A DNA stretch of 46,750 nucleotides, taken from assembly GCA_016787605.1 (NCBI GenBank), contig JAEUUE010000097.1, positions 1 to 46,750 of the forward strand, given 5' to 3'. This DNA is from Cyclobacteriaceae bacterium. Lineage in GTDB: Bacteria > Bacteroidota > Bacteroidia > Cytophagales > Cyclobacteriaceae. The notes under the pieces are model-generated. The model had not been told where the DNA came from and made no database searches. It saw only the letters and a list, made by a program, of their open reading frames with translations. The first letter of the stretch is position 1. Each line of letters begins with the position of its first letter. Positions 1-46,750 of this stretch are shown here, one piece after another. The position numbers and the translations under genes were made by a program.

Positions 1-1427
1 GAAAACTTGAAGCTGACCCGCTCGGTAAAAATATTGCCGTGCACATTGTGGTGATCATAGCGCGCGCCAAGCAGGGTTGTGAAGGCCGGGGAGAAGCGAA
101 TTTCATCCTGGACGAAAATTCCGGGCAGGTAGGTATAAGCGGGCTGATTGACGCCGCTCACGGATGCCGTGCCTGGCGTGTTGTCATCGTAAGCGATGTA
201 CCGGAACGGCAATCCAAGCAGGAGGTCGTGTTTCCCGATCGTTCGGGTATGGCGAAGTTGGGCGAAGGCTACCTGCTGGTCGGCGAGGTATTTCGTGGTC
301 CCATAGTAGGAATCCTGCAGGTGGTAATTCCAGGAATAGTCGATCTGCCAGTCGGCTTTGCCGGGGAGCGCATAGTTGCCGATCACCTCGGCCCGGTTGG
401 TGTAAATCGACTCGCCATAGTAGACGTTGCTGCCCCGGTATTCGTGGGTCCACGGAAGTTCCCCGCCCCAGCGGTCTTCGTAGATATACCTCACGGCCAG
501 GGAGGCATTCTTTCCCGAGGGACGGTGGAATGACCATTTGTTAAAGAGCGAGATTCGTTTCTGGAGCGTGACGTCGGTGAAATTGTCGCCGTTGATGTCG
601 AAGGGAGTGGTATAGTTGAAGTAATTAAGTCCGATTAAGCTCTTCGACTTGCCCACCTTCACAGCACTGCTCAGGTCCAGGTTGTATTCGCCTACCGTGG
701 TGGCAAACGCATCGGCCCGCAGGGAGGCAGCAGCCTCGGCATCCTGGGTAATAATGTTGATGACGCCGCCCACCGCTTCGGAACCGTACAAGGTGGAAGC
801 CGGACCCTTGATGATCTCCATGCGCTTCACCAGGCTGTTGGGAATCCCGGCCAGCCCGTAGACGGTCGACAAGCTGCTCACGATGGGCATCCCGTCGATG
901 AGGATCATGGTGTAGGGACCCTCCAGCCCGTTGATGTGAATATCGCCCGTATTGCACACGTTGCAGTTGACTTGCGGCTGTACCCCGTTGACCACCGTAA
1001 GCGATTCGAAGATGTTGGGAGTCGGGTTCTTGCGGAAGAAGGCGGGGCTGTAAACTTCCACGGGGATCGGGGAGGCGAGCCGCGTCACTTCCTTCAACGT
1101 GCCGGTGACGACTACTTCCTTTAGTTCTGCGTTGTCTTCGGCAAGCTCAAAGTCTACGTGAATCTCTTTGGCTTCCTGGACGTGGATGATCCTCGCTGCG
1201 GGCTGGAAACCGATTGCCGTAGCCTTCAGATTCTGCCGGCCGAGGGGCACCGAGCGGAGGACGAACCGGCCTTCTTCATCGGCGGAGGCGCCAATTGCGG
1301 TGCCCTCGATGCCAACGTGGGCAAACTCCACGGGTTTTCCACCTGAACGCACCGTACCCCGCACAAACCCCGTTTGCCCAAAGGCACCGAAGGCGAGGAA
1401 CAGCAGGCAAAAAATGCGCAGGATCAC
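1..1427 (-). CDS. TonB-dependent receptor, 3' part outside window
   Basis: Outer-membrane ligand-gated transporter, probably for a metal or cofactor (substrate inferred only). The first 475 residues are visible; the frame is open to the window edge. A GTG start at 1427 follows an in-frame TAA and gives a signal peptide ending near AFGQ (residue 18). A carboxypeptidase-regulatory-like beta domain follows (about 20-98), then a TonB-box-like ELKEVVVTGT (102-110) and a plug domain with the typical INGLEGPYTMILIDGMPI and KGPASTLYGSEAVGG motifs, then barrel strands. The plug carries a Cys pair, C155-N-V-C158, just before GDIHING. It is divergent from the small secreted protein at 1543, with a shared control region. 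Family confident; substrate unknown. Confidence 0.9.
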   Translation of the reverse strand, partial: MILRIFCLLFLAFGAFGQTGFVRGTVRSGGKPVEFAHVGIEGTAIGASADEEGRFVLRSVPLGRQNLKATAIGFQPAARIIHVQEAKEIHVDFELAEDNAELKEVVVTGTLKEVTRLASPIPVEVYSPAFFRKNPTPNIFESLTVVNGVQPQVNCNVCNTGDIHINGLEGPYTMILIDGMPIVSSLSTVYGLAGIPNSLVKRMEIIKGPASTLYGSEAVGGVINIITQDAEAAASLRADAFATTVGEYNLDLSSAVKVGKSKSLIGLNYFNYTTPFDINGDNFTDVTLQKRISLFNKWSFHRPSGKNASLAVRYIYEDRWGGELPWTHEYRGSNVYYGESIYTNRAEVIGNYALPGKADWQIDYSWNYHLQDSYYGTTKYLADQQVAFAQLRHTRTIGKHDLLLGLPFRYIAYDDNTPGTASVSGVNQPAYTYLPGIFVQDEIRFSPAFTTLLGARYDHHNVHGNIFTERVSFKF

Positions 1428-1448
1428 GAAATCTGATATTTAGAACCA

Positions 1449-1456
1449 CAAAAATA
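1449..1456 (-). promoter_or_regulatory. -7 box of the TonB receptor promoter
   Basis: Reads TATTTTTG on the minus strand, a perfect match to the Bacteroidota -7 consensus TAnnTTTG, 22 bases before the GTG at 1427. No clear -33 TTG is seen at the usual distance. Confidence 0.55.
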
Positions 1457-1460
1457 AAAA

Positions 1461-1476
1461 TTTAGACGACCCTAAA
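1461..1476. promoter_or_regulatory. TTTAG-N6-CTAAA inverted repeat, candidate operator
   Basis: A 5+6+5 inverted repeat just upstream of the minus-strand -7 box, between two divergent transport-related genes. Its form resembles operators of DtxR-family metal regulators (family knowledge). The assignment is inference, as no regulator gene lies nearby. Confidence 0.3.
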
Positions 1477-1508
1477 AAATGCCCGGAGAGGTTTTTTTGG
1501 ACGGTTGG

Positions 1509-1537
1509 TTGGAAAGGGGCTTGGGAGCCTATATTTG
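1509..1537 (+). promoter_or_regulatory. Promoter of the small secreted protein
   Basis: TTGG at 1509-1512 and TATATTTG at 1530-1537, separated by 17 bases, fit the Bacteroidota -33/-7 pattern. The predicted transcript start falls at or next to the GTG at 1543, so the message may be leaderless or start at a later codon. Confidence 0.6.
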
Positions 1538-1542
1538 CATCC

Positions 1543-1857
1543 GTGACACGGATACGTCTTTATCGGTTGGCAGCAGGATTCCTGCTCATGACGGTGCTGT
1601 TCAGCCAGGCCGGCCTGGCCCTGCTGCACACCCACCAGGGATTGCGGGATTCCCACCCGATTTCCCTCCAGGCGGATTCCGATAATGCCGCTCCCTGCAG
1701 CGTATGTGCCCTGGACGGCATCATTACTCCCGCCATTACCACCGATGTCTTCGCTCTTCCGGCGTTGTCAACTGATGATTTTGCCCTTGTTCTCTCCGAG
1801 GGCGTCCTCCTCTCTTCCTCCGGTCTGTCGGTAGGCCGAGCGCCCCCGGTTTGTTAA
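1543..1857 (+). CDS. Small secreted protein with His and CxxC residues
   Basis: 104 residues with a GTG start. The N-terminus is a basic start plus hydrophobic segment (signal peptide to about residue 27). It is followed by a HTH residue triplet, a CSVC pair in the middle, and an RAPP sequence close to the C-terminal Cys. Small exported proteins of this plan (histidines, CxxC, R-G/A-P-P end) recur beside metal-linked TonB receptors, and DUF2946 proteins look similar; membership is not certain. It precedes the TonB receptor at 1942 by 84 bases with no terminator, so co-transcription is likely. A role in metal binding or sensing is inference. The ATG at 1588 would destroy the signal peptide, so GTG is preferred. 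Confidence 0.6.
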   Translation: MTRIRLYRLAAGFLLMTVLFSQAGLALLHTHQGLRDSHPISLQADSDNAAPCSVCALDGIITPAITTDVFALPALSTDDFALVLSEGVLLSSSGLSVGRAPPVC

Positions 1858-1941
1858 GCGTACCCTGCCCTGCTCCCTGGGGGAGTGCGGGTCGCTGCTT
1901 CGTTTGAGGCAGTGTTGTTGCGTTTTCAATTCCGGAACCTG

Positions 1942-4335
1942 ATGCGATTAACCAGTCTCTTCTTGTGGATGTTGCTCTTCCCGCCTGTCCTTTGGGCACA
2001 GGAGGGTTGCACGCTGTCCATTGAGGGACACATCGTCTCTGAAAGCAATGGGCCGCTTCCGAATGCGGAAGTTCTCCTCCAGGGAACCGAACGGGGTACG
2101 ACCACGGATAAGGATGGCAACTTCCGGATCACCGGGTTATGCCATGGAGAGTTTGTGCTGGAAGTACGGTTTGTAGGATACGAAACGCAATGGATCCGGG
2201 CCGTTGCAGGCGACACCCACGTGGCCATTCAACTCCACCCGGAGTCGAAGAACCTGCAGGAAGTGGTGGTGCGGGAAAAGCACGTGCAGATAGACAAATC
2301 AACTACGTATGCCATACTGGAGGGCGCCAGCCTGGACAAGACAGCCGGCAAATCGTTGGGCGAATCGCTGAAGGCTCTGCCGGGCGTCAACACGGTGCAG
2401 GCCGGACCGGGAATCTTCAAGCCGGTAATTCATGGCGTGCACAGTCAGCGCGTACTGATTCTCAATCACGGGATACGCCAGGAAGGGCAGCAGTGGGGCG
2501 CCGAACATGCTCCCGAGATCGACCCGTTCATTGCATCCAATATCATGGTCATCAAGGATGCCGGCGCAATCAAGTATGGTACCGATGCGCTCGGCGGCGT
2601 GATCGTCGTCAATCCCGCGCCGCTGCCGGAGAAGGCCGGGTTGGGAGGAACATTGAATACCGTCATGCAGAGCAATGGACGTTCCGGCACCATTTCAGGT
2701 ATGCTGGAAGGCGGTTTGAAGAAACTGGATGGCTGGGGCTGGCGCATGCAGGGTACGGCGAAGCGCGCCGGCGACTACCATGCGCCGGATTATTCGCTGA
2801 CCAATACCGGGGTCAGCGAGTTTGACTTCTCAACGGCAGCGGGATATCACGGAGAAAAATTCGGAGCGGATATCTTCTACAGCTACTTCCAGACGGAGCT
2901 CGGTATTCTTCGCGGCTCGGCCATCAGCAACCTCGACGACCTGGTGACGGCCATGGAAAGCGAACCGCCCATCGGCACAACGAGTTTCAGCTATGACATC
3001 AACCCGCCTCGCCAGGAGGTGAAGCACAATTTGCTCAAAATCAACAGCCACTGGTCGCGACCGGGCGGTGAATGGCGGTTCCAATACGGCTACCAGTCCA
3101 ATTTCCGGAAAGAGTTTGATATCCGCCGGGCAGACTTGTCTTCGTTGCCTGCCCTGGATCTCGAATTGCGCACCCATACGCTGGAAGCGGAATACGAAAT
3201 GACCAACTCCAAGGGACAGCAGTTTTGTTTCGGGATAAACGGCATGTACCAGGACAACCGTAATGTTCCCGGAACGCAACGGATCCCCTTTATCCCGAAC
3301 TATACCTCGATCGCCGGCGGTCCCTTTGCAGTGGGCAAGTTCACTCTCAGCCAATGGACACTGGATATTGGCACCCGCTATGATGTTCGCAGCTATGAGG
3401 TGGTCGGTTTTGATTTCAAGAATACCCGATATACGTCCAGCCTCCTGTTTCACAACGTCAGTGCCTCGGCCGGCATCTCCCGCCCGCTGGACAAGCATCA
3501 GACCATCAAGCTGAATCTCAGCAGCGCGTGGCGGCCTCCCCATGTGGCGGAGTTGTACAGCCTGGGTACACACCAGAGCGCGGCGGCCATCGAGTACGGC
3601 TTGCTGCTGAATGATTCTACCAACGAGGTGATGGACATCAGTGAGGTTCCGTTCCAGTTGGAACAAGCACTGAAGGCCGTGGCTACGTACGAATATTCGT
3701 CTGAACGTTTCCAGGCGGAGGCCACGGTGTATGCCAACACGATCTTCAACTTTATTTATCTGCAGCCCCGGGGCGTGACCACCACGTTGCGTGGCACGTA
3801 TCCCTATTTCCGCTATACCCAAACCGATGCCCTGTTCGTTGGCCTCGATGCGGAGGCCGACTACACGCTCAATCCGCACTTCACACTCAATGGTAAATTG
3901 TCGTTGCTTAGCGCCACCGACATCCGTAATGATGATTACCTGGTGTTCATCCCGTCCAACCGCCTCGAGTTGGGGCTCCGCTACCAGGCGGCCAAGCACC
4001 AGTTCTACGTGGAACCCAGGGTGAACTTCGTCGCCCGCCAGCACCGGGCGCCGCGGGTGATTACGGTTCGCGAATTCCAGGAGGCCATTGACAACGGCGG
4101 GGATCCGTTGGGCGGAAGCACCAAGAACTTTGATTTCATGGAGGCCCCGCCGGGTTACGTGTTGGCGGGAATCGCCGCCGGGTATTCCTGGCCCCTGGGC
4201 GAAGGCCGGCTTGATCTTCGCGTCGCCGCGGAAAACCTGTTTAATTCCTCGTACCGCGAATACACCAACCGGCTGCGGTACTATGCTGACGATATCGGAA
4301 GGAATTTTTCTGTTTCACTTAAATACATGTTCTAA
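1942..4335 (+). CDS. TonB-dependent receptor, ZnuD-like
   Basis: 797-residue outer-membrane receptor. ATG 1942 is preferred over GTG 1885 because it starts a clean signal peptide (MRLTSLFLWMLLFPPVLWAQ). The order is a carboxypeptidase-regulatory-like domain (about 23-105), a TonB-box region NLQEVVV, a plug with GVHSQRVLILNHGIRQEGQQW and EHAPEIDPF, then VIKDAGAIKYGTDALGG, and a 22-strand-type barrel ending in the aromatic SLKYMF. The GQQW...EHAPEIDPF signature is shared with ZnuD-type zinc/haem receptors, so a transition metal is the likely cargo (inference). The stop overlaps the start of the lipoprotein gene at 4335 (TAATG), which indicates translational coupling. Confidence 0.9.
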   Translation: MRLTSLFLWMLLFPPVLWAQEGCTLSIEGHIVSESNGPLPNAEVLLQGTERGTTTDKDGNFRITGLCHGEFVLEVRFVGYETQWIRAVAGDTHVAIQLHPESKNLQEVVVREKHVQIDKSTTYAILEGASLDKTAGKSLGESLKALPGVNTVQAGPGIFKPVIHGVHSQRVLILNHGIRQEGQQWGAEHAPEIDPFIASNIMVIKDAGAIKYGTDALGGVIVVNPAPLPEKAGLGGTLNTVMQSNGRSGTISGMLEGGLKKLDGWGWRMQGTAKRAGDYHAPDYSLTNTGVSEFDFSTAAGYHGEKFGADIFYSYFQTELGILRGSAISNLDDLVTAMESEPPIGTTSFSYDINPPRQEVKHNLLKINSHWSRPGGEWRFQYGYQSNFRKEFDIRRADLSSLPALDLELRTHTLEAEYEMTNSKGQQFCFGINGMYQDNRNVPGTQRIPFIPNYTSIAGGPFAVGKFTLSQWTLDIGTRYDVRSYEVVGFDFKNTRYTSSLLFHNVSASAGISRPLDKHQTIKLNLSSAWRPPHVAELYSLGTHQSAAAIEYGLLLNDSTNEVMDISEVPFQLEQALKAVATYEYSSERFQAEATVYANTIFNFIYLQPRGVTTTLRGTYPYFRYTQTDALFVGLDAEADYTLNPHFTLNGKLSLLSATDIRNDDYLVFIPSNRLELGLRYQAAKHQFYVEPRVNFVARQHRAPRVITVREFQEAIDNGGDPLGGSTKNFDFMEAPPGYVLAGIAAGYSWPLGEGRLDLRVAAENLFNSSYREYTNRLRYYADDIGRNFSVSLKYMF

Positions 4336-4973
4336 TGCTTAACAAACAACCTATGAAACCCTGTTCATTTTTCAGCAAGTCCGTCTCCCGGACAACAGCC
4401 ATCGTATTGGCCTTGGCACTCCTGGCCGGTTGTTCCAAAGATGACCCCCAGAAGGAAGATACGCCTGAACTGATTACCAAAGCCACGCTGACCTTTACTC
4501 CCGTCGGTGGGGGAACACCTGTTGTTATATCGGCGACAGACCCGGATGGGGAAGGTGTGCAGGACATCGTGGTGGATGGTCCCATCAACCTGGCGACTTC
4601 CACCCAATACGCACTCACCATAGACCTGCTCAATACGCTCGTCACGGTAGGCCAGCCCGGCTACAGCATCACCGAGGAAGTGGAGGAGGAAGGCCAGGAA
4701 CATATGTTTTTCTTCGGGTGGACCGGTGCTGTCTTCCAGACTCCCTCGGGTGATGGCAACATCGACAACCGGGCTGATGAGGTGAACTATGTGGATGTAG
4801 ACGCCGGCGGGTTGCCCATTGGGTTGATCACCACCTGGACCTCGGCGGGTTCGGCTGGCAGCGGTACCTTCCGGGTTGTGCTGAAGCATCAGCCGGGAAC
4901 CAAGACCGCTTCGTCAGGCTCCACGGTCGGTGAGACAGACCTGGACCTGACCTTTACGATCAATATCCAATAA
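4335..4973 (+). CDS. Lipoprotein coupled to the TonB receptor
   Basis: 212 residues with a lipoprotein signal ending LALLAGC followed by SKDD. The acidic stretch after the Cys resembles the Bacteroidota lipoprotein surface-export signal. The mature part is beta-rich and has an acidic ITEEVEEEGQEHMFFF segment. Small lipoproteins with this E-rich, EHxFFF pattern sit beside ZnuD-like receptors in Bacteroidota and are sometimes labelled 'type 1 periplasmic binding fold', a doubtful label. A metal-handling accessory role is inference from the acidic/His content and the overlap with the receptor. ATG 4353 is an alternative start with a more compact signal peptide. Confidence 0.7.
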   Translation: MLNKQPMKPCSFFSKSVSRTTAIVLALALLAGCSKDDPQKEDTPELITKATLTFTPVGGGTPVVISATDPDGEGVQDIVVDGPINLATSTQYALTIDLLNTLVTVGQPGYSITEEVEEEGQEHMFFFGWTGAVFQTPSGDGNIDNRADEVNYVDVDAGGLPIGLITTWTSAGSAGSGTFRVVLKHQPGTKTASSGSTVGETDLDLTFTINIQ

Positions 4974-4974
4974 A

Positions 4975-6288
4975 CTAGGATATTCCCGGAGCCCGTCTTG
5001 CCAGCACCCGGTGCAGGAGGGCCCCGGGAATCATCGTGGCTACCGACCACAGAATTACCCTCGGGTCCTCTCGGAACATATAATAGATCATCCAGCTGGT
5101 TACCGCGATGAAAATCAGCGGCGGCAGGGGATACCAGGGAACCTGGAACGGCCGCACCGGGTGTGTACGACGCAGCCGGAAGATTCCGGCCACCGTAAGC
5201 ATGGAGAAAATGGAGAGGCTGATGGAGATGTACTGAACAATCTCCACAAACGTGCTTACCGATACCAGGAATACCGACCAGCCCGCCTGGATGATAACCG
5301 CCCAGTGCGGCATTCCATAACGATTCTTTTTGGCGAGGATCTTCAGCCCCGCATAATCTTCGCCCATCGCCTCGCTTACCCGTGATCCGGCGATGGTCAT
5401 GGCGCTCAGCGTGGAGAGCAAGGCGACACTGAATAGCGCCGAGAACAGTTGCCCGATTTCATGACCGAAGAGCTTTTCGGCCACCACGTTGCCGATGTCG
5501 TTTTGACCCTGGAGCTCGTTCATCGGCGTCGTCATCAAAAACATGCCGTTGAGAGCGAGGTAAGCGACAATTACCGTCAGCGTGCCGATTAGCAATGCCT
5601 TTGGTAAGTTTTTCCTGGAATCCTCGAGGTTGCCGGCGATGTAGGCCGCCGCATTCCAGCCCGTATAGGCGTAAACGACGAAGACCAGCGCGACGGCGAA
5701 CCCTGGGGAAAAGATGAGGTCCATGTCGCCGGGTTTCGGCAGGAAGGAGAGACCGCTGCGAACGTCGGAAACCAGGAGCGGAGCCAGGCAGAAGAATACG
5801 ATCAGGAAGAGCTTGAGGGTGGTGAGGATCGTTTGCATCCTTCCCCCGGTTTTGACTCCGAGAAGGTGAATGGCGGAAATGACGATGATGCAGGTGATGG
5901 CCACTGCTTTTTCCGGAAGCGGGGTAAGGAGTGAAGCGTAGGATCCGATGGCAATGGCCACCGCGGAGATGGCACCACCAAACCCGGCGATCGTGCTGAT
6001 CCAGCCGCTGACAAAGCCGAGCGTGGGATGGTAGATCTTGCTCAGGTAAAGGTATTCACCGCCGGAGCGCTCCAGCGTGGTGGCAATTTCCGCGTAGGTG
6101 AGCGCGCCGCACCAGGCCACGACGCCGCCCAGGAGCCACAACACCAGGATGGCAAATCCCGAAGGAAGCGGACCTACCTGGTAGCCCAGGGAGGTAAATA
6201 CCCCTGTGCCGATCATGTTGGCGATGACCAGGGTAATGCCAACAGACAGTGTGTACTTTGTAGTGTTCAAGTTGTTGGACCTCGTCAA
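4975..6288 (-). CDS. APC-family amino acid permease
   Basis: About 437 residues, polytopic (about 12 membrane helices). Helix 1 has the APC signature GITLVIANMIGTGVFTSLG and helix 3 AEIATTLERSGGEYLYL, which places it in the amino acid-polyamine-organocation superfamily. The substrate cannot be read from sequence. Start uncertain: there is no ATG before helix 1. TTG at 6324 lies inside a repeat tract, so TTG 6288 or 6270 is more likely. It is convergent with the lipoprotein at 4973 (one base between stops, no terminator seen). Confidence 0.85.
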   Translation of the reverse strand: MTRSNNLNTTKYTLSVGITLVIANMIGTGVFTSLGYQVGPLPSGFAILVLWLLGGVVAWCGALTYAEIATTLERSGGEYLYLSKIYHPTLGFVSGWISTIAGFGGAISAVAIAIGSYASLLTPLPEKAVAITCIIVISAIHLLGVKTGGRMQTILTTLKLFLIVFFCLAPLLVSDVRSGLSFLPKPGDMDLIFSPGFAVALVFVVYAYTGWNAAAYIAGNLEDSRKNLPKALLIGTLTVIVAYLALNGMFLMTTPMNELQGQNDIGNVVAEKLFGHEIGQLFSALFSVALLSTLSAMTIAGSRVSEAMGEDYAGLKILAKKNRYGMPHWAVIIQAGWSVFLVSVSTFVEIVQYISISLSIFSMLTVAGIFRLRRTHPVRPFQVPWYPLPPLIFIAVTSWMIYYMFREDPRVILWSVATMIPGALLHRVLARRAPGIS

Positions 6289-6322
6289 GTAATGGTCGGT
6301 CTGCCGTTGAGTATTGAACCGC

Positions 6323-6414
6323 AAAATGTAAAATAGCCAATGTAAAATGCAAAAGGAATCACCACGAGCCTACCGAGTCCATTTTGCATTATTCATTTCT
6401 AATTTTTCATTTCT
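6323..6414. repeat. Degenerate 7-base tandem repeat tract (two blocks)
   Basis: Block 1 (6323-6357) parses into five heptads: AAAATGT, AAAATAG, CCAATGT, AAAATGC, AAAAGGA. Block 2 (6380-6414) parses into CATTTTG, CATTATT, CATTTCT, AATTTTT, CATTTCT. The blocks are roughly inverted relative to each other around a 22-base non-repetitive spacer. The tract fills the gap from the patatin stop to the permease start, and may carry the permease promoter (a TACATTTT segment on the minus strand). Confidence 0.6.
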
Positions 6415-8642
6415 TAGAACGTAAATCCCACATTCACATAACCCAGGAACGTCTTCGACTGATCTCCGTACATCAATGAAATCTCGATGGGCCCTATGGG
6501 TGACCGGTACCCTCCTGATACTGCGTAACCGCTCAGCATGCCCCATTCATTCGGGTCGCGGGTGATGTAATCGTAATAGCCGAAGTTGGCCCGGAATGTC
6601 AGAATGAGGTTGCTGAACGGTTCATATTGAACCCCGCCCAGGAGCGAAGAAATGCTACTCGTCAGCACCTGGTTTTCGGAGATGCCCACAAACGGAATTT
6701 GGTTGCGGATGAAATCGTTAATGCCACCAACGGAGTAGTAGTTGAAATAGTAGTCCTTGTAATTGAGGTTAATGCCGTTGTTGAATTGGGCCATCAGCGA
6801 CCAGCGTTTGCCGAGGGGAAAGTACTTGCCCATCTTCAGGCGGATCTGCTGATAGGACCTGAACGACAGGCCCAGGCTGTCGGAGGAAAGGGAGCCATCG
6901 ACGGCGCTGAACGCAAAATTTACTTTTTGATTGAAGATGACGCCCGCCTGAAAGTCGGCATAGGCTCCTCGGCGGGGAAAGACTTTCTGATCAAGGCTGT
7001 TGAGCTGGTAATAAAAGAAGGCATTCCAGTAATCCAGCGAGCCGTTGAAGTCGACCAGCCCGGTAACTTTGGGTGACAACTTCACCTGTTCGCGGGCCAC
7101 GCCAACACCCACCAGTCTCCGCGTGCCCAGCAATTTATAGAAACGAAGGTCAAGCGACCCATATTTGTTGGTGTACTCCGAAGACTGTTCATAGTTGATG
7201 TAGATCGGAAAACGGAATTGCTCATAGTAGGCGGAAAACATGGACCCCCATCGCTGTTGCCGGCCAAACGATTGGTCGTGGCGGGCGAGGATTCGCGGGT
7301 TGGTGCTCCAGTTGAGCTTCACGAAAGTCTTCGACCGGTTGAGAATGAGATTTCGGGTGCTCAAGGTGGTGATCAGCGCCACGTTGGAGTACGTATGAAA
7401 GTGCAGCCCGAATTTCAGCGTGGTGGGGGGATTCTCCACGACTTCGCATCGAAGTACCGCATGACCCGGGTTGCGCGGTTCCACGAAGAAGGCAATCCGC
7501 CGGTAGTTGCCGGTACCGAATGCGCGACGCACCGCCTGGGTAAGTTCGGAGGCCGAATAGGTAAGCCCCGTGCGAAGACCCAGCTTGCCTTCGAAATCTT
7601 TTTCGGTGGTATGGGAAAGGCCTTCGAGCTCGAAGCCGTCCAGGATGATACTTTCTGCGCGAGGTTTGCGGTCGGTGGACGGAACGGCATCGGGATAGAG
7701 TGCCCGGAGGCTGTCGGCCAAACGCTTGAGTTGGGGATAGTATCGTTTCCCGGCCTCATCACCGATACGAAGGATGCTGTCGGCTGAACCAAAACTCGCG
7801 GCGCTGAAGTCGCCCAGCTCCGGTTCGATCAGCAGGTTGCATTGCCTGACCTCGCGTTCAAAATCATCGGCGTCCTTATAAAAGCCGATCTGGTACAGCA
7901 TGTCCACCGGGGTTAGGAGCTTGTCGGCCGGGAGCAGCCCTTGCGACAGATTGACCCCAATCACGTAGTCGGCACCCATGGCTTTGGCGTCGCGTACCGG
8001 GAAATTGCGGACTACCCCGCCGTCGATGAGCACCGTGTTTTTGTAGGGCACGGCGGTGAACACCGACGGGATGGCCATGCTCGAGCGGACAGCCTTGACC
8101 AGGTCTCCTTCTCTCAGCACCACCGCCGTCCCTTTGGCTGCATCAGTAGCCACACAGGCAAAGGGGATGGGCAGTTTGTTAAAGTCCTTGATGTTGTAAA
8201 CCGGGTAAAAGAGCTCGCCGAAGCGAAGCCAGATTTCTTCCCCTTCGATAAAGCCGGAGAAGAACTTGGCTTTCCCGTTCTCAAAAGGAATCTCCAATGC
8301 ATAGTTGGCAAATTCCCGTTTCTCATTCATGTTGATGAGATCCACCGGCGGCTTGTTGGAAAACATGGTGCTCCAGTCAATGCTGCGGGCGATTTGCTCG
8401 ATCTCCTTCCCGGAATAACCCGTCGCATAGAGCGCACCCATAATGCTGCCCATGCTGGTCCCGGTAATCACATCGATCTTTAGCCCGGCGCTGTCGATCG
8501 CCTTGAGGATCCCGATATGGGAAAGTCCTTTGGCTCCCCCGCCACTCAGCGTAAGGCCTATTCGTGGACGGGAGGACTGACCAAAGACCAGGGACTGAAT
8601 CAGGAGGAGGAAAACTAGAGAAATGATGGCCGGGCGATGCAT
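6414..8642 (-). CDS. Patatin-like phospholipase with POTRA and BamA-type barrel
   Basis: 742 residues, exported (signal peptide to about residue 22). Patatin domain at about 26-230, with oxyanion motif SGGGAKG (33-39), nucleophile G-T-S63-M-G, and the dyad Asp in IDGG (about 206-209). A POTRA-like linker follows (about 330-400), then a 16-strand-type surface-antigen barrel ending in NVGFTF. The order matches type Vd (PlpD-like) autotransporting phospholipases, so lipid hydrolysis at or outside the outer membrane is inferred. It starts 3 bases after the PhoD-like gene stop (8646), in the same operon. The catalytic residues are intact. Confidence 0.88.
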   Translation of the reverse strand: MHRPAIISLVFLLLIQSLVFGQSSRPRIGLTLSGGGAKGLSHIGILKAIDSAGLKIDVITGTSMGSIMGALYATGYSGKEIEQIARSIDWSTMFSNKPPVDLINMNEKREFANYALEIPFENGKAKFFSGFIEGEEIWLRFGELFYPVYNIKDFNKLPIPFACVATDAAKGTAVVLREGDLVKAVRSSMAIPSVFTAVPYKNTVLIDGGVVRNFPVRDAKAMGADYVIGVNLSQGLLPADKLLTPVDMLYQIGFYKDADDFEREVRQCNLLIEPELGDFSAASFGSADSILRIGDEAGKRYYPQLKRLADSLRALYPDAVPSTDRKPRAESIILDGFELEGLSHTTEKDFEGKLGLRTGLTYSASELTQAVRRAFGTGNYRRIAFFVEPRNPGHAVLRCEVVENPPTTLKFGLHFHTYSNVALITTLSTRNLILNRSKTFVKLNWSTNPRILARHDQSFGRQQRWGSMFSAYYEQFRFPIYINYEQSSEYTNKYGSLDLRFYKLLGTRRLVGVGVAREQVKLSPKVTGLVDFNGSLDYWNAFFYYQLNSLDQKVFPRRGAYADFQAGVIFNQKVNFAFSAVDGSLSSDSLGLSFRSYQQIRLKMGKYFPLGKRWSLMAQFNNGINLNYKDYYFNYYSVGGINDFIRNQIPFVGISENQVLTSSISSLLGGVQYEPFSNLILTFRANFGYYDYITRDPNEWGMLSGYAVSGGYRSPIGPIEISLMYGDQSKTFLGYVNVGFTF

Positions 8643-8645
8643 CTT

Positions 8646-9662
8646 CTACCTGATAACAAGAGGTTCGTCCCACAAGGCATTGCTCTTGCCCCGGATTTCC
8701 ATGCGAATGACTGGCTGGCTACCCGACCAGTCGATTTCCACGAGCCCGAAATTTTTCTGGATGATGAACCGACTCACACGATACCGGTTGGATTCTGTCG
8801 GCGGCATCCCGGCATTGACATTCCAGGTGTGCGTCAGGCCGCTCGAGGTGAAGTCATAGAGAGGTTGTCCCAGGCCGGGAACCTCCATCCGGGAGATTTC
8901 GGCAATATGCCGGTCGCCGGACAGGAACAATACGTTTCGGGGTTTATGTTTGACGAGCAGGTCGAGCATCCGCTGGCGCGCCTTGGGGAAGTTGGCCCAC
9001 TTCTCGTAGCCGTGCTCGGCGGCGATAAACTGGATACTGGATCCGATAAGGTGGACGTCGGCTTCTGAATTCCGGATTTCGTTTTCAAACCAGGCCCATT
9101 GCCCCTCGCCGAGTACGTCGCCGTCCGGATTGGGTTCATACCGACGGCCTCGTTGGGGAGAGCGGACCGTGGTATCGCGGAAGTAGCGGGTGTCCAGCAG
9201 AATGACTTTTACGCGCTTGCCCTTTGGTCCATAGGTATGGGAACTGTAGACGCCTTCGTGACTGCGAATCGGATCGTCCGGAGCGATATCGAAGAACCGC
9301 ATGAATTCTTCCTTGCTTTCCTTCTTCTTCGGGTAGTATTTCCCTCCATCGTTCTGGCCGTAATCGTGGTCATCCCACGTGCCAATCACCGGACAGGTCT
9401 TGAGGAGAAGCTGGTAGCCGGGCAGATTCTTTTGCTGGTCATACTGGGCCCTCATCCAGGTCATGTCATGGGTATCACCATAGATATTGTCGCCCAGCAG
9501 GATGCATAGTCCCGGCTTCTGGGCGGCGATATCGGTCCACATCTCATCGTGCAGTTCCTCGTTGGAACAGGATCCAAAGGCGATGCGGGTGAGGACAGGC
9601 GGCTGCCCGCAGGCGACCGAAAGCCATGCGGTCAACAGGATCAGAAGGGAGATATTTTTCAT
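8646..9662 (-). CDS. PhoD-type alkaline phosphatase / metallophosphatase
   Basis: 338 residues. ATG 9662 is chosen because a TAAATTTG promoter box lies just upstream (9674-9681) and it gives a signal peptide with AWLSVACG near the cleavage site (possibly a lipoprotein Cys). Metal-site motifs are in order: FGSCS, LGDNIYGD, GTWDDHDYG, LLDTRYFRD, LSGDRHIAE. These define PhoD-like calcineurin-fold phosphatases acting on phosphodiesters or monoesters in the periplasm. The gene sits 3 bases before the patatin gene, so the pair may release phosphate and acyl groups from phospholipids (inference). Confidence 0.85.
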   Translation of the reverse strand: MKNISLLILLTAWLSVACGQPPVLTRIAFGSCSNEELHDEMWTDIAAQKPGLCILLGDNIYGDTHDMTWMRAQYDQQKNLPGYQLLLKTCPVIGTWDDHDYGQNDGGKYYPKKKESKEEFMRFFDIAPDDPIRSHEGVYSSHTYGPKGKRVKVILLDTRYFRDTTVRSPQRGRRYEPNPDGDVLGEGQWAWFENEIRNSEADVHLIGSSIQFIAAEHGYEKWANFPKARQRMLDLLVKHKPRNVLFLSGDRHIAEISRMEVPGLGQPLYDFTSSGLTHTWNVNAGMPPTESNRYRVSRFIIQKNFGLVEIDWSGSQPVIRMEIRGKSNALWDEPLVIR

Positions 9663-9673
9663 GCCCACTTTGT

Positions 9674-9681
9674 CAAATTTA
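9674..9681 (-). promoter_or_regulatory. -7 box for the PhoD/patatin operon
   Basis: TAAATTTG on the minus strand, 12 bases before ATG 9662; a perfect TAnnTTTG match. No strong -33 element is seen. Confidence 0.5.
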
Positions 9682-9777
9682 CTGTGTGAGGAGCGGATAA
9701 TAACCTGATGGAAGTCGGTTTTCCGTTGAAATTGCACCGGTCGGTGACTACCTTGGCGACCGGGATATGCACCCTCT

Positions 9778-10473
9778 ATGATGAATGTCAGGTTCTTCCG
9801 ATTGCGATTTGCCCTGTTGGGGATAATCTACAGTGCAGTGATCTCCCCGGCGGCAGGACAAGCCTATGATTCGCTTCCCAACCAGCCGGACTACTACCGG
9901 CAGCGGGCCACGGCCTTTCGCGCGGAACCGGTGAGCGAGGGAAAGGTGGTGTTTCTTGGCAACAGCATCACCGAAGGAGGCGATTGGCGCAAACTCCTCG
10001 GTGAGCCGACGGTCATTCAGCGGGGCATATCGGGCGACAATACCTTTGGGGTCCTGGCGAGACTCGACGAGATCATCCGTCATAAGCCCTCCAAGTTGTT
10101 CCTCCTTATCGGGGTGAATGACCTCTCCAAGAACATACCCAACGCCGTCATCATGCAGAATATCTTCTCCATCGTGGGAAGGATTCATGCCGAATCTCCC
10201 CAAACCCGGGTTTTTGTGCAGAGTATTTTGCCGGTCAACCCCACCCACAAGAAGTTTCCAGCCCGGTTCAACAAGCAGGGAGATATCGAAGTAATCAACG
10301 GGCAGCTGAGAAAGTACGCCGAAGCGCTGAAATATACCTACGTGGATTTGTTCTCCGCCTTCCTGGACAGTTCGGGAAGGCTGGACCTCCAGTATACCTA
10401 TGACGGGCTTCACCTGGGGCCCGCCGGGTACGAGCATTGGGTTAAGCTACTGAGAAAAGAAAATTGGTTGTAG
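9778..10473 (+). CDS. Secreted SGNH/GDSL esterase
   Basis: 231 residues with a signal peptide to about residue 28. SGNH blocks are present: nucleophile G-N-S63-I-T, GISG (Gly block), GVND (Asn block) and YDGLH with D209 and H212. The closest families are sialate O-acetylesterase-like and PAF-acetylhydrolase-like hydrolases that remove acetyl groups from glycans. The start is the first of two adjacent ATGs. A near-consensus TACCTTGG lies 22 bases upstream. It is followed 10 bases later by a BNR-repeat protein, which supports a glycan-related job. Fold confident, substrate inferred. Confidence 0.85.
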   Translation: MMNVRFFRLRFALLGIIYSAVISPAAGQAYDSLPNQPDYYRQRATAFRAEPVSEGKVVFLGNSITEGGDWRKLLGEPTVIQRGISGDNTFGVLARLDEIIRHKPSKLFLLIGVNDLSKNIPNAVIMQNIFSIVGRIHAESPQTRVFVQSILPVNPTHKKFPARFNKQGDIEVINGQLRKYAEALKYTYVDLFSAFLDSSGRLDLQYTYDGLHLGPAGYEHWVKLLRKENWL

Positions 10474-10483
10474 ATTGACGGCT

Positions 10484-11758
10484 ATGAGACTGGCACTGAT
10501 CTTTTGTTTGTTCTCCGGTTCCCTGTACGCGCAGTTCCTGAATATTCGCCTGGCCGAAGAAAAAGAGGGACGTTCGCTGCCGGGTGAGCCCAGTGTAATT
10601 ATCAACCACGATGAACCGGGAAACATCATCGCCGCCATGGGTACCGACCGGGTGGTGTATTCCACGGACGGCGGAAAGACATGGAGCGAATCTACCGTCA
10701 CATCTCCCCTGGGCCGTGGTGCCAGCGTGGGGATGATTGTCGATGCGAAGGGCAGGATATACAATTTTCACCGTGCCGAGAGCGAAAAACCCGGCGAAGG
10801 ATACGATCACCTGCTCTGCCAGCGCTCGGATGACCGGGGTAAAACATGGAATCAGGGATCGCTCATTGGGGGCAACAGCGGAAAGAAAAACGACAAACTG
10901 GGGATTGCCGTCAATGCCAGAAAACAAGTTTTGTACGCGGCGTGGACGCAATACGATCAGTATCCTTCCCCGGAAGCCGGCTGCCAGTCGAATGTCATGT
11001 TCAGCATGGCGACCAATGCCGGTAATAAGTGGGATAAGCCAATGGCCGTCAACCAACTTCCGGGCAACTGCCTGAACGATGGCACGTCGCCGGCAGGAGC
11101 CACGCCAGCCATCAGCATGGAGGGACGAATCTTCCTGGCATGGTCGAGCAACGAGGCCATTTTCTTTGACCGTTCCTATGACGAGGGCAAGAACTGGCTT
11201 AAAAATGACCTGGCCATCGCCAAGCAGCAGGGAGGGTGGGCGCTGGAGGTGCCTGGGTTTGGCGTTACCTATAATGCCCCTTCCTTGATGATTGACAACA
11301 GTGCCAGCCGATACCACGGACTTCTCTATCTCGTGTTCGCTGATCAGCGGTCAGGTGCCGAAGACACCGACATCTGGTTCCATCGAAGCACGCGCCATGG
11401 CGACAGCTGGACGCCGCCGCTGCGCATTAACAAGGATGAACCGGGTCGGCACCAATTCAGCCCGGCCATGGCGGTGGATCAGGCGACCGGCATGGTGTAT
11501 GTACTCTATTATGACCGACGCGCCTATGCCGACAACCAGACGGATGTGTATCTCGCCTGGTCGCTCGACGGGGGCAACAGTTTCTCGGAAAAGAAGATCA
11601 GCGAAACGCCTTTTACCCCCACACCGATCCCGTTCTACGATCATACGTCCATCAGCGCGCATAACGGGTTGATTGTACCCGTGTGGACGCGCGTCGACGA
11701 TGGCAAGATCAGCGTGTGGACGGCCATAATCACGGATGCCGAGTTGACCCGGAAGTAA
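10484..11758 (+). CDS. Secreted BNR/Asp-box beta-propeller, sialidase-like
   Basis: 424 residues from ATG 10484 (TTG 10475 is an in-frame alternative). Signal peptide ending SLYAQ. Four Asp-box repeats are visible: [24 protein letters not shown] and SLDGGNSF, typical of six-bladed sialidase-fold propellers. I do not see a convincing F/Y-R-I-P motif or an assignable arginine triad, so catalysis as a sialidase is unproven; it may be a binding or other glycan-processing propeller. It follows the SGNH esterase closely and probably shares its transcript. Confidence 0.75.
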
Positions 11759-11803
11759 GGCCGGCTGTGCCTTTTGGCCGCTGGCTGGTGACGGCTTTTT
11801 TCC

Positions 11804-11811
11804 TACCTTTG
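11804..11811 (+). promoter_or_regulatory. -7 box of ahcY
   Basis: TACCTTTG, a perfect TAnnTTTG match, 23 bases before the ATG at 11835. No TTG is seen at the expected -33 spacing. Confidence 0.5.
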
Positions 11812-11834
11812 CCGCTCAAAACACGAAAAAAGCA

Positions 11835-13139
11835 ATGGTAGCCGAGAAACTGAACTACAAGGTTAAAGACATTTCATTGGCCGATTGGGGCCGTAAAGAG
11901 ATCACCCTCGCCGAGGCAGAAATGCCGGGCCTGATGGCCATCCGCGAGGAATTTGGCGCGAGCAAGCCCCTAAAAGGCGCCCGCATCGCCGGATGCCTGC
12001 ACATGACGATCCAGACGGCGGTGCTCATCGAGACCCTCACCACCCTGGGCGCTGAAGTGTCCTGGTCGTCCTGCAATATTTTCTCCACGCAGGATCATGC
12101 GGCTGCCGCTATCGCCAAGGCCGGGATCCCCGTCTTCGCATGGAAAGGAATGAACGAGCAGGAATTCGACTGGTGCATTGAGCAGACGCTCCATGCGTTC
12201 AAAGACGGCAAGCCGCTCAATATGATTCTCGATGACGGGGGCGACCTGACCAACATGGTCCTCGACAAGAATCCTCACCTGGTCGCAGGCATCAAGGGCA
12301 TTTCCGAAGAGACGACCACGGGGGTTCACCGCCTGATGGAGCGCATGCAGGCCGGCAAGCTTCCCCTTCCGGCCATCAACATCAACGACTCCGTCACGAA
12401 ATCCAAGTTCGACAACAAGTACGGATGCAAAGAGTCACTCGTCGATGCTATCCGTCGAGCTACGGATGTGATGATTGCCGGTAAGGTGGCTGTCGTCGCC
12501 GGCTATGGCGACGTAGGCAAAGGCTCTGCCGCCTCCCTGCGTGGCGCCGGTGCCCGCGTGATCGTTACCGAGATCGATCCCATTTGTGCCCTGCAGGCGG
12601 CCATGGACGGATTTGCGGTCAAGAAAATGGATGATGCCGTTAAAGATGCGGATATCGTCGTGAGTGCCACGGGTAACTTCGGCATCGTCGTCGGCCGTCA
12701 CTTTGAGAAGATGAAAGACAAAGCCATCGTCTGCAACATCGGTCACTTCGACAACGAAATTGACGTGGCCTGGCTGAACAAGAACGCTACCAAAGACACC
12801 ATCAAGCCGCAGGTTGACCTGTACACCCTGAAGAATGGCCGCCAGGTGATCCTGCTGGCCGAAGGCCGCCTGGTCAACCTGGGTTGCGCCACCGGTCACC
12901 CGTCGTTTGTGATGTCCAACTCGTTTACCAACCAGACCCTGGCGCAGATCGAGTTGTGGACCAACACGTCCAAGTATGAAAACAAGGTATACATGCTGCC
13001 CAAGCACCTCGACGAGAAAGTGGCGCGCCTGCACCTGAAGAAGATCGGCGTGGAGCTGGAAGAGCTGAGCGCCGAACAAGCCAAATATATCGGTGTTACC
13101 ACCAACGGGCCGTTCAAGCCCGACTATTACCGCTATTAA
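11835..13139 (+). CDS. ahcY: Adenosylhomocysteinase
   Basis: 434 residues, normal length for the bacterial enzyme. It hydrolyses S-adenosylhomocysteine to adenosine and homocysteine, relieving product inhibition of methyltransferases. The NAD-binding motif [20 protein letters not shown] is present, as are the substrate-site segments [14 protein letters not shown] and [21 protein letters not shown] with the catalytic Lys, and the conserved C-terminal KPDYYRY. Cytosolic. It is monocistronic: own -7 box upstream and a strong terminator downstream. Codon use is strongly biased, as expected of a well-expressed housekeeping gene. Confidence 0.98.
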
Positions 13140-13156
13140 TTCAATCGAATTTCTCG

Positions 13157-13184
13157 AAAGCCCGGGTAACATCCGGGCTTTTTT
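13157..13184 (+). terminator. Rho-independent terminator of ahcY
   Basis: Stem AAGCCCGG (13158-13165) pairs with CCGGGCTT (13173-13180) around a 7-base loop and is followed by TTTT; an A precedes the stem. Confidence 0.85.
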
Positions 13185-13189
13185 GTTTG

Positions 13190-13249
13190 CCACGGCCTTT
13201 AGGCCGTGGAGATAAGATATTGACTATTCATTTTTGGGGCTTTAGCCCC
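13190..13249. repeat. Pair of palindromes with TTTA loops, REP-like
   Basis: Palindrome 1: CCACGGCC-TTTA-GGCCGTGG (13190-13209). Palindrome 2: GGGGC-TTTA-GCCCC (13236-13249). They share the loop and are separated by 26 bases. The second supplies the stop codon of the MarR gene. The layout resembles REP-type paired palindromes; that it is repeated elsewhere in the genome is inference. Confidence 0.55.
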
Positions 13250-13691
13250 TCGCTTTATCAAGCAGCGCGCTCAATTCCCGGGCCTCGCGCGGGTTCAGCT
13301 TGAAGAAATCCTTTTCGGTTTGATCGATGAGTACGTCGATCTCATTCAAGATGGACAAACCGGTTTTGGTGATGGTGATGTTGGTGGCCCGTTTATCGTG
13401 GGGACACCGGGTGCGCTTGATATAGTTCTTCCGGGCCATCCGTTCGAGCAGCCGGGAGATGTCGGAGTTCCGCTCGAGCATCCGTTCCTTGATTTCGGCG
13501 CCGGTGAGGGACTTGCCGGCCTGGCCGCGCAGGATACGCAGGATGTTGAATTGGGAGGGGGTGATCCCGAAGGGCTTGAAGAAAGTTTCCTGCCGTGTAT
13601 TCAACCAGCTGGCGGTATACATCAGGTTGACGATCGCCTTTTGGTGATCGCTTCGGAAGCGGGCCTGCCTGATTTCGTCCTCGATTTTCAC
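13242..13691 (-). CDS. MarR-family transcriptional regulator
   Basis: 149 residues from GTG 13691 (VKIEDEI...). The longer frame up to 13766 is rejected because a promoter box (13715-13722) and a terminator (13734-13760) lie within it. Winged-helix features: FGITPSQFNILRILRGQ, the recognition region LTGAEIKERMLERNSDISRLLERM and the wing RTRCPHDKRATNITIT. This subfamily is commonly paired with YceI genes in Bacteroidota, as here. The probable target is the 26-bp palindrome at 14381-14406 in front of YceI. Ligand unknown. Its last codons lie in a REP-like palindrome. Confidence 0.88.
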   Translation of the reverse strand: MKIEDEIRQARFRSDHQKAIVNLMYTASWLNTRQETFFKPFGITPSQFNILRILRGQAGKSLTGAEIKERMLERNSDISRLLERMARKNYIKRTRCPHDKRATNITITKTGLSILNEIDVLIDQTEKDFFKLNPREARELSALLDKARG

Positions 13692-13714
13692 GCCGGAAAA
13701 GTGAGTGAAGTTGA

Positions 13715-13722
13715 CAAATTTA
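13715..13722 (-). promoter_or_regulatory. -7 box of the MarR gene
   Basis: TAAATTTG on the minus strand, 23 bases before GTG 13691. It decides the start codon of the MarR gene. Confidence 0.6.
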
Positions 13723-13733
13723 TCGGGAATGAA

Positions 13734-13760
13734 GAAGCCCCGTCGTTTGGACGGGGCTTC
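13734..13760 (-). terminator. Hairpin after YceI, probable terminator
   Basis: Perfect 11-bp stem GAAGCCCCGTC (13734-13744) with GACGGGGCTTC (13750-13760), 5-base loop, 21 bases past the YceI stop. The U tract on the minus strand is weak. A motif shared with the terminator at 34.6 kb precedes it. Confidence 0.7.
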
Positions 13761-13781
13761 GTTCAAACTACTAAAACCTAA

Positions 13782-14342
13782 TTAACCCTTAACGAACTCG
13801 CCATTGGCGATGAGGTTGACTTCTTCGCTGATCATGTTCCCGCCGGGACCGCCCACGTTGAAATCAGTACGTTTGAATGTTCCGGTAGCCTTGAGACCGA
13901 TGACTTTCTTTCCGCGGCGGTCAATCGGTCCGTTGATGATGACCTGCAGTTCTACGGGCTTGGTGATACCCTTCATCGTCAGGTCGCCTACCAGTTTGTA
14001 TTTGTTTCCTTCCACTTTGGTGAAGGAAGTGCTTTTAAACGTCAGCTTGGGAAACTTGGCTGCATCAAAGTATTTCTCGCTTTGAAGATCCTTGTCCCGT
14101 CCTTCGCTGTCGGTATCAATCCCGGCGATATCGGCGGAAATCTCGAATACGGCGTCTGAATAGTCATCCTTGGAAGACGTGATCTTGGCCTCGTACGTGC
14201 GGAAGGAGCCTTCCACGTCGGAAATCATCAGGTGGGTGATGCTGAAGCCGAGTTTGGCGTGGGATTTGTCCACGGTCCAGTCCTGGGCGCCGGCGCCAAG
14301 GGCCGTGAGGAAAAGGAGAGAGAAGAGGAGGTTCTTTTTCAT
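13782..14342 (-). CDS. YceI-family periplasmic protein
   Basis: 186 residues with a signal peptide ending GAGAQ. The YceI lipocalin-like fold shows in WTVDKSHAKLGFSITHLMIS, the DVEGSFRTYEAKI segment, LTFKSTSF, GDLTMKGITKPVEL and the final LIANGEF. Family members bind polyisoprenoids or quinone-like lipids in a hydrophobic barrel. The neighbouring MarR gene and the large palindrome over its promoter suggest it is induced by a small molecule. A second YceI-domain protein occurs at 40784-41881. Family certain; ligand unknown. Confidence 0.93.
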   Translation of the reverse strand: MKKNLLFSLLFLTALGAGAQDWTVDKSHAKLGFSITHLMISDVEGSFRTYEAKITSSKDDYSDAVFEISADIAGIDTDSEGRDKDLQSEKYFDAAKFPKLTFKSTSFTKVEGNKYKLVGDLTMKGITKPVELQVIINGPIDRRGKKVIGLKATGTFKRTDFNVGGPGGNMISEEVNLIANGEFVKG

Positions 14343-14380
14343 GGTTTATGGTCGTTTAATGCAATGCTAACCCAATCGGG

Positions 14381-14406
14381 TAAATATATGTTTAAACATG
14401 TATTTA
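14381..14406. promoter_or_regulatory. 26-bp near-perfect palindrome, probable MarR operator
   Basis: Left half TAAATATATGTTT and right half AAACATGTATTTA pair at 12 of 13 positions; the central 12 bases ATGTTTAAACAT are perfectly palindromic. It lies 39-64 bases upstream of the YceI ATG and overlaps a TATATTTA stretch that resembles the minus-strand -7 box, so binding would block transcription. Size and symmetry fit MarR-type operators. Confidence 0.7.
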
Positions 14407-14477
14407 CTTTTTTCTAAGTCCTTGAAAATGAAGGAGAAACATTTCCGTGGAGCGGGTCCCCCAGTTTTCGTGACCTC

Positions 14478-16700
14478 CTATAGGTTGAACCAGTAGGTGA
14501 TCTTCAGGACCACCGACCGAAGGCGCGGCTGGCCAATGTAAAAGGTGTCGCCGTTGACGTTGGTGTCAGCAAAGTAATTGTCGGTATACACGAGAAACAG
14601 GTCGGAAACAGGGGCGAAGCGCCACTGGAGGCGGGAATTGATGTTCAGGTTCTCGATCTGGCTGTTGAACTGTACCAGGGTGGTCCAGAACAGCTTGTCG
14701 GTAAACGTGAGGTCAACCCGGGGGCCGATCAGGAAGTGGTCGGCGTCATTGTAGGGTTCCGGCAGGCGGATGCCATTGTAAGAAAAGTCCATGGAAACCA
14801 CGCCGAGGGGCTGAAAGCGGTAATTGATCCGGCCCGTCAGGTTGGTCCGGTACCCATTGTAGTATTGCCCCGACCGGGTGTTCGCCTCAAAGTAGAATCG
14901 CTTTCGGGCATCTGACGTATAGTTGGCGATCACCAGGTAGGGCGAGTAGGAAGTACCCGCGGGCAACTCCAGTCCCCCAGTCCCGCTGGCATCAAAGGGA
15001 TCAAAGAGGTAGGTATACTCTTTTCGCAGGCGTATATTGAAGAAAGCGGTGCTTCGGAATTGAATCCGGTACATGAAGTTGACATCCCAGTCCAGGAACC
15101 CGTACGTATTGTTGCCGACCATGTCAAAGTCAAAGCCCGGCCCATGCCGCTGGATCACGCCTCGCTGCGGGTATAGGTTATACCAACTGGTCGACGCCAG
15201 TTGCATGATGTCTTTGCGACGCACAAATCCTACTTCGGGGTTGTAGTTGGCGCCCACCGTCCGGGCTACCCATTCCGATTCAAATTTCACCGTGGCAAAG
15301 TTGATCAGCGCTCCCGCCGAGAAGGTGGAGTCGTTCTTGGCTTCATCGAAGGATTGATGGTAATAGAATTTCCCGTTCCACCGGTTGTTTTTGCTCAGCA
15401 GGTTATAGTCGATGCCGAAGACGCGGTTATATTCCTTCGGCGAGAAAGTAAATTCGCCACCCAGGGAGTCGGACACCGCTTGTTTGTTGATAAAGATCAG
15501 GCCGACATTTGAACGGGCAAACACCTTCTGCTGGAAGGATAGCACGGAGTAGTTGATGCTGGGTAGTCCGATCGTCTCGTCCTTCCCGGCCTGCATGGTC
15601 ATCAGCCCTACGCGCAGGTTGTTATTGATCTTCCCGCTCAGCCGGGCCCCGGCATAAATGGTATTCTGAATATTCTGTCCCGTCGCCGTGTCGCGCGCCA
15701 CCCCGATCCGGCGGGAAAAAAACGGTCGCGCGCTCTGGCTTCCGAAATTGGCAAACAGGTCGGCGTTCTCCAGGAAAAACTGGCGCCGCTCGGGGAAGAA
15801 GATCTCAAAGCGGTCCAGGTTGGTGACTTGCTGATCCACTTCGACCTGGCTGAAGTCGGGATTGACGGTGAGGTCGAGATTCATCGCGGAACTCACGGCA
15901 ATCTTGGCATCACCGCCCACCGCGATTTCCTTTTCCGCCGGAGTGCCGGCGTCGAAATCCTTGAAGGTGCGCGGTGCCACATAGGGAATCAACGAAATGT
16001 TGGTGCCCGGATGCCGGACGGGCTGATCCCACTCCAGCTTGCGAAGAAAGGCCAGGCTGACCAGGGGATACACCCGGGGGATGGGCGTCCAGGTGGACCG
16101 TTCGGCATGATGACTGTCGATGCGGTAGAAATTGATGTTCCATTGCGTCAAGCCTGCCTTGTAGCGGATAGACGTGAAGGGGATCGCGAATTCACAGACC
16201 CAGCTGTTCTCCAGCATCCGCGCGGCGGAGTACCATTTGTTGTCCCAGTTGAGTGAAAGATCATCCGAGTTGTTTCCGCCGTTGGCGATCAGCCCTTCGC
16301 GCTGCACCCCGAAGGGATTGACGCCGAACTGAAACGCATTGGTGTTGTCCATGTAGGTATCGAGTGAGACTACAAAACTGTCGTTGGCTTCCCCGCGAAA
16401 GTCGCGCCGCAGGGTGGGCGTCACGTACTTGCGCGGGCCGGTATTATGCATGATGGCGAATACATAGATGAACTGATCATCATAAGTCATCCGCACTTCC
16501 GTCTGGGCTTTGGCGTACGAGGAGTCGTAGGGAAAGAACTGCTTGAATTTGTCGGCCACGGCAGCCGTCGCCCAGTCGGGCTCATTCATTTCCGCGTCAA
16601 TCGTAATCGGTCCCGTGGCCCGGCGAATGGCCAGCCCGGGTAACTGGGACCAGGCCATCGACGTGACGGAAAGCAGGACGGTGGTAATGAGAAATCTCAC
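14478..16700 (-). CDS. DUF5916 outer-membrane protein with CBM9-like N-domain
   Basis: About 740 residues from GTG 16700, which gives a signal peptide RFLITTVLLSVTSMAWSQ; the TTG at 16757 would add a stretch crossing a likely -7 box. A CBM9-like beta-sandwich (about 25-215) contains ITIDAEMNEPDWATA and VRMTYDDQFIYVFAIMHN. The DUF5916 signature follows: NPDFSQVEVDQQVTNLDRFEIFFPERRQFFLENADLF and a long beta-barrel to WFNL. These proteins are common in Bacteroidota; their function is unknown. It stands alone between the YceI operator and the trmN6 operon. Confidence 0.88.
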   Translation of the reverse strand: MRFLITTVLLSVTSMAWSQLPGLAIRRATGPITIDAEMNEPDWATAAVADKFKQFFPYDSSYAKAQTEVRMTYDDQFIYVFAIMHNTGPRKYVTPTLRRDFRGEANDSFVVSLDTYMDNTNAFQFGVNPFGVQREGLIANGGNNSDDLSLNWDNKWYSAARMLENSWVCEFAIPFTSIRYKAGLTQWNINFYRIDSHHAERSTWTPIPRVYPLVSLAFLRKLEWDQPVRHPGTNISLIPYVAPRTFKDFDAGTPAEKEIAVGGDAKIAVSSAMNLDLTVNPDFSQVEVDQQVTNLDRFEIFFPERRQFFLENADLFANFGSQSARPFFSRRIGVARDTATGQNIQNTIYAGARLSGKINNNLRVGLMTMQAGKDETIGLPSINYSVLSFQQKVFARSNVGLIFINKQAVSDSLGGEFTFSPKEYNRVFGIDYNLLSKNNRWNGKFYYHQSFDEAKNDSTFSAGALINFATVKFESEWVARTVGANYNPEVGFVRRKDIMQLASTSWYNLYPQRGVIQRHGPGFDFDMVGNNTYGFLDWDVNFMYRIQFRSTAFFNIRLRKEYTYLFDPFDASGTGGLELPAGTSYSPYLVIANYTSDARKRFYFEANTRSGQYYNGYRTNLTGRINYRFQPLGVVSMDFSYNGIRLPEPYNDADHFLIGPRVDLTFTDKLFWTTLVQFNSQIENLNINSRLQWRFAPVSDLFLVYTDNYFADTNVNGDTFYIGQPRLRSVVLKITYWFNL

Positions 16701-16774
16701 AAAAGACGGCAAATCGGAAGCCGCAAGAATACGGAAAAGATGGAAACGGGTAACCAATATTTAGATGATCGGCA

Positions 16775-17470
16775 TCAAAGGTAAAAATCACCGGTAAGTC
16801 CCAGGTAGGCCGCCGACTTTTGGTCGCCTTCTTCATAGAGTAGAAGATTATCCCTGAGGGGAGTCCCGGGCGTGAGCCCAAGGGTCAGGAGCGATCGTTC
16901 CGCGATCTTGTGCTTCCGGGTATGGAAGTGAGTATGGCGGTGCAGGTGGAATCCTGCTGTGGTTGCTTCCTGAATAAATTCTGCTGACCCCTGGGCGGGA
17001 ACAATGAGACTGAACAGCCCCTCCGGCCTGAGCAACCGGCGAACTGCCTGAAGGAGGTCGGGGGTGTTCAACTCGCTGTCATGCCGGACCTGGGCGCGGC
17101 GCGGGTCGGGAGGAAGCAGGCTTTGTGTGAAGAAGGGCGGGTTACAGACAATAAGATCGTAAGGGGTAGCCTGGAAATCCTGAATCCGTGCGTGAATCAC
17201 CTGAACCTTCCCCGGCCAGGGAGAGTTCTTCACATTTTCTGTGGCCTGCCGGCAATCCCGCTCGTGGAGTTCCACCGCATCGATTTGGGCGGCTGGACCC
17301 GAGCGCTGGGCCAACATCAGCGCGATAACTCCGCTGCCGGTGCCGATATCAAGCATCCGGGTCGCGCGTTCGGCCGGGCACCAGGCCCCCAGCAACACCG
17401 CGTCGGTGCCTACCTTCATGGTAGCCCCATCGTCGTTGACGGAGAACTGTTTGAATCGGAATACCCCCAC
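16775..17470 (-). CDS. trmN6: tRNA1(Val) (adenine37-N6)-methyltransferase
   Basis: 231 residues with a GTG start. SAM-dependent methyltransferase that modifies A37 next to the anticodon of valine tRNA. Motif I is LDIGTGSGVIALMLAQR, the acidic residue AVELHERD follows, and motif IV IVCNPPF is the adenine-N6 signature. Length and the N-terminal FRFKQFSVNDDGATMKVGTDAVLLG match YfiC/TrmN6. It is the last gene of a coupled minus-strand operon, 3 bases after the serine hydrolase stop. Confidence 0.9.
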   Translation of the reverse strand: MGVFRFKQFSVNDDGATMKVGTDAVLLGAWCPAERATRMLDIGTGSGVIALMLAQRSGPAAQIDAVELHERDCRQATENVKNSPWPGKVQVIHARIQDFQATPYDLIVCNPPFFTQSLLPPDPRRAQVRHDSELNTPDLLQAVRRLLRPEGLFSLIVPAQGSAEFIQEATTAGFHLHRHTHFHTRKHKIAERSLLTLGLTPGTPLRDNLLLYEEGDQKSAAYLGLTGDFYL

Positions 17471-17473
17471 AAC

Positions 17474-18844
17474 CTACGGCAGTGCGGCCATCACTTTCTG
17501 GGTAAGCCCGGTGATATCGAAGCCATGATGACTGATCCCTAATCGCACCAGGACAAGTTTCTTCGACGGGATGATGAATACGTTCTGCTGCTCGAAACCT
17601 TCCGCTCCATATTCGTCATTGGGAAGGCCAGGATGATAGCAGTTTTGTGGATTTCCCTTTTCGCCGGCGTTGAGCCAGAACTGCGCACCATATTCTCCTT
17701 TGGGAGCGGCAGGAGCGGGCGTGGAGGAATAGGTTGACCATCCTTCCGGCAAGATCCGCTCACCATTGACTGTGCCGTCGTTGAGAAAGAGCAACCCGAA
17801 CCTTGCCCAGTCGCGGGCGCTGGCATAGCCATAGGACGAGCCCACAAACGTACCCGAAGCATCCGGTTCAACCAGGGTGTGATACATTCCCACCTTGTAG
17901 AAGAAGTTCTCGTACGCATAGCGCGGGTAATTGTCATCACCCACGGTCTGCCGGATGATTTTGGAAAGAATGTTGCTGGTCCCGCTGGAATATTCCCAAT
18001 GCGTACCTATCGGGTATTTTAGTTTCTGAGAGGCTGCGTAGCCGGCTTTGTCATCGCTGTGCATGAACATGTTGTGGAAATGCCCGGGGGCAAAGTAGGA
18101 TTCATCCCACTCGAGACCGCTGCTGGCCTGCATGAGGTGGTTGAGGGTGATATTCTTCCGGTCATCCTGTTGCCATGCGTCGATGGGCGCCGGATCCTCC
18201 AGCTTCAATTTGCCTTCGCCGATCAGTCGGCCGATGAGGGCGTTGGTGAAACTCTTGGTCATCGACCAGCCCATGAGCGGTGAATCCCTGGTAATTCCAT
18301 CGGCATACCGTTCGCCTACGATTTGTCCGTCATACACCACGACGATTGCCAGTGTGTTTTTGGGCTTCTCCGGATCTGTCTCTTCAAAACCTTCGGCAAT
18401 GGCCGCATCGATGGCAGCCCTGTTTACACCGGCAGGAACGGAGTCCGGGGTAATATTTCCCAACGGCCATTTGACGGTATCGGCGTCAAAGGGTGGCGGT
18501 CCGGGAAGGGCGGGAGTTTGACGGCGGACTTCGCCCTCCGTCTTTTCGGCAAGCAAGGTGCAACCCAATCCCTTGCGAAAGATGGAGGTGCGTGTCTTCA
18601 AGCCGAATGTGGCTTTGACGACGGTGGAATCGATGAACTCGAACTTCGCCCGGTTCAGGCCAGGAAATACAGAAAGCTCCTTCTCGATCACGCTTTCGGG
18701 TGTGCGACCCATCACGTACACGCACGAGCACATCGTCTTGGAGGCCATCCCCGCCAGGATCGGCGGAAACTCGATGGCGAGATAGCTGGCAACAACCAGG
18801 AAAAGGGCGAAAAGCAGGAAGAGGCCGTACTTGAGAACTCTCAT
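17474..18844 (-). CDS. Serine hydrolase, beta-lactamase class C fold
   Basis: 456 residues from ATG 18844, whose A is shared with the alkB stop (TGATG). An N-terminal membrane helix or uncleaved signal (MRVLKYGLFLLFALFLVVASYL) anchors it. An unassigned Cys-containing N-domain (about 30-140, CSCVYV...LGCTL) precedes the catalytic domain. That domain has S-x-x-K (WSMTKSF), Y-x-S/N-like HWEYSSGTSN and a late HHG in place of K-T-G. It is closest in plan to 6-aminohexanoate-dimer hydrolase/esterase-type relatives rather than true beta-lactamases. Substrate unknown. Coupling to alkB suggests hydrolysis of an ester or amide linked to that pathway (inference). Confidence 0.85.
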   Translation of the reverse strand: MRVLKYGLFLLFALFLVVASYLAIEFPPILAGMASKTMCSCVYVMGRTPESVIEKELSVFPGLNRAKFEFIDSTVVKATFGLKTRTSIFRKGLGCTLLAEKTEGEVRRQTPALPGPPPFDADTVKWPLGNITPDSVPAGVNRAAIDAAIAEGFEETDPEKPKNTLAIVVVYDGQIVGERYADGITRDSPLMGWSMTKSFTNALIGRLIGEGKLKLEDPAPIDAWQQDDRKNITLNHLMQASSGLEWDESYFAPGHFHNMFMHSDDKAGYAASQKLKYPIGTHWEYSSGTSNILSKIIRQTVGDDNYPRYAYENFFYKVGMYHTLVEPDASGTFVGSSYGYASARDWARFGLLFLNDGTVNGERILPEGWSTYSSTPAPAAPKGEYGAQFWLNAGEKGNPQNCYHPGLPNDEYGAEGFEQQNVFIIPSKKLVLVRLGISHHGFDITGLTQKVMAALP

Positions 18845-19944
18845 CAGGTGGAAGGGGTTAATGCGGTTTGCTTCTGCCACGACTCGAGCAGCGGATCGAT
18901 GGTGCGGAACCAAAGCGGCGGAACGAGGGCGATCAGTATCATGGTCGGGTATCCGAAGGGCAGTTGGGGGCTCTCTTCATAGTGATCAAGCACCTGGTAC
19001 CGTTTGGCAGCGTGGTAATGATGGTCGCTGTGCCGTTGCAGCTGGAACAGGAAGAAATTGCTGATCAGGTAGCTGGTATTCCAGGAATGCAGCGGGTTGA
19101 CTCGCTCATATTGTCCGGGAGCCACCAGGCGGCGCGTCATGCCATAATGTTCGATGTAGTTGACGAGTTCCAGCAAGGTGAAGGCCACTAGGCTCTGGGC
19201 TGCGAAAAACAAAGGCATTTCCCATACGATGTGCCCGGCCAGCTCGCTGGACAACCAGGTCAGCAGCACACCAAAGAGAATGGGGAGCAGGGTGTACATG
19301 AGCATGCGGTTGTCGAGACTCCAGAATGGACGACCCCGGCGCTCGAGTGATTCCTTTTCCAGCGTCCAGGCGTGCAGCCAGCTGCCCAAAGTGCTCTGCC
19401 ACCAGAAACGATAAGCATCCTGCCCCTTGCGCGCCGTGGCCGGGTCAAGCGGCGTGGCTACATTGACATGGTGCCCCCGGTTGTGCTCAATAAAGAAGTG
19501 CATGTAGCAGACCGTCATGAGCAGGGCCTGGCTGAACCATTGTTCATGCGCAGATTTCTTATGTCCTAATTCGTGGGCGACGGTGATGCCGATGCCGCCG
19601 GTAACCAGTCCAAAGCCGATGGTGAACGCCACCCACTCAAAGGGAGAGGTTAACCCGCGTCCGGCGAAGACCACACAGACCCAGGCGAAGAACCCCATCT
19701 GTACGAAGGTCCACGCATAGGTGACGAAACGATAGTACAGCTCTTCGCTCACCGTGGCTTTCTTCTCCGTGGCCACGTTGATGGTGTCGATTCCGACTAG
19801 TTGGTCAACCAGCGGAACGAAGACAAAGACAAACCCGATCGAGAGAAGGTTCCAGTATCCCCCGCCGTAGTATCCGGCTACAACCAGCACCGGGAGGAGA
19901 AAGGCGCTGAAGAAGCCCAACTTGCGGAATACGTTCATATCCAC
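18844..19944 (-). CDS. alkB: Alkane 1-monooxygenase (membrane di-iron)
   Basis: 366 residues. Integral-membrane non-haem di-iron hydroxylase that inserts oxygen at the terminal carbon of medium-chain alkanes or related chains. All His boxes are present: HELGHKKSAHE, EHNRGHH, the NYIEHYG motif typical of true AlkB, and LQRHSDHHYH. About six membrane helices, four before or around the first His box. No rubredoxin or rubredoxin reductase gene is in the window. It lies 3 bases after an orphan PaaD gene and overlaps the serine hydrolase, within a six-gene operon. Confidence 0.95.
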   Translation of the reverse strand: MDMNVFRKLGFFSAFLLPVLVVAGYYGGGYWNLLSIGFVFVFVPLVDQLVGIDTINVATEKKATVSEELYYRFVTYAWTFVQMGFFAWVCVVFAGRGLTSPFEWVAFTIGFGLVTGGIGITVAHELGHKKSAHEQWFSQALLMTVCYMHFFIEHNRGHHVNVATPLDPATARKGQDAYRFWWQSTLGSWLHAWTLEKESLERRGRPFWSLDNRMLMYTLLPILFGVLLTWLSSELAGHIVWEMPLFFAAQSLVAFTLLELVNYIEHYGMTRRLVAPGQYERVNPLHSWNTSYLISNFFLFQLQRHSDHHYHAAKRYQVLDHYEESPQLPFGYPTMILIALVPPLWFRTIDPLLESWQKQTALTPST

Positions 19945-19947
19945 AAG

Positions 19948-20439
19948 TTACAAAGCTTCGCCCAAAGGTTTAAACTGTTCAAAGGCTTCGTGGCAGTCGT
20001 GGCAATAGTGCAGCGAGCGGCAAAGGGTGGGGCCAAACGGGGAGCGCATCACGGTGTTGGTTCCGTTGCAGCGCGGGCAGACGGCGTGCTCCAGGATGTC
20101 AATGTCCTGGATCAGGCCTTTCAAGCCGGGAGGCGGGGCCAGCCCAAATGCTTTCAAGGCAGCCTTGCCTTTCTCGGTGATATGGTCCGAACTCCAGCTT
20201 TTCTTCAGGGAAACATTGACCTCGGCCTCTTTGACGCCATGGCTCTTCAATACGGTCTCCACCTCGTTGCGCATGTAGTCCATCGCGGGACAACCTACGA
20301 ATGTAGGAGTCATTTCTACCCGAACTTTGGCGCCCGTGACGTCCACCTCGGTGATGACGCCCAGGTCGATGAGGGAAAGCACCGGGATCTCCGGATCTTT
20401 CACTTCCTCCAGCCATTGCAGCACTTCTTCGCGATTCAT
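19948..20439 (-). CDS. PaaD-like Fe-S/metal maturation protein (orphan)
   Basis: 163 residues, the usual length for PaaD/PaaJ. A DUF59/MIP18 domain (about 1-90: DPEIPVLSLIDLGVITEVDV, TPTFVGCPAM with its Cys) is followed by a C-terminal Cys cluster, C-P-R-C...C-H-D-C, a zinc-ribbon-like site. PaaD assists assembly of the phenylacetyl-CoA epoxidase complex, but no paaABCE genes are here. Instead it is 3 bases before alkB and its start overlaps the DinB-like gene by 4 bases. I infer that it may serve metal loading of AlkB. ATG 20439 is chosen by family length and the overlap. Confidence 0.88.
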   Translation of the reverse strand: MNREEVLQWLEEVKDPEIPVLSLIDLGVITEVDVTGAKVRVEMTPTFVGCPAMDYMRNEVETVLKSHGVKEAEVNVSLKKSWSSDHITEKGKAALKAFGLAPPPGLKGLIQDIDILEHAVCPRCNGTNTVMRSPFGPTLCRSLHYCHDCHEAFEQFKPLGEAL

Positions 20440-20918
20440 GGGTAGGTGACCGGGTAAGAGTTGGGAATGACCTGGTTGAGGTGATGCTTCATGTGCTTGA
20501 CGTAGTCGGCCGCGAGCCAGATCAGGGAATGAAGCTCCCGTCCCTCCCGACCGGTGTCGCACGACTTGTCGTAGTTCTTCTCCTCCATTTGCGACAGTAC
20601 CGTGGCGATGCGGTGGTTCATCAGGATCCACAGGGTGATGACCGTGTCGACGGGTGCATGCTGGTAGGCGTTGGCCTTGACCCAGAAGTCCTGTTCGTAG
20701 ATGATGTGGGGAGGAGCGGCCTCATATTGCCCGACGATAAACCGCCGCAGGTTGCTGTGCGCGGAATCGATCAGATGGCCAATGACCTCGATCCGGCTCC
20801 ACTTTTCCGGGCTCGGCTTCATCCGCAGTTCTTCTTCGGAAAGAGTGCGCAATTTTTCGACGAAACCGGCGATGGTCCGGTTCAAGTCATCCACAATGGA
20901 TCTCATTTCTTTGGTCAT
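20436..20918 (-). CDS. DinB-family four-helix protein
   Basis: 160 residues from ATG 20918, which overlaps the preceding stop as ATGA. DinB/YfiT-type helical bundle with metal-ligand-like His in GHLIDSAHSN and in YVKHMKHHLNQV. Related proteins act as thiol-dependent transferases or hydrolases (for example bacillithiol transferases), but many have no assigned function. Its 3' end overlaps the PaaD start by 4 bases, so the two are translationally coupled. Role in the alkB operon unknown. Confidence 0.85.
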   Translation of the reverse strand: MTKEMRSIVDDLNRTIAGFVEKLRTLSEEELRMKPSPEKWSRIEVIGHLIDSAHSNLRRFIVGQYEAAPPHIIYEQDFWVKANAYQHAPVDTVITLWILMNHRIATVLSQMEEKNYDKSCDTGREGRELHSLIWLAADYVKHMKHHLNQVIPNSYPVTYP

Positions 20919-21130
20919 ACCATTTCCCATTTACCGTTGCTGTCTTTCGCATAAGAGATGCCATTGCTCATTTCATGGATGGTCTTGCCGTTGGCATCCT
21001 GGAACTGCCTCTTCTCATAGACTCTCACCCCGTTGTTCTCTTTGGTCAGAAAGACAATAAGGGCCTGCACGCTGGGCGCCACATCGCTCAGCCACTGGTC
21101 TTCCCCTTCCCGCATGAACGCACGACTCAT
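20915..21130 (-). CDS. Small conserved-looking protein, operon leader gene
   Basis: 71 residues with no signal peptide or membrane helix; not recognised. ATG 21130 is chosen because a TACCTTTG promoter box lies 15 bases upstream; longer frames would run through that box and a repeat tract. The sequence is mixed and soluble, with VRVYEKRQFQDANGKTIHEM in the C-terminal half. Its TGA overlaps the DinB-like ATG. It is the first gene of the operon small protein - DinB - PaaD - AlkB - hydrolase - TrmN6. Confidence 0.7.
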   Translation of the reverse strand: MSRAFMREGEDQWLSDVAPSVQALIVFLTKENNGVRVYEKRQFQDANGKTIHEMSNGISYAKDSNGKWEMV

Positions 21131-21145
21131 GGTGGTGATTTGGTG

Positions 21146-21153
21146 CAAAGGTA
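21146..21153 (-). promoter_or_regulatory. -7 box of the alkB operon
   Basis: TACCTTTG on the minus strand, 15 bases before ATG 21130; perfect TAnnTTTG. The repeat tract at 21168-21238 lies where the -33 region and any upstream operator would be. Confidence 0.55.
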
Positions 21154-21167
21154 GTGCTGGGGAGGGA

Positions 21168-21238
21168 ATTGCCGGGTAGCCAGTTGCCGGATGGCCGGGC
21201 AACCGGATGACCGGGTAGCTGGATTGCCTGGTAACCGG
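21168..21238. repeat. Degenerate 8-base tandem repeat tract
   Basis: Parses into nine units of 7-9 bases, mostly ending in CCGG or a variant: ATTGCCGG, GTAGCCA, GTTGCCGG, ATGGCCGG, GCAACCGG, ATGACCGG, GTAGCTGG, ATTGCCTGG, TAACCGG. It lies between the ABC permease stop and the alkB-operon promoter. No two neighbouring units are identical. Confidence 0.6.
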
Positions 21239-21260
21239 TTCACACGGTCCCGTCGAGGGT

Positions 21261-22025
21261 TCAGGTTCTGTCCTTTCGATAATAGTAGAGGAGGTACCCG
21301 GCAACGAAGAAAAGGGTAAACCAGCCCATGGACCAGGCGACCAAGGGTTGTTCCGGGAACCGCCCCATTAAATGGATCATCCCGTAGCTGTAGGGAAATA
21401 CATAGATCCGCTCCCAGGAGAAAAGCACAATGGTAGTCACCATCATGAGCATGCCGGCGCCGAGAGGAATGAGAAAATTCCGGAACTGCAGGGCGAGCAA
21501 GTACTGAAAAGCTACGATGGGCAGGCTGAAAAAGAAGTAATAGGCACTTTCCCGGGCAAAGAAGGCCAGGGGTATCGGCTGTGCAGGAAAATCAACCGCC
21601 TCAAGCACGAAAGCCGGCACCACCGCTGAAAGCACGATGCCGACGGTAAATAACAGGAACAACTGAACTTCCATGAACAACAGCACCGTAAACTTCGAGA
21701 GGTAGATGAAAGCGAGCGGCTGGGGTGTGGTATGAAGCTGCTTCCAGGTACTATTACGGTTCTCCATTTGTGCCATAAGACCGACGGCCAGGATAATGCC
21801 CATGGGAAGGAGGAGGCTGACCATCGACTGCCAGGCGTTTCGGAAATGATTTTCCCAGAATTCGGCGGCCTGGTAGCGCTCCGGCAATTTTTCAGGGCGC
21901 GCCAGCTGGACGAGGGTAACGATGACGGGCGTGAAGAATGCACCAATGATCACCAGCCATGAGGCCAGGGTCCGCTTGCGCTTGATCCATTCGGTCTGGA
22001 TGCTGTGAACAAATAAGGCGGCCAT
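21261..22025 (-). CDS. ABC-2 type transporter permease
   Basis: 254 residues with about six membrane helices. The N-terminus is cytoplasmic and basic (SIQTEWIKRKRTLASW), as in permeases of the lantibiotic-immunity/multidrug ABC-2 type. The middle segment GLMAQMENRNSTWKQLHTTP is the usual coupling-helix region. It starts 2 bases after the ATPase stop, so the two form one exporter. Substrate unknown; DrrAB- or NatAB-like export, or self-immunity, are possible. Confidence 0.85.
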   Translation of the reverse strand: MAALFVHSIQTEWIKRKRTLASWLVIIGAFFTPVIVTLVQLARPEKLPERYQAAEFWENHFRNAWQSMVSLLLPMGIILAVGLMAQMENRNSTWKQLHTTPQPLAFIYLSKFTVLLFMEVQLFLLFTVGIVLSAVVPAFVLEAVDFPAQPIPLAFFARESAYYFFFSLPIVAFQYLLALQFRNFLIPLGAGMLMMVTTIVLFSWERIYVFPYSYGMIHLMGRFPEQPLVAWSMGWFTLFFVAGYLLYYYRKDRT

Positions 22026-22027
22026 GA

Positions 22028-22930
22028 TTAATCGTTGACAAGGTTGATGAAGATCTGCTCCAGGTCATTTTTCTTCGGCTCGATGCGATATACGCCGATG
22101 TCTCGTGCCACGAGTTGCCGGGTGATTTCCGCCATTTTTTCGGACGGCAGGTCCGGGAGAACCAGGTGTCCGTTTTCCGGAACCGCTTCGATCCCGCATT
22201 CGGACAGAAGATGGCGAGCACCCTCCGGGTTGTCGGTGCCCAGCAACAAACCAGACGAATGACGCTGTTTCATGTGCAACTCGTCCATGGTTCCCTGGAA
22301 CACCAGGCGACCCTTGTGGATGATGCCGATGTGGGTGACCAGCCGTTCAATTTCGGCGAGCAGGTGACTGGAGATGAGCACGGTGAGGCCTTCCTGCCCG
22401 GTAAGCTGCTTCAGCAGTTCTCGAACTTCGATAATGCCGGAAGGATCCAGCCCGTTGGTGGGTTCGTCCAGGATCAGCAACCGGGGCGAATGGAGCAGCG
22501 CAATGGCAATGCTCAGCCGTTGCTTCATGCCCAAAGAAAATTGCCCGGCTTTTTTCGACCCGGTGCGCGCCAGGCCCACTCGTTCCAGCGTTTCGGTGAT
22601 CCTTGCCGAAGGGCAACGATAGAGTTTCTGGTAGAGCAAAAGATTTTCGCGTGCCGTCAGGTGGGCGTACAGGGACGGGGATTCGATGAGTGTGCCAATC
22701 GAGCGCAGGATTTCAATCCGGTGGACAGGCATCGACTGGCCAAAGATGTGGATGGCTCCTTCCTGCATCCGGAGGAGGCCGGTGGCTAGTTTCAGGGTTG
22801 TGGTTTTCCCCGCGCCATTTGGCCCAAGGAAACCGTAGATGGTGCCGGGAGAAACGACCAGGTTGACGTTATCGAGTACTTTGTCAGGGCCATACCGGTA
22901 GGTGAGGGCGCTGGTTTCCAGGGCATTCAT
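22028..22930 (-). CDS. ABC transporter ATP-binding protein
   Basis: 300 residues. Walker A GPNGAGKTT, Q-loop region SIGTLIESPSLY, signature FSLGMKQRLSIA, Walker B LLILDEPTNGLDPSG and the switch His in LISSHLL. A C-terminal extension of about 80 residues is typical of DrrA/BcrA-type ATPases that energise ABC-2 permeases. It is the first gene of the ATPase-permease pair, divergent from the CocE/NonD hydrolase at 23030. Confidence 0.93.
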   Translation of the reverse strand: MNALETSALTYRYGPDKVLDNVNLVVSPGTIYGFLGPNGAGKTTTLKLATGLLRMQEGAIHIFGQSMPVHRIEILRSIGTLIESPSLYAHLTARENLLLYQKLYRCPSARITETLERVGLARTGSKKAGQFSLGMKQRLSIAIALLHSPRLLILDEPTNGLDPSGIIEVRELLKQLTGQEGLTVLISSHLLAEIERLVTHIGIIHKGRLVFQGTMDELHMKQRHSSGLLLGTDNPEGARHLLSECGIEAVPENGHLVLPDLPSEKMAEITRQLVARDIGVYRIEPKKNDLEQIFINLVND

Positions 22931-23029
22931 GCGGCGTAGACGGCAGGACGCCCCTGGATGTTACACCACCACCCCCAATAAAAGCATCCCTCATTTGAAA
23001 ATGGACCCGGTCATGATAATTTGCTCCCC

Positions 23030-25072
23030 ATGCCGAGGCTATCCATCCTTCTCCTTGTCGTTCTCCTCTCCTGCCAGGATAGTCTGCGCCACGAGGGAAT
23101 TGAAATCAGGGAAATGACCATCCCTCTTCCGGATGGGGTCAAACTGGCGGCCGATCTCTATGTGCCGGAAGGGAGTTCCGAAAAACTGCCGGTGCTCCTG
23201 GAGTACCTTCCTTACCGGAAAGATGAAGGCCGGAGAAACCGCTTTGGCTTGTATGCCTATTTCGTCAAAAGGGGATATATCGTGGCCCGCGTCGACATCC
23301 GCGGAACAGGGAACAGCGAGGGGATGCTGATCCCGTATGAGTACTCTGAACAAGAGCAGAAAGACGGGGAAGTCGTCATCGACTGGCTTTCCAGGCAATC
23401 CTTTTCGAACGGCAATGTGGGCATGTTCGGCATCTCGTGGGGAGGCTTCAATGCCCTGCACATGGCCATGCGCCGGCCCCCGGCTCTCAAAACCATCATT
23501 ACCGTCATGTCCACCGACGACATCTACCAGGACGATGTCCACTTCATGGATGGCATGATGCACATCGACGCTTACGAGATCGGGCAGGACCTGAGCAACA
23601 TCCTCCCTGGGGCGCCAGGATTCAAAATCGATGAAGACTATTTCAAGAATCGTTTTGAAACGACACCCTGGCTCCTCCAATACAAGAAGCAGCAGCGCGA
23701 CGGCCCTTTCTGGGACCGTGCCTCGCTGAACGCCGATTATGAAAAGATCAATATTCCCGTCTTTGCCATCGGCGGCTGGTACGACGGCTACCGCGATGCC
23801 GTATTCCGGATGCTGGAAAATGTAAAGTCGCCCGTGAAGGCGATGGTCGGCCCGTGGAACCATACCTTCCCGAATTGGGCCGATCCCCCGCCGGCGATCG
23901 AATGGCGCGAGGACGCCGTACGCTGGTTTGACCACTGGCTGAAGGGTAAGGAAACAGGAATCATGGATGAGCCGCCACTGCAGGTTTTCGTCCGCGACTG
24001 GCATCCGCCGGGGACAGATCTAAAGAAAATTGAAGGTGAATGGCATTCCCTTCGGCCGGGCAAGGGAACCAGGAGTGAACTTTCATTGCACTTTAGCTCA
24101 GAGCGGAACTTAACCACTCAAGTGCCCCGATCAGGAAAGGAGTATCTCCACCAATACCAACCGTCGGCAGGTCCCGAGGCGGGCGGCTCGGTCATGTGGT
24201 GGGGCGATTGGTCGCCGGATCAGCGCGCCGGGGATTCCTCCAGCCTGGTTTTTGAAACGGAGCCACTGGACTCCGACCTCGTCATCCTCGGCTTTCCGCA
24301 GGCGGAGCTCACGGTTCGTGCCGATGCGCCCAGGGCCAACTGGTTTGTCAGGCTCAACGATGTGGCTCCGGAAGGAAGTGTCACGCTGGTGACCGGTGCC
24401 GGTGCCAATGGCACGCATCGAAGTTCCGCCGAACAACCGTCCGATATCGTGAAGGCCGAATGGTTCTCCTTGCCGGTCGAGCTGCACGCCACGTCATGGA
24501 CATTCCGCAAGGGCCACCGGATCCGGGTGACGGTCAGCAATGCGCTTTGGCCTATGATATGGCCGACGCCGTATCCGTTTACTTCTTCGCTGAAAACGGG
24601 GCCGGTCAAGGGTTCGCAAATCCGTTTGCCGTTGCTGCACGACAGTGAGCCGATGAAATTGAAATTCCCTCCATCCGAAGAGGACTTGCGTCTTCCGGGC
24701 TATGCCTCCATTGCGGCAGGTACCAATTCAGGGTATGCGGAAGTCTCCGCTGTAAATCGCGATCCTCAAACGGGCCTGGCGACGGTGAAGCTGATGAACA
24801 ACGACGGGTACCAATATCCCTGGGGCAAGGTGTTCAGCGATGAAGAAATCGTCCACGAGGTTAACGACCGGGACCCTTCCAAAGCGCGGACGACCAGTAT
24901 TTACGCCATTCGTGTCGAGGTGGCTGGTCGGTCACTTCGCTTTGAAGGGCAGCTGAAGTTCGAGAGTGATTTGATTGATTTCCATTACACGTATACCCGG
25001 AAGGTGTTTGAGAACGGCACCCTGCTCCGTGAACACACCTGGCAGGAAAAGATCCCCAGGGACTATCAATGA
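23030..25072 (+). CDS. CocE/NonD-family hydrolase, lipoprotein
   Basis: 680 residues from ATG 23030 (TTG 23021 is less likely). The signal ends VVLLSC, so it is probably a lipoprotein. Alpha/beta-hydrolase fold of the X-Pro dipeptidyl-peptidase/cocaine-esterase group: nucleophile G-I-S136-W-G-G, IGGWYDGY with the Asp, GPWNHTF with the His, and the C-terminal jelly-roll domain (about 390-670, HRIRVTVSN). It acts on acyl esters or amides, probably in the periplasm or at the outer membrane. A promoter-like TTG with an 18-base gap to ATAATTTG lies just upstream of the start. Substrate unknown. Confidence 0.9.
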   Translation: MPRLSILLLVVLLSCQDSLRHEGIEIREMTIPLPDGVKLAADLYVPEGSSEKLPVLLEYLPYRKDEGRRNRFGLYAYFVKRGYIVARVDIRGTGNSEGMLIPYEYSEQEQKDGEVVIDWLSRQSFSNGNVGMFGISWGGFNALHMAMRRPPALKTIITVMSTDDIYQDDVHFMDGMMHIDAYEIGQDLSNILPGAPGFKIDEDYFKNRFETTPWLLQYKKQQRDGPFWDRASLNADYEKINIPVFAIGGWYDGYRDAVFRMLENVKSPVKAMVGPWNHTFPNWADPPPAIEWREDAVRWFDHWLKGKETGIMDEPPLQVFVRDWHPPGTDLKKIEGEWHSLRPGKGTRSELSLHFSSERNLTTQVPRSGKEYLHQYQPSAGPEAGGSVMWWGDWSPDQRAGDSSSLVFETEPLDSDLVILGFPQAELTVRADAPRANWFVRLNDVAPEGSVTLVTGAGANGTHRSSAEQPSDIVKAEWFSLPVELHATSWTFRKGHRIRVTVSNALWPMIWPTPYPFTSSLKTGPVKGSQIRLPLLHDSEPMKLKFPPSEEDLRLPGYASIAAGTNSGYAEVSAVNRDPQTGLATVKLMNNDGYQYPWGKVFSDEEIVHEVNDRDPSKARTTSIYAIRVEVAGRSLRFEGQLKFESDLIDFHYTYTRKVFENGTLLREHTWQEKIPRDYQ

Positions 25073-25085
25073 CAACAACGGAATC

Positions 25086-25135
25086 CAGAATTACAGACTA
25101 CAGATTACACCACTCACTAGCCATTAACCACTACT
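25086..25135. repeat. Degenerate 7-base tandem repeat tract
   Basis: Seven consecutive units, each beginning CA: CAGAATTA (8), CAGACTA, CAGATTA, CACCACT, CACTAGC, CATTAAC, CACTACT. It fills the gap between the hydrolase stop (25072) and the alcohol dehydrogenase ATG (25139), so it would be transcribed as the 5' leader of the latter if they form one message. Confidence 0.6.
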
Positions 25136-25138
25136 CCC

Positions 25139-26188
25139 ATGCTTCCTACCCGCGCTTACGCCACTCACGGACCGAAGGAGAAACTCGTACCTTATTCCTT
25201 CGACCGACGAGAACCACGCCCGCACGACGTGGTGATCGAGATCTTGTATTGCGGCGTCTGCCACAGCGACCTGCACCAGGCGCGCGACGAGTGGGGCGGG
25301 TCCCTGTATCCCATGGTGCCCGGCCATGAAATTGTGGGCAAAGTCACCCGAGTGGGCACGGAAGTAAAGAACTTCAAAGCCGGCGACCTGGCCGGCGTCG
25401 GGGTACTCATTGATTCCTGCCGTCATTGCGAGCCCTGCCGGCAGGGGCTGGAGAACTATTGCGTGGAGGGCATGACCGGCACTTACAATGCTTATGAGCG
25501 CGACGGCAAGACCCTCGCGCAGGGAGGGTACTCCACCCAGATTGTTACCGATGAAAACTACGTGCTTCATGTCTCTCCGAAACTCGATTTGAAAGCCGTT
25601 GCCCCGCTGCTTTGCGCCGGGATCACCACCTATTCACCCTTGCGCTACGTGGGTGTCAAACCCGGCATGCGGGTCGGCATCATCGGGTTGGGTGGCCTCG
25701 GGCACATGGGGTTGAAGTTCGCGGTTTCTTTCGGCGCAGACGTGTCGCTCATCACCACATCGGCTTCCAAGGAGAAAGATGCCCGCCGGCTGGGCGCCAC
25801 GCAGGTAATCCTGTCTACCGACAAGGCCATGATGAAGAAGTACGACAGCTACTTTGATGTCCTGCTCAACACGCTTTCCGCCAATCATTCCTACAGCACC
25901 TACCTGAAGTTGCTGCGCCTCAACGGCGTGATGATCAATGTAGGTCTTCCCACGGCGGCAGGGGAGGTTCAGCCGTTCGCCTTGCTCAAGAACCGGCGCA
26001 GCATCATGGGCTCCGGGGTGGGCGGCATCAAGGAAACCCAGGAGATGCTGGATTACTGTGCGGAGAAAAACATCGTCGCCGACGTGGAAGTGATCCCGAT
26101 GCAGCAAATCAACGAGGCCTATGAGCGGATGCTCCGCAGCGACGTGCGCTACCGGTTTGTGATTGACACCTCCTCGTTGCGGGCCTGA
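25139..26188 (+). CDS. Zinc-dependent NAD(P) alcohol/aldehyde dehydrogenase
   Basis: 349 residues, medium-chain dehydrogenase of the YahK/cinnamyl-alcohol-dehydrogenase branch. Catalytic zinc ligands are in CGVCHSD and GHEIVG; the structural zinc site is C-R-H-C-E-P-C...C; the nucleotide site is IGLGGLGHMG. The YahK-type GIxxGGTY-like region appears as EGMTGTYNAYERDG. It reversibly oxidises primary alcohols to aldehydes, probably with NADPH. Cytosolic. It is 66 bases after the CocE hydrolase and convergent with the FtsX-type permease (9 bases between stops). Confidence 0.92.
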   Translation: MLPTRAYATHGPKEKLVPYSFDRREPRPHDVVIEILYCGVCHSDLHQARDEWGGSLYPMVPGHEIVGKVTRVGTEVKNFKAGDLAGVGVLIDSCRHCEPCRQGLENYCVEGMTGTYNAYERDGKTLAQGGYSTQIVTDENYVLHVSPKLDLKAVAPLLCAGITTYSPLRYVGVKPGMRVGIIGLGGLGHMGLKFAVSFGADVSLITTSASKEKDARRLGATQVILSTDKAMMKKYDSYFDVLLNTLSANHSYSTYLKLLRLNGVMINVGLPTAAGEVQPFALLKNRRSIMGSGVGGIKETQEMLDYCAEKNIVADVEVIPMQQINEAYERMLRSDVRYRFVIDTSSLRA

Positions 26189-26197
26189 GTCGAAACG

Positions 26198-28654
26198 TTA
26201 TTCGCTTCTAAGCGACTCCACGGGGTTTGACCTGGCCGTATGCCAGGAACGCAGGCTGATGGTGAAAAAGGCAATAATGAGGGCCACAACAGCGGCCAGC
26301 ACGAATGTGCCCACATTTAGCGGCACGCGGTAGGCAAAGTCGGATAGCCACGCTTGCATGATCCACCAAGACAAAGGAAGGGCGATGACACTGGACCCGA
26401 CAACAATCAGGAGAAATTCGCGGGAGACCATGCCGAGAATACTCTGGACGGAAGCACCCAGCACCTTTCGCACGCCGATTTCTTTGGCGCGGCTCTCCAT
26501 GGAATAGGATACCAGGGCAAAAAGACCCATCACAGCGATCAGGACAATCACCAGGGAGAAGATCAGGAACAGCTGACCACGCATTTCATCCGCCTGGTAG
26601 AATTGCTGGAACCGATCGTTAAGGAAGGTGTACTCCAGCGGGTTCTCCGGGTCCAGGCGATCGTTGACGGCTTTCAGTTTCTCAAGGGTTTGAGCCCAGT
26701 CCGAGGTCTTTATCTTCAGGGTATAGTAGTCAATTCGTTGAATTGCCGTATTGGGGTAGGCAAACATGACCGGCATCATGGACTTCCGGAACGACTCGAA
26801 GTGAAAATTGTCGGCTATGCCGATCACTTCAGCCCGCAGCGGTTTCTCCAATGTCTCGGTGCTGGCGCCCCACAATACGGCCGGGATGTCGATGACCGCG
26901 CCAATCGGGTCCGACAAGCCCAGCTGCTCGACGGCAAGTTGGGTGAGAATCACTTTAGTGGAGTCTTCGCGGCCTCCGCTGAAATTGCGGCCCTTGAGCA
27001 ATTTGATCTTGTAGGTGCTGAAGAAATCCTGGTCGGCACCCACATAAATTATTTCCCGCAGCGCCTCCAGGCCATCAACTTTCGCCCGGGCGATCGGAAA
27101 AGGTTTCCATTCTCCGGGTACCCGGGTAGAGGTACTCACCTGCAGCACCTCGGGCACTGTGGCGAACTCAGCCTTTACTTGTTCATAGTTCCTCCGCAGG
27201 TTGCCACTGTTAATATCCACCACCAGGAGGTCGGATACCGACATGCCAGGATCTTTTTCCCGGAGGAACTTGAGTTGCTGGTAGATGACCAGGGTGGAGG
27301 AAATCATGAGAATTGACACCGCGAATTGCCCGGCCACCAGCAGCTTGCGCATGGGCAGGCGCGAATTCCCGGTGGTTGATCCTTTCTTGAGGGCTTGGGC
27401 GGGCATCACGCGGGCGATCAGGTAGGCAGGATAGAGGGCGGAAAGTAGGCCCACCAGGATCATGGCGGCAACGACTCCGGCCATCCAAATCGGGGGGAGC
27501 TGATCGATCGCCAGCTGCTTTCCGGTAAAGGAGTTCGCGAAAGGAAGGATGAATTGTGCCAGGGCAATGGCCACCAGGAGAGACAGGCCGCTCAGCAGGA
27601 TGGCCTCACCGGTAAATTGCCCGATGAGCTGAAGGCGCTGGGCCCCCAGGGTCTTCCGGGTTCCGATTTCCCGCGTACGCTTGACGGCGGCGGCGGTGGA
27701 CAGATTCATGTAGTTGAGCCCGGCGATCAGCAGGATCATGAACGCGACAGCCCCGAACAGGTAGAGGTACATCGGGTTCATCCCGTTCCAGTCTGCCCGG
27801 CTGCCTTGCAGGTGCATGGAGTTGAGGTGGATGTCTTCCAGCGGCTGGAGGGAGAACGTGCTCCTGAAGACCTGGTTGGCAGGATAATGTGCCTTGGTCA
27901 TCTCGGTCATTCTCTTTTCGAGGGCCAGCCTGTCAGCACCGGGCTTGAGCTTGATGTAGGTCACATAGCTGTTGGATGTCCAGTCGGTGGTAACGAAATC
28001 CTTGTACCACGGAAAGACACCCGGGAACGTGGGTTCGGAGAACATCACATCAAACTGGAGATGTGAGTTGGAGGGGAAATCCTTGACTACGCCCGCCACC
28101 GTAAACTCCACATACTGCCTGTTCTCCCTTCGTACCAGGTTTGACCAGATGGATTGGCCGACTGCGGGTTGATTCCCGAAGTACTTGCGGGCCGTGGATT
28201 CCGTGAGGATGACCGCGTCGGGCGTGGACAGCATCGTGTGCTTGTCGCCTTCGACGATAGGGAAGTCGAAGAACGTGAAGAAATTGGTGTCCAGCGCAAC
28301 CAGGTTGACATACTGGCGGTTGGGAGGATCGTTGCCCATGGTGATGCGGCCAAACCCCGAGAAGCGAAGTACATCCTCCACGTCGGCAAATTGTCTTAAC
28401 GTTTCGGGCCCGATCTGTGAACTTACGACTGCCAGGTCACGGACGCTTCCGTCCTCCTGCTGTTCATGCTGCAGTACGCGGTAGATCCGGTCAGCGTCGT
28501 GATGAAACCGGTCGAAGGATAATTCGTCCTGGACGTAGAGGGTAAGCAGCAGGAAACACGTGAATCCCAACGTGAGTCCCAGCAGGTTGATGGCGGTGAA
28601 CGTACGGTTCTTAACCAGGTAGCGGAAGGCGATTTTGAAGTAATTGGAGACCAT
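26198..28654 (-). CDS. FtsX/MacB-type ABC transporter permease
   Basis: 818 residues from ATG 28654. Plan of the large Bacteroidota permeases: helix 1 (KNRTFTAINLLGLTLGFTCFLLLTLYV), a periplasmic MacB-PCD domain, three helices with the FtsX motif AAAVKRTREIGTRKTLGAQR, then a repeat of the module ending SRAKEIGVRKVLGAS and three more helices. No ATPase or MacA gene is adjacent, so it uses a partner encoded elsewhere. It probably works in mechanotransmission or efflux of peptides or lipids (family knowledge). Substrate unknown. Confidence 0.9.
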   Translation of the reverse strand: MVSNYFKIAFRYLVKNRTFTAINLLGLTLGFTCFLLLTLYVQDELSFDRFHHDADRIYRVLQHEQQEDGSVRDLAVVSSQIGPETLRQFADVEDVLRFSGFGRITMGNDPPNRQYVNLVALDTNFFTFFDFPIVEGDKHTMLSTPDAVILTESTARKYFGNQPAVGQSIWSNLVRRENRQYVEFTVAGVVKDFPSNSHLQFDVMFSEPTFPGVFPWYKDFVTTDWTSNSYVTYIKLKPGADRLALEKRMTEMTKAHYPANQVFRSTFSLQPLEDIHLNSMHLQGSRADWNGMNPMYLYLFGAVAFMILLIAGLNYMNLSTAAAVKRTREIGTRKTLGAQRLQLIGQFTGEAILLSGLSLLVAIALAQFILPFANSFTGKQLAIDQLPPIWMAGVVAAMILVGLLSALYPAYLIARVMPAQALKKGSTTGNSRLPMRKLLVAGQFAVSILMISSTLVIYQQLKFLREKDPGMSVSDLLVVDINSGNLRRNYEQVKAEFATVPEVLQVSTSTRVPGEWKPFPIARAKVDGLEALREIIYVGADQDFFSTYKIKLLKGRNFSGGREDSTKVILTQLAVEQLGLSDPIGAVIDIPAVLWGASTETLEKPLRAEVIGIADNFHFESFRKSMMPVMFAYPNTAIQRIDYYTLKIKTSDWAQTLEKLKAVNDRLDPENPLEYTFLNDRFQQFYQADEMRGQLFLIFSLVIVLIAVMGLFALVSYSMESRAKEIGVRKVLGASVQSILGMVSREFLLIVVGSSVIALPLSWWIMQAWLSDFAYRVPLNVGTFVLAAVVALIIAFFTISLRSWHTARSNPVESLRSE

Positions 28655-28779
28655 AGGCGGCGTTTGTCCGCTTGGTCTAATCCAATTTGATTCCAAATTT
28701 CAAGGCCGCCTGATCTATAAAAAAACAAGGCCCTGGATCAACCTTTGTTCATTCGCGGAACGAAGTGTTCGCTGGCGGA

Positions 28780-30789
28780 CTATTTTTGTTTGCGGATAAA
28801 GATGAACTCACCACCCTCATCCCCGGTCTGTCCCACTTCGCCGTATTGAGGAACCTGGGCATTGGGGCTGTGTTCGATCACGTAGCGCTTCAGCCCGCTG
28901 AAGAGCTCTTCGGCGGTAACATAGGGTTCCTGGTTTTCGGCCAGGCGCTGCACCAGCGAACTGACGAAGACGCTGCGGTCCGGCACTTTCTCCAGGGTAC
29001 CGCTCGTCATCGCTTTCCGGCTCTTCCGGAGGTACAAGGTTTCGATGGCCGCCGAAGAACTCTCAAAGAGGGAGCGGCTCTTGAAGATGCCGCCTGAAAA
29101 GCACGCGTCTGAGATCAGCAAGGTATGGCGGGCTGGTATGCCGGCGATATAATCGCGAAGCGTGCCGTTGGAAAGCCACGACGACCGCTTGTTGGGCTCG
29201 GCATCAGAGGGAAGCCAATAGCCTTGCTCCAGCTGGGGATCCCAGTAGCCATGGCCCGCGTAAAAAATGAGCAGGTTGTCGGCCTTGTCGAGACGGCTCT
29301 GGAGTTCGTCGAACTTGGCATACAAGGTGTTGCGGTCGGGGTTCGTGACCACCGTCACGTTTTCTTCCAGGAAGGAATAGTTCTTAAGGAGAACCTCTTT
29401 CAACTTTTGGAGATCCCTCACGGGCTGATCCAGGTCGGTAATGGTGGGGTCTTTGTAATCCTGCACGGCGATGAGCATGGCATGGTATTTCTTTTCATCC
29501 ACGCTGCCGCTAAAGGGCTTTGCTTCGATGAGAAGTTTGTCTTCCAGCTTATTCCCGGCTTTGTCGGTTGCCACCAGGGTTATGGTTTGCATCGTGTTCA
29601 GGGGAATCTTCAGATCCAGGGAATACCGGTCTGTCAGCGTTTGGTCGGGCTGGAGAACCTTTCCATTGACCGCCACCTCCCTGACACCGCTGAGGTCAGT
29701 GACTTCCAGCAAGACTCGAACCGCGCTTTGATGGACCACAGACGAGCGATAGCCGGTAGCAGCGTCTTTCGTGGCCAGCAGTTTGGGGCTGAGGACGGCG
29801 ATGGTGGGAGGAGTGACGTCGAAAGGCTTCCAGGGTGTAATGTTGAGGGAAGAGCAGTCGTAGAGCGTAACGTTGGGGGAGAGATCAGCGACGGCGATCC
29901 ACTTTCCATCCAGTGAGAAAGGAGAGGCTCCTACCATCTTGCTGTGCTTATCGAGTCGCTGGACAACTTTCCCGGTAGGTTCCAGTACGACGGCGAGGCC
30001 CTGCGCAATTCCCGCTACGAGGTAACGGCCATCGGGACTGTAGTGAACATCCGTGACCCAGTCTCTCCCGGGCATGAGGGTGCTCAGCGTGGTTCCTGTC
30101 GTGATGTCCCAGATGCGTAGGGTGCGGTCGTAACTGCCGGTGACCAGGCGAGTTCCATCTTCATTGAAGGCCAAGGCACGCACCCAATCTTCGTGGCCCG
30201 AAAGCACTTTGAGGAGGTTGCCCGTTTCCACCTCCCAGAGCATGGCCGTTTTGTCGGCCGACCCCGTGGCGAGCAATCGGCCGTCTGGAGAAAACTGGAG
30301 GCTGAGAATTTTTTCAGGGCGGGAGGCCAGGGTTCTGACCTTCTCCCTCGAATGGACTTCCCAGATGCTGATGCGGCCTTCTTCATTGGAAGTGGCAAAG
30401 TGGCGCCCGGTGGGGCTGAATGTCACATCCCGGACAATCCCGGTTTCGCCGTTTACTTTCAGCACCTTGGATTCCTGGAAGTCATAGAGTGAGAAAGCGC
30501 CGTCTTCACTCGCCGAGGCCAGGTAGCGGTTGTCGTAGCTGAAGGCCAGCGCCATGACCTTGGCCTGATGCGAGGGCAGACTCCAGGTGTCACCGTTCTG
30601 CAGGTCGTGGGCAAAGAGCGAGCCTTTGTCGCCGCCTGCAATAAGCCGTTTGGAGTTGCTGGAGAAACAGAGTGTCCGCACCCCTTCGTCAAGCTGGAGC
30701 TTGAAGGGAATTTCCCGAACCTTCTTGATTTGTGCGGGCGAAAGATGGCCGGCCAGCAGCAGAATCAGCAAGAGGTATATCGTTTTCAT
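28780..30789 (-). CDS. Secreted WD40-propeller/Ig-like/caspase-fold protein
   Basis: 669 residues with signal peptide MKTIYLLLILLLAGHLSPAQ. Seven WD40 repeats (about 30-312) make one propeller; examples are LQFSPDGRLLATGSADKTAMLWEV and LAFNEDGTRLVTGSYDRTLRIWDI. An Ig-like domain follows (about 325-425, YSLDLKIPLNTMQTITLVATD). A peptidase C14 caspase-like domain (about 435-669) has the intact His/Cys dyad, FYAGH513GYW and ISDAC563FSGG. Bacterial orthocaspases usually cut after basic residues; here substrate and activation are unknown. Most WD40-caspase proteins are cytosolic signalling proteins, so secretion is notable. It is encoded 3 bases after a barrel protein, in the same operon. Confidence 0.9.
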   Translation of the reverse strand: MKTIYLLLILLLAGHLSPAQIKKVREIPFKLQLDEGVRTLCFSSNSKRLIAGGDKGSLFAHDLQNGDTWSLPSHQAKVMALAFSYDNRYLASASEDGAFSLYDFQESKVLKVNGETGIVRDVTFSPTGRHFATSNEEGRISIWEVHSREKVRTLASRPEKILSLQFSPDGRLLATGSADKTAMLWEVETGNLLKVLSGHEDWVRALAFNEDGTRLVTGSYDRTLRIWDITTGTTLSTLMPGRDWVTDVHYSPDGRYLVAGIAQGLAVVLEPTGKVVQRLDKHSKMVGASPFSLDGKWIAVADLSPNVTLYDCSSLNITPWKPFDVTPPTIAVLSPKLLATKDAATGYRSSVVHQSAVRVLLEVTDLSGVREVAVNGKVLQPDQTLTDRYSLDLKIPLNTMQTITLVATDKAGNKLEDKLLIEAKPFSGSVDEKKYHAMLIAVQDYKDPTITDLDQPVRDLQKLKEVLLKNYSFLEENVTVVTNPDRNTLYAKFDELQSRLDKADNLLIFYAGHGYWDPQLEQGYWLPSDAEPNKRSSWLSNGTLRDYIAGIPARHTLLISDACFSGGIFKSRSLFESSSAAIETLYLRKSRKAMTSGTLEKVPDRSVFVSSLVQRLAENQEPYVTAEELFSGLKRYVIEHSPNAQVPQYGEVGQTGDEGGEFIFIRKQK

Positions 30790-30792
30790 GAC

Positions 30793-31491
30793 TCAGAAAT
30801 CGCGCTGTTTTACTCCGCGGCCGAAATAGTATTTGAGGCCGCCACCGAAGCTTAGAAACCAACCGCCTTCATAATCGCGGGGATTTTCATAGACTCCATA
30901 GTCGGCACCTTTGTAATCATTTCCGGGGAACGTGCCGTTAAGCCCTCCCTGGAGGATAAGGCCCAGTGGTTTGGATACCTTAAACTCCACGCCAAAAAGA
31001 GCGTGCACTGCGATCGGGCTGGGCACAGTGGCCGAAAAGGCCGGCTGGGTTTGTGAACCGGAGGTCGCCTGTTCCTGCTTGTGCGATTGGGTATTGATCA
31101 GGTACGCAGCCGCTTCGATAAAGGGTACTACGTTACGGGTATTGGACGTGAAGTTCAGCCGGAACACCGGACCGACGCTCAAGATCTCTGCCGTCCGGAA
31201 ATTGTCGGGCATGGAGAAGTTGATCATTTTCAGCCCGATTCCTGCGCTGAAGTAGTCTGAAAATTCCCAGGACAGGCCTGCGTTGATCACAAGCCCCGAG
31301 CCGCCGGAATAGAACCCCATGGAGTTGCTGGGCCCGTTGCCACCGGCCTTCAAGGCCCAGGCGTTGGAAAGCCTGAAGTAGTCCTGATCATCGATCGAGA
31401 ATCCATAGGCGGCGGAAAAATTAAAACTGGGCTGGGAAAATGCGGAGGCAGCCATTACGAGCAGGAATCCGAGGATCAATAGGGGGCGCAT
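30793..31491 (-). CDS. Outer-membrane beta-barrel protein
   Basis: 232 residues from ATG 31491, where the signal peptide MRPLLILGFLLVMAASAFSQ begins; the longer frame to 31641 is non-coding in character. The mature protein alternates hydrophobic and polar residues in strands and ends GGGLKYYFGR plus a short tail, typical of 8-12-strand barrels. A long loop carries SHKQEQATSGSQTQP. No specific family recognised. It is directly upstream of the secreted caspase gene (3 bases), which suggests joint export, anchoring or regulation (inference). Confidence 0.75.
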   Translation of the reverse strand: MRPLLILGFLLVMAASAFSQPSFNFSAAYGFSIDDQDYFRLSNAWALKAGGNGPSNSMGFYSGGSGLVINAGLSWEFSDYFSAGIGLKMINFSMPDNFRTAEILSVGPVFRLNFTSNTRNVVPFIEAAAYLINTQSHKQEQATSGSQTQPAFSATVPSPIAVHALFGVEFKVSKPLGLILQGGLNGTFPGNDYKGADYGVYENPRDYEGGWFLSFGGGLKYYFGRGVKQRDF

Positions 31492-31693
31492 AGCGGGATT
31501 ATTGAGGTGAAGAAATTTACAAATTCCAGCCTTAAAGTGGAATGAGCCGGGTTGGGGCAGAGAAAGAAAAACCCCTCCATCTGGGGTGAAAATGGGCTTT
31601 TTTGGACTTGCCCCAACTTTTTCCGGCGGACTTGGTAACAACTTATCGGGTAATTGCGTAGTATTACTATAATATCATTTTAATATCATTCTT

Positions 31694-32545
31694 ATGAGCA
31701 ACGAAAAAAGCTATTCCCCGATGTCCGGCTACGTCATGCTGACGGTAGTCCTCCTGCTGACAGGCCTCGGCCTGTTCGGCATGATTGCCCTGCGGAACCC
31801 CCTTTTCGCCTGGCTGTTTGCCCTGGCGGGCATTCTCTCGCCCGGGTTCTTCTTTCTCAATCCCAACACGTCGGTGGTGTTGGTTTTGTTTGGGGATTAC
31901 AAGGGTACCGTGAAGACAAGCGGCTTCTTCTGGGTCAACCCATTTTTCCTGAAGAAGCGGATTTCGCTCCGGGCGCGCAACTTCGACAGCGAGAAGATCA
32001 AGGTCAACGACAAGGTGGGCAACCCGATCCAGATCGGCGTCATCCTGGTATGGCAGGTGAAGGACACCTTCAAGGCAGCCTTTGAGGTCGACAACTACGA
32101 AAACTTCGTCCGGATTCAGAGCGATGCCGCCGTGCGCACACTCGCGGGCATGTACCCGTACGACAACTTCGACAATGAGAATGAGATGACCTTACGTTCC
32201 GGTCACGGCGAAGTGAACCAGGCGTTGGAGGAAACCCTTCGCAACCGCCTGGACATCGCCGGCATCTACGTCATCGAAGCGCGCATCGGCTACCTGGCCT
32301 ACGCCCCCGAGATCGCCGGCGCCATGCTCCGTCGCCAGCAGGCTGCCGCGGTAGTTGCCGCCCGTTACAAAATCGTGGAAGGCGCCGTCTCCATGGTGCA
32401 AATGGCTCTCGACCACCTGGCCAAGCAGAATATCATTGATCTTGATGAGGAGAGAAAGGCGGCCATGGTGAGCAACCTCATGGTGGTGCTCTGCGGCGAT
32501 AAGGATGTAAGTCCCGTGGTGAATACCGGCACGCTCAATCCCTGA
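31694..32545 (+). CDS. SPFH/band-7 membrane protein
   Basis: 283 residues. Two N-terminal membrane helices (about 12-55) are followed by an SPFH domain (about 60-230: VVLVLFGDYKGTVKTSGFFWVNPF, RARNFDSEKIKVND, GNPIQIGVILVWQVKD, AYAPEIAGAMLRRQQA). It is a stomatin/prohibitin/flotillin relative that forms large membrane rings. The C-terminus runs QNIIDLDEERKAAMVSNLMVVLCGDK. Its TGA overlaps the ATG of a small ribbon-helix-helix gene. No TAnnTTTG box is obvious; the AT-rich leader has a duplicated AATATCATT just before the start. Confidence 0.9.
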   Translation: MSNEKSYSPMSGYVMLTVVLLLTGLGLFGMIALRNPLFAWLFALAGILSPGFFFLNPNTSVVLVLFGDYKGTVKTSGFFWVNPFFLKKRISLRARNFDSEKIKVNDKVGNPIQIGVILVWQVKDTFKAAFEVDNYENFVRIQSDAAVRTLAGMYPYDNFDNENEMTLRSGHGEVNQALEETLRNRLDIAGIYVIEARIGYLAYAPEIAGAMLRRQQAAAVVAARYKIVEGAVSMVQMALDHLAKQNIIDLDEERKAAMVSNLMVVLCGDKDVSPVVNTGTLNP

Positions 32546-32709
32546 TGGCACAGAAGAAACCATTTGTCCTTCGTCTCGACCCGGAATTGCTCAAGGCCGT
32601 GGAGAAGTGGGCGGCCGACGAATTCCGTAGCACCAACGGACAGTTGGAGTGGATCGTACAACAGGCCCTGAAGGAAGCGGGGCGACTGAAGAAGCCAAAG
32701 GCGGGCTGA
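32545..32709 (+). CDS. Small Arc-type ribbon-helix-helix protein
   Basis: 54 residues, translated directly from ATG 32545, which shares its A with the SPFH stop. The N-terminal beta strand KKPFVLRLDPELLKAVEKWA is followed by two helices (DEFRSTNGQLEWIVQQALKE) and a basic tail, as in Arc/MetJ-type DNA-binding dimers. Coupling of SPFH proteins with such a partner recurs in bacteria; its function is unknown. It could regulate this operon or bind DNA at the membrane (inference). Confidence 0.8.
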   Translation: MAQKKPFVLRLDPELLKAVEKWAADEFRSTNGQLEWIVQQALKEAGRLKKPKAG

Positions 32710-32711
32710 GT

Positions 32712-32741
32712 CAATTTGACAATGTGAAAACTTGAAAATTG
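32712..32741. repeat. Short degenerate 7-8-base repeat tract
   Basis: Four units, each ending in TG: CAATTTG, ACAATGTG, AAAACTTG, AAAATTG, starting 3 bases after the stop of the small ribbon-helix-helix gene. The ends also pair as TCAATTT with AAATTGA, so a weak transcript-end hairpin is possible. Confidence 0.45.
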
Positions 32742-32871
32742 ATTTCGGCCTGTCTTCGCGGCCGCGAACTTCCCGGTTGTCGTTGAAATGTCAGTGACAA
32801 GTACTACGAGACAGAAACCATGCCGATGGGGTGGATCTTGGCATTCGGGGGCGCCTGAAACAACTTGCGCC

Positions 32872-33294
32872 TTACCCTTTGCCGTACTTCTTCACCACCT
32901 CCTTGTAGCTGTCATGAATAAGCTTCTTTAGTGTGGGCTGATGGATATCGTTGAGGGTCTTGATGTGCAGACAGACACCCTTTGCTTTGTGCTTTCCAAG
33001 CTTCTTCAGCTGTTCCGTCTTCTCCTTGAAGCCTCCCATCAGGTAGATCGTGATGTTGCCTTTTCGTGGTGAGAAGGCCAACTGGGGCCAATTGGCTGTC
33101 TTTCCATTGGCATAAACAAGCGGGTAGGTTCCAAATCCAATGATCGATGTTCCCCACATAACCGCCGGAGCGCCAGAGATGGCCTCCATGATTTTGACTA
33201 GCGCCCGACAATCGTCTCGGACGGACTCTTTTTCCTGGGCATCGATGAACTTCTCCACACTGGCTTTGGTGGGTTTGGTTTTGGGTTCAGCCAT
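32872..33294 (-). CDS. DUF1801 (YdhG-like) protein, copy 1
   Basis: 140 residues, soluble. The DUF1801 fold shows in SVRDDCRALVKIMEAISG, VMWGTSIIGFGTYPLVYANGK, WPQLAFSPRKGNITIYLM and KGVCLHIKTLNDI. The biochemical role of the family is unknown. It is a close paralog of the gene at 34181-34615: the first 13 residues are identical, most of the rest aligns, and the 5' coding DNA is nearly identical, which suggests a recent duplication. Separated from the divergent DUF2490 gene by 139 bases. Confidence 0.85.
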   Translation of the reverse strand: MAEPKTKPTKASVEKFIDAQEKESVRDDCRALVKIMEAISGAPAVMWGTSIIGFGTYPLVYANGKTANWPQLAFSPRKGNITIYLMGGFKEKTEQLKKLGKHKAKGVCLHIKTLNDIHQPTLKKLIHDSYKEVVKKYGKG

Positions 33295-33433
33295 AACGTA
33301 GCAGGTTAGCCGTTGAATATAGTGAAAAATTCACGACCCGACAGCCCGATATCCAGGGCATCAAAAGCCTGATTCTAATCATCGCGAAGCCGTCGTAGCT
33401 TCCGTAGCTTTAAGGGTCTAATGAAATACCCTT

Positions 33434-34165
33434 GTGCGAGCCGTCAGTAATGGCTGTTCCTTGGTGCTTGCCGCCTGTTTTCTGTGTGGTTCCCCGGTTG
33501 TGATTGCCCAGACCGGCAAGCAATTGTGGGTAGAATGGCAGATCAGCTACCCGTTTGCCAACCGCTACCTGGTAGAAAACACATTCACGTACCAGACTTT
33601 GCTGAGCGGCGGAGAGAAGTGGAACAGTTTGAGCCTGAGCCCAACATTTGAGATGGTGCTCACCCCAAAATTCGAACTTACTTCCGAAGTCCCTATCGGG
33701 TGGACGCGACAAACCAATAACATGAGCACGTTCGAAGTGTCGCCCCTGGCAGGAGTACGTTACCACATCACGCAGGGCAAACGGATCGACACACGTCTTC
33801 ATGCCCGTGTCCAGTCCAGGAACGTGCACCAAATTGAAAGCGACGTGTGGGAACATAAAGGACGATTCCGTCTGAAGGGGGAGGCCTGGATCAGCATTAC
33901 CGGCCCGAATCTCTTTACAGACAAGTTGCTGTATGGATTCGTCGATTATGAGGAGTTCGTTGTTGTCGACGAGCAGGTTAAGGAACGGTTTGCCAACCTT
34001 CGCCGGGCCCGCGTGGGGTTAGGTTACCGGCTCAACTACACCCATCGGTTTGACCTCATATACACCTGGCAGTATTCCCGCGATGAAATCGGCGACGTGT
34101 TTGGTCAATCCGACAGCGTGATCCAGATCAAGTACAAGATGTTTCTTAACCCTTCCCCGCCCTAG
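33434..34165 (+). CDS. DUF2490 outer-membrane protein
   Basis: 243 residues from GTG 33434, giving a signal peptide that ends PVVIAQ. DUF2490 features: LWVEWQISYPFANRYLVENTFTYQTLL, strands rich in aromatic residues, RARVGLGYRLNYTHRFDLIYTWQYSRDEIGD and a final strand SVIQIKYKMFL. Family members are 10-12-strand barrels of unknown function. It is inserted between two DUF1801 paralogs on the opposite strand. A duplicated CGTAGCTT lies in its upstream region. Confidence 0.85.
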   Translation: MRAVSNGCSLVLAACFLCGSPVVIAQTGKQLWVEWQISYPFANRYLVENTFTYQTLLSGGEKWNSLSLSPTFEMVLTPKFELTSEVPIGWTRQTNNMSTFEVSPLAGVRYHITQGKRIDTRLHARVQSRNVHQIESDVWEHKGRFRLKGEAWISITGPNLFTDKLLYGFVDYEEFVVVDEQVKERFANLRRARVGLGYRLNYTHRFDLIYTWQYSRDEIGDVFGQSDSVIQIKYKMFLNPSPP

Positions 34166-34180
34166 CCGTCTTGAGCAGGG

Positions 34181-34615
34181 TTATCCTTTCTGACTTTTCA
34201 CCGGGTAAGTCTTCACCATGTACCGGTAGGTGTCGGCGATCATCTTCCGAAGGGTGGGGAGGTGCAGTCCTTCCAGTCCCTTGACATAGAGACACGATAC
34301 CGAGGTTTTGTTCTTGCCCAGTTTCGCCAACTCCTTCGCTTTCCCCTTGAACCCGTCCATGAAATAGATGGTCAGATTCTGTTTTCTCGGCGAGAAGGCA
34401 AGCACGGGCCAGTCGCCCTCGGTACCGGAAGCATAGTGGTAGTGGTAGGTGCCAAACCCCACGATGGAGGTGCCCCACATCACGGGCGGCTCGCCGGAGA
34501 TTTCCTGCATCAGTTTCACCAGCGTCCGGCAATCATCGCGCACTGACTCCTTTTCCTGGGCATCGATAAACTGATCGACGCTGGCTTTGGTAGGCTTGGT
34601 TTTGGGTTCGGCCAT
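34181..34615 (-). CDS. DUF1801 (YdhG-like) protein, copy 2
   Basis: 144 residues, paralog of the gene at 32872-33294 with the same MAEPKTKPTKASV start and the same block order (SVRDDCRTLVKLMQEISG, VMWGTSIVGFGTYHYHYASG, LAFSPRKQNLTIYFMDGFK, SCLYVKGLEGL). Function unknown. It lies downstream of the respiratory island but is separated from it by a strong terminator (34633-34673), so it is probably a separate transcript. Convergent with the DUF2490 gene. Confidence 0.85.
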   Translation of the reverse strand: MAEPKTKPTKASVDQFIDAQEKESVRDDCRTLVKLMQEISGEPPVMWGTSIVGFGTYHYHYASGTEGDWPVLAFSPRKQNLTIYFMDGFKGKAKELAKLGKNKTSVSCLYVKGLEGLHLPTLRKMIADTYRYMVKTYPVKSQKG

Positions 34616-34632
34616 GGTAATCCGTTATACCC

Positions 34633-34673
34633 TTAAAGATAAAAGAAAACGCCCGGTGGGTGGTCCGGGCGTT
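34633..34673 (-). terminator. Terminator of the respiratory island
   Basis: On the minus strand the stem AACGCCCGG pairs with CCGGGCGTT around an 8-base loop and is followed by a T-rich tail (TTCTTTTATCTTT). It lies 26 bases after the last gene of the island (stop 34699). A motif shared with the hairpin at 13.7 kb directly precedes the stem. Confidence 0.85.
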
Positions 34674-34698
34674 CGTTCAACTACTCCTAAAACCAATG

Positions 34699-35559
34699 TT
34701 ATTCAGAGAAATCGAGGGGATCGGTAGGCTTGCTCAAGCGGTGGACTTTAATCAGTTCGTAAACGATCAACCCGTAATGATACCATACGCCAACCATCAG
34801 GACGACGAAGGTGACCACCATCCACAGCGGGGCGTCGGGGCTCCAGAGGGCCCGGGGCAGTTTGGACGCCTGGGCGTCTACTTTCACACCCCAGTTGCTG
34901 ACCACAGAAGTTTCGGCATTGCCGAAGGTCTCGTGTTCTTCAATGCGGGCCACAATCGTCAATTCGCCGCTGACGCTGGAGGGCAGGTCGTTGGGGAATT
35001 TCAGTTCACCGTATCCATCCTCATCGGTGGTAATGTCGCCGATGGGTAGGAGGCTGAACATTCGCGGGACGTATACTTTCACTTCGCCTTCCGAGAAAGG
35101 AACGGCTTCACCCTTCTCATTCCAGGAGGTCACGTTCACGATGACGGTATTCACGGAGTCGATCGTTTCGGCTTTCAATTCGATGGCTACTTCCGCCAGG
35201 TCGACGGAGGCATGGTTGGTCTCGTAATTTTCGTTGCCGGCAAACGTGGCGGTGAAGGTAAAGGCATGGGCCACTTTGCGCAGGGCGTCGAAGTTGCCGC
35301 CTTTCAGTTCGGCGATACCCAATTCATTGGTGGTCGCCTCACCCAAGGCCACGGTTTGCTCGCCGGCGGTGCCTGAAAACTGGATCGTCAGGCCCTTCAC
35401 GGGTTCGCTGTTTTCATCGTCGGTGACGGTGGCTTTCATGTCTATGCCCTGGTCGCCCTTTTGCGTGGCGACCAGTTCAATGGCGATGGCCATAGGATCC
35501 TGGGCTACGGCGGAGAAAATGGCCGTAGTAATCAATATCAATGTGGCTAACGTTTTCAT
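34699..35559 (-). CDS. Exported Ig-like protein with C-terminal membrane helix
   Basis: 286 residues from ATG 35559, overlapping the NrfD stop (ATGA). Signal peptide ending FSAVAQ, two Ig/carboxypeptidase-regulatory-like beta domains (about 25-120 and 125-235; TVTDDENSEPVKGLTIQFSG and DEDGYGELKFP), then a single helix LWMVVTFVVLMVGVWYHYGL (about 243-263) and a short basic cytoplasmic tail. No cofactor motif. Coupled to the NrfD gene, it is probably a structural subunit with its bulk in the periplasm (inference). Not recognised as a named family. Confidence 0.75.
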   Translation of the reverse strand: MKTLATLILITTAIFSAVAQDPMAIAIELVATQKGDQGIDMKATVTDDENSEPVKGLTIQFSGTAGEQTVALGEATTNELGIAELKGGNFDALRKVAHAFTFTATFAGNENYETNHASVDLAEVAIELKAETIDSVNTVIVNVTSWNEKGEAVPFSEGEVKVYVPRMFSLLPIGDITTDEDGYGELKFPNDLPSSVSGELTIVARIEEHETFGNAETSVVSNWGVKVDAQASKLPRALWSPDAPLWMVVTFVVLMVGVWYHYGLIVYELIKVHRLSKPTDPLDFSE

Positions 35560-36914
35560 GACAGCGAGGGTTGGGGTTGACCGTTCGTGGCCGCTTTCGT
35601 CTGCTTTTCTTTCTCGATCATCTCTGACGTTTCCCAAATGGGCACGATGGGAATGTACTTCGAAGCCACCTTGAACAGGATCATGAACATGGCGATGCCT
35701 GCGCCGGTGAGCGCCCATTCGACCCAGGTAGCCGAGTAGTTCACGTACTCCGGCCGGATGTCCTGCATGGGCAGCAGCGGGGTTTCCAGGGTGGGCACGA
35801 TGATCAGGTAGCGCTTGAACCACATGGCAATCACCAGCAGGGCGGCGCTGAACGTAATCGTATTGATCGAGCGGAATTTCGGAATCCCGATGAGGAGGAT
35901 GGGCAACAGGATGCCCGCAAAGTTGGCGAAGTAGAACATCCATCCATACTGGTTCAAATCCATCAGCTTATGAATCAGCTCCGCGTTCCATTTCTCGGAC
36001 GTATACCAGTCGGTAAGGTATTCCGAGAAGGTGAAGTATCCATAGCCCGCAGCCATCGCGATGAGCATGTAGCCGACGTAGACAAAATGCCGTTCCTGGA
36101 TATAGGCGCCCAGGTTATGCAGCTTCCGGAAGGCATACATGAGCAGCACGAGCACACCGGTGCCGGTGTAGACGGCGGCGAGTACGAAATAGGGGCCGAA
36201 GATGGTGCTGTGCCACCCGGGCCGAAGCGTCATGCCGAAGATCCAGGAGAGCACGGAGCTCACGATGATAACCGTAGGGATGAGAAGCAACGACAACACG
36301 TTGAGCGCCAGCTTGAGGTCATGGCGCTGCATGCGGGTGTTGATGAATCCGGCCGACATGAACAGGTAGATCTTCCGTCTCCAGGCCGGCATGGTTTCTT
36401 CACTGCGTGACAGGATCGCGAAGTCGCGGATGGCCAGAAGGTAAAGGAACAGGATGCCGCCTACCAGGAAGGTCATCACCGCCACGACGTCCCAGATGAT
36501 CGGAGACTGCAGGCGGGGATAGATAAAGAGGTAGTAGAGCCGGTCCAGCCTACCGATACACAGCAAGATGTAGAGGGGGCCGATAATCACTGAAATGACG
36601 GTCATCAAGGCGGCGATCCGCATGAGCGGCTTGCGCCATTCTGCATCGAACAGGTGGAGCAGGCCGCCTACGATGGCGCCCGTGTACCCGATACCGATGA
36701 AGAAAATGAAGTTGACGATGTACACGCCCCAGATCACGTGATCGCGCATCCCGGTGACGACGTGGCCTTCCACGATTTGTACGTAGAGGGCATATAATCC
36801 AACGAGGAAGATAATCCCCCAGAAGCCGAGCCAGATCAGTTCGCGCGTTGTCCATTTGGACATCTGCGGCCAAAACTCCTTGAGCAGCGACTTCGATGTC
36901 TTCTCAATATTCAT
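35556..36914 (-). CDS. NrfD/PsrC-type membrane quinone-interacting subunit
   Basis: 452 residues with about ten membrane helices, matching the NrfD/PsrC/ActC family that exchanges electrons between quinol and a periplasmic Fe-S subunit. The N-terminus (FWPQMSKWTTRELIWLGFWG) is followed by VIWGVYIVNFIFFIGIGYTGAIVGGLLHLF, a family hallmark. It starts 7 bases after the Fe-S subunit stop and overlaps the Ig-like gene. No molybdopterin subunit is encoded in the neighbourhood, unlike Psr, Phs or Ttr complexes. Direction of electron flow inferred only. Confidence 0.92.
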   Translation of the reverse strand: MNIEKTSKSLLKEFWPQMSKWTTRELIWLGFWGIIFLVGLYALYVQIVEGHVVTGMRDHVIWGVYIVNFIFFIGIGYTGAIVGGLLHLFDAEWRKPLMRIAALMTVISVIIGPLYILLCIGRLDRLYYLFIYPRLQSPIIWDVVAVMTFLVGGILFLYLLAIRDFAILSRSEETMPAWRRKIYLFMSAGFINTRMQRHDLKLALNVLSLLLIPTVIIVSSVLSWIFGMTLRPGWHSTIFGPYFVLAAVYTGTGVLVLLMYAFRKLHNLGAYIQERHFVYVGYMLIAMAAGYGYFTFSEYLTDWYTSEKWNAELIHKLMDLNQYGWMFYFANFAGILLPILLIGIPKFRSINTITFSAALLVIAMWFKRYLIIVPTLETPLLPMQDIRPEYVNYSATWVEWALTGAGIAMFMILFKVASKYIPIVPIWETSEMIEKEKQTKAATNGQPQPSLS

Positions 36915-36921
36915 AACTCAA

Positions 36922-37872
36922 TTATTGAACGTCTTTGAATCGGGCCTTCTGGTCGTCGGTGAGGTTCTTGAATCCGCGTTCGACGGGGAACATGCGGTTG
37001 GAAGGCGGCAGGTAATACACCCGCGGCTTCGTGCCGAGTTCTTCCATGAAGCGGTAACCGGCCTTGTCTTTGATCAGCTGGCTGAACCGCACGGTTTCCG
37101 AACCGTTGGTGACGGTGTCTTCGTTTTCGTCGCCGAAGTAGAACACGCCGTTGGGGCAGGCCGTGACGCAGTCGGGCAGTTTGCCCTGGCGCACCATGTC
37201 GGGGCAGAAGTCGCATTTCTCCACCGTGCTGTGCTTGCTCGGGGTGCTCGATTCCGGGGAATAAGGCGGGCAGGTGGCCGGTTCTGTGATTTCGGGTTCA
37301 CCCCAGTTGAATACGCGCGTGGAGTAGGGGCAGCCGGCCATGCAGAACTTGCAGCCGATGCACCGTTCGTTGTCGATGAGCACGAGTCCGTCGGAGCGCT
37401 TGAACGTGGCGTCTACCGGGCAGACCTTGACGCAGGGCGGGTTGTCGCAGTGGAAGCAGGTTTTCGGGAACCAGTAAGGGGCCGCATTTTCGTTGTCTTT
37501 CATCAGTTTCACCTGCAGCCACTCTTTCTCTTCGGGAATGTGGTGCATCTTGTTGCAGGCGACAATGCACTTGCGGGCGTTTCGGCATTTGCCGAGGTCG
37601 ATGACCATCACGAATTTCCTTCCTTCGATGCCTTCGCGCCCCGTGATGGTGCGGGCCATCGTGCCGGCATGTTCGTGGGTCTCCACTTTCAGGTCGGCGG
37701 TATCGACTTCCACGATTTCACCGTCCGGGGAGAGGAGTTTTACGGTATGGTTGTGCGCGGGTTTCTTTTCATCCGGTTCGCCGAGCAATTTGGTTGCCCC
37801 GGCCACACTGGCGAGTCCTAACGCGAGCCCGGTGCGGATGAAGTTCCTGCGCTTTGAGTTACTGTTGTCCAT
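36922..37872 (-). CDS. Tat-exported four-cluster Fe-S subunit (PsrB/NrfC-like)
   Basis: 316 residues from ATG 37872. Twin-arginine signal KRRNFIRTG. An N-terminal module (about 43-86, VKLLSPDGEIVEVD...TGREGIEGRK) is shared with the 81-residue protein at 37907. The ferredoxin part has Cys groups C96/C102/C106, C139/C142/C147/C151, C171/C174/C177/C181 and C220/C223/C235/C239. The first group reads C-R-N-A-R-K-C, so the second expected Cys is Ala99; this cluster may be altered. It is the electron relay on the periplasmic face of NrfD. Tat export with cofactor in place is expected. Confidence 0.92.
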   Translation of the reverse strand: MDNSNSKRRNFIRTGLALGLASVAGATKLLGEPDEKKPAHNHTVKLLSPDGEIVEVDTADLKVETHEHAGTMARTITGREGIEGRKFVMVIDLGKCRNARKCIVACNKMHHIPEEKEWLQVKLMKDNENAAPYWFPKTCFHCDNPPCVKVCPVDATFKRSDGLVLIDNERCIGCKFCMAGCPYSTRVFNWGEPEITEPATCPPYSPESSTPSKHSTVEKCDFCPDMVRQGKLPDCVTACPNGVFYFGDENEDTVTNGSETVRFSQLIKDKAGYRFMEELGTKPRVYYLPPSNRMFPVERGFKNLTDDQKARFKDVQ

Positions 37873-37906
37873 GGTGTCGTTCGTTTTACGTTGGCACTTA
37901 CCCTGG

Positions 37907-38152
37907 TCACACGCCGGCATCCAATTCAGGACCCTTGCGCCATTCGAGGATCTCCCGGTTGGTCACCTTCTTTTTGGGTGCCTTGGCCAGTACGGCCTTG
38001 TCTACTTCCACCAGCTTGCCGTCGGGCGTAAGCATCTTGACGGTTTCCCCGCTTGTGGAAGCCTGGGCGGCCAGGGGCGCGCCCGTGGCGGCCGCGGCGG
38101 CGAGAAGTCCCTTTTTGAGGAAGTCTCTACGGTTGGTGGGTTGGTCTTTCAT
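37907..38152 (-). CDS. Small Tat protein, copy of the Fe-S subunit N-module
   Basis: 81 residues. Tat motif NRRDFLKKG and an Ala-rich h-region, then VKMLTPDGKLVEVD and TNREILEWRKGPELDAGV. These align with VKLLSPDGEIVEVD and TGREGIEGRKF of the adjacent Fe-S subunit, so it appears to be a free-standing copy of that N-terminal module. It has no cysteines and no cofactor motif. It may be a subunit that replaces contacts normally made by a catalytic subunit, or an export partner (inference). It lies between the DUF5777 barrel and the Fe-S gene. Confidence 0.75.
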   Translation of the reverse strand: MKDQPTNRRDFLKKGLLAAAAATGAPLAAQASTSGETVKMLTPDGKLVEVDKAVLAKAPKKKVTNREILEWRKGPELDAGV

Positions 38153-38162
38153 GGTCTTCCGG

Positions 38163-39041
38163 TTAGAAGTTCCAGAGTCGGGTAATGTTGAAGCCCATGA
38201 GGAACTGACTTTCTCCCCACTTCAGCTTGTTGTACATCACGTTCTCCTGGGGCAGGATGCCCTGGTAGTTGCTGAAGAAAATCTGGAAGGCGTGGGCGCT
38301 GGTGGCGATTTCCCAGCAAATGGCCAGTCCTGGTTCCGGGTTCAGCTTGGAATCCTTATGGCTCATCAGGGGCTGCACGTAGTTGATGATGATGGAGGAC
38401 TGCGCAGAGAACTTGTAGCGAGCGCCGATGCCGACAGCGAACATGTCGTTGCTGTACAGCGTGTCTACGGCATTGTAGTGTGTAAAGCTCGGGCTGATCT
38501 GGACCGAGATTTTGGAATTGATCCGCCGGGCGATGATCAACTCATTGTAAAAAGACAGGCGGTGGAGTTCTTCCTTGTAATTCCCGGCCTGGGTATTGGC
38601 TACCACGTTGCCGTAGTAACTCACGCTTACCGGCATGCCTTGCTCTTTGGTCTGGCGGAAGATGGCATACTTGGCATTGAGGTCAAGCGCCATTTTGTTG
38701 CGCGTCAGTCCGATGCCGACGGCCAGGCGATCCATGGGCGTGTAGGTGAGGCCCATGCGAATGTTGGCTCCCGGTGCATAGATTCCGTAGAAATCGGTCA
38801 GCCCGTTTTCTACCGTACCGAAGCGGTGCTGGAAGTCCCACTCGAGGGTCTTCGGGGTTTGAACCATCACCGATTGCATTTCACCGAGCAGGGCGCTCTC
38901 GAAGGCAGGACGGGCAAGTTCCTTGGTGCTGGATTTGGCTTCTTCCTGGTTCTGGTCCTGGGCCAGCGCAGGGAGGGAGAGCATGAGGAGGATCAGGAAG
39001 GAGACAACCTTCATCGACCCGGTTAATTGGTTTGTTTTCAT
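38163..39041 (-). CDS. DUF5777 outer-membrane beta-barrel
   Basis: 292 residues from ATG 39041 (alternative ATG 39014, which gives the tighter signal peptide MKVVSFLILLMLSLPALAQ). The mature part runs WDFQHRFGTVENGLTDFYGIYAPGANIRMGLTYTP and strands up to FLMGFNITRLWNF, a typical C-terminal aromatic barrel end. DUF5777 proteins accompany cytochrome and YceI genes in Bacteroidota; the function is not established. Within this operon it may bring the haem lipoproteins to the outer membrane or act as a porin (inference). Confidence 0.85.
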   Translation of the reverse strand: MKTNQLTGSMKVVSFLILLMLSLPALAQDQNQEEAKSSTKELARPAFESALLGEMQSVMVQTPKTLEWDFQHRFGTVENGLTDFYGIYAPGANIRMGLTYTPMDRLAVGIGLTRNKMALDLNAKYAIFRQTKEQGMPVSVSYYGNVVANTQAGNYKEELHRLSFYNELIIARRINSKISVQISPSFTHYNAVDTLYSNDMFAVGIGARYKFSAQSSIIINYVQPLMSHKDSKLNPEPGLAICWEIATSAHAFQIFFSNYQGILPQENVMYNKLKWGESQFLMGFNITRLWNF

Positions 39042-39069
39042 ATCGTTTTGCGTCGCGTTAGGTTTGGGG

Positions 39070-39441
39070 TTAATTGTCAAGAGCGCCTTGTTGTATCCAC
39101 TTGAGTACGATGTCGGCATCGCCGGGATTACAGAATTTGGCCATGGAGCCTGAGCTCATTTTGAGATATAACTGGCTCTGTTCGGGCAAATCGGTATCGA
39201 CATACCCGAAAACGATCAGGCTGGTGTAAGCGTTGGCCGTAGTCAGGTCGGGGGCAATGCCGCCGGTTGCATGGCAGCCCGAGTTATCGCAACGGGCGTC
39301 AAAGATGGGAAGTACGTTAGCGCTGAAGCTGACGGAATCGGGCACCTCGACCGGTACGGGATCGTTCTCGTGGTACGTGCAGGATGACACGCCGGCGCCG
39401 AACGCCACGGCCAGCACGAGGAAGAAAAGTATCTTTTTCAT
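39070..39441 (-). CDS. Cytochrome c-like lipoprotein with CX4CH haem motif
   Basis: 123 residues. Lipoprotein signal ending VSSC21, followed by TYHENDPV, nearly the same as the mature N-terminus of the next gene upstream (C-TYYENEPV). The haem attachment site is C51-DNSG-C56-H57, four residues between the cysteines instead of two. A likely distal Met is in SSGSMAKFCNPGD. The ATG overlaps the stop of the EB_dh gene (TAATG). A short electron carrier tethered to a membrane leaflet. CX4CH sites occur in some Bacteroidota and Planctomycetes cytochromes. Confidence 0.85.
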   Translation of the reverse strand: MKKILFFLVLAVAFGAGVSSCTYHENDPVPVEVPDSVSFSANVLPIFDARCDNSGCHATGGIAPDLTTANAYTSLIVFGYVDTDLPEQSQLYLKMSSGSMAKFCNPGDADIVLKWIQQGALDN

Positions 39442-40703
39442 TACGGTTTCGGTTTGAAGGTGAGCGTCTGGTTGTTGCTGCCGACCTGGTTGATCAGGTC
39501 GTTGTCACGTACGGAGAAATTGAATGAGTAGGTGACGGTGGCCGGGTTCAGCGTAATATCGTCGGTCTGGCTCGTGTTGAGCGCGCGGACCAGGAGAACC
39601 GTGTATTTCTTGCTGTTGTAATGCGGAATGTTCGCGATTACAACGCTGGATACAGCATGGATGTCGGCGCTGCTGCCGGAAGGGTTCTGCAGATAGTAAC
39701 CCGGGATGCCGCTGAATGCACGGAGGCGGGCAAACAGGTTGACGCGGTCGGTTTCACCGGCCGGGTAGTGTACGGAACCTTCGTGGTTGGGGCCGGGACC
39801 GAATTCGTCCAGTGCGGCACGGGTCCAGCGGTTGAATTGACCGGGTTCGTTGACGCGGATCCCTGTCTCATATCCCGAAGGAGTTCCTTCGCCGTTGCCG
39901 GTCGGACCATGGCAGGGGGCGCACTCAAGCTGGTAATAAGCCTCGCCGGCTACGATATCGCCGGTAAATGTCTTTTTGTTCAGGAGGAAGTAGCCGGGGT
40001 CCAGGATGGTTGAGCCGGCCGGTTTCCGGGTGAGTTGTTGTTGTGCGTCGTTCCATTCGTATTGCGGGCCGCCGCGGTTGTCGCTAACAGCGTTGCGCAC
40101 ATACATCACGGTGCCGGCATCGTTGGTGGCACCGCTTCCGTTGTCAATCATGTCGATGGCGTATCCCATCGGTTCGGAAAGAGCAAGCGACCAGTTCCAC
40201 ACGTCGCGCTTGCCGCTGCCCATGTCAAAGGAGAGAAGGAAGTTGTCCGAAGCCCGTTGACTGGTCCAGCCGCTGGTGCTGCCGGCCTTGTTCGGGTCGG
40301 TAGGCCCGTCGTAGATCCAGTTGCTGTGGGAGGCATCGGCCGTGGTGTCTTTCCACACGACCAGTACGTAGAGGCTGTCGTCGGTGTAGGCGGCCTGCAG
40401 ACGCACGTCAGGGTCTTTGCCTTTTCCAAAGCTGGTAAGTCCGCCAAACGTACCGCTCATGTTGAAGAGTCCGTCGGCAGCCTGAACCTGGCCGGTAACC
40501 TGGTTCTGCTCCGTCAAGGGTAGGTAATCGGCCGTCTTCCAGTATTTCGACGTGACTTTGTTCGGCGCTTCAGTCACATACTTGGCCTCAAGGGTGGTAG
40601 TGGGATCCGACTTCTCGGGAACGGGGGCCTTCACCGGTTCGTTCTCGTAGTAGGTGCACCCGGTAGCCAAGAGACATAAGAGGGCTGTACGAAGGGTCTT
40701 CAT
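39441..40703 (-). CDS. Lipoprotein: EB_dh haem domain with inserted cytochrome c domain
   Basis: 420 residues. Lipobox LLATGC16. Residues about 50-235 look like the N-terminal part of an ethylbenzene-dehydrogenase gamma-type (EB_dh) haem domain: VRLQAAYTDDSLYVLVVWKD, ASDNFLLSFDMG and DVWNWSLALSEPMGYAIDMI with candidate Met ligands. A cytochrome c domain follows with C-A-P-C-H at 261-265 and QFNRWTRAALDEFG. The last strands (YTVLLVRALNT...YSFNFSVRDND) match the C-terminal part of EB_dh, so the c domain appears inserted in it. No Met occurs after residue 200, so the c haem cannot have Met as sixth ligand. Probably dihaem. Confidence 0.82.
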   Translation of the reverse strand: MKTLRTALLCLLATGCTYYENEPVKAPVPEKSDPTTTLEAKYVTEAPNKVTSKYWKTADYLPLTEQNQVTGQVQAADGLFNMSGTFGGLTSFGKGKDPDVRLQAAYTDDSLYVLVVWKDTTADASHSNWIYDGPTDPNKAGSTSGWTSQRASDNFLLSFDMGSGKRDVWNWSLALSEPMGYAIDMIDNGSGATNDAGTVMYVRNAVSDNRGGPQYEWNDAQQQLTRKPAGSTILDPGYFLLNKKTFTGDIVAGEAYYQLECAPCHGPTGNGEGTPSGYETGIRVNEPGQFNRWTRAALDEFGPGPNHEGSVHYPAGETDRVNLFARLRAFSGIPGYYLQNPSGSSADIHAVSSVVIANIPHYNSKKYTVLLVRALNTSQTDDITLNPATVTYSFNFSVRDNDLINQVGSNNQTLTFKPKP

Positions 40704-40729
40704 AGTGGTAAGTAAGGGTTTATCTCGGA

Positions 40730-40737
40730 AAAAGATA
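40730..40737 (-). promoter_or_regulatory. Possible -7 box of the EB_dh operon
   Basis: TATCTTTT on the minus strand, one base off TAnnTTTG, 26 bases before ATG 40703 and just after the terminator of the YceI-lipoprotein gene. Weak by itself. Confidence 0.35.
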
Positions 40738-40740
40738 GTT

Positions 40741-40772
40741 AAAAAAAGGGGGTCAGAACAGACCCCCTTTTT
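40741..40772. terminator. Bidirectional-looking terminator
   Basis: Stem GGGGGTC (40748-40754) and GACCCCC (40761-40767), 6-base loop, flanked by seven A on one side and five T on the other. On the minus strand it ends the YceI-lipoprotein transcript (stop 40784) and separates it from the EB_dh operon. Confidence 0.85.
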
Positions 40773-40783
40773 CGGTCGTCAGC

Positions 40784-41881
40784 TTACAGTTGCTTGTAGC
40801 AGACTATGCTGAGTTGCATGCGAACGATGGCGTCATTCAAACTGCTGGAAGTGATTCCCCACTTGTTCTTGGCATCCATAAGGAATTTGCCTTCGAAACC
40901 GGTATAGCGGCGGTTGTTGGAAGGGTCAGTCCATGCCGGAACTTGTTTGAACCACATTTCAATGGGTACGGTAAAGCCGTGGAACACCAGGTTGCCTTTG
41001 GCAATGTAACCGTCACCATATTTGGCGATCGAAGAGCTTACGAAAGTAGCATAGCGGTCAACGTCCGTAGTTACAGTCTTCGGGGCGCCGTCGGTCGGAG
41101 CCACTCCGTCGTCGGTGGCGATGCCAAATACCGTGTTTACGATGCAGCCATATTCGGTGAACTGAGTGATCGGGCTGAACAGCGGGGAGTCAGCAACCGT
41201 CGTACGAGGGTCGCGACCACCGGGGCTGCGAGTGTCAAAGCTCATCAGGTCAACGGATACGTCGATGGAGCTGGTAGCGGGGTTGGCCACGTCAAAGTTG
41301 ATGTCCACTTTGTTGAGTTGAGAGAAGGTACCAGTGAAGTCAGCTTCTTTTCCGCGATACGCAAATTCAAAGTTGATAGGGCTGTGGGTGGCATCATAGG
41401 TCCATGCGCCAGTATTGGCGAAAGCGGACGTTCCGTTCCAGGCGTAGTTGATGTCAATGATATCAAGGTCGGCGCCGGCTTGACCTACAGTAACCAGGTT
41501 GAGGTCAACGGCTTGGTCGGCCGAAGTCATCGTTACCGTTACATCAGAAGCGGTGGAGAAATTCAGCCCGTCAAGGCGTCCACCGGTGTGGCTCGGCTTG
41601 GCGTAATAGGTGCCGGAAAGGGCATATTCGCCAGCGGCCAGTTCGGGGAAAGTAAACTTACCCGTTGCATCGGCTACAACCACCTGGACGGTGCTGGCGC
41701 CGGAGAGAAGGGTAATGTAAGCGCCGGGAGCGGCTACGTTCGTACCCGCGCTGTTCGGATAGAAGGCTGTTCCGGAAAGGGTGCCGAGCGTTACAGGATC
41801 ACTTTTACTGTCGCTGCAGCGAACTACCGAAAGGAAGACGAATACCAGGGTTAACAAGGAAACGATTCTTAGTGCTTTCAT
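40784..41881 (-). CDS. Lipoprotein with Ig-like and YceI-type domains
   Basis: 365 residues from ATG 41881 (41893 is an in-frame alternative). The signal leads to VVRCSDSKSD, an unusual lipobox with Cys and an acidic stretch. Residues about 35-130 form a carboxypeptidase-regulatory-like beta domain (ATGKFTFPELAAGEYALSGTYYAKPS). Residues about 140-365 form a YceI-like barrel (SPINFEFAYRGKEADFTGTF, NKVDINFDVANPATSSIDVSVDL, GNLVFHGFTVPIEMWFK, FEGKFLMDAKNKWGI). It may bind a quinone-like lipid (family knowledge). Three FNR-like boxes precede it and a strong terminator follows, so it is its own transcript. Confidence 0.8.
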   Translation of the reverse strand: MKALRIVSLLTLVFVFLSVVRCSDSKSDPVTLGTLSGTAFYPNSAGTNVAAPGAYITLLSGASTVQVVVADATGKFTFPELAAGEYALSGTYYAKPSHTGGRLDGLNFSTASDVTVTMTSADQAVDLNLVTVGQAGADLDIIDINYAWNGTSAFANTGAWTYDATHSPINFEFAYRGKEADFTGTFSQLNKVDINFDVANPATSSIDVSVDLMSFDTRSPGGRDPRTTVADSPLFSPITQFTEYGCIVNTVFGIATDDGVAPTDGAPKTVTTDVDRYATFVSSSIAKYGDGYIAKGNLVFHGFTVPIEMWFKQVPAWTDPSNNRRYTGFEGKFLMDAKNKWGITSSSLNDAIVRMQLSIVCYKQL

Positions 41882-41919
41882 AGGAGTAGACATTTTTAGT
41901 TGGCGATAGAAATCATGAC

Positions 41920-41927
41920 CGAAAGTA
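41920..41927 (-). promoter_or_regulatory. Possible -7 box of the YceI-lipoprotein gene
   Basis: TACTTTCG on the minus strand, one base off TAnnTTTG, 38 bases before ATG 41881. It is supported by its distance to the TGAC-N4-GTCA boxes just upstream. Confidence 0.35.
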
Positions 41928-41938
41928 CTCCCGGACGA

Positions 41939-41984
41939 TGACCGCGGTCATGACAAACGTCAAAGGCCCCAATGACTCTAGTCA
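41939..41984. promoter_or_regulatory. Three TGAC-N4-GTCA boxes, CRP/FNR-like operators
   Basis: Perfect inverted repeats at 41939-41950 (TGACCGCGGTCA), 41951-41962 (TGACAAACGTCA) and 41973-41984 (TGACTCTAGTCA). The geometry equals the core of FNR/FixK-type sites (TTGAY-N4-RTCAA). If the TACTTTCG box is used, their centres lie near -30, -42 and -64, close to class II and class I activator positions. The regulator is not in the window. Confidence 0.6.
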
Positions 41985-42020
41985 GAGCCAGGAAAAGCTC
42001 TATAAAGACTTGATAGTAAG

Positions 42021-42569
42021 CTATTTGAAAGAATAGCGAATCACCGACCGGAGAAGAATTTCCGGCATGGAGAGCGACATTCCCGGTCGTTGGACAGCCA
42101 ACTGGGGCCCTGAGGTTCCGGTTAGAACCGCGTTGCCCTGCTCAAGATGGTAGACATTCACGAGGTATTCGGGCTCGGTGTCGTTATTGATGTAGAGGTC
42201 GATGGTGACCAGGTATTCCCCGCCGCCAATCCAGGGTCTTTCGGACTTGGGCAGCAGCCGGTGAAGTTGGGTATGGGGTGAGATCAGGCTGTCGGGGGGT
42301 ACCTGGGCATCGGGCGGAAAGGCCCGGTAGTAGGGCCAGGTGCGGCTGGACCCGGGGGTGAAGGTATACTTATATAAAGGTATTTCGCGGTCCAGCAGGG
42401 CCTTGGCTTCTGCGCAGTTGGGCCCCCCGGTGGGGCAATTGACCTCAAAATAGAAGATTTTGGAGGTCGCGTACTTACCCCCATCAGCAGGCTGCCCCCC
42501 GCATCCCGCCAGCAAGACGAAGATGAGGGGGGCAGTCAGGTTACGTATAGTTGCCCCGAAAAGGCTCAC
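42021..42569 (-). CDS. Lipoprotein of unknown function
   Basis: 182 residues with a lipoprotein signal ending FVLLAGC followed by GGQPADGG. The mature part contains a CPTGGPNC pair of cysteines (possible disulfide) and beta-rich segments (GGEYLVTIDLYINNDTEPEYLVNVYHLEQG). No family recognised. It starts 8 bases after the cytochrome c stop, so it is co-transcribed with that gene. A partner of the cytochrome or of the YceI lipoprotein is possible, without direct evidence. Confidence 0.65.
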   Translation of the reverse strand: MSLFGATIRNLTAPLIFVLLAGCGGQPADGGKYATSKIFYFEVNCPTGGPNCAEAKALLDREIPLYKYTFTPGSSRTWPYYRAFPPDAQVPPDSLISPHTQLHRLLPKSERPWIGGGEYLVTIDLYINNDTEPEYLVNVYHLEQGNAVLTGTSGPQLAVQRPGMSLSMPEILLRSVIRYSFK

Positions 42570-42577
42570 TGTACGGC

Positions 42578-42979
42578 TTATTTCTTAAAGGTGCGCATGT
42601 AGTGAACCAACAGCCAGCGGTCGTTGTCGTCCGCGATCTTCTTGTCGTAAGCCGGCATGTCGTCGCGGCCAAAGGTGGTCTTATAGAAGAGTTCACCATC
42701 AGACTGTCCCTGGAAGGCTGCGCTTGAGAAGTCTCCGCACTTGGTGTCCAGCTCTTTTGCTTTCGGACCGTCGCCCAAGCCTACTTTGCCATGGCAGGAC
42801 TTGCAGTGCTTGTCATACAGCTGCTTGGCAATGTCCATGTCGTCTTTGGAGGCCTTGGTGGGGTTTTCCATCTTCTTGTACTTGGCAGGCACTTCCCAGG
42901 GCTGCTGGATCGTGGTAAAACTGAAGGCGGTCAGGAGCATGCCGGAAAGAAGGATCAGGGTGAAGGTATTCGGTTTCAT
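42578..42979 (-). CDS. Periplasmic monohaem cytochrome c
   Basis: 133 residues with signal peptide MKPNTFTLILLSGMLLTAFS. Class I cytochrome c: haem site C59-K-S-C62-H63, GKVGLGDGPKAKEL, distal Met in FGRDDMPAYDKKI, and the C-terminal helix DDNDRWLLVHYMRTF. A small soluble carrier that could take electrons from the island's NrfD/Fe-S or EB_dh proteins to a terminal oxidase or reductase (inference). First gene of the minus-strand island, followed by the unknown lipoprotein. Confidence 0.92.
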   Translation of the reverse strand: MKPNTFTLILLSGMLLTAFSFTTIQQPWEVPAKYKKMENPTKASKDDMDIAKQLYDKHCKSCHGKVGLGDGPKAKELDTKCGDFSSAAFQGQSDGELFYKTTFGRDDMPAYDKKIADDNDRWLLVHYMRTFKK

Positions 42980-43034
42980 AACGCGTTTTTTGGTAGTTAA
43001 TCAATCAAGGTTCATGCCACTTCGTCCATGGCAA

Positions 43035-43082
43035 TGACTAAAAATAGGCCATGGGGCTGAGAATTGAAAATGATTTTAGTCA
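43035..43082. repeat. Inverted repeat TGACTAAAA / TTTTAGTCA
   Basis: Nine-base arms at 43035-43043 and 43074-43082, 30-base loop, between the YitT stop and the cytochrome c start. It shares the TGAC/GTCA ends with the operator boxes at 41.9 kb. It could be a transcript-end hairpin or a regulator site. Confidence 0.35.
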
Positions 43083-43104
43083 GATTCGATGGTGAAGTTG
43101 TCAA

Positions 43105-44019
43105 TTAATCCTCCCGGAACGGCCGCTTCTTGATCATACCGCCCTTGATGTCGTTGATGCTGTTTTCCACCACGAACGCCTCGGGGTCAATCTTGGTGAT
43201 CTCCGTCTTCATCCGCTGAAGCTCGAGCCGGGTGACCACGGAGAAGATCACGTCCACCTCGGCCACGCGATGGCCCTTTTTGCCATACCCGCTCTTGCCT
43301 TTCAGCACGGTAACGCCCCGCCCCAACTTCGTGATGATAGTGTCCTTGATCTCTTCATGCTTGTCGGATACAATCATCACACTGGTGTACTCCTCGATCC
43401 CATGCACCACGAAATCCACGGTCTTGGATGCCACCAGGTAGGTGAGAATGGCATACAGGGCGGTTTCTACATTAATAAGGTAGGCGGCCACCGAGAAAAT
43501 AATGATGTTCAGGATGAGAATAACGTCGCCTACCGTCATCGTGGTCTTCTTGCTGGTAAAGATGGCCAACACCTCGGTGCCGTCGATGACACTGCCGCCC
43601 CGGATGGAGAGACCGATGCCGCCACCCAGAAAGAATCCTCCAAATACGGCAATTAGCAATTTGTCGTGCGTCATGATGGGAAACTCCACAAGGGCCAGCA
43701 CACCGGCCAGCGCGGAAATGGCGATGAGCGTCTTGATGGCAAACTTCTTGGCCACTTGGGTATACGCGATCACCACGAAGGGAAGGTTGAACAGGATCAC
43801 GAGCAACGGCAGTTGAATGCCCCAGACCACGTTGGCGAGCAGGGAAATGCCCATCACCCCGCCATCGAGAAACCGGTTGGGCAACAGGAACCCTTTCAGC
43901 CCGAACCCCGCGGCCATTACGCCCATGAGAATCAGCACGGCATCCTTGATGTTTTGAATGATGTCGATCCGCCTCAGGCGGAGCCGCTGGAGCTGCTGGT
44001 GCCGTTGACTGGTGGGCAT
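43105..44019 (-). CDS. YitT-family membrane protein (DUF161 + DUF2179)
   Basis: 304 residues. Five to six membrane helices (about 22-190) with KGFLLPNRFLDGGVMGISLL, GGGIGLSIRGGSVIDGTEVLAIF and LVASKTVDFVVHGIEEY, followed by a cytoplasmic DUF2179 domain (TIITKLGRGVTVLKGKSGY, IDPEAFVVENSINDIKGG). The family is very widespread; transport or sensing roles are proposed but not established. It lies 45 bases after the frameshifted protease gene, probably in the same transcript. Confidence 0.9.
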   Translation of the reverse strand: MPTSQRHQQLQRLRLRRIDIIQNIKDAVLILMGVMAAGFGLKGFLLPNRFLDGGVMGISLLANVVWGIQLPLLVILFNLPFVVIAYTQVAKKFAIKTLIAISALAGVLALVEFPIMTHDKLLIAVFGGFFLGGGIGLSIRGGSVIDGTEVLAIFTSKKTTMTVGDVILILNIIIFSVAAYLINVETALYAILTYLVASKTVDFVVHGIEEYTSVMIVSDKHEEIKDTIITKLGRGVTVLKGKSGYGKKGHRVAEVDVIFSVVTRLELQRMKTEITKIDPEAFVVENSINDIKGGMIKKRPFRED

Positions 44020-44064
44020 GTCCTTAAATTAGACATTGCCCGATAATTCACCAACGACGGTGGT

Positions 44065-44992
44065 CTACTTGAAACGATCGGCGTAACCGCTGGCCTCCAG
44101 GAACTGGCTGGCGTTTCGGATGTTGAGAATGTCGCTGACCGCCTGCTTTTTGTCGGGCATCCGGTCGAAATAGGCTTTCGTGATCTGGTACCCCATCCAG
44201 TACCCCAGGTCCTGGGGTCTGCCTTTCTGGTTGCCGCCGTATAGCCATCCGCTATAGTCTTTTTTGTTCATCCGTCCCCGGAATTCTTCCCCACAGTTCT
44301 TTTTCTTTCGGGTTGGCAAAATCGTGCACATGCTGGTTGATGTGCTTCCCGGAAATCAATTCGGCGAGAAAATCGGCGGAGCCTTCCTTCAGACAGGCCT
44401 GCAACAGGGTGCCACCGTCGTAGTTCTGCTGAAAATGGATCAACTCATGCGCCACGACATGCGGAATTTCTTCCACCGGTTTGATGACGGTTTTCAGCCA
44501 GGAATTCAATTCATCCATCGGGGTCGCAGCGGTCTTGCCATACATTTCTGCACCGATGATCAGGCCTGCTTTGGACGTGGTGCCTCCCGAACTCAAGGCA
44601 CCAATGACGAAGTACACGGGAGGAAATACAGCCTTAGGATAGTACTCCCTCAATTTGGCCAGGCTTTCCCGGATTTGGGTTTCCATCCCTGCGATGCGAG
44701 CGGTGCTTTCGCGGATCGAAGCGTAGTAGCGGGGGTAGCGGGTGATGGTTTTCGAAAGGTTGGACCCGTCTTCGATCCGCTTCCAGAGAAAACCCTTTAC
44801 GCCCTCCGAACCTTTGTCAATGTATTCGCGCTGGAGCACGTCGGCCGAATAGCCGGGAAGGCTGGCGTCGTAGGCTTTCCAAAACAGGTCAATGTCTGAC
44901 GTAACAATCTCGGCTTTTGATGGATCGGTATTCTGAGCCCAGGAAGCCAAACCGGCCGCCCAAAGTACGAGGGAGAAGGCAAACTGTCTCAT
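44065..44992 (-). pseudogene. DUF2268-like zinc protease, broken by a 1-base frameshift
   Basis: Two overlapping frames encode one protein. Frame A (44992 to 44252) has signal peptide MRQFAFSLVLWAAGLASWAQ, the metalloprotease motif VVAHELIHFQQ and the downstream Glu in KEGSADFLAEL, and ends GRIPGTDEQKRL. Frame B continues from about 44290 as EEFRGRMNKKDYSGW, then DLGYWMGYQITKAYFDRMPDKKQA to the end near 44065. Removing one G from the GGGG run (minus strand, plus 44289-44292) joins them as KELWEEFRGRMNKK. It is a real mutation, a phase-variable run or a sequencing error. The active-site part is intact. Confidence 0.8.
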
Positions 44993-45031
44993 GCAGACCG
45001 AAACGGATTTGCCGGCCGCAGGTTTTGCCGA

Positions 45032-45616
45032 CTACAACAATTGAAACTGGATTGTTCCCACGATCCGCTTCCGGAGCCGTTCAGCCTCGGGGTCACCATC
45101 CTTCACGATGATCAGCAGGTCGCGGTAGTTGTTGCGATACTCGACATTGACCCGGGTGAAAATGTACTTTTTCGTTCCGATGAGGAACGTCCCTTCGGCC
45201 AGTTTGGCTTTGTAGGTACTCATCACCACATCATTGATTTGGAAGGTGAGATTGCTGGCTCCAAACTGTTTGTCGAAACCCCGGATCGATAGTTCCAAAG
45301 CGTTCGGGTCGATGTACACGTGCGGAAGGTAATCGACAATGGTAGCGATGACCTGGAGATCGTTCCCCGCCTGGTAGGTAAACCGCTGGTTTCGCTTGAG
45401 GAATTGCCGCTCGTCTCCCAGCGGAGGCCTGGACTCGTCCTTGAGCTCGAAGGGGGCGTCAAATTGAACGAAGGGTATGCCTGCCTGCACCGGCTTCCAC
45501 TCTGCGGCGTTTAATGCGGCAAAGTCGACCGCGGTTGACTTGTCATAGGCGAACCAAAGGACGGCGAGGAGGCCACAGCCGGCCGCCAATCCAATCAATA
45601 CGTTTCTAGCATTCAT
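45032..45616 (-). CDS. Anchored periplasmic protein of unknown function
   Basis: 194 residues. An N-terminal helix NVLIGLAAGCGLLAVLWFAYD serves as signal anchor; the rest is a soluble alpha/beta domain (VQFDAPFELKDESRPP, DLQVIATIVDYLPHVYIDPNALELSIRGFD, RVNVEYRNNYRDLLIIVKDGD). The fold recalls small PsbP-like or DUF-type periplasmic domains, but I cannot assign it. It lies 39 bases upstream of the protease gene on the same strand. Confidence 0.7.
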   Translation of the reverse strand: MNARNVLIGLAAGCGLLAVLWFAYDKSTAVDFAALNAAEWKPVQAGIPFVQFDAPFELKDESRPPLGDERQFLKRNQRFTYQAGNDLQVIATIVDYLPHVYIDPNALELSIRGFDKQFGASNLTFQINDVVMSTYKAKLAEGTFLIGTKKYIFTRVNVEYRNNYRDLLIIVKDGDPEAERLRKRIVGTIQFQLL

Positions 45617-45743
45617 CTCTGGCTACAGGGCTTAAACCGCGGCGAAGATAGATAAATCGGTCGGATGGTGTAAAGGCTCACCGGATCGTGACCCGGTCCA
45701 GGATTCCATGGGCAGATGCTTCGGCAAGAAGGAGAGTGGGGTA

Positions 45744-45789
45744 GCCAGTGATGATTTTGACCATTGGTGGGGTTCCGTTGACCACTGGC
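45744..45789. repeat. Inverted and direct repeats before the haem gene
   Basis: GCCAGTG (45744-45750) pairs with CACTGGC (45783-45789). Inside, TTGACCATTGG (45757-45767) and TTGACCACTGG (45778-45788) are direct repeats with starts 21 bases apart, two helical turns. This is a possible regulator site about 80-125 bases upstream of the haem-protein gene. The rest of the 251-base gap 45617-45867 shows nothing else. Confidence 0.3.
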
Positions 45790-45867
45790 CCTGTGACGGG
45801 GTGGCTGTAGTCGCCATTCTTTGCTATTTTAGCCTGCTCAGTTTATCCGACACTAATCTGTTAACCC

Positions 45868-46254
45868 ATGCTGTTCCTAAAATCATTCCTCATCCTCCTG
45901 CTCAGTTTTGCCATCTGGACCCGCCACCCGGAGGAAACCCCGGATCCGCAAACTGACAATGGCTTTGTGATCGATGCCAAGGTGAAACCCATCATCGATG
46001 CCAAGTGCCTGGGCTGCCACAGCGCCGACTCCAAAAACGACAAAGCCAAAGAGAAACTCATCTGGGCCAACCTGTCGACCATGGACAAGAAAGCGGCGGC
46101 CTCCACGCTGGATGAAGTGGTGGAAGTGATCGAAAAAGGAGAAATGCCTCCGGCTAAATTCCTGGAGCGCTACCCCGACAAGAAGCTGACCGAAAAGGAG
46201 GCGAAGTCGCTGAGGAAGTGGGCCGACAAGTCAGCCAGCAAGATGCTGAAGTAA
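45868..46254 (+). CDS. Secreted c-type haem-binding protein
   Basis: 128 residues. N-terminal hydrophobic segment MLFLKSFLILLLSFAIW (signal peptide or anchor). The haem site C47-L-G-C50-H51 lies in VKPIIDAKCLGCHSADSKNDKAKEKL, the arrangement of planctomycete-type/haem-binding domain cytochromes, with a likely distal Met in IEKGEMPPAKF and a Lys-rich C-terminal helix. It is followed 4 bases later by a second haem protein. A TATTTTAG stretch near 45826-45833 is a weak -7 candidate. Confidence 0.85.
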   Translation: MLFLKSFLILLLSFAIWTRHPEETPDPQTDNGFVIDAKVKPIIDAKCLGCHSADSKNDKAKEKLIWANLSTMDKKAAASTLDEVVEVIEKGEMPPAKFLERYPDKKLTEKEAKSLRKWADKSASKMLK

Positions 46255-46258
46255 CGTG

Positions 46259-46750
46259 ATGCGTACCTATCTGCGATATGCACTATTCGCCCTGGTGGCC
46301 GGCCTCGTCGTCGTGCAGTTCTTTCCGGCCGATCTTCCTCCGCAAGAGCCCAGACCAACTACTGACCTGCTGGGCACCCAGGAGGTGCCCGAGCCTATCG
46401 TTTCTATCCTGAAGACTTCCTGCTACGATTGTCATTCCGTGGAGACCCGCTATCCCTGGTATTCGAAGGTGGCCCCCGTTTCCTGGCTGGTCGCCAAGGA
46501 TGTCCGGGAAGGCCGCGAAGAAATGAACCTGTCTGAATGGACCGACCTGGCCAAGCGCAAGAAGATCAAGAACCTGGAGAACATCAAGGATGAGGTGACC
46601 GAAGGGCATATGCCCATGCCCATCTACCTGGTGATCCATTGGGATGCCAGGCTCACCGATGAGCAGCGCAAACAGATTGCCGACTGGGCCGACAGCTACC
46701 AGGACCAGATTCTCAATACGCCAGACCCTGAAGAGGAAGAAGAGGAAGAA
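46259..46750 (+). CDS. Haem-binding domain protein (haem_bd), 3' end outside window
   Basis: 164 residues visible, with no stop before the window edge. A signal anchor (YLRYALFALVAGLVVVQFF) is followed by the haem_bd block: C55-Y-D-C58-H59-S, TRYPWYSKVAPVSWLVAKDVREGREEMNLSEW, and EGHMPMPIYLVIHWDARLTDEQRKQIADW with a likely Met ligand. The visible C-terminus is a run of Glu. It starts 4 bases after the preceding haem gene, so the two form one operon. Electron transfer role inferred. Confidence 0.88.
   Translation, partial: MRTYLRYALFALVAGLVVVQFFPADLPPQEPRPTTDLLGTQEVPEPIVSILKTSCYDCHSVETRYPWYSKVAPVSWLVAKDVREGREEMNLSEWTDLAKRKKIKNLENIKDEVTEGHMPMPIYLVIHWDARLTDEQRKQIADWADSYQDQILNTPDPEEEEEEE

Follow-up and report, generated by a model that had tools for sequence, protein, structure and literature searches.

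We describe a gene cluster from a Cyclobacteriaceae bacterium that appears to encode a molybdenum-free menaquinol:cytochrome c oxidoreductase, a reading to which we assign a probability of roughly 55%. In such an enzyme the NrfD protein would bind menaquinol and oxidise it on the outer face of the inner membrane, and the electrons would then travel to a monohaem cytochrome c by way of the four clusters in the Tat Fe-S subunit. The Ig-like transmembrane protein would be a structural subunit seated on NrfD and might dock the cytochrome. The cytochrome in turn would hand electrons to acceptors in the periplasm or outer membrane (an oxidase or N2O reductase) and, in loci that have one, to an exchangeable module of haem lipoproteins and a DUF5777 barrel. 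By analogy with ActC or QrcD, energy conservation is possible; the electron flow could also be reversed in direction.

Gene content of the island

The window (the whole analysed stretch of DNA, 46,750 nucleotides) contains an NrfD/Fe-S/haem-protein island of ten genes at 34699-42979, all on the minus strand, as delineated from the list of open reading frames and Pfam matches (Table 1). Nine of these had been named in the original prediction, and all nine are open, on that strand and at the positions given there; the gene at the start of the range (34699-35559) had been left out. It encodes an Ig-like protein with a hydrophobic, signal-like N-terminal segment, its first 4 bases coincide with the end of the NrfD gene, and the 414-aa open reading frame found at this gene is a mechanical extension of the reading frame. 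For the DUF5777 gene, the most probable start lies near 39041 and not at 39119. The YceI domain of the predicted YceI lipoprotein is confirmed, although no canonical lipobox was seen on reading its sequence. The 182-aa lipoprotein has no family match in Pfam or NCBIfam.

Table 1. Features of the island, with window coordinates and the basis for each assignment
Feature	Position	Strand	Basis
Terminator-like hairpin	34647..34674	-	10 pairs, 7 G-C; directly after last gene
Ig-like (Big_1) protein, C-terminal transmembrane segment	34699..35559	-	Big_1 1.1e-5, under curated cut-off
NrfD-type membrane protein, ActC-like	35556..36914	-	NrfD PF03916, 95 bits (cut-off 25.8)
Tat Fe-S protein, DsrO-like	36922..37920	-	Fer4_11 and other 4Fe-4S models; DsrO 177 bits
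Small Tat protein	37907..38152	-	TAT signal; resembles N-terminal region of Fe-S protein
DUF5777 outer-membrane barrel	38163..39041	-	DUF5777 256 bits, 4.3e-76; start inferred at signal-peptide Met
CX4CH cytochrome lipoprotein	39070..39441	-	Lipobox and CX4CH in sequence
EB_dh lipoprotein, one CXXCH	39441..40703	-	EB_dh 45.8 bits
YceI-domain protein	40784..41893	-	YceI 43.5 bits; N-terminal CarboxypepD_reg-like region
Lipoprotein without assigned family, 182 aa	42021..42569	-	Relatives in L033, L035, L040
Monohaem cytochrome c, core subunit	42578..42979	-	Cytochrome_CBB3 40 bits, 5.7e-10

Conserved co-occurrence was searched for in other genomes, and since relatives retain the layout, it goes beyond chance. 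For this we surveyed 79 Bacteroidota loci (counts of neighbouring genes use those with enough flank), a sample of 395 genomes (10 carriers, own genome included) and a set of 37 carrier genomes. The hairpin carries little weight alone (10 such sites against 9.8 expected), promoter-like sites are fewer than in shuffled sequences, and a search of Rfam gave no match. In the portions of the literature covered by our search no paper was found that describes the cluster, and DUF5777 appeared in none either.

A conserved core and its relation to known complexes

The conserved core consists of the Fe-S protein, NrfD, the Ig protein and the cytochrome. NrfD accompanies the Fe-S gene in 76/76 loci, the Ig protein beside NrfD in 70/70 (fused ones counted), and a monohaem cytochrome c near the core in 65/67. 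The cytochrome follows the Ig gene in 59 of these 65 loci and is found only upstream, as in the window, in the other six; being the first gene of its cluster, the window's cytochrome thus differs from most relatives. Locus L090 has no cytochrome near the core, and in L067 one is found only behind a second Fe-S/NrfD/Ig set. Distance correlations also peak within the Fe-S/NrfD/Ig trio, both over all loci (r 0.77-0.90) and in a restricted set (r 0.70-0.83). NrfD and Ig are fused in 8/79 loci, which are nearest to the larger NrfD group, and in one further genome (L175) from the smaller group, which points to at least two fusion events.

The original prediction that the cluster does without a molybdopterin enzyme is borne out: neither the window nor the 79 Bacteroidota loci contain such a gene (0/88 sources), and none is conserved beside the cluster in relatives. 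This sets the island apart from PsrABC-type complexes with their molybdopterin catalytic subunit. Genome-wide, 6/37 carrier genomes have no molybdopterin gene at E <= 0.001, and the own genome has a single one, on another contig, with N-terminal Fer2 and NuoG-type Fe-S domains. Distant cousins of the window's class (L176, L177) do have NapA beside a related Fe-S/NrfD pair. They resemble the island in the adjoining haem proteins and in an Fe-S protein lacking the second cysteine of motif I, but L176 differs in its NapA (958 bits) and its DsrP-type NrfD (420 bits).

The NrfD protein has 10 hydrophobic segments in a crude scan and matches the NrfD/PsrC superfamily profile. At E <= 0.001 all of its matches in the PDB are ActC chains (best 7e-45), and the island NrfD profile scores 243-271 bits for ActC, 114-138 for DsrP, 47 for ActF and 17 for HybB, with no match to Escherichia coli NrfD at 1e-4. 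In trees, however, the island NrfD falls outside the ActC clade. Section 7 of PMC8076601 names ActC Ser164 and Asp169 as Q-site residues; these align with Ser137 and Asp142 of the island protein, each conserved in 75/75 sequences, in agreement with the earlier view of a quinol module. ActC His139 and Asp253 are replaced by Cys119 and Ile225, and the quinone site therefore differs from that of ActC.

The 332-aa Fe-S protein has no molybdopterin-like domain in Pfam. Fifteen cysteines are invariant in 84/84 aligned relatives, whereas the second cysteine of motif I is missing in all 84 (Ala 80, Leu 3, Glu 1). Because of this pattern, the protein probably binds three [4Fe-4S] clusters and one [3Fe-4S] cluster; the four cluster motifs foreseen earlier are all there, with the difference that one lacks a cysteine. 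We considered the missing residue as a mark of molybdenum-free complexes, which is ruled out by the NapA-linked cousins that also lack it. The small Tat protein, present in 50/76 loci, falls in the same BLAST cluster as the Fe-S proteins.

Alternative complex III (ACIII) offers the closest parallel in several respects: an ActC-like NrfD with conserved Q-site Ser and Asp, and in most relatives a gene order (Fe-S, NrfD, anchored protein, cytochrome) mirroring ActB-C-D-E of the own genome. According to PMC8076601, ActB carries three [4Fe-4S] and one [3Fe-4S] cluster, the same complement as predicted here, though the aligned ActB rows lack the cysteine in motif III and the island protein in motif I. 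Unlike ACIII, the island has an Ig protein in place of ActD, and neither the pentahaem ActA nor the second NrfD-type subunit ActF is among its ten genes (in the own genome both belong to an ACIII cluster elsewhere, on C53); an ActB-type molybdopterin-like domain is present neither in the Fe-S protein nor nearby.

Other systems are more distant. DsrO of DsrMKJOP is the nearest named family of the Fe-S protein, but DsrO (177 against 200 bits) and DsrP (61 against 350) both remain under their curated cut-offs, and aligned DsrO rows keep the motif-I cysteine that the island protein lacks. NrfCD of the Nrf nitrite reductase is a molybdenum-free Fe-S/NrfD pair feeding cytochromes. The island pair is likewise molybdenum-free, yet NrfC scores 124 bits (cut-off 378) and no NrfA was found in the island.

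The comparison with Qrc bears on the direction of flow. An outer-membrane haem protein might draw electrons from outside, with the core reducing quinone, Qrc-like, from periplasmic donors. QrcCD does reduce menaquinone (PMC13059093), and the island NrfD gives a weak QrcD match; nevertheless that match (47.6 bits, cut-off 570) and the QrcC match (118, cut-off 400) are both below curated cut-offs, Pfam and NCBIfam reveal no electron-donating enzyme in the cluster, and the potential of a c552-type monohaem cytochrome would be expected to lie too high for menaquinone reduction. We regard this inward route as improbable. The cytochrome itself has one CXXCH and a signal-like N-terminus, with c552 (1e-16) and ActE (3e-6) as nearest solved chains.

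A variable outer-membrane module

Besides the core there is a second module, made up of the outer-membrane haem proteins, whose composition varies. In 43/52 loci a DUF5777 gene is found no more than 6 kb from the Fe-S gene, and in 10/10 carriers of the 395-genome sample the distance is about 4 kb or less. A haem lipoprotein of any type occurs within 6.5 kb in 42/52 loci, the EB_dh type in 13/52; in the CX4CH motif the two cysteines and the histidine are conserved in 34/34 aligned sequences. Thirteen loci have a lipoprotein-like protein with 5-9 CXXCH motifs, upstream of the CX4CH gene in some and after the core in others; a scan of one of them gave matches to MtrC-like domains. The proposal that the catalytic subunit has been replaced by haem lipoproteins is therefore supported only in part, and not in its stated form: a haem lipoprotein of some type is common, but the EB_dh type is not, and cytochrome c and the Ig protein are more constant.

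DUF5777 is a module of its own, because it is commoner than the island Fe-S protein (146 against 10 of 395 genomes) and keeps its partners without the core (YceI in 14/14 and a cytochrome lipoprotein in 12/14 of the loci examined). This separateness rests mainly on presence and absence, given that in the restricted set, where DUF5777 is an immediate neighbour, co-variation of the Fe-S protein is about as strong with DUF5777 (r 0.53) as with the cytochrome (r 0.56). Strict two-block co-evolution was likewise only partially supported, being strong over all loci but much weaker in the adjacent-only set. A split Cyc2 (cytochrome plus barrel) was also considered; among the DUF5777 matches listed no fusion was seen, the longest open frame being 448 aa (L174), where the cytochrome is a separate gene.

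It might be argued, as originally proposed, that the island is an outward conduit in which quinol electrons pass via Fe-S/NrfD, the CX4CH and EB_dh lipoproteins and the DUF5777 barrel to a cell-surface acceptor. The proximity of barrel and haem lipoproteins and the MtrC-like match speak for it, and the grouping resembles MtrCAB-type conduits, which combine a barrel, a haem lipoprotein and an inner-membrane quinol enzyme. The window, however, has a small barrel (the DUF5777 domain spans 247 positions, by estimate too small for an MtrB-size conduit) and single-haem partners, most DUF5777 genomes lack the island Fe-S protein, and neither DUF5777 nor a haem lipoprotein is near any of the 7 loci with an NrfD-Ig fusion and sufficient flank. 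Electrons may reach the outer membrane, but a conduit as the island's main role seems unlikely.

Association with N2O reductase

NosZ is present in 10/10 carriers against 118/385 non-carriers (128/395 overall; Fisher 1e-5, or 0.002 when stratified by family with hand-typed counts) and exceeds the cut-off in 27/37 carrier genomes. Nitrite reductases, counted in these 37 carriers alone, are rare (NirK 3, two over cut-off; NirS 1). These numbers would fit an island dedicated to supplying N2O reductase in N2O reducers mostly without nitrite reductases. Against this, 118/128 NosZ genomes of the sample lack the island, which rules it out as a general NosZ donor; 10/37 carriers (six of them Bacteroidales) have no NosZ over the cut-off; the own nos cluster is unlinked (contig C171 against C43) and itself includes a lipoprotein cytochrome; and a common low-oxygen niche accounts for the association equally well. 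A dedicated supply is therefore doubtful.

We return to the molybdenum-free oxidoreductase as the preferred reading. More tentatively, and with the odds somewhat against us, the island may represent an unnamed Bacteroidota family of quinol:cytochrome c oxidoreductases with an ActC-like NrfD, a DsrO-like Fe-S protein and an Ig protein, to which outer-membrane haem modules (EB_dh, CX4CH or MtrC-like) are plugged in, and which would serve menaquinol use by N2O reducers mostly without nitrite reductases. If true, a molybdenum-free member without a multihaem subunit of its own would be added to the NrfD complexes, showing how small an Fe-S/NrfD module may become without losing the link from quinol to cytochrome c. 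The common DUF5777 barrel would also gain a redox setting, and N2O-reducing Bacteroidota an electron route open to experiment.

Island layout and conservation of the core

The island consists of ten genes, all on the reverse strand, with families assigned using Pfam and NCBIfam. The last one, absent from the original prediction, encodes an Ig-like protein that has a membrane segment at its C-terminus. A hairpin lies 3' of it, and terminator-like sites in the region are not commoner than in shuffled sequences. Adjoining the island, two closely similar DUF1801-type genes (the family search assigned the second copy only) stand on either side of a DUF2490 gene and are likely a duplication. Elsewhere in the window a single protein combines WD40 repeats with a caspase-like Peptidase_C14 domain.

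Positions of features, with the island genes in order and their distances derived from coordinates
Feature	Position	Strand	Bases to next island gene
WD40/Peptidase_C14 protein	28780-30789	-	
DUF1801-type, first copy	32872-33294	-	
DUF1801-type, second copy	34181-34615	-	
Island, from 42979 down to 34699	34699-42979	-	
1 Monohaem cytochrome c		-	8
2 Unknown lipoprotein		-	127
3 YceI protein		-	80
4 EB_dh lipoprotein (one CXXCH)		-	-1
5 CX4CH lipoprotein		-	about 28
6 DUF5777 barrel		-	10
7 Small Tat protein		-	-14
8 Tat Fe-S protein		-	7
9 NrfD		-	-4
10 Ig-like protein		-	
Rieske lipoprotein	L118:8093-8527		
Repeated-short-peptide ORFs	L130: about 2000-4100		

Conservation was assessed on 79 distinct loci from the best 80 of 577 matches, counting only loci with enough flank; their titles name Bacteroidota groups (one reads only 'bacterium'). 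The co-occurrence in other genomes for which the original prediction proposed to search is found for the core: NrfD adjoins the Fe-S gene in 76/76 loci, the Ig protein is present in 70/70, and a monohaem cytochrome lies near the core in 65 of 67 (all but L067 and L090). In 59 loci the cytochrome follows the Ig gene; in the other 6 it occurs upstream only, which is the arrangement of the window. The small Tat gene is seen in 50/76. In eight loci, titled Bacteroidales or Bacteroidetes and all nearest to the larger of two NrfD groups, NrfD and the Ig protein form a single ORF, and locus L175 shows such a fusion within the smaller group. Since fusion occurs in two lineages, there is good evidence at the sequence level that NrfD and the Ig protein work in contact. 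Of the 8 fused loci, 7 have a gene for a Crp/Fnr-type regulator next to the core (family assigned from one scanned member). Near the core cluster of L130, ORFs of repeated short peptides resemble a CRISPR array.

Molybdopterin partner, related complexes and cofactors

That no molybdopterin subunit stands beside the cluster is borne out, relatives included: a search with twelve molybdopterin sequences and with a profile made from these twelve (own members recovered at >630 bits) gave no hit in 88 sources (window, 79 loci and 8 further). Of 37 genomes carrying the island Fe-S gene (that of the window, plus the genomes behind 36 of the 79 loci), 31 encode at least one PF00384 protein and 6 encode none, draft completeness being mostly not stated; the L098 record is titled chromosome. 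The only PF00384 gene in the window's genome (contig C28) has N-terminal Fer2 and NuoG-type Fe-S domains, as in cytoplasmic formate dehydrogenases. Loci L176 and L177 each combine, in one cluster, a molybdopterin protein with NrfD, an Fe-S protein and two proteins that have four CXXCH apiece; in L176 these include NapA and a DsrP-type NrfD, and NosZ lies about 6-10 kb from the cluster.

In the PDB, island NrfD matches only ActC of alternative complex III at E <= 0.001 (7e-45 to 9e-37). Its profile scores ActC at 243-271 bits, DsrP at 114-138, ActF at 47 and HybB at 17, and E. coli NrfD does not match it at 1e-4. With the Fe-S profile, DsrO (of DsrMKJOP) reaches 144-174 bits, NrfC 123, ActB 72-99 and HybA 75. 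Given these scores, the pair is, as far as sequence goes, a mosaic in which the membrane part is ActC-like and the Fe-S part DsrO-like. In trees (redundant rows thinned beforehand; fused and out-of-length NrfD left out, except L005), island NrfD forms two supported groups (SH-aLRT 100 and 96) outside the supported ActC clade (99 in one tree, 100 in another). As one clade they have a support of 51 in one tree and take two changes in the other; branches to ActF, HybB and NrfD are long and unreliable by the tool's own warning. Fe-S proteins of the island type form one group (support 95) in a tree from which seven ActB rows lacking the motif pattern were omitted. Among the NrfD groups named in the parts of PMC8076601 consulted, none is a molybdopterin-free group of Bacteroidetes that combines Fe-S, Ig and cytochrome proteins, and no description of the cluster was found in the literature searched, which excluded most subscription journals.

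Fifteen Cys are invariant in all 84 aligned Fe-S sequences, the sixteenth (second of motif I) being replaced by Ala in 80, Leu in 3 and Glu in 1. With one motif Cys missing and 15 kept, three [4Fe-4S] clusters and one [3Fe-4S] are predicted; going by NarH/DmsB work, the motif I cluster would be the farthest from the membrane. In the ActB rows seen, the second Cys of motif III is missing instead, whereas aligned DsrO, NrfC and HybA rows lack no motif Cys. The loss was rejected as a mark of molybdopterin-free complexes, since the NapA-linked cousins (L176, L177) share it. In many Fe-S relatives the Tat signal is soon followed by a Cys (45-54 of 84 sequences in each of the columns at window residues 41, 46 and 49), which suggests that they may be Tat lipoproteins; at these columns the window protein lacks Cys. 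In NrfD, Ser137 and Asp142 (ActC Ser164 and Asp169) are invariant (75/75), while ActC His139 and Asp253 correspond to Cys119 and Ile225 (for ActC residue roles see PMC8076601, section 7).

The DUF5777 module

DUF5777 lies <=6 kb from the core in 43/52 loci and any haem lipoprotein <=6.5 kb in 42/52 (L098 scored without, its haem lipoproteins sitting just beyond the limit); EB_dh types are near in 13/52. Further haem proteins are found by the core: EB_dh proteins lacking CXXCH, proteins that carry two CX4CH motifs, and 13 that have 5-9 CXXCH; the single one of these 13 scanned matches MtrC-like domains. Among 395 sampled genomes of the phylum, 10 have the Fe-S gene (E <= 1e-50) and 146 have DUF5777, which lies within about 4 kb in 10/10 carriers. 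Fourteen DUF5777 loci without the core were compared: all 14 have YceI nearby, 12 a cytochrome lipoprotein and 4 an OB-fold protein. In L118 the cytochrome's position beside DUF5777 and YceI is occupied by a Rieske lipoprotein, and in L126 neither of these two is seen. Given this company in loci without the core, the DUF5777 set is a self-standing module that became joined to the core, and it is probably redox-active and located at the outer membrane. The window's genome holds two more DUF5777 genes (contigs C33 and C170; L112 and L113) with their own YceI and cytochrome lipoproteins, the L113 cytochrome having SprB repeats.

Distance correlations over all loci (0.63-0.90 within the core, 0.90 for DUF5777 with CX4CH, 0.24-0.44 between modules) agree with the DUF5777 module being separate. 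In the loci that have DUF5777 right next to the core, this contrast is nearly gone for the cytochrome (Fe-S with cytochrome 0.56, with DUF5777 0.53), and the Fe-S/NrfD/Ig trio is still tightest (0.70-0.83).

Physiology and proposed electron flow

PF00115, which covers haem-copper oxidases and NO reductases alike, has members in 35/37 carriers; NosZ over cut-off occurs in 27/37, NirK in 3/37 (2 over cut-off) and NirS in 1/37. NosZ is found in 128 of the 395 sampled genomes and in 10/10 carriers there (Fisher 1e-5); stratified by family, the chance is 0.002, on hand-entered counts in which 23 genomes are unlisted. In the window's genome the core is on C43 and NosZ on C171, the genes not being neighbours. 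The association is a lead on lifestyle, not proof of function. As for direction of flow, subunit contacts and acceptor, we infer that menaquinol would be oxidised at NrfD and that electrons would pass through the Fe-S chain to the monohaem cytochrome, with the Ig protein as a docking or structural subunit; acceptors beyond the cytochrome would vary between genomes.
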